From assembly GCA_030685015.1 (NCBI GenBank), contig JAUXWS010000019.1:1-64000 (forward strand): DNA of 64,000 bases, read 5' to 3'. Position 1 is the first letter of the stretch. Each line of letters starts with the position of its first letter. The notes under the pieces are model-generated. The model was not told the origin of the DNA and made no database searches. It saw only the letters and a program-made list of their open reading frames with translations. The position numbers and the translations under genes were made by a program. Of this stretch, positions 1-64,000 are shown piece by piece. This DNA is from a bacterium. GTDB taxonomy: Bacteria; CAIWAD01.

Positions 1-1
1 G

Positions 2-142
2 GCCGTGCTGGTGGAAGGCACCCTGCCGGCGGGCACGCACCACCTGCCCTTCCAGGCCGGCCGCCTGGCCAGCGGCGTCTACCTGGTCACGCTGGAGGCG
101 GCGGGGCGGGCGCAGACGAGGACGGTGACGCTGCTGAGGTAA
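2..142 (+). CDS. C-terminal end of a secreted protein with a type IX sorting-like domain (partial)
   Basis: The reading frame is open from the window edge to a TAA at 140-142, giving 46 residues. The tail has the pattern of a type A C-terminal sorting domain of type IX secretion: a G-V-Y-L-V core, a short charged stretch, then R-T-V-T-L-L-R at the very end (compare the usual SGxYxVxL...KxxxxK). Such domains direct passage of secreted proteins across the outer membrane in FCB bacteria. The body of the protein lies outside the window, so its function is unknown. The family call rests on this short tail only. Confidence 0.6.
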   Translation, partial: AVLVEGTLPAGTHHLPFQAGRLASGVYLVTLEAAGRAQTRTVTLLR

Positions 143-640
143 GGCTTTGGTGTCAGGCATCATGCCTGGCACCTGGTCACGGGGGACGAGGAGGTCTTCG
201 AGGACCTGCTCGCGTCCAGTGAATTCATCGAAAACGCCTCGGCCTATGACGTCCCGCGCCTGACAGCGGCAGTCAGGTCCGATCTGGAGATCTTCCGGGA
301 GATAGCAGGCGAGACCGAGAGGGTGATCGCCGTCCGCGATCCCAAGCTGGCGGCACTGGTCGCTGAGCTGGAGTCCGTTGCGCGCAAGGCTGAGACCGAG
401 GCAATGGAAGAGGAGGACGCGCGCCAGAAGTAGAGTCGCCCTGGTCGCGAAGAGAGGAAGCCCAAACTACGTCTCGTGTTCGAGAGCACCTCTTCGTCCA
501 ATGATGAGAAAGCGCAATGCTTGGTCGAAGTAGTGGAGCACATCGGTGTGGAGCCCTTCCAGCCACCGGATCCTTTGCCTCCCATCACCGAAGACGAGAT
601 TCATCTGATCACATGGATGGCGATCACGTCCGGCGAGTGA
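143..640 (+). pseudogene. Decayed reading frame, two segments split by an in-frame stop
   Basis: One plus-strand frame runs from 143 to a TAG at 431-433 and continues in the same frame to a TGA at 638-640. Both segments read like real protein: the first is acidic and helical (for example DEEVFEDLL and ETEAMEEED), and the second ends in DEIHLITWM. There is no credible start codon with a ribosome binding site, and the frame starts directly at the palindrome. I read it as the 3' remnant of a lost gene with a premature stop. I do not recognise the family. The alternative is chance open frame in GC-rich DNA. Confidence 0.3.
149..173. repeat. Palindromic GGTGCCAGGC-type repeat
   Basis: Arms of 12 bases (GGTGTCAGGCAT and ATGCCTGGCACC, one mismatch) form a short hairpin seven bases after the stop of the preceding gene. 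The same core, GGTGCCAGG, is repeated seven times at 18928-19004. It may be an extragenic palindromic repeat or a weak terminator. No T-run follows. Confidence 0.5.
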
Positions 641-656
641 TTCAGTTACTCCCTGC

Positions 657-1874
657 TCACAGCTCTTCCGGCAGGTCCTCCCCGCGCGGTCCGATGTGGC
701 GGGCCGTGGGAAAGTACGCGGCGGCGGCGGCGGGATCCTTGAGGCCCTGGCCCGTGACGAGGAGGGCGACGCGCTCCCCGCGATCCACCAGACCCAGCTC
801 CAGGGCGCGGATCAGGCCGGCCAGCGCGGCGGCGCCGGCGGGTTCGGCGAAGATGCCGGTGGCGGCCCCCAGCAGCGCCACCGCGGCGCGCACCTCGTCG
901 TCGCTGACGCGGACGCAGCCGCCCTTCGTCCCACGCAGCGTCTGCAGGGCGTGGATGGCGTTGCGCGGTGCCTCCACATTCAGGCTGTCCGCCACGCTGT
1001 TCGCGCTCGGCACGCGGGCCGCCTCGGCCCTGCCCGCCTCCCAGCCGCGCGCCAAGGCGTCGGAGCCGCCGGCCTGGACGGCCAGCAGGCGCGGGGGACT
1101 CATGAGGAGCCCGGCCCGTGCCAGGTCGGCCAGTCCCTTGCCCAGCCCGCCCAGGATGACGCCGTCGCCCGCGCCGGTGAGCACGACGTCAAGGGCGTGG
1201 TCCGGCGCCTGGGTCATCAGTTCCAGCGCCGCCGTCTTCTTGCCCTCGATGGTGTAGGGGTTGAGCGCCGTGTTGCGGTTGTACCAGCCCCTGCTCCGGC
1301 AGGCCGCGGTGGACAGCTCGAAGGCGTCGTCGTAGCTGCCCTCCACCGCCAGCAGCATGGCCCCGCAGGCGCGGATGTGGAGCAGCTTGGCGGCCGGGGC
1401 CGAGGCCGGCACGAAGACCGCGGCGCGCAGGCCCATGGCCGCCGCGCAGGAGGCCAGCGCCGTGGCGGCGTTGCCCGTGGAGGCGGTGGCCACTGTCTTG
1501 AGCCCGTACTGGAGCGCTTTGGCGCAGACCAGCCACGAGGCGCGATCCTTGGTGGAGCCGCTGGGGTTGCGCGTGTCGTCCTTGACCCAGAGACGCGGCA
1601 TGCCCAGGTGGCGGCGCAGGGCGGGCACGGGCAGCAGGGGCGTGGCCCCGACAGGATGGTGGGGCAGCGCCAGGCCGGTGGGCAGAGGGAGCCAGGCGGG
1701 GAGATCGAGCGGGCTTTCGGGCCATCGGCCCGGAAGCGACTCCGGCTCCACCAGCAGCACGCCGCGGATGTGTCCGCCGGGAAGCTGGCGCCCGGCGCAG
1801 GCGGGGCAGACGAGCAGGGCGGGGTCCTCCTCGTGGACCCCGCCGCACTCGACACAACACAGGCGATAGCTCAT
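657..1874 (-). CDS. thrC: Threonine synthase-like PLP enzyme
   Basis: A 405-residue PLP-dependent enzyme of the tryptophan synthase beta fold. An N-terminal zinc ribbon (CCVECG, then CPAC about 15 residues later) precedes the catalytic domain, as in many threonine synthases. The PLP lysine lies in NPSGSTKDRAS and a Ser/Gly-rich phosphate loop is visible near TASTGNAAT. The ATG at 1874 is chosen over an upstream one because GGGACGAGGGAG lies just before it. It is the last gene of the purine-degradation run, 100 bases after ygeW. Classical threonine synthase makes threonine from phosphohomoserine. Here it may instead act on an amino acid produced by the pathway, filling the place held by ygeX (diaminopropionate ammonia-lyase) in E. 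coli. The substrate is inferred, not shown. Confidence 0.75.
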   Translation of the reverse strand: MSYRLCCVECGGVHEEDPALLVCPACAGRQLPGGHIRGVLLVEPESLPGRWPESPLDLPAWLPLPTGLALPHHPVGATPLLPVPALRRHLGMPRLWVKDDTRNPSGSTKDRASWLVCAKALQYGLKTVATASTGNAATALASCAAAMGLRAAVFVPASAPAAKLLHIRACGAMLLAVEGSYDDAFELSTAACRSRGWYNRNTALNPYTIEGKKTAALELMTQAPDHALDVVLTGAGDGVILGGLGKGLADLARAGLLMSPPRLLAVQAGGSDALARGWEAGRAEAARVPSANSVADSLNVEAPRNAIHALQTLRGTKGGCVRVSDDEVRAAVALLGAATGIFAEPAGAAALAGLIRALELGLVDRGERVALLVTGQGLKDPAAAAAYFPTARHIGPRGEDLPEEL

Positions 1875-1950
1875 GCTCCCTCGTCCCCGGGTCAGCGGAC
1901 TGGACCGGGGCATAATGGGTCAATGCGTCGTCCTCGAACCCCCATCCCGG

Positions 1951-1973
1951 CCTTCCCCCTTGCAGGGGGAAGG
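1951..1973. other. Perfect 10-bp hairpin between ygeW and the threonine synthase gene
   Basis: CCTTCCCCCT and AGGGGGAAGG pair perfectly around a TGC loop. The hairpin starts four bases after the ygeW stop and lies about 75 bases before the next start. There is no T-run on the minus strand, so it is more likely an mRNA-processing or attenuating structure, or a repeat, than a full terminator. Confidence 0.5.
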
Positions 1974-1976
1974 AGT

Positions 1977-2951
1977 CTACATCACGAGGGCCATCAGCGC
2001 CTTCTGCACGTGCAGACGGTTCTCCGCCTCGTCGTAGACCACCGACTGCGCCCCGTCGATCACCTCGTCGGTCACCTCGCGCCCGCGATCGGCGGGCAGC
2101 GGATGCATGTAGATCAGGTCCGACTGCCCCAGCTTCATCCGCTCCGCGTCGCAGCACCAGGTCGGATGCCGGGCGATCGCTTCCAGGCCCTTGGCCTTGT
2201 CCTGCGTGTGCATGAGCGGCCCCCACGACTTGGGGATGACGATGTCCGCCCCCTCGAAGGCATCCTCGAAGCGGTGGCTGATCTCGAAACGCGCCCCCCC
2301 TTCCGCCGCATTGCGGCGGGCCTGCTCCTCGATCTCCGGCATCAGGCGGAACTCCTCCGGGTAGGCCAGGGTCACGTCGATGCCGAAGCGTGGCATCATG
2401 AGGATGAGGCTCTGCGGCACGGAGAGCGGCCGCACGTAGTTGGGCGCGCTGGTCCAGGCCACGCCCAGCTTGAGCTTGCGTCCGTAGCCCTTGTGCTCGC
2501 GGATGGTCATGTAATCCGCCAGGATCTGGCAGGGGTGGTAGACGTCGCACTGCATGTTGATCACCGGCACGGTGGCATGCGCCGCCACCTCGCGCAGGTA
2601 GGGGTTCCCCTCGCGGAAGGCGCAGTGGCGGATGGCGATCGCCTCGCCGTAGCGCGACAACACGTTGGCCGTGTCCTTGGCGTTCTCGCCGTGGCTGATC
2701 TGCATCTTGTCCGGCGAGAGGAAGACGGCGTGCCCGCCCAGCTGCGTCATGCCCGTCTCGAAGGAGTTGCGCGTCCTCGTGCTGTTGTCGAAGAAGATCA
2801 TGTAAAGGGTCTTGCCGTCCAGAACGCGGTTGCCCACGCCCATCTTGCGCCCCAGCTTGAGCTGACGCGCCAGCTCGATCAGCTCCTCGATCTCCGTCGT
2901 GCTCCAGTCCTGCGTCGTGACGAAGTCGCGGCCATGGTACTTGCTTTCCAT
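1977..2951 (-). CDS. ygeW: Knotted carbamoyltransferase YgeW
   Basis: A 324-residue member of the aspartate/ornithine carbamoyltransferase superfamily. The carbamoyl-phosphate motif STRTR is at residues 57-61 (FFDNSTRTRNSF), the HPxQ-type motif reads DVYHPCQILAD, and the C-terminal MHPLPADRG matches the family HPLP motif. YgeW proteins are knotted transcarbamylases of unsettled substrate found in selenium-linked purine and uric acid degradation clusters; a carbamoyl-group transfer linked to ATP recovery is a common proposal. The start at 2951 lies seven bases after the ygeY stop, with GAGGGAGA in between. The protein looks somewhat shorter than the E. coli form, mainly at the N-terminus. Confidence 0.88.
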   Translation of the reverse strand: MESKYHGRDFVTTQDWSTTEIEELIELARQLKLGRKMGVGNRVLDGKTLYMIFFDNSTRTRNSFETGMTQLGGHAVFLSPDKMQISHGENAKDTANVLSRYGEAIAIRHCAFREGNPYLREVAAHATVPVINMQCDVYHPCQILADYMTIREHKGYGRKLKLGVAWTSAPNYVRPLSVPQSLILMMPRFGIDVTLAYPEEFRLMPEIEEQARRNAAEGGARFEISHRFEDAFEGADIVIPKSWGPLMHTQDKAKGLEAIARHPTWCCDAERMKLGQSDLIYMHPLPADRGREVTDEVIDGAQSVVYDEAENRLHVQKALMALVM

Positions 2952-2958
2952 CTCTCCC

Positions 2959-4170
2959 TCACATCAATTCTTGACTGTGCCCGGCCAGCAGGACGGCCAT
3001 GCGGGCGTAGACGGCGGCGGCCCGCGCCAGGTCCTCCTCCGCCACCCACTCCCCGGTGGAGTGGGACAATTCCTCCCGCCCCGGGGCGAAACCCACGGTG
3101 GGGATGCCCAGCCGTCCCATCGTCGCCACGCCGTTGGTTGAAAAAGTCCAGCGTGAAACCAGGGGCGGCGCCCCCAGCACTTGCTCCGCCGCGCGGGCGC
3201 TGAGCCGCACGAGGGGATGGTCCTCGGCCAGCACCCAGGTGGGGAAGCTCTTGGGCTGCCGCACGGCGAGGCCCCGCCAGCTGACGGCCTCGTAGACCGG
3301 CAGCTCCACCACGGCGTCCCCCAGGCGGGGCAGGCGGCGGATCTGCTCGAGGGCCCCCTCCACCGTCTCTCCCGCCGTCAGGCGACGGTCGATCCAGATG
3401 CGCGCTTGGTCGGGCACGGCGCAGAGGCTGGGCGTCTTGCAGTCGATGTGCGACACCGTCACCGTGCCCTTGCCCAGGAAGGGGTCCGTCGCCAGGGTCG
3501 CGTTCAGCGCCTCGATGTCCTGGAGGATGGGCGCCATTTTGTAGATGGCGTTGACGCCGCGTTCACAGTGGGCGCCATGGGCCGAGACGCCCCGCGTCGT
3601 GACGCTGATCTCCATCCGGCCACGATGTCCGCGATGGATGGCCAGGTCGGTCGGCTCGCCCAGGATGACGGCATGGGGCCGCAGGCCCTCCCGCTCGATG
3701 AGGTGCTGCAGCGGCAGGCCGTCGCAGTCCTCCTCCATCACGCTGGCCACCAGGTATGCTGTCAGGCCGGGCGGCCAGCCTGACTCCTTGAGCGCGGCCA
3801 TGCCGTAGGCCATGCAGGCGATGGCGGGCAGCTCGTCCACCGCCCCCCGTCCCCACACCCTGCCGCCCTCGCGCTTGCCCAGGAAGGGGTCGTGCTCCCA
3901 GCTGGCGGGATCGCCCACCCCCACGCAGTCGACGTGGCCGTCGAAAAGCAGGGTGAGCGGCCCGCTCCCCATGCGCGCCACCACGCTGCCCAGACCGTCG
4001 AACCGGACCTCGTCGAAGCCCAGCGCCTCGTACTCGGCCTTGACGCGCCGGCAGCGTTCCTCCTCGCGGCAGCTCTCGGCGGGAATGGCGATCATCTCCC
4101 GCAGGAAGCGGACCATCGCCTCGTGACGTATTCCAACCAGCCGCTCCAGTTCCGGTCCCATCATGCTCAT
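2959..4170 (-). CDS. ygeY: YgeY-type M20-family hydrolase
   Basis: A 403-residue peptidase M20/M28-type metallohydrolase. Visible metal and catalytic positions are the DGHVDCVGVGD segment, GRGAVDELPA, the EED acidic pair (ASVMEEDCDG), EPTDL, and the dimerisation-domain SAHGAH. YgeY enzymes are always found with YgeW and SsnA in selenium-metabolism clusters and probably cleave an amide or ureido intermediate of purine breakdown. Start at 4170 follows GAAAGGAGC by about ten bases. A second ATG two codons downstream is possible. It lies downstream of the inserted HepT-MntA pair and just upstream of ygeW. Confidence 0.88.
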   Translation of the reverse strand: MSMMGPELERLVGIRHEAMVRFLREMIAIPAESCREEERCRRVKAEYEALGFDEVRFDGLGSVVARMGSGPLTLLFDGHVDCVGVGDPASWEHDPFLGKREGGRVWGRGAVDELPAIACMAYGMAALKESGWPPGLTAYLVASVMEEDCDGLPLQHLIEREGLRPHAVILGEPTDLAIHRGHRGRMEISVTTRGVSAHGAHCERGVNAIYKMAPILQDIEALNATLATDPFLGKGTVTVSHIDCKTPSLCAVPDQARIWIDRRLTAGETVEGALEQIRRLPRLGDAVVELPVYEAVSWRGLAVRQPKSFPTWVLAEDHPLVRLSARAAEQVLGAPPLVSRWTFSTNGVATMGRLGIPTVGFAPGREELSHSTGEWVAEEDLARAAAVYARMAVLLAGHSQELM

Positions 4171-4229
4171 CGCCGCATGCTCCTTTCAACCGCGGATCGA
4201 CGCCCGGCTGTCACAGGTGCAGGATGCGC

Positions 4230-4547
4230 TCACGGCAGCCTTCCTTCGTGAATCACAATGCCCTCTTCCTTGATCAAGCCGCGGAAATGATCGCTGGTCC
4301 TGGCCCAATCCAACAAGTCGACGCGGAAGGACAAGTCCGATTCAGCAAAAGCCTCGCGCAGATCGGCGAGCACGGCGAGTGGCAGGGGATGGTCACCCAT
4401 CAAGGCCAGATCCAGATCGGACATGCGACGCGCATCTCCCCGGGCGCGGGAGCCGAAGACACGCACCTCGCGATCTGGCGCATGCTGCCGAAGCACGGCC
4501 AGCACAATGCCCAGCTGCGATTCGGTCAACTGAAGCGAGGGACTCAT
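4230..4547 (-). CDS. mntA: MntA-type nucleotidyltransferase antitoxin
   Basis: A 105-residue minimal nucleotidyltransferase. The active-site signature GSX10DXD is exact: G32-S33, then D44 and D46 in GSRARGDARRMSDLD. In characterised pairs MntA adds AMP to its partner HepT and so silences the toxin. The start overlaps the stop of the preceding hepT gene by ATGA, the usual toxin-first order. The pair sits on the same strand inside the purine operon, between the PLP enzyme and ygeY, as if inserted. Confidence 0.88.
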   Translation of the reverse strand: MSPSLQLTESQLGIVLAVLRQHAPDREVRVFGSRARGDARRMSDLDLALMGDHPLPLAVLADLREAFAESDLSFRVDLLDWARTSDHFRGLIKEEGIVIHEGRLP

Positions 4548-4951
4548 CGACCGGATCCAGCCTGCATGGACCTGAGCAGGTGGAGCGCCTCTTCATGGAA
4601 CGCGGGAATCTCCTGCACCACCTCCATGGCCACGTCCTCATCATAGGTGTGGCTCGATTTGCTCCGCAACTCTCTCCAGCGCTTCCAGGAAGCCCAACCA
4701 CCCAGCAGCAGATCTTGTTCGTCGGCCATGCGGATCAGGGTGGCGAAATCCGCGGTCCGCACGTCCTCCGCGCTGGCCGAGCGGGAGGCAAGGAAGCGTC
4801 GCAGTCTATTGTGTGACAGCTCATAGGTGAACTCGAAGCGCTGCACAAGGCCATCCCGGATCTGGTCATCGTCGGGAGAGGCGGCGACGCGGTCGATTCC
4901 TGCCCTCAGCTTCTCAACTGCCCGCTCGAGAGCACTTAGATCAACCTTCAT
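4544..4951 (-). CDS. hepT: HepT-type HEPN ribonuclease toxin
   Basis: A 135-residue all-helical HEPN protein (nucleotidyltransferase substrate-binding type). The RX4HXY ribonuclease and modification motif is intact: R96, H101 and Y103 in RSKSSHTYD. The tyrosine is the residue AMPylated by MntA in known systems. The start at 4951 is chosen because GGAGGG lies seven bases upstream. An alternative ATG six codons earlier lacks this spacing. The gene begins 38 bases after the stop of the PLP-enzyme gene. Lower GC at several positions compared with its neighbours would fit recent acquisition, but I could not measure this. Confidence 0.88.
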   Translation of the reverse strand: MKVDLSALERAVEKLRAGIDRVAASPDDDQIRDGLVQRFEFTYELSHNRLRRFLASRSASAEDVRTADFATLIRMADEQDLLLGGWASWKRWRELRSKSSHTYDEDVAMEVVQEIPAFHEEALHLLRSMQAGSGR

Positions 4952-4989
4952 GCCAAGTCCCTCCATCATCAGCCCCGGAAGCAATCGTC

Positions 4990-6441
4990 CTACTGCCGGA
5001 TCGACGCCCCGCTGTCCAGATTGAAGCGGAGGATCTCCTCGTCCCAGGCGGGCAGCTCCTCCTTTAGGGCCGCCCAGAAGCCGGGATCCCACAGCAGATT
5101 GAGCTCCTCCACCGAGCGCCCCTGCTGCTCCACCCAGGTGAAGTACTTGAGGTTGTGCAGGGCCTTGCGCTCGGGATAGGTCAGCTCGCGGAAGGCGTCG
5201 GCGCGCTGGCCAAGCAGGCGCCGCTCGTGGTCGGCGCGGGCGTCGGCGGCGCGGTAGGGTCCGTGCGCCGTCTCCAGCTCCGCCAAGCGGGTGCGGTAGA
5301 GTTCCACCGAGTCGGTGAAGGAGGTGAAGAGGGTGTGCGACTCGTCCAGTTCGAACCAGCGGGCCGTCTTGATGCAGGCAAGCAGGTTGCAGATGCTGGA
5401 GATGCCCAGCCAGGGCAGGCGGGCCAGCACCACGTCGCGCACGCCCATGGAGCTGAGATGTTCGCCGCCGGCTGGCTCGTTGAAGAGGCGCAGCAGGCGC
5501 ATCGTGTCCTCGTCGTCGATGGCGCAGACGGCGTCCGTGGTGCGGGCGTTGTGGATCCAGGGGATGTGCTTGTCGCCGATCCCCTCGATGCGGTGTCCGC
5601 CGAAGCCGTTCTGCAGAAGGGTGGGGCACTGCAGGGCCTCCGCCGCGACGATGCGCCCGCCGGGCAGCTCGTCCTTGAGGCGGTCCCCCGCGGCCAGCGT
5701 GCCGCCCGAACCGGTGGCGCCCACCCAGTGCGCCTGGCCCTCCTCCAAGCCGTGCCGGCGGGCGATCTCCAGCGCGGCCGATCCCGTCACCGCGTAGTGC
5801 CACAGGTAGTTGCCGAACTCCTCGAACTGGTTGAAGATGACGGCGTCGCCCCGCTCGGCGCGGATCCGCCAGCAGGCGTCGAAAATCTCCTTGACGTTGC
5901 TCTCGCAGCCGGGCGTGGCCATGATCTCGGCGCCGATCTCCTCCAGCCAGCGGAAGCGCTCGCGGCTCATCTCCTCGGGCAGGATGGCCAGGGGCCGGCA
6001 ACCGAGCAGGACGCTGTCGAAGGCGCCGCCACGGCAGTAGTTGCCCGTGCTGGGCCAGACGGCGAGCTGGGTGGTGGGGTCGAAATCGCCGCGCACGAGA
6101 CGGGGCACCAGGCAACCGAAGGCCGCCCCCACCTTGTGCGCCCCGGTGGGAAAGAAGTGCCCGGCCAGCCCGACGATGCGCGCCTTGACGCCGCTGATCT
6201 CGGGCGGGATCTCCAGGGCGTTGACGGACCCGAAACCGCCGTTCGGATCGTTCTTCCAGGTGATGCGGAAGAGGTTGAGGGGGTCCACCGCCTGCATGTC
6301 CACCTTGGCCAGGGCGGCGCGGACCTCCGCTGGAATCAGCTCCGGCCGCTGTTGCTGGGCCAGGGTCGGAATGACGATGCCCCGCTCCCGGCAGCGCGCC
6401 AGCGCCCGCTCCCTCACCATGGCACGATGGTCCTTGTTCAC
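4990..6441 (-). CDS. PLP-dependent enzyme, cysteine synthase/tryptophan synthase beta superfamily
   Basis: A 483-residue fold-type II PLP enzyme. The lysine expected to hold PLP is in FFPTGAHKVGAAFG, the substrate loop reads WPSTGNYCRGGAF, and the glycine-rich phosphate site is VGATGSGGTLAAGD. It is longer than ordinary cysteine synthase (about 310 residues), with a C-terminal helical extension of about 120 residues. The start is GTG at 6441, with GGGAGG four to five bases upstream. Its place between ssnA and ygeY suggests that it processes an amino acid (such as a diaminopropionate or serine derivative) released from the purine ring. No ygeX homologue is present in the window, so this gene or the ThrC-like one may replace it. 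That role is inference. Confidence 0.75.
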   Translation of the reverse strand: MNKDHRAMVRERALARCRERGIVIPTLAQQQRPELIPAEVRAALAKVDMQAVDPLNLFRITWKNDPNGGFGSVNALEIPPEISGVKARIVGLAGHFFPTGAHKVGAAFGCLVPRLVRGDFDPTTQLAVWPSTGNYCRGGAFDSVLLGCRPLAILPEEMSRERFRWLEEIGAEIMATPGCESNVKEIFDACWRIRAERGDAVIFNQFEEFGNYLWHYAVTGSAALEIARRHGLEEGQAHWVGATGSGGTLAAGDRLKDELPGGRIVAAEALQCPTLLQNGFGGHRIEGIGDKHIPWIHNARTTDAVCAIDDEDTMRLLRLFNEPAGGEHLSSMGVRDVVLARLPWLGISSICNLLACIKTARWFELDESHTLFTSFTDSVELYRTRLAELETAHGPYRAADARADHERRLLGQRADAFRELTYPERKALHNLKYFTWVEQQGRSVEELNLLWDPGFWAALKEELPAWDEEILRFNLDSGASIRQ

Positions 6442-6456
6442 AAGGCCTCCCGTTCT

Positions 6457-7818
6457 TCAGTCGCCGCCAAGATAAGGTGTGCCCGCGGCCAGCCCGGCGA
6501 AGCGCCGCCAGAGCGCGCGACGCACCGGCTCCGCTTCCCGCGCCGTCCGCTCCGCGTCCTGGCGGACCGCGATGAAGTCCCGCACGAGGAAGGATCCCTG
6601 CGCCACCGTGTGGCGCACACGGAAGGGGGTCAGGCCGAAGACGATGTGCGCCGTCAGGTTCTCCGCCTTTGGCGTCGCCCCCGTCGCGTCATCCACCACG
6701 ATCAGGTCGGCCGGCGCGCCTGCCTCCAGCCTGCCATAACCGGGCTGACCGAAGAGGGAGGCCAGGTGTGCGCGCGCGCCGTCCAGCAGGCCGGCCGTCT
6801 CCCGCCAGCCGGCCCCCGGGTCGCCCGAGCCCTGGCGGTGCAAGAGGAATGCGCAGCGCAGCGCCTGGAGCAGGCAGGGACTCATCCCGTCCGTGCCCAG
6901 GCCCAGTCTGGCGCCGGCCCGGCGCGCCGCCGCCAGGTCCAGGCGTCCCACCTGGTTGTTGGCGTTGGACTCCGGGTTGTGGACGAGCAGAGCGCCGCGC
7001 GCGCCCAGCCGTGCGAAGTCGGTCTCCCCCAGGTGGACGCCGTGGACGATCCAGGAGGCGGGTCCCAGCAGGCCATGACGCTCCAGGCGCGAGAGCGGCT
7101 CCTCCCCGTGGCGCTGGCGGCACTCCTCCCCATCCAGGCGGTCCTCCGCCACATGGACGTGCACGTCGCCGCTCTCACACAGGTCCGCGGCCCGGGCCAG
7201 CGTGCGATCGGAGAGGGTGAAGGCGGCATGGAGTCCCAGCAGGCCGCGGAAGCGCGGATGATGGCGCGTCTCCTCGCGGAAGCGTCGGCTCTCCTCAAGG
7301 CCCGCCGCCGCCCCGGCCGCGCCGTTGCGGTCGCTCGCCTCGTAGCAGAGGACGGCGGAGAGGCCGGCCCGCTCCAGCTCATCGGCCACCATGTCCAGCA
7401 CGCCCGTGATGAGGGAGGGCGAGGCATGGTGGTCGACCACCGTCGTGCAACCGGCCAGCGCGCAGCGCAGGGCGCCCAGCCGCACGCTGTGGCGCACGCT
7501 GGCCTCGTCGTGGGCGCGATCCAGCCGCCACCAGAGGCGGTCCAGCCGCTGCCCGAATCCGTCGATGGGCAAGCCGGGATCCAGGCCCGTCGCCAGGGCG
7601 GAGTAGAGGTGGTGATGGGCGTTGATCAGCCCCGGCGCGATCCAGCCGCCGTGGGCCTCGTGTGACACGGCGTCGGGGTGGGCCGCCTCCACCTCTTCCC
7701 GCGGACCGGCCGCCACGATCCGACCGCCGCGCCAGGCCACGGCGCCGTCGGGCAGTGTCAAGGCGGCCGACCAGTCGGCCAGCAGCGCGCCGCCACGCAG
7801 CAGATGGGTCTCAGCCAT
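6457..7818 (-). CDS. ssnA: SsnA-type amidohydrolase
   Basis: A 453-residue amidohydrolase-superfamily enzyme related to cytosine and guanine deaminases. Metal ligands are visible in INAHHHLYSA (H68 to H70), HVHVAED and GTDGM. SsnA is a fixed member of the selenium-linked purine cluster, and a deaminase-like or ring-opening step is the usual proposal. The gene overlaps the end of the upstream hydantoinase gene by 8 bases, and the PLP-enzyme gene follows 16 bases after its stop, so translation is probably coupled. Family length and motif spacing look normal. Confidence 0.85.
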   Translation of the reverse strand: MAETHLLRGGALLADWSAALTLPDGAVAWRGGRIVAAGPREEVEAAHPDAVSHEAHGGWIAPGLINAHHHLYSALATGLDPGLPIDGFGQRLDRLWWRLDRAHDEASVRHSVRLGALRCALAGCTTVVDHHASPSLITGVLDMVADELERAGLSAVLCYEASDRNGAAGAAAGLEESRRFREETRHHPRFRGLLGLHAAFTLSDRTLARAADLCESGDVHVHVAEDRLDGEECRQRHGEEPLSRLERHGLLGPASWIVHGVHLGETDFARLGARGALLVHNPESNANNQVGRLDLAAARRAGARLGLGTDGMSPCLLQALRCAFLLHRQGSGDPGAGWRETAGLLDGARAHLASLFGQPGYGRLEAGAPADLIVVDDATGATPKAENLTAHIVFGLTPFRVRHTVAQGSFLVRDFIAVRQDAERTAREAEPVRRALWRRFAGLAAGTPYLGGD

Positions 7819-9202
7819 CGCGCCCTCCCCGCCGGATGAGGCGACCCCAGCCAGGGGGGGCCGGGAAACTGTCCGTGGCGTGGTCGTAGACCAGGCGGCC
7901 GCGCACCCAGGTCTGCCGCACGCGGGCGGTCAGGGGCCACCCCTCGAAGGGCGTGTAGCGGTTGCGATTGTGCAGCCGGACGGATTCAACCTGCCAGGGC
8001 CAGTCGTCGTCCAGCACCACGAAGTCCGCGTCATGCCGAGGCGCCAGCGCCCCCTTGCGGTCGGCCACGCCGAAAAAGCGCGCGGGGCCACCGCTCAGCA
8101 ACTCCACCAGCCGCTCGAGGGTGATGCGCCCTTGTTGCACCCCCACGCTGTAGAGCCAGGGCAGCATCAGCTCGGTGCCGGGAATGCCGCCGTAATCGGT
8201 CCGGAAGGAGCCCGTCTGTTTCTCCTGCGGCCACAGGCCGGCGGCGTGGTCGGTGGTCACGAAGGAGATCTCCCCCGTCTCCAGCCCCCACCACAGCCGT
8301 CGCCGGTCCTCCTCCTTCTTCACCGGGGGCGCCGTCTTGAGCACGCTGCCCATGATGGGGAAATGGTGGGTGGCGAAGGCGAGGTAGTGCGGACAGGTCT
8401 CGGCCGTCACCGGCACCCCTTCGCGCGCGGCCTCCCCCAGGCGGTCCAGGGCGTCGCCCGAACCCAGGTGGACGACATGGAGGTGGGCGCCGGTGCGCCG
8501 CGCCGCCGCGATGACCTGCTCCACAGCGCGGATCTCCGCCTCCGCGGGACGGGACAGCAGGTAGGCCCGCCAATCATCGGCGCCGTCCCGTCGCAGCTTC
8601 GCCTCACGCTCCGCGATGATTCCGTGGTCCTCGGCATGCACACCCAGGGGCAGGCCCAGCTCCCGGCAGGCCTCCGCCGCCGTCTCCATCTGGGCGGGCG
8701 TGAGAGCGGGAAAAGCGGCCATGCCGGAATGCAGGTAGCACTTGATGGCGGCCGCCCCGGCGCCGGCCAACTCGCGCAGGTAGCGCTTCCACGCGTTGTC
8801 ATGGGCCATCAGGTCGGCGCAGATGCCGCCCCAGAAGAGGAAGTCCACGTGGGCCTTGGGCGCCACCACGGCCAGTTTCGCCTCCAGAGCCGCGCCGTTG
8901 ATGACCGGCGGGATGGAGGTGCAGGGCATGTCCGCCACACAGGTGACGCCTCCCGCCGCCGCCGCCCTCGTGCCGGTGGCGAAGTCCTCGCGCCAGGTGT
9001 AACCGGGATCGTCGAAATGCACGTGGCCATCGATCACGCCCGGCAGGACGAGGGCGCCGCCCAGGTCGAGGGCCGGCCGCGCATCCCGTCGCCGACCGGC
9101 GGCGCTGAACCAGGCGAAGCGTCCGTCCTCCACCAGGAAGTCCGTGGGCCTGGTCTGGTTGACCCCCGCCGGGATGCGGGCATTGATGAAAAGCTGGGTC
9201 AT
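7811..9202 (-). CDS. hyuA: Dihydropyrimidinase/allantoinase-like hydrolase (HyuA type)
   Basis: A 463-residue cyclic amidohydrolase. The HxH metal motif is H60/H62 in GVIDGHVHFDDPG. The lysine likely to be carbamylated is K154 in AAIKCYLHSG. Further ligands lie in HAEDHG, HVVHLGS and TTDHA. Family members open hydantoin, dihydropyrimidine or allantoin rings, which fits opening of a ring intermediate of purine breakdown here. The ATG at 9202 overlaps the ygfK stop by ATGA. Longer upstream frame is present but belongs to the ygfK shadow. Confidence 0.85.
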   Translation of the reverse strand: MTQLFINARIPAGVNQTRPTDFLVEDGRFAWFSAAGRRRDARPALDLGGALVLPGVIDGHVHFDDPGYTWREDFATGTRAAAAGGVTCVADMPCTSIPPVINGAALEAKLAVVAPKAHVDFLFWGGICADLMAHDNAWKRYLRELAGAGAAAIKCYLHSGMAAFPALTPAQMETAAEACRELGLPLGVHAEDHGIIAEREAKLRRDGADDWRAYLLSRPAEAEIRAVEQVIAAARRTGAHLHVVHLGSGDALDRLGEAAREGVPVTAETCPHYLAFATHHFPIMGSVLKTAPPVKKEEDRRRLWWGLETGEISFVTTDHAAGLWPQEKQTGSFRTDYGGIPGTELMLPWLYSVGVQQGRITLERLVELLSGGPARFFGVADRKGALAPRHDADFVVLDDDWPWQVESVRLHNRNRYTPFEGWPLTARVRQTWVRGRLVYDHATDSFPAPPGWGRLIRRGGRDG

Positions 9203-11067
9203 GGCCGGCCCTCCCCCGCCTCGCGCAGCAAGCCCGCGGGATTCGATCCGTCCCGCGCCAGTCCCCGCCAGACGAGGAGGGCCCTCGCCAGCAGAGGCCG
9301 CAGGGCCGCCGGCAAAGCCCCGCCGCCCTCCGACGCGGGATGGCTCCCGCCGCCCGCCTCCAGCCGCCACTGGATCCCGTCATCAGTTGCGGCCAGACGC
9401 ACCCACCCGCCGTCCACCCGCCCCACCAGGGCGCCGGCCTCCCAGCACCAGCCCTCCAGCTCCGGGGAGGCGGCCTCCAGGCTGGCGCGGTCCTGATGCC
9501 AGCGCTCCTTCACACGCCAGGGGGCCCCTTCCTCCGGACACCAGGTCTCGCAGTTTGAGCAGGCGTTGCAGGCATCGGCCAGCACGCCGATCTGTCTCCG
9601 CTCGCGCAGGCCGCCGCCCGGCGGCGTCTCCCAGGAGAAGAGGGCCAGATTGGGGCAGGCCGGCAGGCAGAGGTCGCAGCTGAGGCAGTCCAGCCGCTCC
9701 AGCGCGCTCCCCACCTTGCACGGCGGCTTCATCACCTGGGAGGCCTGGTGGCGGGGATGCTCGGCGGCTCGCGCCGCCGCGTCCCGCATGCGGCGGACGC
9801 GCTCCCGCCAGACGGCCGCCTCGTCACCGCTCTCGCCCTGCCAGGCGGCGAGACTGGAGCAGCCGGCCGCGACCAGCCGCTCCTCGACCGCCGCCAGCAC
9901 GCGGGCCAGCCGTCCCTGCCCGCCCCGGCGCAGCAGATCCGTGCAGAGGGTGAGCGGCGCGAAGCCGCAGGCCAGCGTGTCCGCCGCGTTCAAGCGGTCC
10001 ACGCCCGCCGAGAAGGAAAGGGGCAGGGGATGGTCGAGGGCGGCCGCCACCCGCGCCGCCGCCGCCAGGGCAAGGGGGTGGAGGGGCGTGCCCGAGAGGT
10101 ACATGCGGGGTCCCGCCTCCGGGGGGAAAATCCGGGCGTCCCGCGCCACGACGAGGGTGTTGGTGAACTTGGCGCCCAGGTGGCGGCCCAGCTCCCCGGC
10201 CCGCCGGCGCAAGCGCCCGAGCAGGCGCACGGCGCCGTCCAGATCCAGGTCCTCGGCGATGGCGGAAGGGTCCAGTTCCAGGTGATGGTAGCCCAGCCGC
10301 TCATGAAGGAGGTGCCGCAGCTCCGCCAGGCCGAGCAGGGTGGGATTGAGCTTGACGATCACCGACCAGCCCTGTTCCAGCAAGTGGCCGGCGATGGCCT
10401 CGATCTCCCCCGGCGGACAGCCATGGAAGGTGGAGAGCGTGACACAATCGGCGATGGGGCCGGCCGGTGGATCCCCGGCCCAGGCGCGCAGCTCGGCGGG
10501 CAGCCCCCGCTCCAGATCCCGCCACCCCTCCGCGGGGCGGCGCAGCGCCTCCAGCGCAGCGCTCAGCGCAGGGCTGCGGACACCATCCAGCGAATAGCCC
10601 ACGCTGAGGTCGAGCACGGTGTCCAGGTCGGACCCCTCCGGCAGCGCGCCGCCCGCCCGTCCGCGCCGGAGGATCTCCAGCAGCCAGGCCGCCTTCTGGT
10701 ACTCGCGGACACTCACGGGCAACGACAGTTCCTGGCTCCATTCCACGTTGAGGCCGTAATGGGGAACGTGGATGCAGGGCCGGGGAATGTTCAGGCGGTC
10801 CAGCACCTGGATCGTCTTCAGCTCGAAGACGCGGGCGCCGGCCAGCCAGCCCTGGACCATGTTCTGGGCAAGCTGGGTGTGGGGGCCCGCCGCCGGCCCG
10901 CAGGGATTGGCCGCCCGCCGGCCGGCATGGTGGAAGGAGAGGTCGAGGCCGGGCCGCGGGCGGTGCCAGTCCCGGCGCGGCAGTTCGAAGACGGCGACGC
11001 CGGACTCCAGCTCATGACGCAGGCGGTGCAGCAGCGCCGCGAAGGGAAAGGGGCGCAGACCGTTCAC
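9199..11067 (-). CDS. ygfK: YgfK-like flavo-iron-sulfur oxidoreductase, short form
   Basis: A 622-residue protein with a TIM-barrel domain like dihydroorotate dehydrogenase (residues about 1-440, for example GVRSPAL and CPPGEIEAI). Two 4Fe-4S motifs follow: CLSCDLCLPACP near residue 460 and CNACSNCETWCP near 500. The E. coli YgfK is about 1,030 residues and carries an additional NAD(P)H/FAD module of the glutamate synthase small-subunit type. That module is missing here. YgfK is thought to reduce a purine ring intermediate or pass electrons for the hydroxylases. Start is GTG at 11067, overlapping the xdhD stop by GTGA. Confidence 0.82.
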   Translation of the reverse strand: MNGLRPFPFAALLHRLRHELESGVAVFELPRRDWHRPRPGLDLSFHHAGRRAANPCGPAAGPHTQLAQNMVQGWLAGARVFELKTIQVLDRLNIPRPCIHVPHYGLNVEWSQELSLPVSVREYQKAAWLLEILRRGRAGGALPEGSDLDTVLDLSVGYSLDGVRSPALSAALEALRRPAEGWRDLERGLPAELRAWAGDPPAGPIADCVTLSTFHGCPPGEIEAIAGHLLEQGWSVIVKLNPTLLGLAELRHLLHERLGYHHLELDPSAIAEDLDLDGAVRLLGRLRRRAGELGRHLGAKFTNTLVVARDARIFPPEAGPRMYLSGTPLHPLALAAAARVAAALDHPLPLSFSAGVDRLNAADTLACGFAPLTLCTDLLRRGGQGRLARVLAAVEERLVAAGCSSLAAWQGESGDEAAVWRERVRRMRDAAARAAEHPRHQASQVMKPPCKVGSALERLDCLSCDLCLPACPNLALFSWETPPGGGLRERRQIGVLADACNACSNCETWCPEEGAPWRVKERWHQDRASLEAASPELEGWCWEAGALVGRVDGGWVRLAATDDGIQWRLEAGGGSHPASEGGGALPAALRPLLARALLVWRGLARDGSNPAGLLREAGEGRP

Positions 11068-13676
11068 GAGCGGCTCCGTCCACCGACGGGATCAGGACGC
11101 AGGCAGCGGGCCTTGTCCTCCCGCATGGGCAGGCGGGTGCGGGGGCGGCCGTCCCAGGCACGCAGCGCCGAGGCGACGGCGGCGGCGGTGGGCACAAGCC
11201 CGACCTCGCCCACGCCCTTCACGCCATAGCCGCCGATCTCGTCGGGCTCCTCGATCAGGATCACATCCAGCTCGGGCGTCTCCGCGGCGCGCAGCACGCC
11301 GCAATCCTTGAGGCGCAGGCTGTGGGGGCGGCCGCCCGTGCAGGGGAAGTCCTCGCTCAGGGCGTAGCCCAACCCCATGTGCAGGCTGCCCTCGATCTGG
11401 CCGCGGCAGCTGGCCGGGTTGATCGCCCGCCCCACGTCGTGGGCGGCCGTGATCCGGCGGATGCGCCCGTCCGGCTCCAGCTCGACCACCTGGGCGGCGT
11501 AGGAGAAGGTCATGTGGGTGACCGGCTCGGGCACGTCCGCCCCCGGCGCCGTGGTGATGTCGCAGAGGAATTCGCCCAGGAACTCGCGGCCGGCCAACTC
11601 CTCCAGCGGCCTCTCGCGCAAGGCGAGGGCCAGCTCCCGGCCCGCCCGCCCCGCCGCCGCGCCGGCCAGCGCGGTGGCGCGGGAGGCGGTGGTCATGCCG
11701 CAGAGCAGGGCCAGCTCGCTCAGCGTCGCCACCTCCATGCGCTCAACGGGAATCCCGGTCTCCTCGTGAACGATCTGGCGCAGGATGGTGAACAAACCCT
11801 GGCCCATCTCGGTGAAGCCGGTGTGCAGCTGCAGGCGGCCGCCGGGCAGGACGCGCAGGCGCACGCGGCCCGTGTCCACCAGGCCGTTGCCGATGCCCGT
11901 GTTCTTGATGCCCAGGGCCAGTCCGGCGCAGGCGGCGCCCTGGAAGACGGGGCGCACCGCCTCCAGGCAGCGGGCCAGCCCCTTCACGCTGCCGGTCATG
12001 AGCTGGCCCGTGGCGAAGCGGTCGCCGGGGTGGAGGATGTTGCGGCGGCGCATCTCCCAGCGGTCGATCCCCAGCCGCGCCGCCAGCTCGTCCAGCACGC
12101 CCTCGATGGCGAAGGCCGCCTGGTTGGCGCCAAAGCCCCGCATGGCGCCGCAGGGCGGGTTGTTGGTGTAGACGGCCCGGGCCTCCACGTCCACGGCGGG
12201 CACGCGGTAGGGGCCGCAGCTGTGGCCGGCGGCCCGCTCCAGCACCTTGCCCCCCACCGAGGCGTAGGCGCCCGTGTCGCCCACGATGCGGACGCGCGCC
12301 GCCCGCAAGCGCCCGTCGCGGTCGGCGCCCACCTCGTAGCGAAGACGTAGCGGGTGACGCTTGGGATGGAGGCGCAGCGACTCTTCGCGGCTCAGCACCA
12401 GCTTGACTGGTCTCCGCAGCAGCCAGGCGGCCAGGGCGGCATGGCCCTGGACGGAGAGATCCTCCTTGCCGCCGAACGCGCCGCCGTTGGGCACCAGCTC
12501 GACCATCACCTGGGCGAGGGGAAGGCCGAGCAGGGCGGCGATCTGGCGCTGGTCGTCGTGGACGCCCTGGCCGGGGCTGAAGACGCGCAGGCCCTCGCCC
12601 TCCGGCTCGGCCAGGCAGCCCTCCGGCTCGAGGAAGGCGTGCTCGATGCGCTGGGTCTCGAAGTCCAGGCGCACCACGACGGCCGATCCGGCCAGCCCCC
12701 CCGCCACGTCGCCGCGGGCGAAAGCGCAGGTCTCAAGCAGGTTGCCGCCGGGATGAAGGGCCGGCGCCTCCGGCGCCAGGGCCTCCTCCGGATCCGTCAG
12801 CGGGGTCAGTTCCTCCCACTCGCACTGCACCAGGCCCGCCGCCCGGCGCGCCGCCTGGCGGCTCTCCGCCACCACGACCGCCACCACGTCCCCAACGCAG
12901 CGGCTGCACTCACCCTGGGCCACCAGCAGCGGCCAGTCGGCCACGATGAGGCCGGTGTGACGGCTTCCCGGGATGTCCCGCCAGGTGAGGACGCGCCGCA
13001 CGCCGGGGGCGGCGGCCGCCGCCGCGCAGTCCAGCCGGCGCAGGAGGGCGCGGGGATGGGCGGCGAAGGCGAGGGCGGCGTGGAGCAGGCCCGGCCGTTC
13101 CAGGTCCGCCACGAAGGGACGCTCGCCCAGCGTCAGGGCCGCGCCCTGATAGCGTGGCTGGTCGCCGCCGATGCCCTGGGCGGGATCCCCGCAGCAGGAA
13201 GCCTCCCCCTCCCGCCGCAACCCGGCCAGGCGGGAGGCCGCCCGTTCGATGCTCTTGTAGCCCGTGCAGCGGCACAGGTGGCCGGCCAGGGCGCGCCGCA
13301 CCTCGGGCAAGGACGGGTCCGGATTGCGCTCGAGCAGCGCGTGGAGGCGAAGGGCGATGCCCGGCGTGCAGAAGCCGCACTGGACGGCGTGCTCCTCGGT
13401 GAAGGCCCGCGCCAGCAGCCGCCTCTCACGCACGGGCAGGCCCTCCAGGGTGCGCGCGTGGCGCCCCGCCACTTGCTCCGGAGACTTGAGGCAGGCCAGG
13501 ACGGGGCGGTCGTCGAGCAGGATCATGCAGCAGCCGCAGACACCTTGCGGCGCGCAACCGTCCTTGAGGGAGCGCAGGCCCAGGCCCTCGCGCAGCAGGT
13601 CGAGCAGCGTCTGCCCTTCCTCGGGCACCGCCTCCACCGGCCGCCCGTTCAAGGTGAAGGAAATGGGGCCACTCAT
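11064..13676 (-). CDS. xdhD: Selenium-dependent xanthine dehydrogenase-like fusion protein (XdhD type)
   Basis: An 870-residue fusion. The N-terminus has two 2Fe-2S domains (CAPQGVCGCC at residues 41-50; CGFCTPG and CRCTGY near 110-150). The remainder is the molybdopterin hydroxylase domain, with GGAFGGKED, CGAMRGFGANQ and the catalytic glutamate in GVKGVGEVG near the C-terminus. It hydroxylates purines using the molybdenum centre; family members need a labile selenium ligand, not selenocysteine. ATG at 13676 follows GAGGAGGGCAGTGC and overlaps the mocA stop by ATGA. There is no FAD domain, so electrons must leave through a partner such as the separate FAD subunit or YgfK. Confidence 0.87.
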   Translation of the reverse strand: MSGPISFTLNGRPVEAVPEEGQTLLDLLREGLGLRSLKDGCAPQGVCGCCMILLDDRPVLACLKSPEQVAGRHARTLEGLPVRERRLLARAFTEEHAVQCGFCTPGIALRLHALLERNPDPSLPEVRRALAGHLCRCTGYKSIERAASRLAGLRREGEASCCGDPAQGIGGDQPRYQGAALTLGERPFVADLERPGLLHAALAFAAHPRALLRRLDCAAAAAAPGVRRVLTWRDIPGSRHTGLIVADWPLLVAQGECSRCVGDVVAVVVAESRQAARRAAGLVQCEWEELTPLTDPEEALAPEAPALHPGGNLLETCAFARGDVAGGLAGSAVVVRLDFETQRIEHAFLEPEGCLAEPEGEGLRVFSPGQGVHDDQRQIAALLGLPLAQVMVELVPNGGAFGGKEDLSVQGHAALAAWLLRRPVKLVLSREESLRLHPKRHPLRLRYEVGADRDGRLRAARVRIVGDTGAYASVGGKVLERAAGHSCGPYRVPAVDVEARAVYTNNPPCGAMRGFGANQAAFAIEGVLDELAARLGIDRWEMRRRNILHPGDRFATGQLMTGSVKGLARCLEAVRPVFQGAACAGLALGIKNTGIGNGLVDTGRVRLRVLPGGRLQLHTGFTEMGQGLFTILRQIVHEETGIPVERMEVATLSELALLCGMTTASRATALAGAAAGRAGRELALALRERPLEELAGREFLGEFLCDITTAPGADVPEPVTHMTFSYAAQVVELEPDGRIRRITAAHDVGRAINPASCRGQIEGSLHMGLGYALSEDFPCTGGRPHSLRLKDCGVLRAAETPELDVILIEEPDEIGGYGVKGVGEVGLVPTAAAVASALRAWDGRPRTRLPMREDKARCLRPDPVGGRSRS

Positions 13677-14314
13677 GCACTGCCCTCCTCGGCCGCATTG
13701 GCGCGTGTCCAGGCGACCCACTCCTCCGGCGTGTTGAGGTTGATGCGGCAGCAGGGGTCCTCCGCCGCTCCCCGCGCCAAGCTGCCGTCAAAGTCCAGCT
13801 CGCGCAGCAGCAGGTCCAGCCGCTGCCCCTCCCCCGGCGCGTCGGCCAGGCGCTGCAGCACGTAGCGCCCCAGCCAGACCGGGTGGCCGCCCCCCTCCGG
13901 CACCGCCGCCTCGCAGCCCCGCGTCGTGGCCGCCGCGGCCAGATCCCGCCACAGCTCCGGCCCGGGCGCCGGCACGTCCACCGGCAGCCAGAAGGCGCCG
14001 CCCGCCCCCTCCAGCACGGCCCACTGCGCCGCCAGGCGCAGGCTGCTGGACATGGGCGCCGCCGTGTCGGGCTGCACCAGCGTCTTGAGTCGCAGGCCCA
14101 GGGCGCCCGCCTCGCCCAGCCACTCCAGGTCGCGTGACTCGTCCAGCGCCTCGGGCAGCACGACCAGCACGCGCCAACCGCCGCTGGCGGCGAAGCGCCG
14201 CAACTGCCAGAGAATCCAGGGCGCGCCGCGGTAGGGCAACAGGTGCTTGGGCCGCCCCATCCGGCGCGAGCGGCCGCCCGCCCCCAGCAGGAGCGGAATG
14301 TCGGCCGTGCTCAC
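13673..14314 (-). CDS. mocA: Molybdenum cofactor cytidylyl/nucleotidyltransferase (MocA type)
   Basis: A 213-residue MobA-like GT-A fold protein. The nucleotide-binding signature LLGAGGRSRRMGRPKHLLPY fits LxAGxSxRMGxxK. A later PVDVPAPGP segment holds the metal-binding acidic site. MocA proteins add CMP to molybdopterin for xanthine dehydrogenase-type enzymes, and all their clients are encoded next to it. The start is GTG at 14314 with GGGGAGG upstream. It overlaps the XdhC-family stop by GTGA, so the longer upstream frame is not used. Confidence 0.85.
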   Translation of the reverse strand: MSTADIPLLLGAGGRSRRMGRPKHLLPYRGAPWILWQLRRFAASGGWRVLVVLPEALDESRDLEWLGEAGALGLRLKTLVQPDTAAPMSSSLRLAAQWAVLEGAGGAFWLPVDVPAPGPELWRDLAAAATTRGCEAAVPEGGGHPVWLGRYVLQRLADAPGEGQRLDLLLRELDFDGSLARGAAEDPCCRINLNTPEEWVAWTRANAAEEGSA

Positions 14315-15120
14315 GACGCCTCCCCGGCGGCCGCGTCGGTGGAGGGCCAGGTCCCGGTGCGTGCGAGCAAGGCCTCCGCCACCAGCAGGTGCTGGGCCAT
14401 GGCGATGGCCACCTCCCGCGGCGCTTTGCCGGCCCGGGAGTCGCCCACGGGGCAGCAGACCCGTTCCAGCGCATCGGCCGGCAGGCCTTCCCGCAGCAGG
14501 GTGGCGCGGAAGGAACTCCACTTGTGGCGGCTGCCGATCAAGCCCAACCAGGCGATGGGCATCGTGAGCAAGTCCCGCAGCAGGGCCAGATCCAGCTCGT
14601 GCGAGTGGGTGAGGATGAGCACAAGATCACGTCGCGGGTCGGGCTGCAGTTGGCGCACATAGGCCAGGGGATCCTGCTCGTGGCGGTGGACGGTGGCGGG
14701 CAGGCCCTCGCGCTGGATCCACTCCGGCCGGGCATCGACCAACTCGAGGCGCAGGCGCGTACCCGCCAGGACAAACGCCAGTTCGCGGGCCACGTGGCCG
14801 GCGCCCAGCACGTGGAGGCGCGGCCCGGCGAAGAGGGGTTCCAGCAGCAGCTCGACCATGCCGCCGCAGCATTGGCCCTGGGCGGCCAGGGGCAAGCGCA
14901 GGGATTCCAGCGTCCCGCCCATCACGGCCTGCGCCCGCTCCAGCACGGCGGCCTCCAGGGCGCCGCCCCCCACCGTGCCCCACTGGCGGCCATCGGCGGC
15001 GAGGATCAGCTTGGCGCCCACCGGGGCCGGGGTGGAGCCGCCACCGCCCGTCAGGGTCGCCAGCACGCAGGGAGTCCCGGCCCGGGCCAGCTCGGCCAGC
15101 GCTTCCGTCCAGTTCCACAT
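14311..15120 (-). CDS. XdhC/CoxI-family molybdoenzyme maturation factor
   Basis: A 269-residue protein with the XdhC layout. The N-terminal domain has ATLTGGGGSTP and the cofactor-binding QGQCCGG motif. A Rossmann domain beginning LHVLGAGHVARELA follows. XdhC proteins bind the molybdenum cofactor, promote its sulfuration and insert it into the hydroxylase. In related clusters a similar protein (YqeB) is proposed to handle selenium. Its ATG shares a base with the stop of the FAD subunit (TGATG). Confidence 0.87.
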   Translation of the reverse strand: MWNWTEALAELARAGTPCVLATLTGGGGSTPAPVGAKLILAADGRQWGTVGGGALEAAVLERAQAVMGGTLESLRLPLAAQGQCCGGMVELLLEPLFAGPRLHVLGAGHVARELAFVLAGTRLRLELVDARPEWIQREGLPATVHRHEQDPLAYVRQLQPDPRRDLVLILTHSHELDLALLRDLLTMPIAWLGLIGSRHKWSSFRATLLREGLPADALERVCCPVGDSRAGKAPREVAIAMAQHLLVAEALLARTGTWPSTDAAAGEAS

Positions 15121-15983
15121 CAGCCCGTCTCCCCGGCCCGCCGCAGGAAAGCGAGCAGCAGATTGCCCGCCACCCGGCGGCGATAGGCCGCCGTGGAGCG
15201 GATGTCGTCGATGGGGCGGATCTCGTCCTGCAGGCGGGCCACCGCCTCATCCTGCCAGCCCGTCTCGCCGGCGTGGAAGGCCAGGTAGTTCTCCGTCTCG
15301 CGGCAGCGCAGGGGGATGGGCGCCACGCTGCCCAGCCCGATGCGGCAGTGGAGACGACCCTCCCGCCAGGCGCCGGCCGCCGCCAGCACCACCTTGGAGA
15401 TGGCCTGGGCGCGGCGCGCGCCCACCTTGCGGAACCAGGCCACCGGCGCCCCCGGCCGCGGCAGGTGGATGGAATGGATCACCTCTCCCGGCGCCAGGGC
15501 CGTGCGCCGGTAATCAAGGAAGAAGTCCTCCACCGCCAGGCGGCGGCGTCCCCGGCGCGAGGCCAGCTCCAGCTCCGCCCCGTGGGCGATGAGGGCCGGC
15601 ACGCTGTCCGCCGCCGGCGAGGCGTTGCCCAGGTTGCCGCCCAGGCTGCCCCGCTCCTGGATGGCCCGCGCCCCGATGTTCCGCGCCGCTTCCGCCAGCA
15701 GGGGGAACTCGGCGCGGATCCGCCCGTGGTCGCGGATCTCGGCGAAGGGCGTGGCGGCGCCGATGACAACGGACTCCGGCTCCACCGCGATGCCGCACAG
15801 TCCGGGCAGGCCCCACAGATCCAGCAAGCGGCGTGGCCCCAATAGCCCGGCCTCATGCAGCACCATCACGTCGGTGCCGCCACAGAGGAGCGTCCACCCC
15901 GCCGCCTCGTCCGCCAGCAGATCCAGCGCCTGGGCCAGCGAGAACGGTCGGCGGATCTCCAGATCGACGGCCGCGCCCCTCAT
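15120..15983 (-). CDS. xdhB: FAD-binding subunit of a molybdenum hydroxylase
   Basis: A 287-residue FAD subunit of the xanthine dehydrogenase/CO dehydrogenase medium-subunit family. The two FAD motifs are clear: LLCGGTDVMV near residue 32 and ERGSLGGNLGNASPAADS near residue 110. The C-terminal CO_deh_flav_C-like domain follows. It takes electrons from the 2Fe-2S subunit encoded upstream. ATGA overlap with that gene. Gene-letter usage differs among organisms, so the symbol means the FAD subunit. Confidence 0.88.
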   Translation of the reverse strand: MRGAAVDLEIRRPFSLAQALDLLADEAAGWTLLCGGTDVMVLHEAGLLGPRRLLDLWGLPGLCGIAVEPESVVIGAATPFAEIRDHGRIRAEFPLLAEAARNIGARAIQERGSLGGNLGNASPAADSVPALIAHGAELELASRRGRRRLAVEDFFLDYRRTALAPGEVIHSIHLPRPGAPVAWFRKVGARRAQAISKVVLAAAGAWREGRLHCRIGLGSVAPIPLRCRETENYLAFHAGETGWQDEAVARLQDEIRPIDDIRSTAAYRRRVAGNLLLAFLRRAGETG

Positions 15984-16474
15984 GCCGGGCCTCCCCCGTC
16001 CTCCCCGCGCAGCAAAGCCGCCGCCGCCCGCACGCCGGCCACGATCTTGACGTAGCCCGTGCAGCGGCAGAGGTTGCCCGCGAGGGCCTCGCGGATCTCT
16101 TCCAGCGAAGGGTCGGCCCGCCGTTTCAGCAAGGCGCCGGCGGCCAGCACCATGCCCGGCGTGCAGATGCCGCACTGGGCGCCCGCCTGCTCCAGGAAGC
16201 CGCGTTGCAGGGCGGCCAGCTCGCGGTCGGCGGCGGCGCCCTCGATGGTGAGGAGCACGGCGCCCTCCGCCTGGGCGGCCGGCACAAGGCAGCTGTTGAC
16301 AAGCCGTCCGTTCATCAGCACGGCGCAGGCCCCGCACTCCCCTTCGCCGCACCCCTCCTTGACGCCGGTGCGGCCCAGCCCGCGCAGGAGATCGAGCAGG
16401 CGCGTCCCTGGCAGGCAGTCAACCTTGCAGGGATCTCCATTGAGGGTGAAGGCGAGACGAATGGGCTCAGGCAC
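15980..16474 (-). CDS. xdhC: 2Fe-2S subunit of a molybdenum hydroxylase
   Basis: A 164-residue small subunit. The N-terminal plant-type ferredoxin cluster is CGEGECGAC with a fourth cysteine in LVNSC. The C-terminal cluster is CGICTPG with CRCTGY. It carries electrons between the molybdenum subunit (encoded upstream, 8-base overlap) and the FAD subunit (downstream). Length and spacing are typical. The symbol follows E. coli naming for the Fe-S subunit. Confidence 0.9.
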   Translation of the reverse strand: MPEPIRLAFTLNGDPCKVDCLPGTRLLDLLRGLGRTGVKEGCGEGECGACAVLMNGRLVNSCLVPAAQAEGAVLLTIEGAAADRELAALQRGFLEQAGAQCGICTPGMVLAAGALLKRRADPSLEEIREALAGNLCRCTGYVKIVAGVRAAAALLRGEDGGGPA

Positions 16475-18716
16475 GGGGCGTCTCCCCCCCGGCCTCGAGG
16501 CTGGGCAGAATCTCTTCGGGCAGGACAGGCAGGCGGGTGAAGCGGCCGCCCGTCGCCTGGTCGAGGGCGGCCAGCACGGCGGGCGCCGTGCCGTCCAGGG
16601 GCAGCTCGCCCAGGCCCTTGGCGCCCTGCGGTCCGTAGCCGCCCGGCGTCTCGCGGAAGCGGACGCGGATGGCGGGCAGATCCAGGGCGGTGGGGATGAT
16701 GTAGGTGCTGAGGCGGTTGTTGGCCATGCGCCCCTCGCGCCAGACCACCTCCTCGAACAGGGCGTAGCCGATGCCCTGGGCCACGCCGCCCTCCACCTGT
16801 CCCTCGGCCAGGGCCGGGTTGACCACGCGGCCGATGTCCTGCACCGCGGTGAAGTCCTCCACCTGGGCCTCTCCCGTCAGCGGATCCACCGCCACCTGGG
16901 CCACGTAGGCCGCCCAGGCGAAGGTCGGATAGGCGTCGCCCACATAGCGCTCCTCGTCCCAGACCACCCAGTCCGGATGGGAGTAGCTCTCCGTCCAGCG
17001 CTCCGGGCCCAGGCGGGCGCCCCGCTTCCGCAAAGCCTCCGCCACGGCGTCGGTCCCGGCCTCCGCCGCCAGGCCGTCCGCCTCCAGGGCGGCGCGCAGG
17101 GCGCGCGCGGCGCCCTGGAGCAGATGACCCACCACCATCGTCGTGCGGCTGGCCACGGTGGGACCGCTGTCGGGCACGCGGGCCGTGTCGGGCGCCTCCA
17201 CCTCGATCGAGGCCTCGTCCGCGCCCAGGCTTTCGCCCACAATCTGGCGGAAGACGGTGATCGCCCCCTGTCCGATCTCCGTGGAGGCCGCCAGCACGCG
17301 CACCACGCCATCGCGGCCCAGTTCGAAGGCGGCCCGGGAGGCCAGGCGCTTTTCCCCGCTGCCCGTGAATCCCGCCCCATGCATGAAGAGCGAGAGGCCC
17401 ACGCCCCGCCGCGGATCCTCCGGCCCAGCCCGGCGGTTGGCCGCCGCGCAGGCGGTCCGGCGCCGATGGTAGTCGGATTCGCCCAGGGCCAGGTCGAGCA
17501 GGCCCTCCAGCCCGATCTCCTCCCGCATCACCTGGCCCGTGGCCGTGGTGTCGCCCTTCCGCAACAGGTTGCGACGGCGCAACTCGGCGGGGTCGAGCCC
17601 CAGGCGGGCGGCGGCCAGATCCATCAGCCGTTCGATGGCGAAGCAGCTCTGGGGCGCGCCGAAACCGCGGAATGCCCCGTGCGGCGGCGTGTTGGTGGCC
17701 CAGGCGCGGGCCAGGATGCGCACATGGTCGCAGCGGTAGGGACCGGCGGCATGCAGGGCCCCGCGCGAGAGCACCACGGGGCTGAGGGTCGTGTAGGCGC
17801 CGGCATCCAGGTTGAAGTCGATGGCAAGGGCCAGCAGGCGGCCGGCGGAGGAGAAGGCGGCGCGGCTGCGCGTGAGGGAGGGGTGGCGCTTGGTGGTGGC
17901 CGCCATGTCCTCGGCGCGGTCGTAGACCATCTTGACGGGGCGCCCCGCCTTGCGGGCCAGCAGGGCGGCATGGGCGGCCAGGAGGGTGGGGTACTCCTCC
18001 TTGCCGCCGAATCCGCCGCCGGTGACGGCCTGGATGACGCGCACCTGCTCCGGCGGCAGCCCGAAGACGGCGCACAACCCGTGCTGCACGTAGTAGGGGC
18101 ACTGCAGGGAGCCGACGACCGTCACCGACCCGCCATCCGCCCAGGCGATCATGCCCTGGGGCTCGATGTAGAGCTGCTCCTGGGCGCCGGTTTCCGCCTC
18201 GTCCTCGAGCAGCAGGTCGGCCTGTTCCCAGATCCCGGCGGGATCCCCTTTGGCGATGCGGATCTCCTTGAGGACTGGTCCGCGGACATGGATGCGTGGA
18301 CCGTCCGCGGCCGCGGCCAGGGCCGCCCGCAGATCCAGCAGCGCGGGCAGGGGCTCCAGCTCGACCGTGACGGCGCGGCGGGCACGCTCCAGGCGGGCCG
18401 GATCCTCATGGGCGAGAAGGAGGAGGGGCTCCTCGGCATGGTTGACCGCGTCCTCGGCCAGGGCCGGCTGGTCCTCGTCCAGCACGGGAATGCAGTTGCG
18501 GCCGGGGATGTCGGCGGGACCGGCCACCGTGAAGCCGGACCAGTCGTAGGCGGGGTCAAGCCGAATGGACTTCAGGCGGGCACGGGGCAGGTGGCTGCGG
18601 ATGGTGATGCCGTGCAGCAGGCCGTCAGGGCGCAGATCGTCCACATAGCGGGCCTCGCCGGTCAGTTTGGCAGGGGCGTCGGGCCGGGGGCTGGAGTCTC
18701 CGATGCGCAGCGGCAT
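16467..18716 (-). CDS. xdhA: Molybdenum-binding subunit of a xanthine dehydrogenase-type hydroxylase
   Basis: A 749-residue large subunit. Molybdopterin motifs include TGGGFGGKEEYPT, HGAFRGFGAPQ, STEIGQGA and the catalytic glutamate in GAKGLGELPLDG near the end. With the next two genes it forms a three-subunit hydroxylase, distinct from the fused XdhD, so the operon encodes two hydroxylases. The start is chosen at 18716 because the product then begins directly before the family consensus (PAKLTGEARYVDDL). GGAGGACAGGA lies upstream. An in-frame ATG at 18779 would add 21 residues. First gene of the run. Confidence 0.85.
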   Translation of the reverse strand: MPLRIGDSSPRPDAPAKLTGEARYVDDLRPDGLLHGITIRSHLPRARLKSIRLDPAYDWSGFTVAGPADIPGRNCIPVLDEDQPALAEDAVNHAEEPLLLLAHEDPARLERARRAVTVELEPLPALLDLRAALAAAADGPRIHVRGPVLKEIRIAKGDPAGIWEQADLLLEDEAETGAQEQLYIEPQGMIAWADGGSVTVVGSLQCPYYVQHGLCAVFGLPPEQVRVIQAVTGGGFGGKEEYPTLLAAHAALLARKAGRPVKMVYDRAEDMAATTKRHPSLTRSRAAFSSAGRLLALAIDFNLDAGAYTTLSPVVLSRGALHAAGPYRCDHVRILARAWATNTPPHGAFRGFGAPQSCFAIERLMDLAAARLGLDPAELRRRNLLRKGDTTATGQVMREEIGLEGLLDLALGESDYHRRRTACAAANRRAGPEDPRRGVGLSLFMHGAGFTGSGEKRLASRAAFELGRDGVVRVLAASTEIGQGAITVFRQIVGESLGADEASIEVEAPDTARVPDSGPTVASRTTMVVGHLLQGAARALRAALEADGLAAEAGTDAVAEALRKRGARLGPERWTESYSHPDWVVWDEERYVGDAYPTFAWAAYVAQVAVDPLTGEAQVEDFTAVQDIGRVVNPALAEGQVEGGVAQGIGYALFEEVVWREGRMANNRLSTYIIPTALDLPAIRVRFRETPGGYGPQGAKGLGELPLDGTAPAVLAALDQATGGRFTRLPVLPEEILPSLEAGGETPRA

Positions 18717-19217
18717 GCTCGTCCTGTCCTCCACGGAGTCCGCCACGGCAGACGCGGCGGGAGGATCAATCAGTCGCATTCCCGTTAATTGCGCAACCAT
18801 CGCTGAACGCTTGATCAGCCACTTTATGACTCCCGGGCTGTCAGTGTCCACCGGGCAAGACGTGCTTTCCGGCCTAGTGGTCAAATCTGTCCATGCGAAA
18901 GGACAAAGGCGGTGGGGGTGTGGATAAGGTGCCAGGTCGGTGCCAGGTCAGTGCCAGGTCGGTGCCAGGTCGGTGCCAGGCCGGTGCCAGGCCGGTGCCG
19001 GGTTGAAATTCCACCCATCAGTGGCATTTTCATGACAGCCTGATCAATTCCGACCACAATCATGTCAGACGCGTGATGCCGCTTGGCCGGCCAATCAAAT
19101 CGCGATGCGAACTGCCTGCTTGTGAGGCGGAGTCGCCGCCCTTCGGATGTGTGGACAACGCCGGTGGCCTGGAAATGCCAGGCAAAGCCGGACCCCGCTA
19201 TGGACAGGGAGCAAGCC
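18717..19217. promoter_or_regulatory. Divergent intergenic region upstream of the purine operon
   Basis: About 500 bases without a convincing gene separate the purine operon from the plus-strand DUF59 gene. It must hold the operon promoter and probably that of the DUF59 gene. I see no clean -35/-10 pair. The notable content is the 11-bp tandem repeat at 18928-19004. A minus-strand open frame spanning the repeat is an artefact of its periodicity. Confidence 0.5.
18928..19004. repeat. Seven tandem copies of an 11-bp repeat
   Basis: The unit GGTGCCAGGTC occurs seven times head to tail. Copies 1, 2 and 4 are identical, copy 3 starts with A, copies 5 and 6 end GCC, and copy 7 is degenerate. The period is close to one DNA helical turn. 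It lies about 210-290 bases upstream of the first purine gene. It may be a phased binding array for a regulator, or a slippage product of the GGTGCCAGG repeat seen elsewhere in the window. Confidence 0.9.
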
Positions 19218-19526
19218 ATGTTGGAACTGGAAGCTGAGATCCGCCATGCCCTGCGCCTGGTCATGGACCCGGAGGTGGGGATCAACATCGTCGATCTGGG
19301 TCTCGTTTATGGGATTGAGCAAGAGGGCGACCGGGCCCGCATCCGCCTGACCATGACCTCGGCGGGCTGCCCCATGCACAGCATGATCACCCAGCAGGCC
19401 GCCTCCGTGGTGCGGGTCAACGTGCCCACCCTCAGGGAGGTGGAGGTGGAGCTGGTCTGGGAACCGGTCTGGACGCCGGCCATGATGGCTCCCGAAGCCC
19501 GCGCCATCCTGGGTTGGGACTCGTGA
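19218..19526 (+). CDS. DUF59/MIP18-family iron-sulfur assembly protein
   Basis: A 102-residue protein of the DUF59 (SufT/PaaD) family. The hallmark PEVGINIVDLGLVYG is followed by the reactive-cysteine region TSAGCPMHSM. Such proteins help to insert or repair Fe-S clusters. ATG at 19218 follows AGGGAG by seven bases. A further ATG at 19200 lacks this spacing. The stop overlaps the start of the next gene by GTGA, so the pair is co-translated. It faces away from an operon rich in Fe-S enzymes, which may be its clients (inference). Confidence 0.85.
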   Translation: MLELEAEIRHALRLVMDPEVGINIVDLGLVYGIEQEGDRARIRLTMTSAGCPMHSMITQQAASVVRVNVPTLREVEVELVWEPVWTPAMMAPEARAILGWDS

Positions 19527-20626
19527 CGCCCCGCCCGCTGCCGGCGCCGCCCTTCCTGCTGCTGGGCGCGCTCTCCCTGCTGGCCGGTCTCTGGGCTGGG
19601 CTGCTCCGCCTGCCCACCCCCCTCCCCGCCCTCCATGGCCTGCTCGCCGCCCTGCATGGCCCGCTCATGGCCGGCGCCTTCCTGGGCACGGTGATCTGCG
19701 CCGAGCGGGCCGCCGCCTTGGGGGGCCGCCCCCTGCTTTGGCTGCCCGCGCTCCTGCACGGTATGGGCGGACTGGCCATGATCGCCGGTCCGGCCCTGCC
19801 GGGTCCGATGACGGCGGTGCGGACGGCTGCCCTGCTCATGACGGCGGGAGCGGCCGGCCTCGTCCTGCTCTTCGTGCCCATCCTGCGGCGCCAGCGCACT
19901 TTCTTCAACACAGTGATGGCCCTGGGCGCCCTGGCCCTGCTGGCGGCCCATATGCAGCTCTGGCTGCGCGGTTCCGCCGTGGCCGCCACGCCCTGGTGGG
20001 CGGCCTTTCTCGTGCTGACCATCGCCGGCGAGCGCTTGGAACTGAACCGCTTGATGAAGCCCTCGCCACGGGCGGAGACGGCCTTCAAAGCGATCCTGCT
20101 GCTTCAACTGGCCGCCCTGGCCGCCACAGGCTGGTCCCTGGAGCTGGGCCTCCGCCTGCAGGGCGCCGGACACCTGCTGCTGGCCATCTGGCTTGGCGTC
20201 AACGATATCGCCCGGCGCACCATCCGCCTGCCCGGTCCGCCACGCTACGCCGCTTTTTGCCTGCTCTCGGGCTACTGCTGGCTGGCCGCGGCGGGCCTCC
20301 TCGCCCTGGTCGGCCCCTGCCAAGTGGCCGGTCCCTGGCGCGACGCCTCCCTCCACGCCCTCTTCCTGGGTTTTGTCTTCGCCATGATCTTCGGCCACGC
20401 GCCCATCATCGTGCCCGCCCTGACCGGCCTGGCCGTGAAGCTGAACCGTGGCTTCCACGTCGCGCTGCTCCTGCTTCACGCCGGTCTGACGGCTCGGATA
20501 GTGGGCGACCTGGGTGGCTGGAGCGGCCTGCGCGTCCACGGCGGCGAGACGGGGGTGGCGGCCATTCTCCTCTTCTTGGTGGTGCTGTTCGCCTCCCTGC
20601 GCAGATCCGGCACATCGGCGGCATGA
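19523..20626 (+). CDS. Polytopic membrane protein, NnrS-like
   Basis: A 367-residue integral membrane protein with about ten to twelve hydrophobic segments. Polar residues inside the membrane include several histidines (LHGLLAALHGPLMAG, LHALFLGFVFAMIFGHAP), a pattern like the haem/copper NnrS family linked to nitric oxide. GTG at 19523 overlaps the DUF59 stop. A TTG three codons earlier is possible. The family call is tentative. Pairing with an Fe-S assembly protein would fit a role in protection of metal centres. Confidence 0.5.
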   Translation: MTPRPLPAPPFLLLGALSLLAGLWAGLLRLPTPLPALHGLLAALHGPLMAGAFLGTVICAERAAALGGRPLLWLPALLHGMGGLAMIAGPALPGPMTAVRTAALLMTAGAAGLVLLFVPILRRQRTFFNTVMALGALALLAAHMQLWLRGSAVAATPWWAAFLVLTIAGERLELNRLMKPSPRAETAFKAILLLQLAALAATGWSLELGLRLQGAGHLLLAIWLGVNDIARRTIRLPGPPRYAAFCLLSGYCWLAAAGLLALVGPCQVAGPWRDASLHALFLGFVFAMIFGHAPIIVPALTGLAVKLNRGFHVALLLLHAGLTARIVGDLGGWSGLRVHGGETGVAAILLFLVVLFASLRRSGTSAA

Positions 20627-20783
20627 GTTGACGACGAGCTGCCCGGTATCCTCGCTCGGAGCAGCATGGCGGTGCCAGGCGCGCTGTGGATCAAAGAAAA
20701 CGAGTCTGACAGCAACGGAATTGCCATTTTGGTGCAGGAGCCAAACACATCATGATCAGAATAACCAAATGGAGGAATCAACC

Positions 20784-21446
20784 ATGAAACGGTTCATGCT
20801 CATGGCTTTGGCCGTGATGATGGTGGCCGGCAGCATGTCCTGCACCATGACCCGCGCCCAGAAGGGCGCCATTTTCGGTGGCGCAGGCGGGGCGGCGGTG
20901 GGCGGCATGATCGGCAAGCAGACGGGCAACACGGCCACCGGCGCCATCATCGGCGCGGCGGTGGGCGGGGCGGCGGGAGCCGTCATCGGCAACTACATGG
21001 ACAAGCAGGCGGAAGAGCTGGCGGCGGAAATGGAGGGGGCTGACGTCGAGCGCGTGGGCGAAGGCATCCAGGTCACCCTCGCCTCGGGCATCCTCTTCGA
21101 CGTGAACAAGTCGGATCTGCGGCCGGCCGCGCAGGAGAGCCTCCGCAGCTTCGCCGAGGTGCTGAACAGGTACCCCGACACAAACATCCTCATCGCCGGA
21201 CACACGGATTCAGACGGTTCCGAGAGCCACAACCAGCAGCTCTCCGAGCGCCGCGCCCAGGCTGTCTACCACTACCTGGTCCGGAACGCGGTGGCCGCCA
21301 CGCGCATCGGCACGGTGGGCTATGGCGAGAGCCAGCCCGTGGCCGACAACTCGACGGTGGCGGGGAAGCAGGCCAACCGCCGCGTGGAAGTGGCGATCAT
21401 GGCCAATGAGGAGCTGAAGAAGAGCGCCGAGTCGCAATCCAACTAA
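20784..21446 (+). CDS. OmpA-family outer-membrane lipoprotein with glycine-zipper segment
   Basis: A 220-residue lipoprotein. The signal peptide ends in a lipobox (VAGSMSC, cysteine at about residue 20). Residues 30-70 form a Gly/Ala-rich glycine-zipper with two hydrophobic stretches (AIFGGAGGAAVGGMIG, AIIGAAVGGAAGAVIG). Residues 95-205 form an OmpA peptidoglycan-binding domain (FDVNKSDLRP, GHTDSDGSESHN, LSERRAQAV, NRRVEV). It anchors the outer membrane to the cell wall. GGAGGAATC precedes the ATG. A terminator follows. Confidence 0.9.
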   Translation: MKRFMLMALAVMMVAGSMSCTMTRAQKGAIFGGAGGAAVGGMIGKQTGNTATGAIIGAAVGGAAGAVIGNYMDKQAEELAAEMEGADVERVGEGIQVTLASGILFDVNKSDLRPAAQESLRSFAEVLNRYPDTNILIAGHTDSDGSESHNQQLSERRAQAVYHYLVRNAVAATRIGTVGYGESQPVADNSTVAGKQANRRVEVAIMANEELKKSAESQSN

Positions 21447-21469
21447 GTGGCCACGGCACAGACCATGAC

Positions 21470-21502
21470 GGAACGGGTCCCCACCAGGACCCGTTTCCTT
21501 TT
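21470..21502. terminator. Rho-independent terminator between convergent genes
   Basis: The stem GGAACGGGTCC pairs with GGACCCGTTTCC (one bulged A) around CCACCA, followed by TTTTC on the plus strand. It ends the OmpA lipoprotein transcript. The nadB gene converges from the other side, so it may work in both directions. Confidence 0.75.
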
Positions 21503-23181
21503 CATGGCTGTCCATCCGCATCCGGCAGCCACAGACGCGCCTGCCGCTCGCCATCGCGCTCCAGCCAGGTGTCGTGCCGCCAGCGGGCGTCGTCGCGGCG
21601 GGGGTGGTCCAGGCGGGCGTGGAGGCCGCGCGACTCCTCCCGGAAGAGGGCACATTCGACGGAGAGGCGGGCGGCGGCGGCCATGTTGCGCAATTCGACC
21701 AGTCCGGGGCGCAGGCTGGTGCGGCGGTAGTAATCCTCGATCTGCCCGCCGATCAGCGCCAGCCGGCTGCGGGCGCGCTCCAGGCGTGACCGCGAGCGGA
21801 CGATTCCCACGTAATCCCACATCAGGCCGCGGATCTCCTCGCGATCGTGCTCCACCACCACCCACTCCTCGGGGTCGTAGGTGCCGGACTTGTCCCAGGG
21901 CGCGATGCGCGCCGCAGGCGGCTCCGGCAGCGGATCGAGCGCCACGGCGGCGGCGGCCCGGCGGGCGTAGACGACAGCCTCGAGCAGGCTGTTGGAGGCG
22001 AGGCGGTTGGCGCCGTGGACACCCGTGCAGGCCGCCTCGCCCACCGCGTAGAGGCCGGGCAGACTGGTGCGGCCGTCCAGGTCCGTCCACACGCCGCCGC
22101 ACTGGTAGTGGGCGGCGGGCACCACGGGGATGGGCTCCCGCGTGATGTCCAGCCCCAGTTCCAGACAGTGGCGGTGGATGGTGGGGAACTGCTCGCGCAG
22201 CTCGGCGGCGGGCAGATGCGTGGCGTCAAGCAGGACGTGGTCCACCCCCTCCGCCTTCATGTGCTGATCGATGCCGCGCGCCACGACATCCCGCGGCGCC
22301 AGCTCCCGCATGGGATGGACCCCCTCGAGGATGCGGCGGCCGCGGGCGTCCACCAGCACCGCTCCATGGCCGCGCAGGGCCTCGGAGATGAGCCAGTTGC
22401 GGGCCTCGGGCAGGGCCAGGCTGGTGGGATGGAACTGGAAGAACTCCAGGTTGGCCAACCGCGCGCCGGCCCGCCAGGCCAGCGCCGTGCCGTCCCCGGT
22501 GGCCACTTCCGGATTGGTCGTGTGGCGGTAGATCTGGCCGCTGCCGCCCGAGGCCAGCACCGTGGCGCGGGCCAGCACCCGGTGGATGGGGAAGGTCTCG
22601 CCGGGATCGGTGACGGGCATGACATAGGCGCCGTGGCAGGGTCCGCCGTCGGCGCGACCTTCGTCCTGGAAGTGGTGGCGCGTGATGAGATCCACCACCA
22701 TCCAGTGCGGCAGGAGGGTGATGCGCGGATGGCGGCGCGCCGCCTCGAGCAGCGCGCGCTCGATCTCGGCGCCCGTCAGGTCGCGGGCGTGGACGATGCG
22801 GTGGTGGGCGTGGCCGCCCTCGCGGCCCAGATGCAGCCGGCCCTGATCATCCTGGGTGAAGCGCGTGCCCTGCTCCACCAGCCAGCGGATGCTGGCCGGA
22901 CCCTCGCGCACGATCTGCCGCACGGCGGCCTCGTGGCAGAGGCCGTCGCCGGCGGCCAGGGTGTCCTGCTCGTGCTGGGCGAAGGAATCCTCCCCGCCCA
23001 ACGCACTGGCGATGCCACCCTGGGCGCGGTTGGTGGAGGTGTCGAGCAGGTCGGATTTGGTGAGAAGCAGCACGGCGCCATGCTCCGCCGCGCAGAGGGC
23101 GAAGCTGAGCCCGGCGATGCCGCTGCCCACGACCAGGAAATCCGTCGCCGGGGGCGGAGTGGTGGCGTCCAGTTCAGTCAT
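21502..23181 (-). CDS. nadB: L-aspartate oxidase
   Basis: A 559-residue flavoprotein of the succinate dehydrogenase/fumarate reductase family. It oxidises aspartate to iminoaspartate in NAD synthesis. Visible are the FAD GxGxxG motif (VVGSGIAGLSFALCA), the TNRAQGGIA motif, HPTSLA, and the C-terminal GEAACTGVHGANRLASNSL. The start at 23181 lies within the last codons of lpxK (8-base overlap). No strong binding site is visible, so it is probably translationally coupled. The product is of normal length. No nadA or nadC lies nearby. Confidence 0.92.
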   Translation of the reverse strand: MTELDATTPPPATDFLVVGSGIAGLSFALCAAEHGAVLLLTKSDLLDTSTNRAQGGIASALGGEDSFAQHEQDTLAAGDGLCHEAAVRQIVREGPASIRWLVEQGTRFTQDDQGRLHLGREGGHAHHRIVHARDLTGAEIERALLEAARRHPRITLLPHWMVVDLITRHHFQDEGRADGGPCHGAYVMPVTDPGETFPIHRVLARATVLASGGSGQIYRHTTNPEVATGDGTALAWRAGARLANLEFFQFHPTSLALPEARNWLISEALRGHGAVLVDARGRRILEGVHPMRELAPRDVVARGIDQHMKAEGVDHVLLDATHLPAAELREQFPTIHRHCLELGLDITREPIPVVPAAHYQCGGVWTDLDGRTSLPGLYAVGEAACTGVHGANRLASNSLLEAVVYARRAAAAVALDPLPEPPAARIAPWDKSGTYDPEEWVVVEHDREEIRGLMWDYVGIVRSRSRLERARSRLALIGGQIEDYYRRTSLRPGLVELRNMAAAARLSVECALFREESRGLHARLDHPRRDDARWRHDTWLERDGERQARLWLPDADGQP

Positions 23182-24229
23182 GGCGGGCAAGATAGTCGTG
23201 CCCGGCACGAATGCGCAGGTCCAGGTCGGCGGCAAGGACGGGCAGGCCATGCCCGGCGGGCAGGCGCACGGCGTCCTTCCAGGTGGTGACCAGATGGCGC
23301 AGGTGATGATCGGCCACGGCGCGCCGCAGCCCGGCGAGGTCCCCTTCCGACCAGCGGTGGTGGTCGCCCAGGCAGCGGCTCCAGGCCGGCGGCCCCAGCA
23401 GGCGCACCGTCTGGGCCAGGAAGCGTTCCGGGGCCGCGATGCCGCAGAAAATGCCATGGCGTCCCACGCCGCCCGCCGGCACCACGACGCCGCTCTCAGG
23501 ATGGCTGAGGCGGCCCGGGGAGGATTCCATCACGAAGAGCGGGGGCAGGGGCCGGCCGGCGCGGCGGAAGAGTTCCGCGAACCAGGCGAGGCGCTCCTCG
23601 ACCAGCGGCCGGGAGGGTCGTCCGAGCAGCAGCAGATGGGCGTCCAGAGCGGCGGCGGGGGATTCGCGCAGGCGGCCGAAGGGCAGCACGGCCTCGCGGG
23701 CGGGATCCACCGCGCAGTCCCAGAGCAACAGGTCGCGATCCCGCCGCAAGGCCAGGTGCTGGAATCCGTCGTCGAGCAGAAGGCAGCCCGCGCCCAGCTC
23801 CCGCAGGCGGCGCGCCCCGGCCCGGCGATCCTCGCAGACGGCCACCCAGGCGGTCGGCACCTGGCGGGCCAGCATGAGGGGCTCGTCTCCCGCCTCGTCC
23901 ACATCCATCCCCGGCAGCGGACCTTCCCCCTGGCTGACCAGCCGCCAACCGCGGCTGCGCCGTCCGTAGCCGCGGGAGAGGATGGCGACGGGCGGCGGCA
24001 GCTCCGGCAGGTGCGCCGCCAGCTCGTGGGGGGCGCCCTGCAGAATGGACCGGGCCAGGTGGCGGATGAGCGGACTCTTGCCCGTGCCCCCCAGGCTGAT
24101 GTTTCCCACCGACACCACGGGCAGGCCCGCCTCGGCGGCGGGCAACAGGCCCTGATGGTAAAGGCGCCGCCGCAGGGCCATGAGACCGCCCCAGGGCGCG
24201 GAGAGCAGGCGTGTCACCGGCTTAGGCAT
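23174..24229 (-). CDS. lpxK: Tetraacyldisaccharide 4'-kinase
   Basis: A 351-residue lipid A kinase at the inner membrane. The Walker A motif is SVGNISLGGTGKS with K51. Family motifs LSRGYGR, AGDEPLMLA and LDDGFQH are all present. It phosphorylates the 4' position of the lipid A disaccharide made by LpxB, encoded two genes upstream. The ATG overlaps the stop of the DUF374 gene by 8 bases. Long upstream frame is a shadow of that gene. Confidence 0.93.
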   Translation of the reverse strand: MPKPVTRLLSAPWGGLMALRRRLYHQGLLPAAEAGLPVVSVGNISLGGTGKSPLIRHLARSILQGAPHELAAHLPELPPPVAILSRGYGRRSRGWRLVSQGEGPLPGMDVDEAGDEPLMLARQVPTAWVAVCEDRRAGARRLRELGAGCLLLDDGFQHLALRRDRDLLLWDCAVDPAREAVLPFGRLRESPAAALDAHLLLLGRPSRPLVEERLAWFAELFRRAGRPLPPLFVMESSPGRLSHPESGVVVPAGGVGRHGIFCGIAAPERFLAQTVRLLGPPAWSRCLGDHHRWSEGDLAGLRRAVADHHLRHLVTTWKDAVRLPAGHGLPVLAADLDLRIRAGHDYLARHD

Positions 24230-24911
24230 CGCCGCCCCACTTCTGGCCGGGTGCGTCGTACCAGGCATCGGCGCGCCGCTCCAACTCCACCAGGGCCCGT
24301 TCCAGGCTTTCGCACTGGGCGCGCAGATCCCCCTCGGGCGGGCATTCAACGGGCTCGCCATAGAGGACCACGGCCCGGCTGAAGGGCCGCCACAGCTGGA
24401 AGCGATCCCAGGATCGGAAGCGGATGGGCCGGCGGGCGCCCCAGCTCATGGGCAGGACCAGGGCGCGGCTCTCGCGGGCGATCTGCACCACGCCCGCCTT
24501 GAGGCGGTGGCGCGGTCCCTTGGGGCCGTCCGGCATGATGGCGCCCACCGTGCCGGGCACCGAGAGCACGGCCACCAGCTCGCGCAGCGCCTCGCGGCCG
24601 CCGCGGCTGCTGGAGCCGCGCACGGTGCGATAACCCAGTTTCTCGACGGTGCGGGCGATCATCTCCCCGTCGCGGGAGAGGGAGACCATGGGCACAATCC
24701 CCTCGCCGCAGTGCTCCATGATGGGGAGCAGGATGCGTCCGTGCCAGAGGGCGATGAGCACGCTGCGCCCCGCCGCGCGGGCCGTCTCGAGGCCCTCGCG
24801 CCCCACCGGCTCCACGCGCACCAGGGCATGGAGGAGCTTGAGCAGCAACCAGCCCAGCTCCACCACCAGCCAGGCCACGGCCCGGCGCTTCAGGCTGCGC
24901 CAGCTCAGCAC
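24222..24911 (-). CDS. DUF374 lysophospholipid acyltransferase-like protein
   Basis: A 229-residue protein with the DUF374 set of motifs: ALWHGRILLPI, SRDGEMIA, RGSSSRGG and MPDGPKGPRH. The family is related to LPS and phospholipid acyltransferases. It often sits between lpxB and lpxK and probably acts in lipid A acylation or envelope lipid synthesis. A hydrophobic N-terminal segment (residues 12-32) suggests membrane anchoring. Start is GTG at 24911 within the end of lpxB. Confidence 0.85.
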   Translation of the reverse strand: MLSWRSLKRRAVAWLVVELGWLLLKLLHALVRVEPVGREGLETARAAGRSVLIALWHGRILLPIMEHCGEGIVPMVSLSRDGEMIARTVEKLGYRTVRGSSSRGGREALRELVAVLSVPGTVGAIMPDGPKGPRHRLKAGVVQIARESRALVLPMSWGARRPIRFRSWDRFQLWRPFSRAVVLYGEPVECPPEGDLRAQCESLERALVELERRADAWYDAPGQKWGGDA

Positions 24912-26065
24912 GCGGCTCCTCCCGCCCGCAGTTCCTCCCGGAGCAGATCCGCCACCCGCTGCGAGGCGCCGGGACCACCCAAGGTCCGTTCGACGGAGGC
25001 CGCCAGCGCGGCGCCCTCCTCGCGCAGGGCGCCACCGCGCAGGCGCTGCAGCACCCAGTCCGCCATGAGGACGCCGCGCGCTTCCTCGTTGAGCAGCTCG
25101 GGCACCAGCTCCCGGCCGGCGGCCAGGTTGACCGGCGAGGCCCAGCGCGCCTTGACCAGCCGGCGGGCCAGCCAGGCGGCCGGCCCGTCCAGCTTGTAGT
25201 AGACGAGATGGGGCAGTCCCAGGGCGGCGGCCTCCAGACTGGCCGTGCCGCTGGCCACCAGGCCCAGGTCGGCGGCGCGCAGCACCTCGTGGAAGCGTCC
25301 CGCCACCACTTTGACGCGGCCTGGCAGTCCGGCCGCCCGCGCCAGCTCCCGCGCCTCGGCGCGATCGGGCACCTGCAGCAGCGGCAGGAGGGGCTGGTCG
25401 GCCAGCATCGCCACCGCGTCGCGCAGCAGCGGCAGATGGTGGCGCAGCTCCCCGCCGCGGCTGCCGGGCAGGAGGGCGAGGACCAGCTCGTCGGGATCCA
25501 GGCCCAGGGCCGCCCGTGCCGCGATGCGGCCGGAGGCGCCGGCGACGAGGTCCAGCACGGGATGCCCGACGAAGACAGGCTGGCCCCCCACCCGGCGGTA
25601 GTCCTCCTCCTCGAAGGGAAAAATGAGGGCCTGGCGGTCGGTCAGGCGAGCCACCCGGGACAATCTCCCCGCTTTCCAGGCCCAGTACTTGGGACTGATG
25701 TAATAGACCTGCCGCGGCACGTGGCGGCGGGCGGCGCGGGCGAGGGGAAGGTTGAAGCCAGGGGCGTCCACCAGCAGCAGGACATGGGGCCGCCGGGCGC
25801 GCAGCTCCCGCAGGACACGGCGCCAGGTCAGCCAGATGGCGGGCAGGCGGCGGACCACGTCCAGCAGGCCCATCACGGCCAGCCGCTCAAGGGGCGCCAC
25901 GATCCGCATGCCCGCCGCCGCCAGGGCCGGCCCGCCCACGCCGAAGCATTCGAGGCGGGGCAGGCTCTCGCGCAATCGCGCCAGGGCCAGGGCGGCGATC
26001 TGGTCGCCGCTTGACTCCCCGGCCACCACCATCAGGCGGGGCGGCGTGGGGTCGATCTCCTTCAT
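24905..26065 (-). CDS. lpxB: Lipid-A-disaccharide synthase
   Basis: A 386-residue glycosyltransferase family 19 enzyme that joins UDP-diacylglucosamine and lipid X. Motifs include VVAGESSGDQIAA at the N-terminus, LLVDAPGFNLPLA, YYISPKYWAWK, LLPGSRGGELRHHLP, and SGTASLEAAALGLPHLVYYK near the C-terminus. The ATG at 26065 overlaps the nusB stop by ATGA. The longer frame upstream is the nusB shadow. First lipid A gene of the minus-strand operon. Confidence 0.94.
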   Translation of the reverse strand: MKEIDPTPPRLMVVAGESSGDQIAALALARLRESLPRLECFGVGGPALAAAGMRIVAPLERLAVMGLLDVVRRLPAIWLTWRRVLRELRARRPHVLLLVDAPGFNLPLARAARRHVPRQVYYISPKYWAWKAGRLSRVARLTDRQALIFPFEEEDYRRVGGQPVFVGHPVLDLVAGASGRIAARAALGLDPDELVLALLPGSRGGELRHHLPLLRDAVAMLADQPLLPLLQVPDRAEARELARAAGLPGRVKVVAGRFHEVLRAADLGLVASGTASLEAAALGLPHLVYYKLDGPAAWLARRLVKARWASPVNLAAGRELVPELLNEEARGVLMADWVLQRLRGGALREEGAALAASVERTLGGPGASQRVADLLREELRAGGAAC

Positions 26066-26550
26066 GACTCGTCGGCGTACTGGAGGCGCAGCTCGGCGAT
26101 GTCTCCCTTGACGGAGTCGAGGATGCCGTTGACGAACTTGCCACTGTTCTCCGTGGAGTACTTCTTGGCGATCTCGATCGCCTCGTTGATGGAGACCTTC
26201 TCGGGGATGTCGGGGAAGTGCAGCATCTCGGCGATGCCGATGCGCAGGATGATGCGGTCCAGGCGGGCGATGCGGTCCAGGTCCCATTTGTGGGCCCGCG
26301 CCGTGATGATGGCGTCGATCACTTCCGTGTCGCGGATCGTCTTCAGCACCAGATCGTGCAGGAAGACGGCGTAGATGGAATCCCGGTCCAGCTCGTTGGC
26401 GGGCAGGGCGTCCCCCACCTCCAGGTCCAGCTCGAGCTTGCGTTGCAGGATGCGCACGCGGTCCAGCACTTCGCTCAGCGGCAGGCCACTGGACTGTTGG
26501 GCGTACAGGATGAGCACCGCCGTCTCTCGAGCCGCGCGCCGGGATATCAC
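26062..26550 (-). CDS. nusB: Transcription antitermination factor NusB
   Basis: A 162-residue all-helical protein. The N-terminal SRRAARETAVLILYA and C-terminal SINEAIEIAKKY and FVNGILDSV segments are characteristic of NusB. NusB binds boxA RNA with S10 and prevents termination in rRNA operons. Start is GTG at 26550, with GGAGG seven bases upstream. It heads the nusB-lpxB-DUF374-lpxK-nadB operon, an unusual coupling of antitermination with lipid A and NAD synthesis. Confidence 0.92.
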   Translation of the reverse strand: MISRRAARETAVLILYAQQSSGLPLSEVLDRVRILQRKLELDLEVGDALPANELDRDSIYAVFLHDLVLKTIRDTEVIDAIITARAHKWDLDRIARLDRIILRIGIAEMLHFPDIPEKVSINEAIEIAKKYSTENSGKFVNGILDSVKGDIAELRLQYADES

Positions 26551-26591
26551 AGAGCACCTCCGCGGATCAGCTGTCCAATGATGGGCCTGAA

Positions 26592-26622
26592 CTTATCACA
26601 TCCGCGCGGCAGGCGCTGTCAT
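26592..26622 (-). promoter_or_regulatory. Possible sigma-70 type promoter of the nusB operon
   Basis: On the minus strand ATGACA and TGATAA are separated by 18 bases, and the -10 ends about 42 bases before the nusB start. It is the best match in the 106-base gap between the convergent-spaced acyl-CoA dehydrogenase stop and nusB. Weak evidence. Confidence 0.3.
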
Positions 26623-26656
26623 CCATGGCAAAGGGTGTTCAACAGCGGTGGCCTGC

Positions 26657-27799
26657 TCAGGCAGTCGCCGCCGATTCGCCGATCCATCGCTCCGCGATCT
26701 GCTCGCGCAGGCCCTCCACCCCGCCGCCCACCATCTCCATGCCGCGGGCGTCCCGCATGAAGCGCTCGGCGTGGTACTCGCGGGAATAGCCATAGCCGCC
26801 ATGGATCTGCACCACCTCGCGACCGCAGAAGGAAGCGCCCTCCGCCCCCGCCAGGCGCGCCAGGTCGGCCAAGCGGGCAAACTCGGTGGGCTGTCCGGCG
26901 TCGGCCGCGATGGCGGCGCGCAGGGCCAGGCCGCGGGTAGCCTCCATCTTCCACTGCATGTCGGCCAGTTTGAAGCGGATGGCCTCAAAGGAGTCGATGC
27001 GGCGCCCGAACTGCTCGCGCTGGGCGGCGTACTGCTGCGCCAGGTCCGCCGCGCCCTCCATGATGCCCAGGGCCACGCTGGCCCAGCCCAGGCTGGCCGT
27101 GGCGCGCACGAGCATGAGCCCCTTGCCGCTGATGCGCGTGTCCAGGCGATGGTCCTCGTCCACCTCCACATCGGTGAAGCTGACACGGCCGATGCCGGCG
27201 CCGCGCAGGCCCAGGCTGAGCGGCTCCCGCTCCTGGGTCACGCCCGGCATGTGGGCGGGCATGCCCAGAACGATGCGGCGCCCCGCCAGCGTGGCGCTCA
27301 CCAGCAGCAGGTCGCCGATGGCGCCCGCCGTCACCATGCGTTTGGCGCCGTTCAGGCGCAGGCCGCGGGGCGTCTCCTCCGCCTTGAGCGGCTGGCGGAT
27401 GTCGTCCATGCGCGTCCAGGCGGCGAGGGCCTGGCCGGCGGCCAGGCGGGGCAGCCAGGCCTGCCGCAGGCGCGGTTCGGCGTGGCGCATCCAGCCCACG
27501 CCCAGGGCGTTGTGGTTGGAGATGAGCTGGCCCATGGAGGGATCCACCCGGGACAACTCCTCCACCGCCAGGTGGAAGCTGAGGTGGTCCAGACCCATCC
27601 CGCCCTCGTCCTCGGGCAGCAGCATGCCGGCGAAGCCCAGCTCGAAAAGGCCGGCCCGCTCGCGGCCGAGGTCGGGCCAGGGTCCTCCCGCGGCGATCGT
27701 CTCCTCGCGCTCACGGATGCCCGGCAGCAGTCGTTCATTGGCATAGCGCCGCGCCATCTCGCGCACGGCCTGCTGATCGTCACTCAAGAGGAAATCCAT
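26657..27799 (-). CDS. Acyl-CoA dehydrogenase
   Basis: A 380-residue flavoprotein of the acyl-CoA dehydrogenase family, which introduces the alpha-beta double bond into an acyl-CoA. The N-terminal helical domain starts MDFLLSDDQQAVREMARR. A middle beta domain and a C-terminal helical bundle follow, with the QIHGGYGYSREY motif near the end (HGGYG is typical). The ATG at 27799 has GAGGTTG upstream. It closes a minus-strand group with 3-hydroxyacyl-CoA dehydrogenase, thiolase and an MBL-fold hydrolase, after a 109-base gap. The expected catalytic glutamate could not be placed with certainty. Confidence 0.88.
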   Translation of the reverse strand: MDFLLSDDQQAVREMARRYANERLLPGIREREETIAAGGPWPDLGRERAGLFELGFAGMLLPEDEGGMGLDHLSFHLAVEELSRVDPSMGQLISNHNALGVGWMRHAEPRLRQAWLPRLAAGQALAAWTRMDDIRQPLKAEETPRGLRLNGAKRMVTAGAIGDLLLVSATLAGRRIVLGMPAHMPGVTQEREPLSLGLRGAGIGRVSFTDVEVDEDHRLDTRISGKGLMLVRATASLGWASVALGIMEGAADLAQQYAAQREQFGRRIDSFEAIRFKLADMQWKMEATRGLALRAAIAADAGQPTEFARLADLARLAGAEGASFCGREVVQIHGGYGYSREYHAERFMRDARGMEMVGGGVEGLREQIAERWIGESAATA

Positions 27800-27908
27800 G
27801 TCAACCTCGTTGCTTCCCGATCCCACCCACGATCACCGCTGTCATCGAGTCACCACCTCGCGGCGCGTTCATCGTCGCCCCATGCCGCTGCGGACCGGCC
27901 AGCACGGA

Positions 27909-28757
27909 TCAGTATTCGTAGAAGCCGCGCCCCGTCTTGCGCCCCAGATGGCCGGCCGCCACCATTTTGCGCAGGAGCGGGCAGGGCCGGTACTTGGGAT
28001 CGCCCAGGCCCTCGTGCAGCACCTCGAGGATGGCCAGGCAGACGTCCAGGCCGATGAAGTCGGCCAGGGTGAGCGGACCCATGGGGTGGGCCATTCCCAG
28101 CTTCATGATGCCGTCGATCGCCTCCCGCGTGGCGACGCCCTCCATCAGGGCCTGGACCGCCTCGTTGATCATGGGCATGAGAATGCGGTTGGCGACGAAG
28201 CCAGGGTAGTCCTCGCTGGCCAGGGGCGTCTTGCCCAGCTTGCCGCAGACACCCAGCACCAGGTCCAGGGTGGCCGCGCTCGTGTCGTGGCCGCGGATCA
28301 CCTCCACCAGCTGCATGACGGGCACGGGATTCATGAAGTGCATGCCGATCACCTGCTGGGGGCGACCGGTGGCGGAGGCGATGGCGGTGATGGAGATGCT
28401 GCTCGTGTTGCTGGCCAGCACCGCCTCCGGCGCGCAGATCGCCGCCAGTTTGCGGAAAAGCTCCAGCTTGACGGCCTTGTTCTCTGTGGCCGCCTCCACC
28501 ACGAGGAAGGCCTCGGCGGCGGCGTTCAGGTCGGTGCCGGGCTGGATGCGGGCCAGGGCGGCATCGGCCTCGGCCTGGCTGATCTTCTCCTTCTTCACCT
28601 CGCGGCCCAGGTTGCCGCCAATGGTGGCCAGGGCCTTCTTCACCAGCTCCTCGCCCAAATCCACCAGGCGCACTTGATAGCCGCTCTTGGCGCAGACGTG
28701 GGCGATGCCGTTGCCCATGGTGCCCGCGCCGATCACCGCGATGCAATCCTGCTTCAT
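27909..28757 (-). CDS. hbd: 3-hydroxybutyryl-CoA dehydrogenase
   Basis: A 282-residue NAD(P)-dependent enzyme that interconverts acetoacetyl-CoA and 3-hydroxybutyryl-CoA. Motifs are [15 protein letters not shown] (Rossmann), [10 protein letters not shown], the catalytic histidine in [11 protein letters not shown], and [16 protein letters not shown]. Length is typical for the short stand-alone form. It starts one base after the thiolase stop, so the two are coupled. Confidence 0.93.
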
Positions 28758-28758
28758 C

Positions 28759-29940
28759 TCAAACCTCCCGTTCCACGATGAGGGCCACCGCCTCGCCGCC
28801 GCCGATGCAGAGGCTGGCCAGTCCGCGCCGCTTGCCCAGATCCTCCAGCTCGTGCAGCAGGGTCACCAGCACGCGCGCCCCGCTGGCGCCGATGGGATGC
28901 CCCAAGCTGACCGCCCCGCCGCGCGGGTTGACCTTGGCCGGGTCGACCTTGAGCAGGCGCTCGTTGGCCAGGCTGACCACGCTGAAGGCCTCGTTGATCT
29001 CGAAGAGGTCGATCTCATCCAACCTGAGGCCCGCCTTGGCCAGAGCCTTGTTGATGCTGGCCGCCGGGGCGGTGGTGAACCACTCCGGCTTCTGGGCGAC
29101 GCCGGCGGCGGCGACGACGCGCGCCATGGGTTTCAGGCCCAGCTCCCGGGCCTTGTCGGCGCTCATGAGAAGAAGGGCCGCGGCCCCGTCGTTGATGCTG
29201 CTGGCGTTGCCCGCCGTCACCGTGCCCGCCTTGTCGAAGGCCGGATTCAGCGAGGCCAGCTTGTCGGGCCGCCCCTTGCCCGGTTCCTCGTCGGTGTCCA
29301 CCAGCACGGGGTCGCCCTTGCGCTGCGGCACCGGCACGGGCACGATCTCCCGCTGGAAGGCGCCCGCCGCGATGGCCGCCGTGCTGCGGCGGTAGCTCTC
29401 GGCGGCGAAGGCGTCCTGGTCGGCGCGGCTGATCGCCATGTCCCTGGCGCAGATCTCCGCCGCGTTGCCCATGTGGAAGTTGTTGTAGACGTCCCACAGG
29501 CCGTCGTGGATCATGCCGTCCACCACCCGTCCGTGGCCCAGGCGCAGGCCGTTGCGCGCCTCGGGCAGATAGTGGGGCACTTGGCTCATGTTCTCCATGC
29601 CGCCCGCCACCACCACCTCGGCGTCCCCGCAGGCGATGGCCTGGGCCGCCAACATCACCGCCTTGAGGCCGCTGCCGCAGACCTTGTTGACGGTGGTGCA
29701 GGCCACCTGCTCGGGCAGCCCGGCGAACAGGGCTGCCTGGCGGGCGGGCGCCTGTCCGGTGCCGGCGGGCAGCACGTTGCCCATGATCACCTCGTCCACC
29801 AGTTCCGGCTGGACGCCGGCGCGGCGCAACACCTCGGCCACGACGACAGCTCCCAGCCGCGGGGCCGCGACCGAGGCGAGGGCTCCGTTGAAGGAGCCGA
29901 TTGGTGTGCGGGCCGCGGCCACGATGACGACTTGCTTCAC
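28759..29940 (-). CDS. Acetyl-CoA C-acetyltransferase (thiolase)
   Basis: A 393-residue thiolase. The acyl-carrying cysteine is in [14 protein letters not shown], the second active-site set reads [17 protein letters not shown] and the C-terminal CIGGGEAVA. It condenses two acetyl-CoA to acetoacetyl-CoA, or the reverse in beta-oxidation. Start is GTG at 29940, with GGGAGGG upstream, giving the usual [16 protein letters not shown]-terminus. Confidence 0.93.
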
Positions 29941-29972
29941 GATCCCTCCCATCCCTTGGTGCATGTTTTCAT

Positions 29973-30800
29973 TCAATCCGCTGAGCTGCGGCCCCGTCCC
30001 TCGTTCGGGTCGGGCCGCCGAAAGCGCTTGCCCACCACGCCGTGGTACAAATAGCAGGCGAGGCCGCTGTCCGCCGCCGTCGCCAGTTCGCGGCGCCGGG
30101 TCCGCGCCACCTCCGGCTCCAGATCGCTGCTGGTGCGGAAGGCGGGGTTGAAGGCGGCCTTGAGCGAGAGCAGGTCGCCGCCCAGCAGCAGGTCCCCGCC
30201 CCCGTCGCCGGTCCGCTCCCAGGCCAGGTCGCCCTCCCCGCCACGCCGCAGGCGCCCCTCGCCCGCCAGGACCACCTGGTGCCCGGGTGTGTGGCCGCCC
30301 GTGTGGCGGACCTGGATCTCCCCGCCCAGTTCCCAATCCCCGTGGTGGCGCACCGCCAGCGGCCAGTCACCCAGCCACTCCAGCAGCTCGGCGGAAATGA
30401 AACGCTCGCCGCCCCGCGCCACGCGGTCCAGTCCACGCCACAGGGCCAGTTCCTGGAGGTGGAGGCGGGCGTTGGGGAAGACGGGGGCTCCCCGTTCGCG
30501 ATCAAAGACACCGCCGGCGTGGTCGTCGTGCAGGTGTGTCAGAATGACGTCGGAGACGTCGTCCCGGGTCAGGCCCAGGACCTCCAGCTGACGGTCCAGC
30601 GCGAAGGACGGTGGCTGCCAATCCACACCAGCGAGGCGCTGGGCCAAGCCCGGATCGAAGCCGGCGTCCACCAGCACCACGCGCTCCGTCATGCGCAGCA
30701 GGCAGGGAGCCACGGGCAGGAGCAGGCGTCCCCCCGCCGCGCGCTGGATGAGCAGGCGGCCAAAGTCGATCTCGTGGGCCGCAAAGAGCGGAAAGGACAT
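29973..30800 (-). CDS. Metallo-beta-lactamase-fold hydrolase
   Basis: A 275-residue MBL-fold enzyme with the metal motif THLHDDHAGG and further ligands in HTGGHTPGHQ and LLLGGDLLS. It resembles lactonase/hydrolase-type members, several of which are hydrolases of thioesters or lactones. It begins the acyl-CoA operon, ending 32 bases before thiolase. The start is uncertain: ATG at 30800 gives MSFPLFAAHEIDFG, but in-frame ATGs at 30806 and 30815 and GTGs up to 30821 are also open, and none has a clear binding site. Confidence 0.8.
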   Translation of the reverse strand: MSFPLFAAHEIDFGRLLIQRAAGGRLLLPVAPCLLRMTERVVLVDAGFDPGLAQRLAGVDWQPPSFALDRQLEVLGLTRDDVSDVILTHLHDDHAGGVFDRERGAPVFPNARLHLQELALWRGLDRVARGGERFISAELLEWLGDWPLAVRHHGDWELGGEIQVRHTGGHTPGHQVVLAGEGRLRRGGEGDLAWERTGDGGGDLLLGGDLLSLKAAFNPAFRTSSDLEPEVARTRRRELATAADSGLACYLYHGVVGKRFRRPDPNEGRGRSSAD

Positions 30801-31042
30801 TGGCATGGCGACCATCACCACGATCGGCGCCGCCCGGTGCGACGAGACCTCATCCCTGGCAGGGCCTGCGCCCGGCTCAAGCGCCCTCCCCCGGCGACTC
30901 CGCGGATGCTGGCGATGGCTGTGCGCCTCTCATGCCCTGCCCATATGAGACCGGGAACCCTCGCGTCCGCAGCAGCGGCGGACGGCTGTCGCCCTCAAGA
31001 TGGCAATGAGCCGCTGGCGAGGGAACCCGTTGGACGCGGGCG

Positions 31043-31080
31043 CCAAAAAGAAAGCCGCCGCATCCGGAGACGCGGCGGCT
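31043..31080 (-). terminator. Rho-independent terminator after RRM gene 1
   Basis: On the minus strand AGCCGCCGC and GCGGCGGCT form a perfect 9-bp stem, followed by TTTCTTTTT. It lies about 55 bases after the stop of the RNA-binding protein gene. Confidence 0.88.
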
Positions 31081-31134
31081 TGGTTCACTGGTCCGGCCGG
31101 CACTCCGTGGAGAACCTGGCCGGATGGTCGCGGG

Positions 31135-31419
31135 CTACCAGCGGCGGCTGCCGCCTCCGCCCCCGCCGCCGCCTTCGGTCTTGGGCTTGGCCTCATTGAC
31201 CTTCAGGTTGCGGCCGTCCATGTCCTTTTCGTTCAAGCCGTTGATGGCCGCGTTGGCCTCCTGGGCGTTGGGCATGGTGACGAAGGCGAAACCCTTCGGG
31301 CGCCCCGTGTCGCGATCGTTGATGACCGCCACGTCTTCGACCGTGCCGTAGGCCTCAAAGGCGGCGCGCAGCTGCGAATCCGTCACCGAGAAGGCCATGT
31401 TGCCCACATACAACTTCAT
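31135..31419 (-). CDS. Small RRM RNA-binding protein 1
   Basis: A 94-residue protein made of a single RNA recognition motif. RNP2 is KLYVGNMAF and RNP1 is KGFAFVTM. A short Gly-rich tail ends in SRRW. These small RRM proteins are RNA chaperones, often cold-induced. ATG at 31419 follows GGAGTACGC. A close paralogue lies at 31863-32165 with the same leader features. Each has its own terminator, so they are separate transcription units rather than one operon. Confidence 0.92.
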   Translation of the reverse strand: MKLYVGNMAFSVTDSQLRAAFEAYGTVEDVAVINDRDTGRPKGFAFVTMPNAQEANAAINGLNEKDMDGRNLKVNEAKPKTEGGGGGGGGSRRW

Positions 31420-31780
31420 TGCGTACTCCAATCCAATAACAGTGATGGGCGGCTCGGGACCCCGATTGGTTCCCGACAGACGCCCGGAAGACACAGAACA
31501 AGTGCGCCAGGAAGGCGCCGGATCCCGCCCGCTGGCGGGATTGACGAAGGATGACGGTGCCGGGAGCAGATGGAGGCGCCAGGGGCGCTCCAGGGCGGGC
31601 CGTCGACGAGTCAACGGCGGCATTGCACAGGCATGTCAAGCAGTCGCGGGACGAGTATGGGACAATAATTCCTGTTATGCACAAGCATTCGGCTTATTTT
31701 CCAAAAATTCTCCTTTGTGTAGCTTCAGTTCATTGTAAGAGCCGTCCACCCGGTTGCGTCCGGCCGCAAGCGCCCCACGG
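31420..31780 (-). promoter_or_regulatory. Long leader and promoter region of RRM gene 1
   Basis: This gene-free stretch between the two RRM genes contains an AT-rich part (about 31645-31740) likely to hold the promoter, and a leader hairpin at 31572-31591 (GGAGCGCC pairs with GGCGCCTCC). The 15-mer GCCCTGGAGCGCCCC (minus strand, 31582-31596) recurs in the leader of the second RRM gene at a similar distance from the start. Confidence 0.5.
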
Positions 31781-31810
31781 AAAAGGCCGCCGCGGTTGCC
31801 CGCGACGGCC
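31781..31810 (-). terminator. Rho-independent terminator after RRM gene 2
   Basis: On the minus strand GGCCGTCGCGG pairs with CCGCGGCGGCC (one G-T pair) around GCAA, followed by TTTTCC. It lies about 50 bases downstream of the second RRM gene. Confidence 0.8.
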
Positions 31811-31862
31811 CTTCATTCCTGCACCGCCCACCAATTACGTGGTGTGGCGGTCGATCTTCATG

Positions 31863-32165
31863 CTACCAACGGTTGCGGCCACCGCCGCCACCGCCGTAAC
31901 CACCGCCGCCGCCACCACCCTCGGCCTTGGGGCGGGCCTCGTTGACGCGCAGATTGCGGCCGCCCATGTCCTGCTCGTTGAGGGCGTTGATGGCCGCGTT
32001 GGCTTCCTGGGCATTGGGCATGGTGACAAAGGCGAAGCCCTTGGGGCGACCCGTGTCGCGATCGTTGATGACAGCCACTTCGTCAACGGTGCCAAAGGCC
32101 TCGAACGCCGCGCGAAGCTGCTGCTCCGTCGTCGAGAAGGCCATGTTGCCCACGTAGATCTTCAT
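31863..32165 (-). CDS. Small RRM RNA-binding protein 2
   Basis: A 100-residue single-RRM protein, very close to RRM protein 1 through the motif (RNP2 KIYVGNMAF, RNP1 KGFAFVTM), with a longer Gly-rich tail containing GGYGG and ending RNRW. ATG at 32165 follows GGAGTGAGAA. Both RRM genes share TTGGATTGGAGT just before the start. The pair is a recent-looking tandem duplication. Confidence 0.92.
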   Translation of the reverse strand: MKIYVGNMAFSTTEQQLRAAFEAFGTVDEVAVINDRDTGRPKGFAFVTMPNAQEANAAINALNEQDMGGRNLRVNEARPKAEGGGGGGGYGGGGGGRNRW

Positions 32166-32530
32166 TTCTCACTCCAATCCAAACACAAAACGGACGACCC
32201 GGGGACCTACGCTGGCCCCCATGCCTCATCCGCAGAACGCAAGTCAAGCCGCGTCAATGACCGCGACGGACTCCTACACGAGTGACGATCCCGGAAAATC
32301 GGGAAGCGCCGTCGGGGCGCTCCAGGGCAGGCATCAGGCCGAATCGGCAGGCGCGCGTCGCTGGGTCCTCAGGCAGTCCGGCGGCAAGTGTACAACATCA
32401 AATCCAAATCTGCAGCATGTGCGTGGATTTTTTACATGGATGTCGTCAACCGCGGTCCAGCGTGATTTCCATTAGCCTCCGGCTTGCTTCGGGCACTGAC
32501 GCGCAAGCGCCCAACCGAGCGGGCAGCCGG
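32166..32530 (-). promoter_or_regulatory. Leader region of RRM gene 2
   Basis: No gene is visible in these 365 bases. The minus strand holds a leader hairpin at 32302-32323 (GGAGCGCC with GGCGCTTCC) containing the 15-mer shared with RRM gene 1. An AT-rich patch lies around 32395-32450 that may carry a promoter. No firm -10/-35 pair was found. Confidence 0.45.
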
Positions 32531-33727
32531 CTACTCAGGCATCACCCATCGCTCCACGGGCGAAAGGAGGAAGTCGTCCAACGGTATCCCGTCGTCGCCC
32601 ACCAGCAGCAGGCGATCGGGATTGAAGGCGGCAGCGAAGGCCGCCATGCCCGGCAGGTGATCCCTCACGCGGGCGCCCTTCACTTCGATGGCCGTCACGC
32701 AGCCGCGGGCCTTGACGACGAAGTCCACCTCACGGTTGCGCTCCCGCCAGTAGGACAGCTCGCACATGCCGCCCGCGGCGGCATTGGCCAGATGCGCGCC
32801 CACGGCGGACTCCACCAGCCGGCCCCATGCGACGCGATCCGCCTTCCATTCCTCTACCCCGCGGCCGAAGGGGGCGGTCAGCAACGCGGTGTTGAACACT
32901 TGGAGCTTTGGGCTGGACGCCCGGCGACGGTGGGCCGCACCGGCGAACTTGGGCAGTCCGGTGAGGAGTCCGGCGCCATCCAGCAACTCTAGGTAATGGG
33001 CCAAGGTGGATGTGTTTCCCGCGTCCTGAAGGTGGCCCAACATCTTGTTGAAGGCCAGCACCTGTCCCGAGAACTGGCAGCCCAGCTCGAGGAGGCGGCG
33101 CAGCAGGGCCGGCTTGTCCACTCGGGAAAGCAAAAGCACATCGCGGGAAATGGTGGTCTCCACCAGGGAGTCCAGCACATAGCGCGACCAGCGCTCGACG
33201 TCACCCACCAACGGCGCGGAACCTGGGTACCCGCCGAAGCAGACACACTGCTCAACGCTCCAGCCGAAGGCCTGCCGCATCTCCGCCGCCGACCAGTGGG
33301 CAAGGCGCAGCAGCTCGAAGCGGCCGGCCAGACTTTCCGTCAGCCCGCGCTGCACCAACAGTGGGGCCGAACCCAACAGGACCACACGCAAGCCACGCCC
33401 CTCGCGCGTATCCTCGTCCCAGAGGCGCTTGACCGCCTCCGACCAGGCGGGCGCCTTCTGCACCTCGTCCAGCACCAGCACCGCATCGCCCCGGCCGCAT
33501 TCCTGACGAGACGCCTCCCACTGCTGGGCGATCCATTCCGGCCCGCGCAGGGTGGGTTCGTCGGCGCTGGCGTAGCGCCAGGGCATGCCGCAGGCCTTGG
33601 CCGCCTGCAGCGCCAGAGTGGTCTTGCCCACTTGACGCGGACCCGCCACCACTTGGATGAAGCGACGGGCTTCCTGCAGACGCCGAGCGAGAACCTGAAG
33701 CCCTTGACGATCAATCATCATATCCAT
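32531..33727 (-). CDS. AAA ATPase with DUF4143 domain
   Basis: A 398-residue protein of the common AAA_14-DUF4143 type. Walker A is AGPRQVGKTTL near residue 30 and Walker B is VLVLDEVQKAP near 85. The C-terminal DUF4143 domain has YWRERNREVDFVV, the core of a nuclease-like fold. These proteins are widespread in bacteria, often in variable genomic islands, and their job is not settled. It ends a small nuclease island with the HNH and DUF1016 genes. Start at 33727; an ATG two codons later is possible. Confidence 0.88.
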   Translation of the reverse strand: MDMMIDRQGLQVLARRLQEARRFIQVVAGPRQVGKTTLALQAAKACGMPWRYASADEPTLRGPEWIAQQWEASRQECGRGDAVLVLDEVQKAPAWSEAVKRLWDEDTREGRGLRVVLLGSAPLLVQRGLTESLAGRFELLRLAHWSAAEMRQAFGWSVEQCVCFGGYPGSAPLVGDVERWSRYVLDSLVETTISRDVLLLSRVDKPALLRRLLELGCQFSGQVLAFNKMLGHLQDAGNTSTLAHYLELLDGAGLLTGLPKFAGAAHRRRASSPKLQVFNTALLTAPFGRGVEEWKADRVAWGRLVESAVGAHLANAAAGGMCELSYWRERNREVDFVVKARGCVTAIEVKGARVRDHLPGMAAFAAAFNPDRLLLVGDDGIPLDDFLLSPVERWVMPE

Positions 33728-33835
33728 TTACTCAATTGACTGCGTAATTTTACGCAACGCCCCGCGAAAAGGCAATCGCCCTGGAAAATGGTGGCATGCC
33801 CGCGAACACCGCCAAGCGAGCAGCGGAGACACAGG

Positions 33836-34750
33836 TCAGCCGCAGGCAGTGAGGAGCTGCTGGTAGCGGTAGTCAAGCGCATCGCGGTCGGGGCGATCTC
33901 CTGCTCTTCGAGGAACTCGCAAGGATTGATCATTGAGCCCCTGGATCCCGCTGAGGGTGGGACCATCCTCTTCCTCCAACAGACTGGGCCGCACGCGGAT
34001 CTTGTAGTCGGGCGTGATGCCGATCAAGGCGTGATCGTAGGCCCGGTGGTGGAGCGTGCAGAGGGAAAGCCCATTGGGAACGATCGGTCTTCCCTGCTGA
34101 TGGGCATCCGGAATGATGTGGGCGGCATCCAGCATCTCCTCGTGGCGGAAGCCGCAGCAGGTGCAGCGACGTGAGTAGGCTGCCAAGACGCGTTCGCGAA
34201 AAACTCGTTGATGCAGGCGCACTTTCGCCTGCACGGTCAAGTAGGATCGGACTGGATCCGGTCCCCTGTCCGCCATGCCGGTGGAAGCGGCCAGACCCGC
34301 CGTGCGCCCGTAAGCATAGGGTTGGAGGGCATCCCCCACCTGCACGCGGATCTCCCGTGCATGGACATCCACGTGAACGATGAAGACGGGAAACAACGCG
34401 TTGTATAGGGCCTTGCCAACGGCATGGAAGTAGATCAGGGGGGTGTGTTGACGGGCGGCCCGGATCAGGTAATCGTTCTGGGCATGCTCGCCCCTGCGGA
34501 AGCTGTAGATGAAGACATCGTCGACGCCCACTCGATCCTGGTAGGGGTTGTCCCAGGTGGTGGTAATGGAAAGCGGAAGTGCCTCAATCACTTTCGGCTT
34601 CCAAATGCCCGACGGCCCCATGAGCGGCACCCGCTCACCGTCAAGCTGGAAGCCTATGCGCAGGGTTTCCGCCCTCATCTCATCGCCATGAAGGCGGATC
34701 TGATCCTGCAACCATTGGAATGCCGCCAAGCGGACGCGGACATCATCCAT
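33836..34750 (-). CDS. HNH endonuclease
   Basis: A 304-residue protein with a C-terminal HNH nuclease: zinc pair CTCCG, the AHIIP histidine, and NGLSLCTLHHRAYD. The N-terminal 180 residues form an uncharacterised DNA-recognition-type domain (PLSITTTWDNPYQDR) common in restriction-like HNH enzymes. The ATG at 34750 is preceded by GATAGGGGCG. The upstream frame includes a displaced copy of the acyl-CoA dehydrogenase 3' end and is not part of this gene. A role in restriction or defence is likely but inferred. Confidence 0.85.
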   Translation of the reverse strand: MDDVRVRLAAFQWLQDQIRLHGDEMRAETLRIGFQLDGERVPLMGPSGIWKPKVIEALPLSITTTWDNPYQDRVGVDDVFIYSFRRGEHAQNDYLIRAARQHTPLIYFHAVGKALYNALFPVFIVHVDVHAREIRVQVGDALQPYAYGRTAGLAASTGMADRGPDPVRSYLTVQAKVRLHQRVFRERVLAAYSRRCTCCGFRHEEMLDAAHIIPDAHQQGRPIVPNGLSLCTLHHRAYDHALIGITPDYKIRVRPSLLEEEDGPTLSGIQGLNDQSLRVPRRAGDRPDRDALDYRYQQLLTACG

Positions 34751-34758
34751 CTGCGCCC

Positions 34759-34822
34759 CTATCTGCTTTCCAGCAGCCTCCGGCTGATCACCAAGCGCTG
34801 GATCTCGCTGGTGCCCTCGCCG
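34759..34822 (-). pseudogene. Displaced copy of the acyl-CoA dehydrogenase 3' end
   Basis: Fifty-four bases (34769-34822) match 35886-35939 with one mismatch. The copy still reads in frame as the family C-terminus (SEIQRLVISRRLLESR) followed by a TAG at 34759-34761. So it is a true 3' gene end, separated from its gene by the DUF1016 gene. This is the pattern left by insertion at a gene end with regeneration of the end. Confidence 0.85.
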
Positions 34823-34829
34823 CGGCCGC

Positions 34830-35855
34830 TCACTCGCTCTCCCAGCTCTCCAGCCGGGCTGCGATCTGCTCCGGACTGGGGAGTTCGCCCTGCAGCGAGG
34901 CCGGCAACTGCCGCACCACATCATAGGTCGCCACCCCCAGTGGCCGAGCGGCGCTGCGCAGAGCGTACTCGACAACCGTGCGATTCTTGTCGCGGCAGAT
35001 GATGATGCCGACGGGCGGGTTCTCCCCCTCCACCCGCTCCTGCGCGTCAAGGACTTCCAGGTAGAACTCCATCTTCCCTTTGTGCTCCGGCTGGAAGTCG
35101 CCGATCTTCAACTCCACGGCCACCAGGCAACGCAGCCGGCGGTGGAAGAGCAGCAGATCGATGAAGTACTCCTGTCCGCCCACTTCCAGGCGGTGCTGGT
35201 TCCCGATGAAGGTGAAGGCTCCGCCCAGTTCCGCCAGAAAGCTGCGCACATGCCGCACCAGCGCCTGTTCCAACTCGTGCTCGCTGTGCTCTACCTCCAG
35301 ACCGAGGAAATCGAAAGTGTAATGGTCCTTCACGGCCAGGGCGGCCTGGTCGCGCAGCTCGGGGGACAGTGTGTCGTCGAAGCTGGTCTGATTCAAGAGG
35401 TAGCTCTCGTAGCTCTTGCCATCCACCTGGAGCCGCAGCACGTTTTTGGTCCAGCCGAAGCGGGCGGTGGCGCGCAGATAGAACTCCCGCTCCAAGGGAT
35501 CCTTGCAGCGCCCCAGGATGACGAGGTTCTTGGCCCAGCTGACTTCTCTAACCAGCGGTTGGAGTTTTGGCAGCTGGGAGTATTCGCAGTAGAATTGCCG
35601 CATCAGCCAGAGATTCTGCGAGGAGAACCCATTGCGGCCGGGGAACTCGGCTTGCAGGTCGCGGGCCAGGGTCTCCACCACCGCCTTGCCCCAACCCGCT
35701 TCCAACTGCTTGAGATGGATGGCCTCGCCCAAGTCCCAGTACAAGCCAACCAGCTCGCGGTTGACCACCCGCAAGGCCTGCAACTGGCGCCGGCGGATCT
35801 GCGCCTTCAGTTCTTTTAGGAATTCCGCATAGCCAGCGGATGGCTGATGGTCCAT
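34830..35855 (-). CDS. DUF1016 (YhcG-type) PDDEXK nuclease-like protein
   Basis: A 341-residue protein with an N-terminal winged-helix-like DUF1016_N domain (NRELVGLYWDLGEAI, WSRN-like NGFSSQNLWLMRQFY) and a C-terminal PDDEXK nuclease domain (YFIDLLLFHRRLRCLVAVEL and K at ELKIGDF). Such proteins are widespread, found in variable regions, and are suspected nucleases. Start at 35855 has GGAAGGGAC upstream. An ATG at 35876, overlapping the acyl-CoA dehydrogenase stop (TGATG), is equally possible. The gene lies exactly between the two direct repeats. Confidence 0.85.
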   Translation of the reverse strand: MDHQPSAGYAEFLKELKAQIRRRQLQALRVVNRELVGLYWDLGEAIHLKQLEAGWGKAVVETLARDLQAEFPGRNGFSSQNLWLMRQFYCEYSQLPKLQPLVREVSWAKNLVILGRCKDPLEREFYLRATARFGWTKNVLRLQVDGKSYESYLLNQTSFDDTLSPELRDQAALAVKDHYTFDFLGLEVEHSEHELEQALVRHVRSFLAELGGAFTFIGNQHRLEVGGQEYFIDLLLFHRRLRCLVAVELKIGDFQPEHKGKMEFYLEVLDAQERVEGENPPVGIIICRDKNRTVVEYALRSAARPLGVATYDVVRQLPASLQGELPSPEQIAARLESWESE

Positions 35856-35875
35856 GATGTCCCTTCCGGACAGCA

Positions 35876-36988
35876 TCACCTCACCTCCAGCAGCCTCCGG
35901 CTGATCACCAGGCGCTGGATCTCGCTGGTGCCCTCGCCGATCTCGCAGAGCTTGGCGTCGCGCCAGATGCGCTCGCTGGCGCGGGCGCGCGTGTAGCCCT
36001 CGGCCCCCATGATCTGGATGGCGCGGTCGGCGCACCAGCTGGCGGCCTCGCTGGCGAAGAGCTTGGCCATGCTGGCGGCCACGGCGTAGTCGCGGCCGGC
36101 GTCCTTGGAGCGGGCGGCGTCGTAGACCAGGTGGCGGGCCGCCTGGATCCGGGTCGCCATGTCGGCCACGAAGAAGGCGTGGCTCTGGCGCAGATTGACG
36201 CCGCGGAAGATCTCCAGGATCTCGTCCAGGGCGCCCTGGGCCAGGCCCAAGGCCATGGCTCCAATGGAGATGCGGCCGCCGTCCAAGGTCTGCAACATCT
36301 GTTGGAAACCCTTGCCGGGTTGGCCGAGGAGGGCCTCCTCCGGTAGGCGCAGCTGCTCGAAGGTGAGGGCGTGGGTGTCACTGCCGCGCAGGCCCAGCTT
36401 CTTCTCGGCGGGGCCGATGACGTAGCCAGGTGTCCCCTTCTCCACCAGGAAACAGCTGATCTCCCGCCGTTCGCGGTCGGTGAGGGCGGTGATGATGAGC
36501 ACGTCGGCATAGGCGGCGTTGGTGATCCACATCTTGGCGCCATTGACCAGCCAGCCCTCCGCGTCGTGGGCGGCGAAGGTGCGGGTGCCGCCGGCGTCGC
36601 TGCCGGCGCTCGGCTCGGTTAGACCGAAGGCGCCCAGGGTACGGCCACGGCACAACTCGGGCAGCCAGCGCGCCTTCTGCTCCGGGCTGCCGAAGAAATG
36701 GATGGGATTGGTGCCAAGGCTGGTGTGGGCGGCCAGGGTCAGGCCCGTGCTGCCGCAGGCGCGGCTGATCTCCTCCACCGCCAGGGCGTAGCAGACGGTG
36801 TCCAGGCCGGCGCCGCCCACCTCCTGCGGGTAGGGGATGCCCATCAGTCCCAGCTCCGCCATGCGGGCCACCAGGTCCAGGGGGAAACTCTCCTCGGCGT
36901 CGATGGCGGCGGCGCGGGGCTTCACCTCGCGCTGGGCGAAGTCGCGCACCTGCTCGTGGAAGGCCTGCTGGGTGGTGCTGAGGTCCAT
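35876..36988 (-). CDS. Acyl-CoA dehydrogenase, short-chain/butyryl type
   Basis: A 370-residue flavoprotein, distinct from the one at 26657-27799. Signatures include GAFGLTEPSAGSDAGG, WITNAAYADVLI, the C-terminal QIMGAEGY, and CEIGEGTSEIQRLVI, which holds the catalytic glutamate (CEIGEGTSE) typical of butyryl-CoA and related dehydrogenases. No electron-transfer flavoprotein genes lie beside it. Its 3' end is duplicated downstream. The protein is complete, so the insertion preserved function. Confidence 0.9.
   Translation of the reverse strand: MDLSTTQQAFHEQVRDFAQREVKPRAAAIDAEESFPLDLVARMAELGLMGIPYPQEVGGAGLDTVCYALAVEEISRACGSTGLTLAAHTSLGTNPIHFFGSPEQKARWLPELCRGRTLGAFGLTEPSAGSDAGGTRTFAAHDAEGWLVNGAKMWITNAAYADVLIITALTDRERREISCFLVEKGTPGYVIGPAEKKLGLRGSDTHALTFEQLRLPEEALLGQPGKGFQQMLQTLDGGRISIGAMALGLAQGALDEILEIFRGVNLRQSHAFFVADMATRIQAARHLVYDAARSKDAGRDYAVAASMAKLFASEAASWCADRAIQIMGAEGYTRARASERIWRDAKLCEIGEGTSEIQRLVISRRLLEVR
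35886..35939 (-). repeat. 54-bp direct repeat, copy in the acyl-CoA dehydrogenase gene
   Basis: Identical at 53 of 54 positions to 34769-34822, about 1.1 kb away in the same orientation. It encodes the last 18 codons before VR-stop of the dehydrogenase. The pair of repeats frames the DUF1016 gene like attachment sites. Confidence 0.9.
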
Positions 36989-37056
36989 GGTGTCTCCTGT
37001 CCGTGTGGATCCAAACTAATCAGGAGCCGGGACATTGAACAGACATGGCCGGCCCC

Positions 37057-38811
37057 TCAATCGTCCTCCCGGCCCCGCTCCCTGGGCACGATGCGCCGAC
37101 GTCCGGCGAGGCACGTGTCCTTGATCTGGAGCTGGATGCAACAGCTGCCGCGCCAGTTGTTCTCCATCACCGAGTAGACCATGTCCACCCCGCGATCCGG
37201 CTCGGAGAGGGAGTCGGCCAGGTGGCCCAGGCCGTAGCCGATGGCGTCATACTCGATGCCGTCCTGTTCCACGCGCAGCATGAGGTGGCCGTTGCCCACC
37301 ACGCGGGGGCTGCCCAGCACGCGCAGGTCCCGTGACAGGAAATGCGGCATCTGATTCCTGGGACCGAAGGGGGCGAAACGCTGGACGTGTTCCAGAAACC
37401 CGCGGTTGACGGCGCGCAAGGGAATCTCGGCGTCGATGCGCAGCCGCGGTTTAAGGTCCTCCTGGCCCAGTCTGGTGGAGGTCCACAGGCGCAGCCGCTC
37501 GCGCAGCTCCGGCACCTTCTCGCCGCGGATGGTGAGGCCGGCGGCGTACTTGTGCCCGCCGAATTGGATGAGCAGATCGCTGGCGTGGTGAAGGGCCTCG
37601 TAGATGTCGAAGCCGTGGATGCTGCGCGCGCTGCCCTTGCCCATGCCGTCCTCGTCGATGGTGATCATGACGGTGGGGCGGTGGTAGCGCTCGATGATGC
37701 GGCTGGCCACGATGCCGATCACGCCGCTGTGCCAGCCCTCGCGGGCCAGCACGATGATGCGGTCGCGCTCCAGGTCGCAGACGCGGGGCACCTCGGCCAT
37801 GGCCTCGTCCAGGGTGTCGTGGTCGATCGTCTTGCGCTGGCAGTTCTCGCTTTCCAGCACCTGGGCGATGGTGGCGGCCGTTTCCCGGTTCCTGGTGCAG
37901 AGCAGGCGCACGGCGCGGTCGGCGCTGCCCAGGCGGCCCACCGCGTTGATGCGCGGCGCCAGCCCGAACACGATGCTGGCCACATCCACCTCGCGCCGCA
38001 TGAGGCCGGCCACCTGCAGCAGGGCCGCCACGCCCACCATCGGCTCCCGGTTGATCTTGGCCAGGCCGCGGCTGACCAACACGCGGTTCTCGCCCACCAG
38101 CGGCACAATGTCCGCCGCCGAGCCGATGGCCACCAGGTCCGTGTAGGCTTCCAGCACGCTCTCGTCGATCCCCAGCCGCTCCACCAGGGCCTGGCAGAGC
38201 TTGTAGGTCACGCCCACGGCGGCCAGTTCCTTGAAGGGGTAGGGCTCGTCGGGCAGCTTGGGGTTGAGGATGGCGGTGGCGGCGGGCAACATGGCGGCCG
38301 GCTGATGGTGGTCGCAGATCACCACCTCCAGTCCGGCATCGCGGGCGTGGGCGATCTCCTCCAGGGCCGTGATGCCCGTGTCCACCGTGACCAGGACAGA
38401 GGCGCCCCTGGCCCGGATGCTTTCCACCCCCTCGATGGAAAGGCCGTAGCCCTCGCTGTTGCGGACCGGGATGTGGGTGAAAACGTCACCGCCCACATCC
38501 TTGAGAAAGAGATAAAGCAGCGCGACCGAGGTCACCCCGTCCACATCGTAGTCGCCGTAAACGGCGATGCGGCGCCGGCGCATGAGGGCGTCCGTCAAGC
38601 AATCCAGCGCTTTCTCCATGTCCCTGAACCGGTTTGGATCAATCAGCTGGTCCCGGCCGGGGTTGAAGAAGGCTTCCGCCGCATCGGGCGATCCCACGCC
38701 GTTGCCGACCAGCACGGCGGCAATGGCGGGGGGCAGGCTCAGCGTCTTGGCGACATGGGCAACCCTTTGGTCCTGCTGCAGATCTCCCGGGTGTTCCCAC
38801 AGAAGATCCAT
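37057..38811 (-). CDS. recJ: Single-stranded-DNA exonuclease RecJ
   Basis: A 584-residue DHH-family nuclease. Metal motifs are YGDYDVDGVTS, VTVDTGI, CDHHQP and the DHHA1 motif KGSARS with FGGHKYAAG. An OB-type domain forms the C-terminus. RecJ degrades single-stranded DNA 5' to 3' in repair and recombination. ATG at 38811 follows GGAGCTGAC. It is downstream of the RNase P RNA gene, about 80 bases from its 3' end. Confidence 0.93.
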   Translation of the reverse strand: MDLLWEHPGDLQQDQRVAHVAKTLSLPPAIAAVLVGNGVGSPDAAEAFFNPGRDQLIDPNRFRDMEKALDCLTDALMRRRRIAVYGDYDVDGVTSVALLYLFLKDVGGDVFTHIPVRNSEGYGLSIEGVESIRARGASVLVTVDTGITALEEIAHARDAGLEVVICDHHQPAAMLPAATAILNPKLPDEPYPFKELAAVGVTYKLCQALVERLGIDESVLEAYTDLVAIGSAADIVPLVGENRVLVSRGLAKINREPMVGVAALLQVAGLMRREVDVASIVFGLAPRINAVGRLGSADRAVRLLCTRNRETAATIAQVLESENCQRKTIDHDTLDEAMAEVPRVCDLERDRIIVLAREGWHSGVIGIVASRIIERYHRPTVMITIDEDGMGKGSARSIHGFDIYEALHHASDLLIQFGGHKYAAGLTIRGEKVPELRERLRLWTSTRLGQEDLKPRLRIDAEIPLRAVNRGFLEHVQRFAPFGPRNQMPHFLSRDLRVLGSPRVVGNGHLMLRVEQDGIEYDAIGYGLGHLADSLSEPDRGVDMVYSVMENNWRGSCCIQLQIKDTCLAGRRRIVPRERGREDD

Positions 38812-38890
38812 GTCAGCTCCATCACATATTTCATCGTCTCGTACTCGATTTGTGGCGCCACTGGCGCATGACCCCCGGCCGCGCCCGGTG

Positions 38891-39367
38891 GCGCGGCGCG
38901 GGGCCGGAGCAGGTCTTAAGCCGGATTCTGTCCCCGCACCAAGTGCGGGGGATGGTCATTGATCTGCGCGGCCTACCCGGTTCCTGTGGCCCGGGACCGG
39001 AATCCCGGACAACGGGCGGGCCACCCCTGGAACCTGCTTGGCCTTGCTTCGGATGGGGTTTGCCCTGCCGCGACGGTCGCCCGCCGCGCGGTGCGCTCTT
39101 ACATTAAGCCCGGTTGATCCCAGGCCGCACCATTTCACCCTTACCCCGCACCTAATTTTTTCTGAAGGCCCAGGGACTGATTGCCAAAACTGCACGCAAT
39201 CAGAAAAAATTAGGCGCGGGGCGGTATGTTTTCTGTGGCACTTTCCGTCACCTCGCGGTGCCCCCGTAGGGCATCCTGCCCTGTGAAGTCCGGACTTTCC
39301 TCCGCCCGTCCTCCCTTGCGGGACCCGGACGGCGACCATCGGGCCTGCTCCGGCCCTGCGCCGCGCC
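38891..39367 (-). ncRNA. rnpB: RNase P RNA, bacterial A type with enlarged P12
   Basis: The minus strand shows all universally conserved parts. The terminal P1 helix has 24 base pairs (38891-38914 with 39344-39367, one mismatch). The 5' conserved region reads GAGGAAAGTCCGGAC, followed by ACAGAAAACATACCGCC, GGTAAGGGTGAAA, TAAGAGCGCACC, GCAAGGCCAA and the 3' ending AGAATCCGGCTTA. At about 477 nt it is roughly 100 nt longer than E. coli M1 RNA. The extra length lies mainly in a P12 arm with a 15-bp AT-rich inverted repeat (39151-39165 with 39200-39214) and an extra hairpin near P13 (39109-39124). It follows the zinc-ribbon gene by 23 bases. Confidence 0.96.
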
Positions 39368-39390
39368 GTGCCAGTGCGCGGCGATCGATG

Positions 39391-40113
39391 TCAAAGCTTG
39401 GCGTCCAGGGTGTCGCTGATCAAGATGCGACCGCAGATCTCGCAGAGAACCAGGTCGTCCATCTGGCGCACCTTGTTGATCTTCTGCGGGGGAAGGGCCT
39501 GGAAGCAGCCTCCGCAACTGGAACTGCGGTAGACCGAGACCACCCCGCGCCCGTCCTTGGCCTTGCGGATGCGGTCGTAATGACTGAGCAGCGGCTTGGG
39601 GATCCTGGTGCACAGCTCCGCGCGGTGGGCATCCAATTCCCCGATGCGGGTGGCGGAGGCCGTGGTGTGCTCGGCAAACTGGCCGCGCATCCTCCCCAGC
39701 GACTCGGTCAGGCGGATGGCGCGCTCCGCGCTCTCGCCCAGCTTGGACTCCAGCTCTTCCTGCTGCTCCATGGCCGTCTGCATGGCCTGCTCGTTCTCCA
39801 TCAGGGCGTCCTGATGGAACTCGATCTCGCGCGTGACAGCTTCGTACTCCTGGTTGGTCTGCGTGGAGAAGAGCCTCTTCTGCAGCTCCGCCACCTTCAG
39901 TTTCAACTCGTCATGGCGCCTCTCCCTTTTGCGCAGATCCAGTTCCAGCTCCTTGAGCCGGACCTGGGACTGCTCGCGCATGACGGACAAGTCGCGCTCC
40001 TCCTGCTGAAGACGCTCCAGTTCCTGTGGCAGCGTCCCCTTGGAGATCTCCACGTCGCGGAACTGGTTGTCGATCTTTTGAAGCTCAATCAGGAGCATCA
40101 GTTCCATCTTCAA
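39391..40113 (-). CDS. Coiled-coil protein with C4 zinc ribbon
   Basis: A 240-residue protein. Residues 10-170 are a long antiparallel coiled coil rich in E, Q, L and R. The C-terminus is a zinc ribbon (CGGCFQALPP and CEICGRIL). The family is widespread and commonly encoded just upstream of rnpB, as here. It is thought to act as an RNA- or ribosome-linked adaptor, but the job is unsettled. The start is probably TTG at 40113, with GGGAGG eight bases upstream. An ATG two codons later is possible. Confidence 0.88.
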   Translation of the reverse strand: MKMELMLLIELQKIDNQFRDVEISKGTLPQELERLQQEERDLSVMREQSQVRLKELELDLRKRERRHDELKLKVAELQKRLFSTQTNQEYEAVTREIEFHQDALMENEQAMQTAMEQQEELESKLGESAERAIRLTESLGRMRGQFAEHTTASATRIGELDAHRAELCTRIPKPLLSHYDRIRKAKDGRGVVSVYRSSSCGGCFQALPPQKINKVRQMDDLVLCEICGRILISDTLDAKL

Positions 40114-40130
40114 GATCAGGCCTCCCGGTC

Positions 40131-40161
40131 AAAACAAAAGATGCACCTCGAAAGGTGCATC
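40131..40161 (-). terminator. Rho-independent terminator upstream of the zinc-ribbon gene
   Basis: On the minus strand GATGCACCT and AGGTGCATC pair around TTCG, followed by TTTTGTTTTG. It would end transcription from the inositol-phosphatase gene before the zinc-ribbon/rnpB unit. The remaining 190 bases up to 40351 hold no gene that I recognise. Confidence 0.85.
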
Positions 40162-40351
40162 CGGACATCTCAGAGTTCTGCGTCGCAGCTTTTAGGTGGA
40201 ATGGGTCGCGTGAGGCGCTGTCGCACGTCACCCCCTTGCATTTACGACCCGTCAATCTAGGGATGACACCCCGGTCATGCAACTCGCGGGCCAGGATGAG
40301 GGAAAGGGGCGCGCCATGCCGTGGTCATTTGCCGGCGCTGCACCGGTTTGG

Positions 40352-41248
40352 TCAAAGACGTCCCGTCAATCGGCCCAGGAGCTCCGCCACCAGCGCGGGG
40401 TTGCCCGCCGCCAGATGGCCATCGACCAGGGGGTCGCCGCCCAGGCCGGCATAGCAGCCGCCCGCCTCCGTGATCAGGCATAGCCCGGCGGCCGTGTCCC
40501 AGGGGGCGAGTTGCAGCTCCACAAAACCGTCAAAGACCCCCGCCGCCGTGTAAGCCAGGTCAAGGGCGGCGCTGCCGCCCCGGCGAATGCCGGCGCTGGG
40601 CGGCATCAGGGCGTCGAATACTCCGAGGTAAAGGCGGGCCAGATCCTTGTGGCGGATGGGGAAGCCCGTGGCCAGGAAAGCCTCCTCCAGCACGGGGGCC
40701 TGGCCCACGCGCAAGCGCGTCGCCAAGCCCAATGGCAGCGCGGGGTCGTCGGGGAGGTCGGCCACCCAGGCGCCGCCCCCTTGCCAGGCATGGTAGAGGC
40801 GTCGCTGGCAGACATCGGCGATGACGCCCAGGACCGGCTGCCGCCCGCGGACCTGGGGAAATCGTGCCGGGCTGCTCCCGGTCCTCTGGGCTGTCCCCGG
40901 CGTCTCCTCCGGCTCCACCACGCGTTCCAGCAGCCCGATGGACACGGCGAAGGCCGGGTAGCCGTGGATGAAGTTGCTGGTGCCGTCCAGCGGATCCACT
41001 GCCCAGATCCGATCGGCCTCCAGATCCAGGCCGGCCCCCTCCTCCCCCAGCAGGCCGATCTCCGGACAATCCGCCCGCAGCAGGGAGACGATCAACTCCT
41101 CCGAGCGACGATCCACCTGGGTGACGTAGTCGTGGCGACCCTTGTGGTCCACCCGGAGCGGTTCGTGGTCCGCCAAAGCCTTGCGCAGCATCGCGGCGGC
41201 GGCGCGGGCGGCCCGCAGGGCGGCGCTGAGGGGGGCGGAGTGGGGCAC
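40352..41248 (-). CDS. suhB: Inositol monophosphatase-family protein (SuhB type)
   Basis: A 298-residue Mg-dependent phosphatase. Metal-site motifs are LLGEEGAG, WAVDPLDGTSNFIHG and LAPWDTAAG. It dephosphorylates inositol phosphate or a related sugar phosphate. A proline- and threonine-rich insert of about 25 residues (near EPEETPGTAQRTG) interrupts the family core and is unusual. GTG at 41248 is preferred because TTGGAGAA lies seven bases upstream; a TTG at 41260 would add four residues. Confidence 0.85.
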   Translation of the reverse strand: MPHSAPLSAALRAARAAAAMLRKALADHEPLRVDHKGRHDYVTQVDRRSEELIVSLLRADCPEIGLLGEEGAGLDLEADRIWAVDPLDGTSNFIHGYPAFAVSIGLLERVVEPEETPGTAQRTGSSPARFPQVRGRQPVLGVIADVCQRRLYHAWQGGGAWVADLPDDPALPLGLATRLRVGQAPVLEEAFLATGFPIRHKDLARLYLGVFDALMPPSAGIRRGGSAALDLAYTAAGVFDGFVELQLAPWDTAAGLCLITEAGGCYAGLGGDPLVDGHLAAGNPALVAELLGRLTGRL

Positions 41249-41463
41249 GGCATTCTCCAAAAAGCTGTTGCGGGGGCAGGCTCAGGCCGACGCCCGCCCC
41301 ATCATCGTGAATTCGGTCCGTTGGCGGCGCCTCGCGCCGGCTGGACCAGCCCCAGGGGGCGGAGATCCGCGGGGACGGGCGCCACGCCGGCCGGCCGGCC
41401 GGATGACAGCGCCAGAGCGCTACCTTTGGCCGTTCACGATTCAGGGAAAGGACCGGATCCGCC

Positions 41464-41877
41464 ATGCCCATCACCTACCTCACGCGGGTGGAGGATTTCT
41501 GCGCCTCCCACCGGCTGCACAGCCCCCACCTGGACGACGAGGAGAACCGCGCCCTCTACGGCAAGTGCAACAATCCCAACGGACATGGGCACAACTACCG
41601 GCTGGTCGTCACCATCCGCGGCGAGGTGGACCCCCGCACCGGCATGCTCATCGAGCTGAACCAGCTGGCCGCCCTGATCCGTGAAGAGGTGACCGAGCGC
41701 GTGGACCACCTCAACCTCAACATCGACGTGGACTTCCTCGCCGGCGTCATTCCCACCGCGGAGAACCTCTGCCGCGCCTTCTGGGAACGCCTGGAGTCGC
41801 GCCTGCCGGTGGGCGAGCTGTGGGAGCTGCGCCTGGAGGAGACGGGGCGCAACATCGTCTCCCTGCGGCGGGAATAG
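41464..41877 (+). CDS. 6-pyruvoyl-tetrahydropterin synthase-family protein
   Basis: A 137-residue PTPS/QueD-family enzyme. Zinc ligands are in FCASHRL and NGHGHNY, the catalytic cysteine region is GKCNNPNGHGH, and VDHLNLN and PTAENLC complete the family pattern. The C-terminal LEETGRN is the pterin-binding glutamate motif. The family converts dihydroneopterin triphosphate to 6-pyruvoyl- or 6-carboxy-tetrahydropterin. An SDR gene follows after 14 bases, which favours a pteridine reductive route over queuosine. ATG at 41464, with AAGGACCGG upstream. Confidence 0.88.
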   Translation: MPITYLTRVEDFCASHRLHSPHLDDEENRALYGKCNNPNGHGHNYRLVVTIRGEVDPRTGMLIELNQLAALIREEVTERVDHLNLNIDVDFLAGVIPTAENLCRAFWERLESRLPVGELWELRLEETGRNIVSLRRE

Positions 41878-41891
41878 GAGAAGGAGAAGTC

Positions 41892-42596
41892 ATGCGTCGA
41901 GTCCTCATCACTGGTGGCAGCAGCGGCATTGGCCTGGCCTGCGCCCGGCGCTTCCTGGCCGGCGGCGGACGCGTGCTGCTCTGTGGAAGGGGCCGGGAGC
42001 GCCTGGAGGCCGCCCATCGCGAACTGGCCGCCGCCCATCCCGGCCAGGTGGCGGCCCGCGTCTGCGACGTCAGCCGCGCCGCCGAGATCGAGTCCCTGGG
42101 CCGCTGGCTGGGAACCGACGAAGGCCCGGTGGACGTGCTGGTCAACAACGCCGGCCTCTTCACGGCGGCCACCGTGCTCAAGACGACGGAGGAGCAGGCC
42201 GCCCGGCTGTGGGAAACGCAGGTGCTGGGGCCCTGGCGCCTGCTCAAGGTCTGCGCCGATCCGGCCCTGCGGGGCGAGCGGCCCCTGCGTGTGATCAACA
42301 TCATCAGCGTGACCGCCCTGAAGGCCTACCAGGCCTGCGGTTTCTACGGAGCCACCAAGGCCGCCCTCGCCTCGCTGATGGATACCGCCCGCGCCGAACT
42401 CAGACACAAGGGCGTCGGCATCAGCAACGTTTATCCCGGCGCCACCGAGACCCCCATCTGGGGCGGGCGGGAGATGGACTACCGCCTCATGATGGATGCG
42501 GACGCGGTGGCGGCCGCTGTGCTGGCCTGCGCCGACGCCTCCGACCGCGCCCTGGTTGAAGAGCTGATTCTGCGCCCGGCGGGCGGAGACTTGTAG
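41892..42596 (+). CDS. Short-chain dehydrogenase/reductase, possibly sepiapterin reductase-like
   Basis: A 234-residue SDR. The cofactor motif is LITGGSSGIGLA, with NNAG at residues about 85 and the catalytic Y-x-x-x-K as YGATK. It starts with AAGGAGAAG upstream, 14 bases after the PTPS gene. Its length fits sepiapterin reductases and other classical SDRs. Linkage with PTPS suggests a role in tetrahydrobiopterin-like pteridine synthesis, which is inference from position. Confidence 0.8.
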   Translation: MRRVLITGGSSGIGLACARRFLAGGGRVLLCGRGRERLEAAHRELAAAHPGQVAARVCDVSRAAEIESLGRWLGTDEGPVDVLVNNAGLFTAATVLKTTEEQAARLWETQVLGPWRLLKVCADPALRGERPLRVINIISVTALKAYQACGFYGATKAALASLMDTARAELRHKGVGISNVYPGATETPIWGGREMDYRLMMDADAVAAAVLACADASDRALVEELILRPAGGDL

Positions 42597-42626
42597 ACGA
42601 CAGGCCGCCCAAGAAAGGACATGCCC

Positions 42627-43307
42627 ATGGCACGCCCCGCTTTCCAATTCCAGGCCGTCCCCCTGACCATTGCGGACAACCCCGCGCAGGTCATCTATCT
42701 GCGCCAGGTGCTCTCCTACCTGCTGCTCGGCTTGCTGACCACCTTCGGCGGCGCCATCGTCGGGTTGCAGCCGCCTGTCCTCGCCATCGTCGCCCGCCAT
42801 CCCTTCATCGGGCTGGCCGCCATGATCGGACTCGTCATCTGGGCCTCGCGCGCCGCCCACGGCCCCCGCGCCGCGCTGGCCTTCTATGTCTTCACCTTCG
42901 GCATGGGCCTCATCATGGCGCCCGTGGCGGCCGTCACCTTGATGAAGGTGAACGGGCTGCAGACCCTCGCCCAGGCCGGCCTGCTCACCGTCGTCAACAC
43001 GCTGGTCCTGGCCGCCTACGCCTGGATCAGCAAGCGCTCCTTCAGCTTCCTGGGCGGCTTCCTCATGGTGGGCCTCGTCACCATGATCGCGGCGATTCTG
43101 CTCAACGCCTACTGGCTGCACTCTCCCTTGCTGGGGCTGGTCATTCCCGGCATCCTCGTGCTGCTCTTCAACGGCTTCATCCTCTACGACCTGAGCCGCA
43201 TCCTGCACAGCGCGGAGCGCATCCCGCCCACGGCGGCGGCCCTCGCCCTCTTCCTGGACATCTTCAATCTCTTCCTGGCCTACCTCCGCATCCTGGACCG
43301 CAACTGA
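42627..43307 (+). CDS. Bax inhibitor-1/YccA-family membrane protein
   Basis: A 226-residue protein with seven hydrophobic segments and the BI-1 family features: FGMGLIMAP in the middle, and LFNGFILYDLSRILH and FLDIFNLFLAYLRIL at the C-terminus. Bacterial members are calcium-leak or FtsH-linked membrane proteins. ATG at 42627 has AAAGGA seven bases upstream and is preferred over the one at 42621. Confidence 0.88.
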   Translation: MARPAFQFQAVPLTIADNPAQVIYLRQVLSYLLLGLLTTFGGAIVGLQPPVLAIVARHPFIGLAAMIGLVIWASRAAHGPRAALAFYVFTFGMGLIMAPVAAVTLMKVNGLQTLAQAGLLTVVNTLVLAAYAWISKRSFSFLGGFLMVGLVTMIAAILLNAYWLHSPLLGLVIPGILVLLFNGFILYDLSRILHSAERIPPTAAALALFLDIFNLFLAYLRILDRN

Positions 43308-43374
43308 TGATGACCAGCGGCCAGTCGAGCTTGGCTCCTTCCCGACCGCCGGCGGGCGGCCGGGGGCGGACGGC

Positions 43375-44637
43375 ATGAGCCGCCTGGCCCGCTACGTCCT
43401 GCGCGAGCACCTGGCGCCTTTCTTCTACAGCCTGGTGCTCATCATCTTCCTCTTCGTGCTCAACTTCGCCTTCCAGATGCTGGGCAAGATCCTGGGCAAG
43501 GGTTTGCCCACCCGGCTCATCCTGGAGTTCTTCGTCTACAACATCGCCTGGATCCTGGCCATGGCCGTGCCCATGGCCGCTCTCATCGCCACCCTGATGG
43601 CATTCGGACGCCTGGCCGGCGACCAGGAGATCACCGCCATGAAAGCGGGCGGCATCAGCCTGTGGCGCCTCACGAGGCCCCTCCTGGCGGTGGGCCTCGT
43701 CCTGGCCGGCTTGCTCATGGCCTACAACAACTGGGTGCTGCCCGAGTTCAACTACAAGTCCAACCTCCTGCGCCGCACCATCTTCCGCAAGGCGCCGACC
43801 CTGCAGATGGAGGACGGGCTCTTCGTCTTCGATGTCCCCAACCTGGTCGTCCACAGCCGACGCATCGACCATGCCACGCGGCGGATGCACGAGGTGACCA
43901 TCTTCGACGAGAGCGAGCGTGGCGTCCACACCACCATCCTGGCCGACAGCGCCGACCTGCGCCTGGACGAGGAGGCGGGCGAGTTCCTGCTGGAGCTGCA
44001 CCGGGGGGAGATCCACCGCCGCGACTGGCGGGACCCCGTCCGCTACAGCCGCCTGGCCTACCGTGACAGCGAGCTGCGCATCGATGCGCGCAACATGCTC
44101 CTGCAACGGCAGGAGACAAAGTACCGCAACGACCGCGAGCAGACCACGGCCCAGATGCTGGAGCGCGTCAAGCGCTGGCGGGAGCTGGACCCGGAGCGCA
44201 ACGCGCGGAAGATCCGCACCTACCTGGTGGAGATCCACAAGAAGTTCGCCCTGCCCGCCGCCATCCTCACTTTCGTGCTGGTGGGCGTCCCTCTGGGCGT
44301 GCGCTCCGGGCGCGGCGGCATCGGCGTCTCCGGCTCGCTCTCCGTCGTCTTCTTCCTGGCTTACTGGATCTTCCTGATCGGCGGCGAGGACCTGGCGGAC
44401 CGCGGATTCCTCTCTCCCGCGGTGGCCATGTGGGCGCCCAACCTCCTCATGCTCCTCCTGGGCGTGTGGCTGATGCGCGGCGCCGTGCGCGAGGGGACGC
44501 CGGTGCAGTTGCCGGCCTGGCTGGCGCGCCGCCTGCGCCGGAAGACCGAGGCCGACGAGCAGGATCAGCGCGAGGAGCAGCGCATGGCCGCGCTGGCCCG
44601 CGAGATCCAGGAAGAGCAGGGCGGACCGCGGCCATGA
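43375..44637 (+). CDS. lptF: LPS export permease LptF
   Basis: A 420-residue YjgP/YjgQ-family inner-membrane permease. Three transmembrane segments lie at the N-terminus, then a periplasmic beta-jellyroll domain of about 170 residues, then three more transmembrane segments. Signatures are GDQEITAMKAGG and VGVPLGVRSGRGG. With LptG and LptB it extracts LPS from the inner membrane. A charged cytoplasmic tail (residues 390-420) is longer than usual. It overlaps lptG by ATGA. Confidence 0.9.
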   Translation: MSRLARYVLREHLAPFFYSLVLIIFLFVLNFAFQMLGKILGKGLPTRLILEFFVYNIAWILAMAVPMAALIATLMAFGRLAGDQEITAMKAGGISLWRLTRPLLAVGLVLAGLLMAYNNWVLPEFNYKSNLLRRTIFRKAPTLQMEDGLFVFDVPNLVVHSRRIDHATRRMHEVTIFDESERGVHTTILADSADLRLDEEAGEFLLELHRGEIHRRDWRDPVRYSRLAYRDSELRIDARNMLLQRQETKYRNDREQTTAQMLERVKRWRELDPERNARKIRTYLVEIHKKFALPAAILTFVLVGVPLGVRSGRGGIGVSGSLSVVFFLAYWIFLIGGEDLADRGFLSPAVAMWAPNLLMLLLGVWLMRGAVREGTPVQLPAWLARRLRRKTEADEQDQREEQRMAALAREIQEEQGGPRP

Positions 44638-45707
44638 GCATCCTCACCCGCTACCTGCTGCGCCGCTTCCTCGGCATCGCCCTCTTCACGGCGCTGGCCA
44701 GCCTGCTGGTCTTCATCACCGTCGACCTGATGGAGCACCTGGACAAATTCATCGACACCCAGACGCCGGGCTCGGTCATCCTGCGCTACTACATCCTCTA
44801 TACGCCGCAGATCCTCACCCTCATCTTTCCGGTCATCCTCCTCCTCACCACCGTCTTCACGCTGGGCGGCCTCGTCAAGCGGATGGAGGTGACGGCGATG
44901 AAGGCGGGCGGCGTCAGCCCCGGCCGCTTGATGCGCCTGATGGCCCTCTGGGCGCTGGTCGCCTCCGGCCTCTCCTTCCTGGTGGGGGAGACGCTGGTGA
45001 CGGACACGGCCCGCGAGCGCATGGAGATCTATCGCACGACGGTCAAGCGCATGCCCGCCACCTTGACGGAGAACAGCGGCCGCATCTACTTCCAGAACGA
45101 CGAGCGCAGTTTTCTCACCCTTGAGAACTACAGCATCGACACGGGGTGGGGTCGGCGCGCCACCTATCTGCACATCGAGAACGACCGTGTCATGTGGCGC
45201 CTGGACGCCGACACCCTGCGGCACACGGACCAGGGCTGGTTGTTGTTGTCCGGCGAGGAGCGCCGCCTCTGGCCCAGCCACGCCAGCCGCCGCTTCACGC
45301 TGCGCATGCTGGACGAGTTGAAGCTGGACCCGGGCGACATCGAGACCTTGCAGGCCGTGCCCGAGGAGATGAACCTGCGCGAGCTGGAGGCCTTCATCGA
45401 TCGGCAGAAGCAGGCGGGGGCCTACACCCGGCGCTGGGAGGTGAACGCCCACGGCAAGATGGCCTCGCCGGTGGCCAACCTTGTCATCGTGCTTTTCGGC
45501 GTGCCCCTGGCCCTGCGGCGCCACCGGGCCGGCCTGATGCTGGGCTTCGGCCTCAGCCTGCTCGCGGCCTTCGCCTATTACGGCCTGCAGGTGGTCTGCC
45601 AGAACCTGGGCTACAAGGCGCTGCTCAGCCCCCCCCTGGCGGCCTGGCTGCCCAACGCGGCCTTCGCCGCGGCCGCCGTGCTGCTCTACTGGCGGGTGGA
45701 TCGATGA
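44634..45707 (+). CDS. lptG: LPS export permease LptG
   Basis: A 357-residue partner of LptF with the same topology. It has VKRMEVTAMKAGGVSPGRL after the first transmembrane pair, a periplasmic domain, and a C-terminal VLFGVPLALRRHRAG. The assignment to LptG rather than LptF rests on order and on shorter length. ATG at 44634 lies in the last codons of lptF. Confidence 0.88.
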   Translation: MSILTRYLLRRFLGIALFTALASLLVFITVDLMEHLDKFIDTQTPGSVILRYYILYTPQILTLIFPVILLLTTVFTLGGLVKRMEVTAMKAGGVSPGRLMRLMALWALVASGLSFLVGETLVTDTARERMEIYRTTVKRMPATLTENSGRIYFQNDERSFLTLENYSIDTGWGRRATYLHIENDRVMWRLDADTLRHTDQGWLLLSGEERRLWPSHASRRFTLRMLDELKLDPGDIETLQAVPEEMNLRELEAFIDRQKQAGAYTRRWEVNAHGKMASPVANLVIVLFGVPLALRRHRAGLMLGFGLSLLAAFAYYGLQVVCQNLGYKALLSPPLAAWLPNAAFAAAAVLLYWRVDR

Positions 45708-45723
45708 AGGCGGAGTGGTTGCC

Positions 45724-47601
45724 ATGCGTCGCGTGATGATCGTCAGCCGCGATCCGGCCGTCCTCAAGCAGGCGGGGAGCTTGATGCTGGCCGGGTGCCG
45801 CGTGGAGTGCCTCCTCAGCGGCGCCGAGCTGCTGGAGCGCCTCCAACGCGAGAGCGCCACTCTGCTCCTGCTTCATCCCGACCCCGAGGACATGAGCGCG
45901 GCGGAGCTGGTCCAGCGCATCGAGCGGCTGGAGCGTCGTCCGCCCTGGGCCGTGGTCGGACCGGACGGCGACGTGCGCGGCGCGCTGGCCTGGATCCGGC
46001 GCGGGGCCCTGGACTACCTGCCCATCGCTGGCGCTTGGGAGCATGGCCTGGTGGAAGAGATGGAGCAGCTGCTGGCCCGGGCCGACAGCCAGGGCCAGTT
46101 GGACCAGGCCCGCCGCGAGCGGGAGGCGCGGACGCGCCACCGCGACCTGCTGCTGGACATCGCCCCCGGCCTGCTGGTGGCCGCCTCGCCCGAGGGTCTC
46201 GTCCTGGCCTGCAACGAGGCGGCCCGGCGCTGTGGACTGCAGGCGGGCGGACGGCTGCCCGAAGCGGGCGGCGCCGGCGACTGGACCCCGCCCGCCGCCA
46301 TTTTCGGGAGCATGGAGTGCATCCGCCGCGAGCAGGAGCTGGGCGGCTTGCTCTATGACGTCCATTGGTGCTCGCGCAACGGACGGGCGGTCTGCCTGGC
46401 CATGGAGAAAGGTCCACGCCTCATCGAGGAGCGCCGTCGTCGCCGCATGGAGAACCGCCGCCTGCTGGCCCAGAAAATGGACTCGCTCAACGAGCTGGCC
46501 AGTCACCTGGCCCACGACATCAGCAACCAGCTGCTGGTGATCATGGGCTACTCCGACATGCTGCGCGACCACCTGGCCGACGACGCGGGCGCCGCGCAAT
46601 GGACCCAGTCGATCCGCAAGGCGGCCGAGGGGGTCAGCCAGCACACACGGCGCCTCATCAGCTTCACCCGCGGGCGGGGCGGCCAGTTCGGACCGCTCGA
46701 CCTGCACGCCCTGCTCCGCCAAGTGGCGGAGCGCATGCGGCCGGAACACCCGCTCATCCAGATGCGCCTGCGGCTGGACGCCGCCGAGTGCCGCATCTGG
46801 GGCGATGCCGGCCGGCTGGAGGACGCCCTGCACAACATCTGCCGCAACGCCTGCGAAGCCATGCCGCGGGGCGGCCTGCTCGTGCTGCAGTCGCGCAACC
46901 TGCGGCCGGAGGGCGGCCCCCCCGAGTCGGATCGGTTGCCCGACACGCACATCCAGGTCAGCGTCCGCGACACGGGCATCGGCATGAGCGAGGAGACGCT
47001 GGAGCGGATCTTCGATCCCTTCTTCACCACGCGCAAGCGGGAGGGCGGGGCCGGCCTGGGCCTGAGCAGCGCCTGGAGCATCGTCCGCGGCCACAAGGGC
47101 AACCTCGACGCCGACAGCACGCTGGGCAACGGCACGCAGATCCGCATCCTCCTGCCTCTGCACCGGGAGAACACGGCGCCGGCGGCGGACAGCGAGAACC
47201 CGGGCGGACATGTGCTGGTGGTGGACGACGACGAGGTGGTGCGCGGCGTGGTGCAGAGCATCCTGCGCGCCCTGGGTTGGCAGGTCAGCTCCTTCTCCAG
47301 CGCCGTGGAGACCCTGGCCTGGTTCGATGCCCAGCGGCCGCACCTCGACCTGGCCCTGCTCGACCTGCGCATGCCCCACATGAACGGCTGGGAGCTGCTG
47401 GGCGAGCTGCGTCGCCGCGATCCACGCCTGCGCGCCCTCATCATGACGGCCTGGGCCGACGACCTGCTCTCGCAGCAGGTGGATCCCAAAGTCGTGCTGG
47501 GGGTGTTGAAGAAGCCCTTCGAGCTGGAGGAGCTGCACACCCATGTCATGAGTGCGCTGGCCATCATCCAGGCCGAGCGCCAGGGCCACGGCGCGGGTTG
47601 A
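45724..47601 (+). CDS. Hybrid sensor histidine kinase
   Basis: A 625-residue hybrid kinase. It has a degenerate N-terminal receiver-like domain (residues 1-120; the usual phospho-aspartate site reads LLLHPDPED) and a PAS-like domain (140-230). The HisKA domain carries the phospho-acceptor H264 in SHLAHDISNQ. The ATPase domain has N-box NICRNACEAM, DTGIGMSEE and GAGLGLSS. A C-terminal receiver has D547 in LLDLRMPHMNGWE. No transmembrane segment is visible, so it is cytosolic. It follows lptG by 16 bases and may be co-transcribed with the LPS-export genes. ATG at 45724 has GGAG eight bases upstream. Confidence 0.88.
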   Translation: MRRVMIVSRDPAVLKQAGSLMLAGCRVECLLSGAELLERLQRESATLLLLHPDPEDMSAAELVQRIERLERRPPWAVVGPDGDVRGALAWIRRGALDYLPIAGAWEHGLVEEMEQLLARADSQGQLDQARREREARTRHRDLLLDIAPGLLVAASPEGLVLACNEAARRCGLQAGGRLPEAGGAGDWTPPAAIFGSMECIRREQELGGLLYDVHWCSRNGRAVCLAMEKGPRLIEERRRRRMENRRLLAQKMDSLNELASHLAHDISNQLLVIMGYSDMLRDHLADDAGAAQWTQSIRKAAEGVSQHTRRLISFTRGRGGQFGPLDLHALLRQVAERMRPEHPLIQMRLRLDAAECRIWGDAGRLEDALHNICRNACEAMPRGGLLVLQSRNLRPEGGPPESDRLPDTHIQVSVRDTGIGMSEETLERIFDPFFTTRKREGGAGLGLSSAWSIVRGHKGNLDADSTLGNGTQIRILLPLHRENTAPAADSENPGGHVLVVDDDEVVRGVVQSILRALGWQVSSFSSAVETLAWFDAQRPHLDLALLDLRMPHMNGWELLGELRRRDPRLRALIMTAWADDLLSQQVDPKVVLGVLKKPFELEELHTHVMSALAIIQAERQGHGAG

Positions 47602-47621
47602 GCAACCCCGCGGCGGGTTGA

Positions 47622-49376
47622 TCAATCGGTTCCCGCCAGCCGCCTGAGCAACTCCGCGAACTCCTGCCGATGCTCGTCCTTGCCCTGGATCTCGCGCATG
47701 CGCTTCAGATCGCGGGCCCGCTCCAGATGACGCAGCAAGTCCCGCGCCTCCTCGGCATCGCCCGGTCGGGGCGCCTCGACCAGGGCGGCCAGGGCCAGCT
47801 CGCGGATGTGGGTGTTGGTGCAGGAGTGGGCCCAGCTCTCCACGCTTTCATCCTCGCCGCCATGAGCCTCCATTGCCTGCCGCATCGCCTCGCGCAGGAG
47901 GGGGTGGCCCAGCTCGTCCAGGTCCAGGCTCTCGGCGATCTCGTCGCGCGCCTCGGCGTTGCGCAGGAAGATCTCGAAGAGGGAGAGCTCGCGCCGCTCC
48001 TCCCGGCCCAGGGCGCGACGGTCCAGCCGGGGCAGGACATCGTCCCGCGCGGTGGCGGGCGCGGCATGATCGGCACGGCGCAGTTGTTCGCGGGAGAGCT
48101 TGTCCACCTCGTGGACCGGGATGCCGCTGGCCGCCGCGATGCGCTGCACCAGCTGCGTGCGGTGCAGCAGGTCCTCGACCAGGCCCGCGGCGCCGGCCAG
48201 GTTCTGCACGAAGTCGCGGAACTCGGCCGGGGTGGCCTGGTCCTGACGTTGGCGGAACTCGGCGATGCGGTAGCGGAAATAGTCCGCCGACTCGTCGAGC
48301 AGGCGCCGCATCTCGTCCGCCCCGCTGTTCCGCACCACGTCGTCGGGGTCCTGTCCTTCCGGCAGCCGGCAGACGCGCAAGTCCAGGCCGGCCCCGATCA
48401 GGCTGGCGGCGCCGCGCGCCATGGCCTTCTGCCCCGCCGCGTCGCCGTCATAGAGGAAGATGACACGGTCGGCGAAGCGCTTGAGCAGGAGCGCCTGCTC
48501 CGGCGTGAGGGCCGTGCCCAGGGTGGCCGCCACGTGGCGGATGCCGGCGCCCCACAACCCGATGAGATCCATGTAGCCCTCGACGAGCAGGACCGTGCGC
48601 TCGCGGCGGATCTCGTTCTTGTTCTCGAAGAGCCCGTAGAGGCTGCGCCCCTTGTGATAGAGCGGCGTCTCCGGGCTGTTGATGTACTTGGGCTGGTCCT
48701 TCGCCTCGCCGATGACGCGCCCGCCGAAGCCGATCACCGTCCCCACCACGCTGCGGATGGGAAAAATGAGGCGCCCGCGGTAGCGGTCGTAGACGCGGCC
48801 GCTCTCGCTGCGCAGGCAAACGCCGGCCTGCACCAGCAGGTCCTCGCCCAAGCCCAGGCCGCGTGCGTAGTCGACCAGCCCCTGCCAGTCGTCGGCGGAC
48901 CAGCCCAGCTGGAAGCGCTCCTGGATCTCGCCGCCCAGGGCGCGACGGGCCAGATAGTCGGCCAGGGGGCCGGGTTGGCGGACCTGGGCCTGCAGCGCTT
49001 TCCGGAAGAAGTCCAGCGCCGCCTGGTTGACTGTTTGCAGACGCTCCTCCAGCGTGCGGGTCTCCGGCTCGCGGCTGTCCTCGTCGGGCACGGCGATGCC
49101 GGCCCGGTCGGCCAGCCGCCGCACCGCCTGCGGGAAGGACAGCCCCTCCGCCTCCATCACGAAGCCGATGACGTTGCCGCCCTTGCCGCAACCGAAACAC
49201 TTGTAGAGGCGCAGGGAAGGATTGACCGTGAAGGAGGGCGTCTTCTCCTGGTGGAAGGGACACAGGCCCTTGTAGTGGGCGCCGGCCCGCTTGAGGGTCA
49301 GGTACTCGGTGACGAGATCGACGATGTCGACGGCGTCCAGCACCTGCTGGATGATCTGCTCGGGTATACGTCCCAT
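47622..49376 (-). CDS. dnaG: DNA primase
   Basis: A 584-residue primase. The CHC2 zinc finger uses C39, H42, C60 and C63 (CPFHQEKTPSF and LYKCFGCGKGG). The Toprim domain has LLVEGYMDLI and the acidic YDGDAAG. The C-terminal helicase-binding region is shorter and divergent. It makes RNA primers at the replication fork. The preferred start, MGRIPEQI at 49376, matches the family. An ATG at 49391 overlaps the mutS2 stop, so translation is probably coupled. Confidence 0.92.
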   Translation of the reverse strand: MGRIPEQIIQQVLDAVDIVDLVTEYLTLKRAGAHYKGLCPFHQEKTPSFTVNPSLRLYKCFGCGKGGNVIGFVMEAEGLSFPQAVRRLADRAGIAVPDEDSREPETRTLEERLQTVNQAALDFFRKALQAQVRQPGPLADYLARRALGGEIQERFQLGWSADDWQGLVDYARGLGLGEDLLVQAGVCLRSESGRVYDRYRGRLIFPIRSVVGTVIGFGGRVIGEAKDQPKYINSPETPLYHKGRSLYGLFENKNEIRRERTVLLVEGYMDLIGLWGAGIRHVAATLGTALTPEQALLLKRFADRVIFLYDGDAAGQKAMARGAASLIGAGLDLRVCRLPEGQDPDDVVRNSGADEMRRLLDESADYFRYRIAEFRQRQDQATPAEFRDFVQNLAGAAGLVEDLLHRTQLVQRIAAASGIPVHEVDKLSREQLRRADHAAPATARDDVLPRLDRRALGREERRELSLFEIFLRNAEARDEIAESLDLDELGHPLLREAMRQAMEAHGGEDESVESWAHSCTNTHIRELALAALVEAPRPGDAEEARDLLRHLERARDLKRMREIQGKDEHRQEFAELLRRLAGTD

Positions 49377-49383
49377 CGCGGTG

Positions 49384-51849
49384 TCACACATCCAGCTTGA
49401 TGATCGTCACCCCGTCGCCGCCCTCCTCGGGCTGCCCGTCGCGGAAGCTGAGCACGAGGGGCGTCCGCCGCAGGTGGTCCTGCACCACCTGGCGCAGGAC
49501 GCCCGTCCCCTTGCCGTGCAGGATGGTGGCGAAGCCCAGTCCGCTCACGAGGCAGTCGTCCAGGTAGGCGTCCAGGTCGGCGAGGGCCTCGTCGGCGCTG
49601 CGGCCACGCAGGTCGAGGCGCAGGCCGGGATCGCTCGTCGTCACGCTGACGCCGCCCCGCCCCCCGGCGTCGCGGCCGCCCGCTTTCCCGCCGCGCTCCT
49701 CGGCCAGCACCTCCAGCACGCGGTCGCGATCAACCGTCAGCTTGAGGATGCCGGCCTCCACCTGCAGGCGCGCCCCCTCCTTCTCGACCCGCACGACGCG
49801 GGCGGGTGTCTCCAGATCCTTGAGACGGACACGATCCCCCGGTTTGAGGGGGCCGCTGACCCGTGCCGGCGGCGCGGGCGGGGCCAGTTGCCGCTCCTGC
49901 CGCTCAAGCTGCTGGAGGTGGTCGGCGATCACCATCCGTCCCGCCTGGACCGTCACCCGCTCGGCGCCGCCCTGGCGGATCTCGCGCACAGTGTTCTCCA
50001 CCAGGCGACCCGCGCCCTTGACGATGCGGGCCGCCTCGGCCACCGCCTCGTGCTTCAGCTGGCGGGCCTCCTTCTGGGCCGCCTTGAGCTTCTCCTCGTA
50101 GCGGGCGACCAGGCTCTCCAGCTTGATGCGCGCCGCCTCGGCGGACTGGCGGTCCCGCTCCGCCGCCGCGGCCCGCGCCTGCAGGTCGCCGATCAGCCGC
50201 GCCAGGTTCTTCTGCTCGCTGCCCAGGTAGTGGCGGGCGCGGTCGAGCAGCACGCGCGGCATCTCCATCCGCTGCAGGATCTCCAGGGCGTAGCTGGAGC
50301 CGGGCACGCCCTGCACCAGGCGGAAAGTGGGGGAGATGCTGCGCTCGTCGAAGCTCATGGAGGCGTTCTGCAGGCCCGGCTGGTCATGGGCGAAGGCCTT
50401 GAGCTGGCCCAGGTGGGTGCTGACCACGGTCAGGCCGGGGCTGAGCAGCATGCGCTCCAGGAAGGCCATGGCCACGGCGCTGCCCTCCTCGGGGTCGGTG
50501 CCGCTGCCCAGTTCGTCCACCAGGAAGAGTCCGCGGCGCGGGGCCTGCTCGAGGATGATGCGCATGCGGGCCAGGTGGCTGGCATATGTGGAGAGGTCGT
50601 TCTCGATGGATTGCTGGTCCCCGATGTCGGTCAGCACCGTGTCGAAGAGGGGAATGCGCGTGCCCTCGCCACAGGGCAGGGGGAGGCCCAGCCGCGGCAT
50701 CAGGGCGAAGAGACCCACCGTCTTCATCGCCACGGACTTGCCGCCGGCGTTGGGGCCGGAGATGAGCAGGATGCGGTTGCCGCCGCCGCCCAGCCGCAGG
50801 TCAAGGGGCACCACCTCGAGATGGCGGGCCAGCAGGGGGTGGCGCCCCTGGACAATGACCAGATCCATGCCGTCGGCCAGGGCGGGGACGCAGGCCCCCA
50901 GATCGCGGCCCCAGCGGGCGCGGGCCTTGAGATGGTCCAGTTCGCGCAGCACGCGGCGCGTCTCCGCCAGCTCCGGCAGGCGTTCCCGCAAGCGGTCGGA
51001 CAACTCGCGCAGGATACGCGCCTCCTCGCGGCGGATCTCCACCTCGGCCCGGCTGAGGCGGGTGCGGATCTCCAGACAGGAGGCGGGCTCCACGAAGAGG
51101 GTACGCCCGCTCTGGCTCTGGTCCACCACCAGCCCCTGGACGCGACCCAGGGCCCCGGCATTGACCGGCAGCACGGGCCGGCCCTCCCGCCAACCCAGGC
51201 CCGTGTCGCCCAGCAGGCCGCGCCCGCGCCATTCCGTCTCCACCTTCTCCAGTTCGCGGCGCAGACGGCCCTCCTCCGCGACGTACAGGCGGCGGAGGCG
51301 GCCCAGTTCCGGCGAGGCCGAGTCGAGCAGACCGCCATCCTCGCCGATGGCGCGACGAATGGCCGTCGTCTCCCCTTCGAACGAGGCCAGTCCCGCCATC
51401 AGCTTGCCCAGGCGCGGCGCCTGGGCATCGTGCGAGCCTTGGGCCAGTCCGCCGCCCACCTCCAGCAGGGCCGCCACATCCCGCAGGGCAGGACCCTCCA
51501 GCCAGTCGGGGCTTTCCAGGAGGGCATCGAGCGGGGCCTCGCCCGTTTCCAGGACGCCCAGCGCCGGCGCGACTCCGCGCTCGAGGGCATTCATCATTTC
51601 GCCCAGGCGGGCCAGATCCAAGCGCAGCTCCGCCTCGTCCTTGATCGGTCCGGCCGCGCGCAGGCGTGCCGCGGCCGCCCGGCTGACGGCCCGTTCGGCC
51701 ACCCAGTCCAGCAGGCGATCCAGGTCCAGCACCTGGCGGGTGGCTTCTGTCAGCAGGTCGCAGGGCGGTCGGCGCCGGTCCTCGCCGCCTCGACCGTGCC
51801 GCCCCTCCCGTCGGTGGGATGGTCGGGAGGGCCCGCCGGACGGGGCCAT
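49384..51849 (-). CDS. mutS2: Endonuclease MutS2
   Basis: A protein of about 821 residues. The MutS-type ATPase has LISGPNAGGKSVAMKT near residue 370, DELGSGTDPEEGSA and STHLGQLKAF. A central coiled coil and a C-terminal Smr nuclease domain (LDLRG and HGKGTG) complete the family layout. MutS2 acts in recombination control and in splitting collided ribosomes. The start is uncertain: ATG at 51849 adds a Gly/Arg/Pro-rich leader of about 40 residues, while GTG at 51732 gives the length of family members but lacks a clear binding site. Confidence 0.9.
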   Translation of the reverse strand: MAPSGGPSRPSHRREGRHGRGGEDRRRPPCDLLTEATRQVLDLDRLLDWVAERAVSRAAAARLRAAGPIKDEAELRLDLARLGEMMNALERGVAPALGVLETGEAPLDALLESPDWLEGPALRDVAALLEVGGGLAQGSHDAQAPRLGKLMAGLASFEGETTAIRRAIGEDGGLLDSASPELGRLRRLYVAEEGRLRRELEKVETEWRGRGLLGDTGLGWREGRPVLPVNAGALGRVQGLVVDQSQSGRTLFVEPASCLEIRTRLSRAEVEIRREEARILRELSDRLRERLPELAETRRVLRELDHLKARARWGRDLGACVPALADGMDLVIVQGRHPLLARHLEVVPLDLRLGGGGNRILLISGPNAGGKSVAMKTVGLFALMPRLGLPLPCGEGTRIPLFDTVLTDIGDQQSIENDLSTYASHLARMRIILEQAPRRGLFLVDELGSGTDPEEGSAVAMAFLERMLLSPGLTVVSTHLGQLKAFAHDQPGLQNASMSFDERSISPTFRLVQGVPGSSYALEILQRMEMPRVLLDRARHYLGSEQKNLARLIGDLQARAAAAERDRQSAEAARIKLESLVARYEEKLKAAQKEARQLKHEAVAEAARIVKGAGRLVENTVREIRQGGAERVTVQAGRMVIADHLQQLERQERQLAPPAPPARVSGPLKPGDRVRLKDLETPARVVRVEKEGARLQVEAGILKLTVDRDRVLEVLAEERGGKAGGRDAGGRGGVSVTTSDPGLRLDLRGRSADEALADLDAYLDDCLVSGLGFATILHGKGTGVLRQVVQDHLRRTPLVLSFRDGQPEEGGDGVTIIKLDV

Positions 51850-51866
51850 GGCCGAAGGGTCGCGGC

Positions 51867-52313
51867 TCACAACCCGAACTGCCGGAAGTGATGGCGCAGG
51901 TGGCGATCCTGCAGGGCGGCCCATTGCAGGCGGGTCAAGGATCCAAAGACCGGATGGCCATGGCGGGCGGTGGGATCGGCCAGAACCTCGCGATGAAAGC
52001 GTCTGAGCAGGCCGCGGAGGCCATCCAGCGCGGCGGGGAAGGGCTCGCCGCGCGCAGCCAGGAAGTCCACGGTGGAGGGCAGGCCCGGCGGGATGGGCCA
52101 GGGAAGCAGTGCCACTGGCCGCAACAAGATCTGAAGGAAATGAGGCGCAAGGGGTTTGGCCTGGCGCAGGCCCATGGCGATCTCCAGGGAATTGGCCAGG
52201 TGCTCCACCATGCCCAGGGCGGTCAGCCGTCCCCAGCGCGGACGCCGCCCGTCTTCCAAACCGGCCAATCGGGCAAAGGCCCACTCCACTCGGGAGGAAT
52301 CAATCAGGCTCAT
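51867..52313 (-). CDS. DUF1569 (DinB-like) protein
   Basis: A 148-residue protein with the DUF1569 pattern. It has GMVEHLANSLEIAMG and the C-terminal HPVFGSLTRLQW and HLRHHFRQFG. The fold is a four-helix bundle with three metal-binding histidines, as in DinB proteins. Function is unknown. It ends 18 bases before the mutS2 start. The start at 52313 is the only one that fits the family. Confidence 0.8.
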   Translation of the reverse strand: MSLIDSSRVEWAFARLAGLEDGRRPRWGRLTALGMVEHLANSLEIAMGLRQAKPLAPHFLQILLRPVALLPWPIPPGLPSTVDFLAARGEPFPAALDGLRGLLRRFHREVLADPTARHGHPVFGSLTRLQWAALQDRHLRHHFRQFGL

Positions 52314-52568
52314 GGCAGGAGCATAACATTGCCCGACGAAGGCATCCCGTCTCACCGCCCGGCGCACAACATCCCTTTGTGACAATAATGGCGGGAAATG
52401 AGCCGGAATTCAAACCAAGGCATGAGTTCATAATCGCCGCACCGTCAAATCGTAATCATCCACCCTTATCCTGAAGCTCAGTTCAAAGGTGAGAGGGCCG
52501 CTCGCGGCATGATGCTGACGACGTCGTGGCCGGAGCTACCCGGCAGCCTGGAGGGCAGGGAGGTGGAT

Positions 52569-52787
52569 ATGGGGAAAAAGGATGATCTCCCTCCCGACCC
52601 GGGACGGATCGATCTCCGCCAGGAGTTCGAGGTCATGATGGCCAGGCTGGAGCAGCAGCGGGAAGACTTGGCGTGGCTAATCGAATTGAAAAACAAAGAG
52701 AAAGCTCCGCCACCGACGGTGCGGAGCATCACGTCGCCGGCTGACGACGAGGCCGGGCCTGACCTGACTCAAGACCGGGCGACATGA
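52569..52787 (+). CDS. Small hypothetical protein with coiled-coil segment
   Basis: A 72-residue acidic protein. Residues 15-47 are helical and charged (QEFEVMMARLEQQREDLAW), with a proline-rich tail. GGGAGGTGG lies just before the ATG. No family is recognised. A minus-strand terminator-like hairpin sits inside it, which lowers confidence. Confidence 0.4.
   Translation: MGKKDDLPPDPGRIDLRQEFEVMMARLEQQREDLAWLIELKNKEKAPPPTVRSITSPADDEAGPDLTQDRAT
52690..52727 (-). terminator. Terminator-like hairpin on the minus strand
   Basis: On the minus strand GCTCCGCACC pairs with GGTGGCGGAGC (one bulge) around GTC, followed by TTTCTCTTTGTTTTT. No minus-strand gene lies upstream of it, so it would end antisense transcripts coming from the protease region. 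Confidence 0.5.
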
Positions 52788-53039
52788 AGTCTTGCCATCG
52801 GCAGGCAAATCCTGTGTCTCGTGTGACACAAGGTCTCAGCGCATCGTCCAAATATGTACTCGGCAAAGCAGAGAATTCCCTTGGATGAATTCATGAAGCT
52901 GTTTATCATCCCACAGGATCGGCCTGACTCCGATCCAGCGACACCTGACATGACCATCAGCAACCATAGATCTGCATCCAGGCGCAGGGGCTTGACAGCT
53001 TTGCAGGCCAATGCCGGGGTGCCCACTGCAGGAGGATTC

Positions 53040-53483
53040 ATGAGGAAAGCACTCTGGTTGGCGCTCGTGCCGGCCCTGCTCTTCGCATCCAGCGATCCGA
53101 CCGAGCCGGCCGACACGCCGGGGGCGGTCGCCCCCGCCCACAGCGGGATCGCCGTGGTCGCGCCCCTGGCGCCCAGCGCCGTGGATCTGGCCCACAAGGA
53201 GGCCATGATGGCTCTGGCCCTGGAACGACAGGCCTTCGTCGAGGCCTTCAACTGGAACCGGGGCGGTGATCGGGTCGAGACGGCCCGCCTCCATGCCCGC
53301 GCCATGGACGGCTTCCACCGCCGGGAGCTGGAGCTGAAGCGCGACTGGTACGCGGCCAGCGGCCAGCTTGATCGCCTCGCCGCGATCGAGGCCGCCCTGG
53401 TGGCCCTGGAGGAAGCCGGGCGCCCGCAGCCCGAATTGGATCTGCCGCGCCCGGCGGCCCAACCACAGGAGGTGACCCCATGA
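53040..53483 (+). CDS. Cassette 1 protein A: small secreted helical protein
   Basis: A 147-residue protein with a signal peptide (MRKALWLALVPALLFAS). A Pro/Ala-rich linker follows, then a helical domain with LERQAFVEAFNW and RRELELKRDWYAASGQLDRL. The same pattern is found in the A proteins of cassettes 2 and 3 and nowhere else in the window. GGAGGATTC precedes the ATG at 53040. The stop overlaps gene B by ATGA. I do not recognise a family. A role as chaperone, inhibitor or binding partner of the protease is inferred from linkage. Confidence 0.75.
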   Translation: MRKALWLALVPALLFASSDPTEPADTPGAVAPAHSGIAVVAPLAPSAVDLAHKEAMMALALERQAFVEAFNWNRGGDRVETARLHARAMDGFHRRELELKRDWYAASGQLDRLAAIEAALVALEEAGRPQPELDLPRPAAQPQEVTP

Positions 53484-53980
53484 CCCGCATCGTCCTGGGT
53501 GGCCTGCTGGCCGCCCTGACCCTTGGCCTCGGCGCGATGGCCGAGGAGCGCCGCGTGGATGACGGCATCTACACGCTCGGCGAGGCGGCGGAGCCCACCC
53601 TGGTGCCCGCCGCCCAACTGGTGGAATCCCCCGCCAGCGGATCGCCCCCGGTCGAGTCGGGTCCGCTGGCCGAGCTGCGCGAGCGGCACCGCGCCGCGAT
53701 GGAGGCCCTTATCTCCAGCCCGGACGCCGTGCGCGACCACGGGCAGGTCCTTGCCATGGAGCGGGAGCTTGTGGCGCTGAAGGAGGCCCAGCAGCGCGAG
53801 GAGCTGCTGTGGCTCAAGTCCGACGCCCTGGCCCGTGGGGACCAGGCCCTGGCCGCACGCCTGGACGAGGCGCTGGAGGAGCTGACACCGCGGATCCTGC
53901 CGCCCGCCGGGCCGGCCGTCCCGCGGGATCCGGCCACGGGCCGCACCCTGGACGGCCGTGACGAGGGAGGTGTGAGATGA
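53480..53980 (+). CDS. Cassette 1 protein B: small secreted helical protein
   Basis: A 166-residue protein. A signal peptide (MTRIVLGGLLAALTLGLGAMA) is followed by a conserved N-terminal motif EERRVDDGIYT, a helical middle (LAELRERHRAAMEAL; EAQQREELLWLKSDALARGD), and a conserved C-terminus PRDPATGRTLDGRDEGGVR. That last stretch encodes the ribosome binding site of the protease gene (GAGGGAGGTG), which may explain its conservation. It overlaps the protease start by ATGA. No known family is recognised. Paralogue of the gene at 58835. Confidence 0.75.
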   Translation: MTRIVLGGLLAALTLGLGAMAEERRVDDGIYTLGEAAEPTLVPAAQLVESPASGSPPVESGPLAELRERHRAAMEALISSPDAVRDHGQVLAMERELVALKEAQQREELLWLKSDALARGDQALAARLDEALEELTPRILPPAGPAVPRDPATGRTLDGRDEGGVR

Positions 53981-56900
53981 ACAAGCTGTTGATGACATCC
54001 CTGCTGGCGCTGGGTCTGATGGCCACCAGCGCCCTGGCCCTGCGCGACCTCTCCCTCAAGCAGCAGGGGGAGCTGCCCCGCGACCAGTACGTGGACCTGG
54101 TGGATCCCGACCACGTCCACCTGGACAAGCTGGTGGTGAAGTTCGTCGAGGACACGCGCGTGCGTCTGCGCGACGGCCGCCTTGTCTCCCTGGAAGGATG
54201 GCGCACGGACGCCCTGGAGGCCTTCCTCAAGGCTCGGCCGCACCTCTCCGTCGAGCGCCTCTTCTCCAGCGTGGGCGAGGAGGAGCTGGAGGCCTACATC
54301 GCCCGGGGTGAACAACTGAGCGGCTACGATGTGGCCGATCTCAACAACTGGTACCTCTTCCGCGTGGACGACCGACGTGTGGACGCCAAGGGCCTGCTGC
54401 TGGATCTGCTCCAGCTGGACCTGGTGCAGACCGGCTACTACGAGCCGAAGGGCGAGCCTGCTGTGTGCGGGACGGACCCCGCCCCCACCACCCCCAACTA
54501 CGTGGGCAGCCAGGGCTACCGCGGCGCGGCGCCCACGGGCGTGGACATCCAGTACGCCTGGGACTACAACCCCACCTACGGCAATGGGATCAGCAGCTAC
54601 TGGTTCCAGGACATGGAGGTGGGGTGGTGCGAGGACCATGAGGATTTCGCCAGCACCTTCACCATCCGCAACCCGCCGGACTCCGATGTCCCCGACTATT
54701 ACAACCACGGCACGGCCGTGATGGGGATCGTGGGGGCCTGCGACGACGGCAAGGGCGTCACCGGCCTGGTGCCCGACGTGCGCCTCACGGCCCGCACCGT
54801 CCTCAACCACAGCTCCTATGCGGACGCCCTCATCGCCATCGGCAATGATTTGGTGACGGGTGAGACCTACCTGATCGAGCTGCATGCCCAGGGTCCGGAC
54901 CAAGGCACCACCTGCGTCTGCAACTGCGCCCAGTTCCGCTACATCGCCATCGAGTACTGGCAGGGCAACTTCGACGCCATCCTGGCCAACAGCGCCAACG
55001 GCCGATACTGCGTGGAGGCGGCGGGCAACGGCAGCATGGACCTGGACTGGGCCGGCTACAGCGGCGCCTTCAACCGCTCCTTCCGCGACAGCCAGGCCAT
55101 CATCGTGGGGGCTGGCACCTCGGGCAGCGTCCACAACCCGGAGTGCTGGACCAACCACGGCACCCGCATCGACGCCTACGGCTGGGGCAGCAACGTGGTC
55201 ACCACCGGCTACGGCACCCTCTTCAACCAGGCCGACTGCCAGCAGGACTATGCCAGCGGCTTCGCCGGCACTTCCAGCGCCAGCCCCATCGTGGCAGGGC
55301 CGGCCGTCAGCCTGGCCCTGATCCACAACGCGCAGTTCGGCAGCTACCCCGCGCCCCTGACCCTGCGCAGCCGCCTGCAAACCAACGGCACGCCCCAGGG
55401 ACCGGTGGACACCTGGAAGGAACTCAGCGTCCAGCCCAACATGAAGGGCATCCTCGCCCCCGACCTGCTGCCCTACACGCCGGTCGACTGGAGCGCCAGC
55501 GTCGTGCCCTCCAATGTGACGGGCACAAATACCGTGTCCGCCAACCTGCCCCCGGCTCCGGCCGCCACCTACATCGACCTCTGCTTCCTCAACCAGAGCC
55601 GCTACGGCAGCGTGGCCTCCGCCCTCTCCCGGCTCTATCGGGATGACGTGTTCATCGGGTCCGCCACCGCCACCAACCTGGGACCCTTCACAAGCGCGGC
55701 GGCCAACGATTTTTCCCAGACCATCCGTGGCGGCCTCCATTACCTGAAACTGGTCTGCGATCCCCTAAGCGCCGTCGACGAGAGCGTGGAGACCAACAAC
55801 ACGGAGGTCCTCGCCTACTGCTGGGATCCCGCCATCCTGGCCATCAACAGCCCCCAGACCTTCACCCGCGGACCGAAGAAGAATCCCGAGGGATACTCCT
55901 CGTTTGCCCTGGACGGCTACCGCATGAGCACCACGGGGTGGTGGCGGGTCTTCGGCGTGATGCCGGCCTCTTCCGCCGGCGATTACGACCTGCGCCTTTA
56001 CAACACGGCGCCCACCTCCACCACGGGCTGGACCAGTCACGTCAGCTCGTCGTTACACTCGTCAGCCACGGACTTCGTGGGCAGCAACGGCAACCTGGTC
56101 TCCGACGGCATCCATGCCGGGGTGGTCAATCACAACGACACCAGCGATTCCTACACGGTGGAGTCCGACATCTCCAGCTACCTGGGATCCGTCCCGGCAA
56201 GCCAGGCTCTGGTGGGCAACTACAGCCTGGATGCCGGCGAGATCCTCGACGCCTTCGAGATGAACTGCACGGCCGGCTCCCCGGTGTGGCTGAACTTCCA
56301 GGTCACGGACGGCGCGGCCGACCTGGCCGTCCTCGTCTATGGACCCGGCACGACCTATTTCAGCCGGGACAGCGCCCTGTGGGCCTTGAATGCGGGTGGG
56401 GCCGGCGCCAGCGAGATGGGCATCTTCACGCCCGCGGAGAGCGGCTTCCACGGCATCGTCGTATGCAAGAACCTGCGCAGCGACCTGGCCAACCAAGTCT
56501 CTTACGACTTCTACTGGGGCCCCCCCGCCGGCGACCTCGTCACCGTGGCGCGGGCCAGCTGGACGGCGCCCGTGGTGGCGCGCAACAGTGGCGGCACAGT
56601 GGGCGCGCTGCCCGCCGTGCTCAATGAGGGTCCAAGCTTGGGCGACGCCGGCGTGGCCAACATCGGCCTGGGCAGCGTGCCAGCCGGGGCCAACCTGGCC
56701 ATCACCCTGGACGGGGTCACCGTCTACACCAGCGGAAACTTCGCCTCCCTGGCCCCCGGCTACGAGGGTGAGGTCGCCAACCGGTCCATCGGCGCGGTCA
56801 AGGGGGGCCGCCACGAGCTGGGCGCCATCCAGGACGTGAACAGCGAGGTGGCCGAGCAGCTGCCCGACGGCGAGGCCAACAACCGGCACTATCGGCAGTA

Positions 56901-58068
56901 CGCCTGGGCGCCCCACCCGCTGACCTTCGGAGTCCAGGAGTCCCGGACGGCGGCGCCCAACTACGTCAACCCCCAGAACCCGGACTACTGGAGCCAGCCC
57001 GGACCCAACCAGGACGGCTACCTCCTGTCCACCGCCTTCTGGACGGCCGTGGCGGCCATGCCCACCCATGCCGAGGGCTATCTGCCCACCTACATCTACG
57101 CCAACGCGGACACGAACCCCATTTCGGCCTACCTGTATCCCGTCGCGACCAACTATCCGCCCTACGGTGGCATCAGCCTGGTGGCCGCCAACGGCAACGT
57201 GCTGGGCAATGTCGTCCAGCGGAACGTGGGTGTGAGCAACGGCTGGGCCTATCCCACCCATTCCACGCAGCCCTACACTGTCCAGATGGCCCATTGGATG
57301 GACGACCTGGAGGCGGGACATGTCTACCCGGGCACCTTGGCCGCGGGCGCGGGTGGCGGGCAGCTGCTGCACATGCGGGACATGCACCTCTTCGCCGGTG
57401 AGAGCGTTTCCCTCAGGCTGTTCAACAACTCCACCGTGGACCTGGGCCTGGCCATCTTCCAGGCCGGCCTGGGCTACGCGACCTTGGACAACGCGGCGGC
57501 CGTCTTCAACGGCGCCGGCGTGGGTGTCGACGAGAGCGGCGCTTTCACGGCCACGGTGACGGGCTGGCATGGCGTGGCGGTCTACCGCAGCGGATACCAG
57601 GACCTGGGGCCGGCGGCGCCCTACAGCTTGGTCATGGGAACCCGGCGTCCGGTGGCCATCACCGACCTGGAGCTGATCCCCGTGGAGCTGGACGCCTCGG
57701 ACGGCTATTACCTCTTCACCCTGCAATTCGGCGACGTGACCCAGGATGTCAACGGAGATCCATTGGTCGTGGACTACTACCGCTTCTGGTGGAGCTTCGA
57801 CCCCTACGCGGAATTCCCCAACGGCTGGGTGAATTGGGACAACTGGCCGGTGAGCGAGCTGGTGAACTTCCTCTCCACCACGGGCGGAGCGACCGGCATC
57901 TACTTCCTGGTCACGGCGGTGGACAACAACGGCGTGCTGCTGGCCACCTCGCACCCGGACCTGGTGGGCGCCGCCGATGCGGAAGCCGTGCGCCGGGCAC
58001 CCCTGGCCGGCGGCATTCCGGGTCAGTCGCTTGGCGCGGGTGAAGCCGTGGACAGGCCCCTCCCTTGA
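53977..58068 (+). CDS. Cassette 1 large secreted subtilisin-fold serine protease
   Basis: A 1,363-residue secreted protein. A signal peptide (about residues 1-21, ending SALA) is followed by a 150-residue N-terminal domain, perhaps a propeptide, then an S8 peptidase domain. The triad is D212 (WFQDMEVGW), H244 (NHGTAVMG) and S433 (GTSSASPI), with N351 (AAGNGS) for the oxyanion hole. The C-terminal two-thirds are beta-rich: CARDB-like repeats near 528-608 and 868-971 (VDESVETNN, EQLPDGEANN), pre-peptidase-like domains near 744-841 and 1114-1208, and a last sandwich near 1227-1328. No type IX sorting tail is visible. Cysteines cluster around CVCNC. Confidence 0.87.
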   Translation: MNKLLMTSLLALGLMATSALALRDLSLKQQGELPRDQYVDLVDPDHVHLDKLVVKFVEDTRVRLRDGRLVSLEGWRTDALEAFLKARPHLSVERLFSSVGEEELEAYIARGEQLSGYDVADLNNWYLFRVDDRRVDAKGLLLDLLQLDLVQTGYYEPKGEPAVCGTDPAPTTPNYVGSQGYRGAAPTGVDIQYAWDYNPTYGNGISSYWFQDMEVGWCEDHEDFASTFTIRNPPDSDVPDYYNHGTAVMGIVGACDDGKGVTGLVPDVRLTARTVLNHSSYADALIAIGNDLVTGETYLIELHAQGPDQGTTCVCNCAQFRYIAIEYWQGNFDAILANSANGRYCVEAAGNGSMDLDWAGYSGAFNRSFRDSQAIIVGAGTSGSVHNPECWTNHGTRIDAYGWGSNVVTTGYGTLFNQADCQQDYASGFAGTSSASPIVAGPAVSLALIHNAQFGSYPAPLTLRSRLQTNGTPQGPVDTWKELSVQPNMKGILAPDLLPYTPVDWSASVVPSNVTGTNTVSANLPPAPAATYIDLCFLNQSRYGSVASALSRLYRDDVFIGSATATNLGPFTSAAANDFSQTIRGGLHYLKLVCDPLSAVDESVETNNTEVLAYCWDPAILAINSPQTFTRGPKKNPEGYSSFALDGYRMSTTGWWRVFGVMPASSAGDYDLRLYNTAPTSTTGWTSHVSSSLHSSATDFVGSNGNLVSDGIHAGVVNHNDTSDSYTVESDISSYLGSVPASQALVGNYSLDAGEILDAFEMNCTAGSPVWLNFQVTDGAADLAVLVYGPGTTYFSRDSALWALNAGGAGASEMGIFTPAESGFHGIVVCKNLRSDLANQVSYDFYWGPPAGDLVTVARASWTAPVVARNSGGTVGALPAVLNEGPSLGDAGVANIGLGSVPAGANLAITLDGVTVYTSGNFASLAPGYEGEVANRSIGAVKGGRHELGAIQDVNSEVAEQLPDGEANNRHYRQYAWAPHPLTFGVQESRTAAPNYVNPQNPDYWSQPGPNQDGYLLSTAFWTAVAAMPTHAEGYLPTYIYANADTNPISAYLYPVATNYPPYGGISLVAANGNVLGNVVQRNVGVSNGWAYPTHSTQPYTVQMAHWMDDLEAGHVYPGTLAAGAGGGQLLHMRDMHLFAGESVSLRLFNNSTVDLGLAIFQAGLGYATLDNAAAVFNGAGVGVDESGAFTATVTGWHGVAVYRSGYQDLGPAAPYSLVMGTRRPVAITDLELIPVELDASDGYYLFTLQFGDVTQDVNGDPLVVDYYRFWWSFDPYAEFPNGWVNWDNWPVSELVNFLSTTGGATGIYFLVTAVDNNGVLLATSHPDLVGAADAEAVRRAPLAGGIPGQSLGAGEAVDRPLP

Positions 58069-58087
58069 CCTTGATGCTTTCATCCAT

Positions 58088-58120
58088 GGCCCCCGATCCA
58101 GCCCGGATCGGGGGCCTTTC
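58088..58120 (+). terminator. Rho-independent terminator of cassette 1
   Basis: GGCCCCCGATCC pairs perfectly with GGATCGGGGGCC around AGCCC, followed by TTTCCC. It starts 20 bases after the protease stop. Confidence 0.85.
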
Positions 58121-58391
58121 CCATGGGCCGGCCTTCTGGCCTCTTCGTCATGGGTCGGCATTTCCTTCCAGGATACCCGACCCTGTGTCGGACACCTGTC
58201 CGGGCATTCATCCAATTTTCCAGCATTTTGATTTCTCTTGCAGCTCTTGCTGAACTCGTTTAACATCCCACACGCATCATAGCCCTTGTCAAAAGGGCGC
58301 ACACAGCATTGAGAAAACAACACACCGACGATTCCGCCGCGCGACGCAAGGCATTGGTCCGCACGGATGGTCGCCCCAGCAAGGAGGATCC
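58121..58391 (+). promoter_or_regulatory. Spacer and probable promoter region of cassette 2
   Basis: No gene is visible. It contains an element at 58177-58201: CCGAC, five bases, then GTCGGACACCTGTCC. The same 15-base end is found between cassettes 2 and 3. An AT-rich stretch (58205-58320) probably holds the promoter, and a small hairpin (GCCCTT...AAGGGC) lies near 58280. The likely leader is long. Confidence 0.5.
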
Positions 58392-58838
58392 ATGAGACAC
58401 GCATTCTGGTTGGCGCTCCTGCCCGGCCTGTTGTTCGCCTCCGGCGATCAGGCAAGGCAGGCCGACGCCCCGGGAGTGGCCGCGCCAGCCACTCCCGCCG
58501 CCACCGTGACGGCGCCGCCCCCGCCCCCCATCCCGGCGGACCTGGCCTGCAAGGAGGCGCTGGACGCCCTGGCCCTGGAGCGGCAGACTTTTGTCGAGTC
58601 CTTCGACTGGGGCCAAGCGGGTGATCCCGACGAGCTGGCCCGCCGCTACTCCCGCACCATGGACGACTTCGTCCGGCGGGAGCTGGAGATCAAGCGCGAC
58701 TGGTACGAGGCCACCGGCCAGACCGACCTGCTGGCGGGGGTTGAAGCCAGCCTGGACCGCCTCACCCAACCGCAGCGACTCCTGCCTGAGATCGAGCAGG
58801 AGCGCGGCACGCCCATCGCCCCGGAGGTGACACCATGA
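58392..58838 (+). CDS. Cassette 2 protein A: small secreted helical protein
   Basis: A 148-residue paralogue of the protein at 53040. It has a signal peptide (MRHAFWLALLPGLLFAS), a Pro/Ala linker, then LERQTFVESFDW and RRELEIKRDWYEATGQTDLL. Conservation is strong in the helical part and low in the linker. AAGGAGGATC precedes the ATG. It overlaps gene B by ATGA. The mature protein is presumably periplasmic or secreted; no lipobox is present. Confidence 0.77.
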   Translation: MRHAFWLALLPGLLFASGDQARQADAPGVAAPATPAATVTAPPPPPIPADLACKEALDALALERQTFVESFDWGQAGDPDELARRYSRTMDDFVRRELEIKRDWYEATGQTDLLAGVEASLDRLTQPQRLLPEIEQERGTPIAPEVTP

Positions 58839-59344
58839 GACGTTTCATTCTGGGCGGGCTGCTGGTCGCGTTGGCCACCGCCGTCCTGGCCCCCGCCGCC
58901 GGCGCCGAGGAGCGCCGCGTGGATGACGGGTTCTACACCATCGAAGAGCCGGCGGAACCCGCCGCGGCGGATCCCGCCCAGCTGGCGCCGGCCGCGGGCG
59001 ACATCCCCGCTCCCCTTGTACCCGCGCCGCTGGCCGAGGTGCGCCAGCGCCATCGCATCGAACTCGAGACGCTGACCGCCGGCCTGGCCGCCGCCCGCGA
59101 CCAGGCGGAGCGTGAATCCCTGGAGCGGCAGGCCATGGACCTCAAGCTCGCCCAGCAGCGCGAGGAGCTGCAGTGGCTAATGGCCGACGCCCTGGCCCGC
59201 GGCGACTCCGCCTACGCGGCGCAGTTGGGCGAGGCGCTGGACGCCCTGGTCCCCCGCCCCGCCCCGGTCCCCGTCACCTTGGTGCCCCGCGATCCCGCCA
59301 CGGGCCGCGCCCTGGACAGCCGTGACGAGGGAGGTGTGAGATGA
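58835..59344 (+). CDS. Cassette 2 protein B: small secreted helical protein
   Basis: A 169-residue paralogue of the protein at 53480. The motif EERRVDDGFYT directly follows the predicted signal peptide cleavage (AGA). The middle is helical (RHRIELETL; LAQQREELQWL), and the C-terminus PRDPATGRALDSRDEGGVR is nearly identical to cassette 1. It overlaps the protease start by ATGA. Function unknown; always between A and the protease. Confidence 0.77.
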   Translation: MRRFILGGLLVALATAVLAPAAGAEERRVDDGFYTIEEPAEPAAADPAQLAPAAGDIPAPLVPAPLAEVRQRHRIELETLTAGLAAARDQAERESLERQAMDLKLAQQREELQWLMADALARGDSAYAAQLGEALDALVPRPAPVPVTLVPRDPATGRALDSRDEGGVR

Positions 59345-62300
59345 ACAAGCTGTTGATGACATCCCTCCTGGCGCTGGGCCTCATGGCCACCAGCGCCCTG
59401 GCCCTGCGCGACCTCTCCCTCACGCAGCAGGGCGAGCTGCCCCGCGACCAGTTCGTCGACCTGATCAACCCCGACCACTACCGTCTGGATCTGCTGGTCG
59501 TCCAGTTCGTGGAGGACACGCGCATCCGATTGCGCGACGAGCAGCTGGTCTCCCTCGAAGGCCGCAATCTCTCCGCGGTGGACGCCTTCCTCAAGGCGCA
59601 TCCGGAGATCACCGTGGAGCGCCTCTTCCAGAGCATGGGAGAAGAGGAGCTGGACGCCTACGTGGCCCTGGGCGAGCAGCGCAGCGGCATCGACGTGGCC
59701 GACCTCAACAACTTCTACCTCTTCCGCGTGGACGGCCGCAACAGCGACGCCAAGGGCCTGCTGCTTGACCTGCTCAAAGTGGAACTGGTGCAGACCTGCT
59801 ACTACGAGCCCATCGGCCAGCCGGCCGTCTGCGGCAGCGATCCGGCGCCCGTCACGCCCAACTGGACGGCCAGCCAGGACTACCGCGAGGAGGCCCCCGC
59901 CGGCGTGGACATCCAGTACGCCTGGGCCTTCGATCCCACCTACGGCAACGGGGTCAGCAGCTACTGGTTCCAGGACTTGGAGTGGGGCTGGTGCGAGGAC
60001 CACGAGGACTTTGCCTCCACCTTCCTCATCCGCAACCCGCCCGACTCCGGGACTGCCGATTTCTACAACCACGGCACGGCGGTGATGGGGATCGTGGGCG
60101 CCTGCGACGACGGCAAGGGCATGACCGGCCTGGTGCCGGACGTGCGTCTCACTGCCCGCGTGGTGAGCAACCATGCCAGTTACGCCGACGCCCTCATCGC
60201 CATCGGCGGAGACCTGTTGCTGGGCGAGACCTACCTCATCGAGATCCACGCCCCGGGTCCCAGCCAGGGCACCACCTGCTATTGCAACTGCGACCAGTTC
60301 CAATACATCGCCATCGAGTACTGGACGGCCAACTACAACGCCATCCTGGCCAACAGCACCAACGGACGCTACTGCATCGAGGCCGCCGGCAACGGCAGCA
60401 TGGACCTGGACTGGGCCGGCTACGGCGGCGCCTTCAACCTGGGTGTGCGCGACAGCCAGGCCATCATCGTGGGCGCCGGCACCTCGGGCAGCGTGCACAA
60501 CCCGGAGTGCTGGACCAACCACGGCACGCGCATCAGCGCCTACGGCTGGGGTAGCGGCGTCTACACGACCGGCTACGGCTACCTCTTCAACCAGACGGAC
60601 TGCCAGCAGGACTACACCCATGACTTCGGCGGCACCTCCAGCGCCAGCCCCATCGTGGCCGGACCCGCCATCAGTCTGGCCCTCATCCACAACAACATGT
60701 ACGGCAACTATCTAGCCCCCAGCACGCTGCGCACACGTCTCGCCATCAACGGCACGCCCCAGGGACCGACCGATCCCTGGAAGGAGATCAACGTGATGCC
60801 CAACATGAAGGGCATCCTGGCGCCGGACCTGCGACCCTACCTTTATGGGGACTGGGTGGCCAACATCGTCCCCTCCGACGTGACGGGAACCCACACCCTG
60901 CCCGCCAACCTGCTTCCGGCGCCGGCGACCACCTATTTCGACTGGGCCTGGCACAACGCCGGATTGTACGGGGCGGCCTCGCCGGCCCGCGCCTACCTCT
61001 ACCAGGATGACGCCTACATCATCTACGCCTACAACAGCACGCTCAACCCCAACACCACGAGCAGCTACAGCGATTATGGCGTGGTGATGCGGGGCGGACT
61101 GCACTACATCAAGAACCAACTGGATGCGGACAACTTGGTCGACGAAAGTGTGGAGACCAACAACAAGCAGATCATCGCCTACCGCTGGGATCCGGTCGCA
61201 CTGGCGTCCAATGCGCCCCAGTCCTTCAGCCGCGGCCCCAAGAAGAATCCGGAGGGCTACAGCTTCTACGCCTCGGACGGCTATGGCAACGGCGGCGGCT
61301 TCCCGGGCTGGTGGGATGTCACGGGCGTGATGCCGGCCACGGGCACGGACTACGACATCTACCTGTTCAACGTGGACCCCACGCCCACTAACGGCTGGAC
61401 CACCACCGTGGCGGCCAGCGGCTCCGTCTCCGGCACGGACTTCGTGGGATGCAACAACAACACCACGACGGACGGCGATTTCACGGCGGTCATCAACTAC
61501 AACGACTCCGCCGAGGGCTACACGGTGGAGCGGGAGGGCTCCGTCTACCTGGGCAGCCCCCCCGCCACGCAGAGCTTGGTGGGCAACTACAGCCTGGCCG
61601 CCGGCGAGATCCTGGACGTGTGGGAGATCAACTGCACGGCGGGCACGCCGGTCTGGTTCAACTTCGTGGCCACGGGCGGCACGGCAGACCTCGCCGTCTT
61701 CATCTTCGGGCCGTCCGCCACCTACTTCTCCCGCGGCGGCGCCACCTGGACGCTCAACACGGGCGGCGCCGGCGCCAGCGAGATGGGCATCTTCACACCC
61801 ACCGCGTCCGGCTACCATGGCATCGTGGTGTGCAAGAACCTGGTCTACGACCTGGACGAGCACGTCAACTACAGCTTCTATTGGGGACCGCCCGCCGGCG
61901 ACTTGGTCACCGTGGCCCGCGCCGGCTGGACGGCGCCCGTGGTGGCGCGCAACAGCGGCGGCAGCGTGGGCGTGCTGCCCGCCGTGCTGAACGAGGGCCC
62001 CAGCCTGGGTGACGCCGGCGTGGCCAACATCGGGATGGGCACCACCCCCGCCGGTCCCAACCTGGCCTTCCACCTGGACGGACCTTTCGTCTACAGCAGC
62101 GGGGACTTCGGCGCCCTGGCGCCGGGCTACGAGGGCGAGATCAGCGGCCGCAGCATCGGCACGGTCAAGGGCGGACGCCACGAGCTGGGCGCCATCCAGG
62201 ACTACTTGGGCGAAGTGGCCGAACAGCTTCCCTATGGCGAGACCAACAACACCCATTACGAGCAGTACGCCTGGTCGCCCTTCGTGCCGACCAACCTGAC

Positions 62301-63402
62301 GCCATTCTCGCGTGCGGCAGCCCCCAACTGGCGAAACTTCAACAACCCCGGCAACTGGGACCTGCCCGGCTTCAACCAGGACGGTTATCGCATCACGACC
62401 AGCTACTGGACAGGCTTTGCCGCCATGCCCACCATCGCCACGGAGCAACTCAACGTCTGGTCCTACAACGACGCCCTCACGGGGTCGACCACGGCCTTCC
62501 TCACGACCGTCGAGTCCAACTTTCCCGGTCCGGGGAGCATCAGCTTCACCATGTTCAACGGCAACGTGCTGGGGAACGGCCTGCAGAGGAACGTGGGTGT
62601 TTGCAACAACTGGGCCTACCCCAACGTGACTCCCACCACGCCCTACACCGTGCAAGTGAGCCCGCGGCTGCAGGATCTGCAGGCGGGTTACATCGTGAAC
62701 GGCACCCTGGCCACGGGCGCGGGGGGCGGACAGCTGCTGCACACCTATGACATCTACCTGACCGCCGGGCAGAGCTACCAGCTCAACCTCTTCAACCGGT
62801 CCACCATCAACCTGGGGGCGGCCATCTTCCAGGCCGGGACATCCTTCAAGGGCCTGGACGACGCGGTGGCCGTCTTCAACGCGAACGGCGCCGGCCAACA
62901 TGAGTCCGGGACCTACATGGCGACGACCACAGGCTGGCACGGCGTGGCGGTCTACCGCAGCGGCTACCAGGACCTGGGACCCGCCGCCGACTACGGCATC
63001 GTGGCGGGCAACTGGCGCCCGGCCCAGCCGCTCATCATCACCTTCACGCCGGTGGATTTCAGCCCGGGCAACGCCACGGTCTACGCCGAGATCACGCCGG
63101 TGACGACGGACATCAACGGCAACCCGCTCGTCATCGACCACTACAACCTGTACTACGACGACGATCCCTACATGGGCTCGCCGGGAGTCCTGCCCACCAC
63201 GGCCACCAGCTGGTACCTCTACTACGGCAACGTCGGGATGCTGGAGCGAGGCTTCCTGCGCGTCACGGCGGTGGATAACAACGGTGTGCTGGTGGCGGAC
63301 AGCCATCCGCATCTGCCCTTGCCGGACCCCATGGCCATCCAGCAGTATCCCATCGACCTCCTCACGCCCCAACCGGCGGGAGGCAGTGCGCCCTCTGAAT
63401 AG
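59341..63402 (+). CDS. Cassette 2 large secreted subtilisin-fold serine protease
   Basis: A 1,353-residue paralogue of the protease at 53977, with the same signal peptide and the same catalytic positions: D212 (WFQDLEWGW), H244 (NHGTAVMG) and S433 (GTSSASPI). The first 433 residues therefore align without net length change. The C-terminal half has the same order of CARDB-like (VDESVETNN; EQLPYGETNN) and pre-peptidase-like domains but is more diverged, and the extreme C-termini differ completely. That suggests a shared catalytic unit with differing binding regions. The first 70 bases are almost identical to cassette 1. Confidence 0.87.
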   Translation: MNKLLMTSLLALGLMATSALALRDLSLTQQGELPRDQFVDLINPDHYRLDLLVVQFVEDTRIRLRDEQLVSLEGRNLSAVDAFLKAHPEITVERLFQSMGEEELDAYVALGEQRSGIDVADLNNFYLFRVDGRNSDAKGLLLDLLKVELVQTCYYEPIGQPAVCGSDPAPVTPNWTASQDYREEAPAGVDIQYAWAFDPTYGNGVSSYWFQDLEWGWCEDHEDFASTFLIRNPPDSGTADFYNHGTAVMGIVGACDDGKGMTGLVPDVRLTARVVSNHASYADALIAIGGDLLLGETYLIEIHAPGPSQGTTCYCNCDQFQYIAIEYWTANYNAILANSTNGRYCIEAAGNGSMDLDWAGYGGAFNLGVRDSQAIIVGAGTSGSVHNPECWTNHGTRISAYGWGSGVYTTGYGYLFNQTDCQQDYTHDFGGTSSASPIVAGPAISLALIHNNMYGNYLAPSTLRTRLAINGTPQGPTDPWKEINVMPNMKGILAPDLRPYLYGDWVANIVPSDVTGTHTLPANLLPAPATTYFDWAWHNAGLYGAASPARAYLYQDDAYIIYAYNSTLNPNTTSSYSDYGVVMRGGLHYIKNQLDADNLVDESVETNNKQIIAYRWDPVALASNAPQSFSRGPKKNPEGYSFYASDGYGNGGGFPGWWDVTGVMPATGTDYDIYLFNVDPTPTNGWTTTVAASGSVSGTDFVGCNNNTTTDGDFTAVINYNDSAEGYTVEREGSVYLGSPPATQSLVGNYSLAAGEILDVWEINCTAGTPVWFNFVATGGTADLAVFIFGPSATYFSRGGATWTLNTGGAGASEMGIFTPTASGYHGIVVCKNLVYDLDEHVNYSFYWGPPAGDLVTVARAGWTAPVVARNSGGSVGVLPAVLNEGPSLGDAGVANIGMGTTPAGPNLAFHLDGPFVYSSGDFGALAPGYEGEISGRSIGTVKGGRHELGAIQDYLGEVAEQLPYGETNNTHYEQYAWSPFVPTNLTPFSRAAAPNWRNFNNPGNWDLPGFNQDGYRITTSYWTGFAAMPTIATEQLNVWSYNDALTGSTTAFLTTVESNFPGPGSISFTMFNGNVLGNGLQRNVGVCNNWAYPNVTPTTPYTVQVSPRLQDLQAGYIVNGTLATGAGGGQLLHTYDIYLTAGQSYQLNLFNRSTINLGAAIFQAGTSFKGLDDAVAVFNANGAGQHESGTYMATTTGWHGVAVYRSGYQDLGPAADYGIVAGNWRPAQPLIITFTPVDFSPGNATVYAEITPVTTDINGNPLVIDHYNLYYDDDPYMGSPGVLPTTATSWYLYYGNVGMLERGFLRVTAVDNNGVLVADSHPHLPLPDPMAIQQYPIDLLTPQPAGGSAPSE

Positions 63403-63423
63403 AGTCCTCAACCAACAAACAGC

Positions 63424-63459
63424 GGCCGGCCCGGAAATCAATCTGGGCCGGCCTTTTTT
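63424..63459 (+). terminator. Rho-independent terminator of cassette 2
   Basis: GGCCGGCCC pairs with GGGCCGGCC, followed directly by six Ts. It begins 22 bases after the protease stop. Confidence 0.92.
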
Positions 63460-63475
63460 CGGCAAAATCTGCCGA

Positions 63476-63505
63476 GGTGTCCGACCAAGGGTCGGACACC
63501 TGTCC
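63476..63505. promoter_or_regulatory. Perfect palindrome between cassettes 2 and 3
   Basis: GGTGTCCGACC (63476-63486) and GGTCGGACACC (63490-63500) are perfect 11-base arms around AAG. The right arm is part of GTCGGACACCTGTCC, also found at 58187-58201 between cassettes 1 and 2. It may be an operator or an extragenic repeat. The rest of 63506-63777 is AT-richer leader and promoter space without a gene. Confidence 0.6.
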
Positions 63506-63777
63506 AGCCAACCTGACACCGTCTCATGTAATGCATCACGCCCGTTGTAAAATCAACAGAAAAACAGGTTCAGTTAATGCGATTGTTAGTTTAACTGTTT
63601 GATTTTCCCCCCTCAGCATGTAGCTTGCCGCCCATTCTCGACTGAACTGGTCCTCTTATGAGGAGCATTATCGGGAAGGATGCCGGTCCCCCAGCCGGCT
63701 GCAACACAGCACAACCGGAACATCATCATCAGCCGTCGCTCCGGAAGGGGCGTCCGGCCCATCCTGAAGGAGGAGTC

Positions 63778-64000
63778 ATGAAGCACGCAACTTGGATGGC
63801 CTGTGCCGTTCTGCTGGGCTTGTCCAGCGCCGGCCTCGCCGCCGAAGCGGACAGCCCGGGCCGCACGGAGGACGCCAACTTGACCGCCAGCGGCGTTCAC
63901 GCCATCCCACAGCCGGTCGTCGTTGCCGACAACCCGCACCAGCAGGCCATCCTGGCATTGCACCAGGAGCGGCAGGCCTACGTCGAGGCCTTCGACTGGA
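63778..64000 (+). CDS. Cassette 3 protein A (partial)
   Basis: The gene runs off the window after 74 codons. It has a signal peptide (MKHATWMACAVLLGLSSAG), a linker, and the A-family start of the helical domain (LHQERQAYVEAFDW). AAGGAGGAG precedes the ATG. It shows that the cassette array continues to the right with at least a third unit. B and protease genes are expected beyond the edge. Confidence 0.8.
   Translation, partial: MKHATWMACAVLLGLSSAGLAAEADSPGRTEDANLTASGVHAIPQPVVVADNPHQQAILALHQERQAYVEAFDW

Follow-up and report, generated by a model that had tools for sequence, protein, structure and literature searches.

Small exported helical proteins co-encoded with giant secreted enzymes appear to follow a non-catalytic module rather than the catalytic domain

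Dedicated helpers of exported enzymes are an already known kind of protein, represented by the accessory subunits of dentilisin, by ORF2 of Aeromonas, by the lipase-specific foldase (Lif) and, in the type IX translocon, by SkpA. In Myxococcus xanthus, the S8 protease PopC has a co-encoded partner or inhibitor, PopD. The secretion of PopC has been described (PMC6434023). In the three-gene dentilisin operon of Treponema denticola (prcB-prcA-prtP), two accessory exported proteins are encoded upstream of an S8 protease; PrcA and PrcB are lipoproteins that belong to one protease and are said to be exclusive to oral spirochaetes (PMC8167434). The Aeromonas S8 protease ASP likewise has a dedicated small partner encoded beside it, ORF2, whose gene lies downstream and whose C-terminus contacts the active site of the propeptide-deficient protease (PMC5638518). 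Lif is a helical periplasmic partner dedicated to a secreted enzyme and contains a disordered linker (PMC7046727), and SkpA, which belongs to the alpha-helical periplasmic chaperone type of Skp, is a part of the type IX translocon (PMC10994853). As a rule, each such helper is known from a single enzyme, whereas the family described here spans unrelated enzymes and distant lineages.

The window, i.e. the whole stretch of 64,000 nucleotides that was analysed, contains at its end an array of three-gene cassettes, each composed of two small genes (A and B) followed by a gene for a giant S8 protease (P). An earlier note on this DNA reported two full cassettes followed by the beginning of another, which was confirmed by the analysis of open reading frames and by alignment. 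The contig (C19) reaches position 75,972, beyond the window edge at 64,000, and its remainder was also read; this extension, recommended by the note as a way of counting the cassettes, completes the third one and yields exactly three, all in the same direction, with no fourth up to the contig end. The features are as follows:

A1, 53040..53483, + strand: predicted small exported helical partner of 147 aa, an ORF with a signal-like N-terminus; orthologues in G001, G003, G004 and G159.
B1, 53480..53980, + strand: predicted small exported helical-hairpin partner of 166 aa, a paralogue of A, with an ATGA overlap with A1.
P1, 53977..58068, + strand: secreted S8 protease of 1363 aa, recognised by Pfam Peptidase_S8 and CARDB, by the module HMM and by its triad.
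P1 module copy 1, 55462..56544, + strand: about 360 aa with CARDB-like and PPC-like jelly rolls, recognised by alignment, genome search and, for the C-terminal part, Foldseek.
P1 module copy 2, 56545..57651, + strand: recognised by the module HMM, alignment and genome search.
Intrinsic terminator after P1, 58088..58116, + strand: GGCCCCCGATCC-AGCCC-GGATCGGGGGCC followed by a T-rich stretch, read directly.
A2, 58392..58838, + strand: partner protein of 148 aa.
B2, 58835..59344, + strand: partner protein of 169 aa, with an AlphaFold model.
P2, 59341..63402, + strand: S8 protease of 1353 aa with two module copies.
P2 module copy 1, 60826..61911, + strand: recognised by the module HMM and genome search.
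P2 module copy 2, 61912..63018, + strand: recognised by the module HMM and genome search.
Intrinsic terminator after P2, 63424..63453, + strand: followed by TTTTTT, read directly.
A3, 63778..64239, + strand: the window holds only its start (63778..64000).
B3, 64236-64745, + strand: beyond the window, on the same contig.
P3, 64742-68791, + strand: beyond the window, on the same contig.

The ATGA overlaps by which the note saw A, B and the protease joined are present at all six A/B and B/P junctions, each of them 4 bases long, and a GGAGG-type Shine-Dalgarno sequence lies a few bases upstream of each overlapping start, inside the 3' ends of A and B, where it is preserved also in other lineages. 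A, B and P of each cassette are probably made in a translationally coupled manner, and the gene overlaps argue for matched amounts of the three products. The terminator placed by the note at the end of each cassette was found as well, in the form of a GC-rich hairpin and a T-rich run behind each of the three P genes. The suggestion of a multi-copy secreted system is in keeping with the three cassettes and with the identical gene order in other genomes.

The P proteins fit the Peptidase S8 family (Pfam 40-41 bits against a cut-off of 21.8; 2.6e-10 for P1), and the S8 domain is preceded by an N-terminal region of about 160 residues, which is likely to be a propeptide. The catalytic triad (D212/H244/S433) and the oxyanion Asn (N351) have identical residue numbers in P1 and P2, as had been claimed for the triad, but the numbers are shifted by 3 in P3. 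As judged from sequence, the similarity among the cassette paralogues is far beyond chance: in pairwise comparisons among the three cassettes, the P proteins are 61-67 % identical, the A proteins 40-54 % and the B proteins 40-57 %. When P1-P3 are compared by part, the identity amounts to 81-82 % in the S8 domain, 53-66 % in the modules and 32-61 % in the last domain; thus, the diversity sits in the non-catalytic half and in the partners. The note had ascribed it to the extreme C-terminus, which does differ, but the modules diverge too. The three copies may represent three related enzymes with different binding halves, in which one catalytic domain has been retained while the partners and modules diverge.

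A and B are themselves paralogous, which the note had missed; they belong to one helical-hairpin family (hhalign A-B 2.6e-8) and are related to partners found elsewhere (hhalign B-H 1.7e-11, A-H 2e-7), with the proviso that scores of this type between helical proteins may be inflated. The members of the family share a core of about 80 residues, in which the turn carries an almost invariant Gly. The AlphaFold model of B2, obtained with two homologues, comprises a signal helix, a disordered linker, a 59-residue helix (mostly with pLDDT above 90) and a short return helix. Signal-peptide-like N-termini are present in most members of the family, with AxA-type sites in B1 and B2, and inspection of the sequences revealed no lipobox Cys at the signal end in A or B. 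These predictions agree with the view in the note that A and B are secreted and helical, and its statement that they belong to no known family also stood: for A, B or their relatives there is no Pfam family over the cut-off, including PF03280 (lipase-specific foldase), OmpH and LTXXQ, and none in NCBIfam or PHROGs. A Foldseek search with the B2 model returned nothing significant (best E 1.7), and the PDB profile matches of A and B were discarded as generic helices. The C-terminal motifs EGG[VA][RK] (in B) and EV (in A) were rejected as functional elements, as they overlie the in-frame Shine-Dalgarno sequence of the next gene; such coincidence of conserved C-terminal residues with the ribosome-binding site is seen e.g. 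at 53463-53480 and 53960-53977, and in a distant lineage too.

The C-terminal half of the giants is made up of a beta module of about 360 aa, which is common to the partner-associated giants and occurs in one to three copies in the genes that were read through. In P1 the two copies span residues ~496-856 and ~857-1222, and three successive copies are found in G330:C11 and on the contig-cut G199:C131. The N-terminal part of the module is CARDB-like, and the C-terminal part resembles PPC/collagen-binding jelly rolls, the latter according to Foldseek; the AlphaFold model is weak in the first half (mean pLDDT 54), hence only the C-terminal jelly-roll match was used. Although domains of both the PPC and the CARDB type are present in the module, their fixed combination of about 360 aa differs from either; the positions W, GG.H, DG and W are invariant in it, and it matched no single Pfam family. 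The heads of the module-containing giants vary and include S8, M43, HEYGHHW, HEEGH and Vps10-type propeller domains, or no catalytic domain at all.

Mapping of the co-occurrence of A and B with S8 proteases, as proposed in the earlier note, revealed single-copy A-B-S8 cassettes with identical gene order in the related genomes G001, G003 and G004, and the same order in G159, outside the phylum. However, the claim that A and B are found solely together with the protease did not hold. In the lineage of the window, A/B-type genes are also found upstream of an M43 metalloprotease (G000:C39, G001:C238, G003:C75; G000 being the genome of the window), and elsewhere the partner precedes giants with the HEYGHHW motif (G029), a HEEGHSIGFLD protein (G197), giants with Vps10-type propellers (G330 and G199) and a protein composed only of modules and a type IX tail (G029:C275). 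A three-gene variant is seen in G197 (L110, 6057-6536), where an extra exported-looking protein of about 158 aa is encoded between the partner and the giant. A confident partner was found upstream of 21 of the 23 module genes with visible upstream DNA, the G197 gene being counted despite the one small gene in between; G330:C50 has a weak partner only (profile E ~0.1) and G330:C41 has no partner upstream. These module genes come from nine genomes (four from G000, two each from G001 and G003, one each from G004, G159, G197 and G199, eight from G029 and three from G330), which represent the class of the window and at least four families outside it. On the other hand, none of the 13 module-less S8 genes in G000 has a partner, nor do two module-less S8 relatives in G002 and G003. 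The presence of the family with M43, HEYGHHW, HEEGH, propeller and module-only proteins, together with the lack of A and B beside module-less S8 genes, indicates that the partner goes with the module and that the link detected by the mapping is not one to S8.

The search from the side of the partner gave a concordant picture. The partner profile has four matches in G000, all of them B genes that adjoin module giants, and in 11 genomes a module giant follows every match behind which the DNA is long enough for a verdict. Six matches had not contributed to the profile. Three of them lead to a module giant (G029:C164, G029:C275 with its modules only, and G199:C248, whose partner frame shares an overlap with the module contig G199:C51), G029:C128 lies ahead of a giant that is cut by the contig end and was identified by its N-terminus alone, and the remaining two sit at contig ends and were left out of the judgement. 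Of 386 genomes, 10 contain the partner and 10 the full module, nine genomes having both; the discordant pair, G002 with the partner alone and G340 with the module alone, are both broken at contig ends, and no clearly free-standing partner was found. As the profile was built from partners beside module genes, it may miss remote relatives elsewhere, and absence is to be read as absence at that sensitivity. A search of plasmids returned S8-domain matches only, at 24-36 % coverage.

On balance, we lean towards a periplasmic role of A and B in which, translated together with the giant, they escort the module or take part in its assembly rather than serving the catalytic head. In this scenario A and B, paralogous exported helical hairpins made with the giant in coupled translation, would attach to the module in the periplasm, maintain the giant in a soluble, export-competent state or aid its assembly, and hand it over to the route of export at the outer membrane, probably type IX or a system connected with it. 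The heads would be interchangeable: S8 here, and M43, other HExxH types or Vps10-type propellers elsewhere. We infer both this role and the stoichiometry of A and B to P within it. Among the functions listed in the note (chaperones, inhibitors or targeting partners), the association with the module makes escort or assembly more likely and inhibition of the protease unlikely.

As for the export machinery, SprA of the type IX secretion system (T9SS) translocon scores above the cut-off in all 11 genomes with the partner or the module, G000 included, and in 91 of the 386 genomes overall; the type IX tail domains number from 72 to at least 150 per genome in these 11, with 93 in G000. Some of the giants carry a type IX tail (in G029, and G330:C50), but the TIGR04183 (Por_Secre_tail) domain is absent from P1-P3 and from the M43 giant of the same genome, so that type IX is no more than a presumed export route for the giants in the window. 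The S8 and M43 module giants of G000 end in a different domain, which is present also on module-less S8 relatives and which is a possible alternative sorting domain.

As a still more speculative and rather doubtful extension, the helical proteins, as an escort family undescribed thus far, and the ~360-aa module could form a general export or assembly system of SprA-encoding bacteria. Any head fused to the module would then be served by a co-translated escort of its own, and the system may act as an alternative or additional targeting route for the giants without the type IX tail. Family libraries yielded no helper family that tracks a non-catalytic module from one unrelated enzyme to another, and searches of the open-access literature gave no description of a partner family of this kind. 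If the escort role is true, the helper and the module could serve to flag numerous giant exported enzymes that lack annotation, and could contribute to explaining the export of very large proteins, including those without a known sorting tail. For annotation there is also a rule: immediately behind an A/B-type gene of unknown function, a module protein is to be expected.

Alternatively, A and B might be permanent subunits of a mature surface enzyme complex, in analogy to PrcA and PrcB, rather than transient escorts. We regard this as unlikely, albeit as the most probable of the rival readings: the operon logic is that of dentilisin, with two accessory genes upstream of the S8 protease and, here, translational coupling; P3 exhibits a weak match to the PrtP model; and PrcB and PrcA remain with PrtP (PMC8167434). 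However, A and B lack the lipobox, are mutual paralogues and track the module on several enzyme types, and they match no dentilisin subunit in NCBIfam at E <= 1, a library that may lack a model for one or both of PrcA and PrcB. Moreover, the partners serve also non-proteases, which would make them subunits of the module and not of the protease. It is much less probable that A and B act like Aeromonas ORF2, as inhibitors or folding factors that guard the catalytic domain against self-digestion. S8 proteases with dedicated external chaperone-inhibitors do exist (PMC5638518), and all partners in the window accompany an S8 domain with an intact triad, but the partner is encoded upstream, in contrast to ORF2, and is independent of the protease class: instead of being dedicated to the S8 catalytic domain, the same family precedes M43 and other HExxH peptidases of unrelated folds, propellers and a module-only protein, whereas the 13 module-less S8 genes have no partner. 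In addition, P has its own N-terminal region, the putative propeptide. Inhibition was thus abandoned as the main reading, since the partner tracks the module across unrelated heads and even on a protein without a head.

The other known helpers differ from A and B as well. Lif is anchored in the membrane and has the lipase domain as its target, whereas A and B have cleavable-looking signals and no match to Lif; Skp is a trimeric chaperone that is not encoded with one client, and A and B match no Skp family; PopC and PopD form a single cognate pair with no tracking of a module. Finally, the linkage could be merely regulatory, with A and B being exported proteins with a function of their own that share an operon with the module giants. 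Linkage alone can indeed reflect a shared environment or regulation; here, however, it holds across distant families and different heads, with the same gene order and with close or overlapping junctions, and the partner is never clearly free-standing in the 386 genomes, which leaves this explanation with little to recommend it.

A comparison of seven sequences suggests, no more than tentatively, that catalytic heads are exchanged independently of the module and the partner. The S8 domain of G004 (L061) is 61 % identical to that of G159 (L111) and 39-40 % to those of the window, whereas its module (45-46 vs 31 %) and its B protein (30-35 vs 23 %) are closer to those of the window than to those of G159. 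The mirror-tree correlations are high for the partner-module and partner-catalytic pairs alike and thus do not discriminate between the module and the catalytic domain; besides, linked genes duplicate together, so co-divergence is no proof of contact.

In G002, a genome of the same genus, two B-like stretches (C246, L064) are located beside mutS2/DUF1569-type genes, as in the window at 49384-53000, and one of them runs on in a single frame into the following one, at the contig end. On the contig of the window, the array is followed by a RAYT-like transposase gene and other genes. The palindromic repeat TCCGACC-NN-GGGTCGGACAC occurs in the window at 63480-63499 and further along C19 at 68860-68879 and 69680-69699 (L018). 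As it flanks the transposase gene right after the array, the repeat and the transposase look like a REP/RAYT system. The genome contains 32 exact copies of this repeat, compared to 0 for the reversed control, often in inverted pairs about 187 bp apart and near contig ends.
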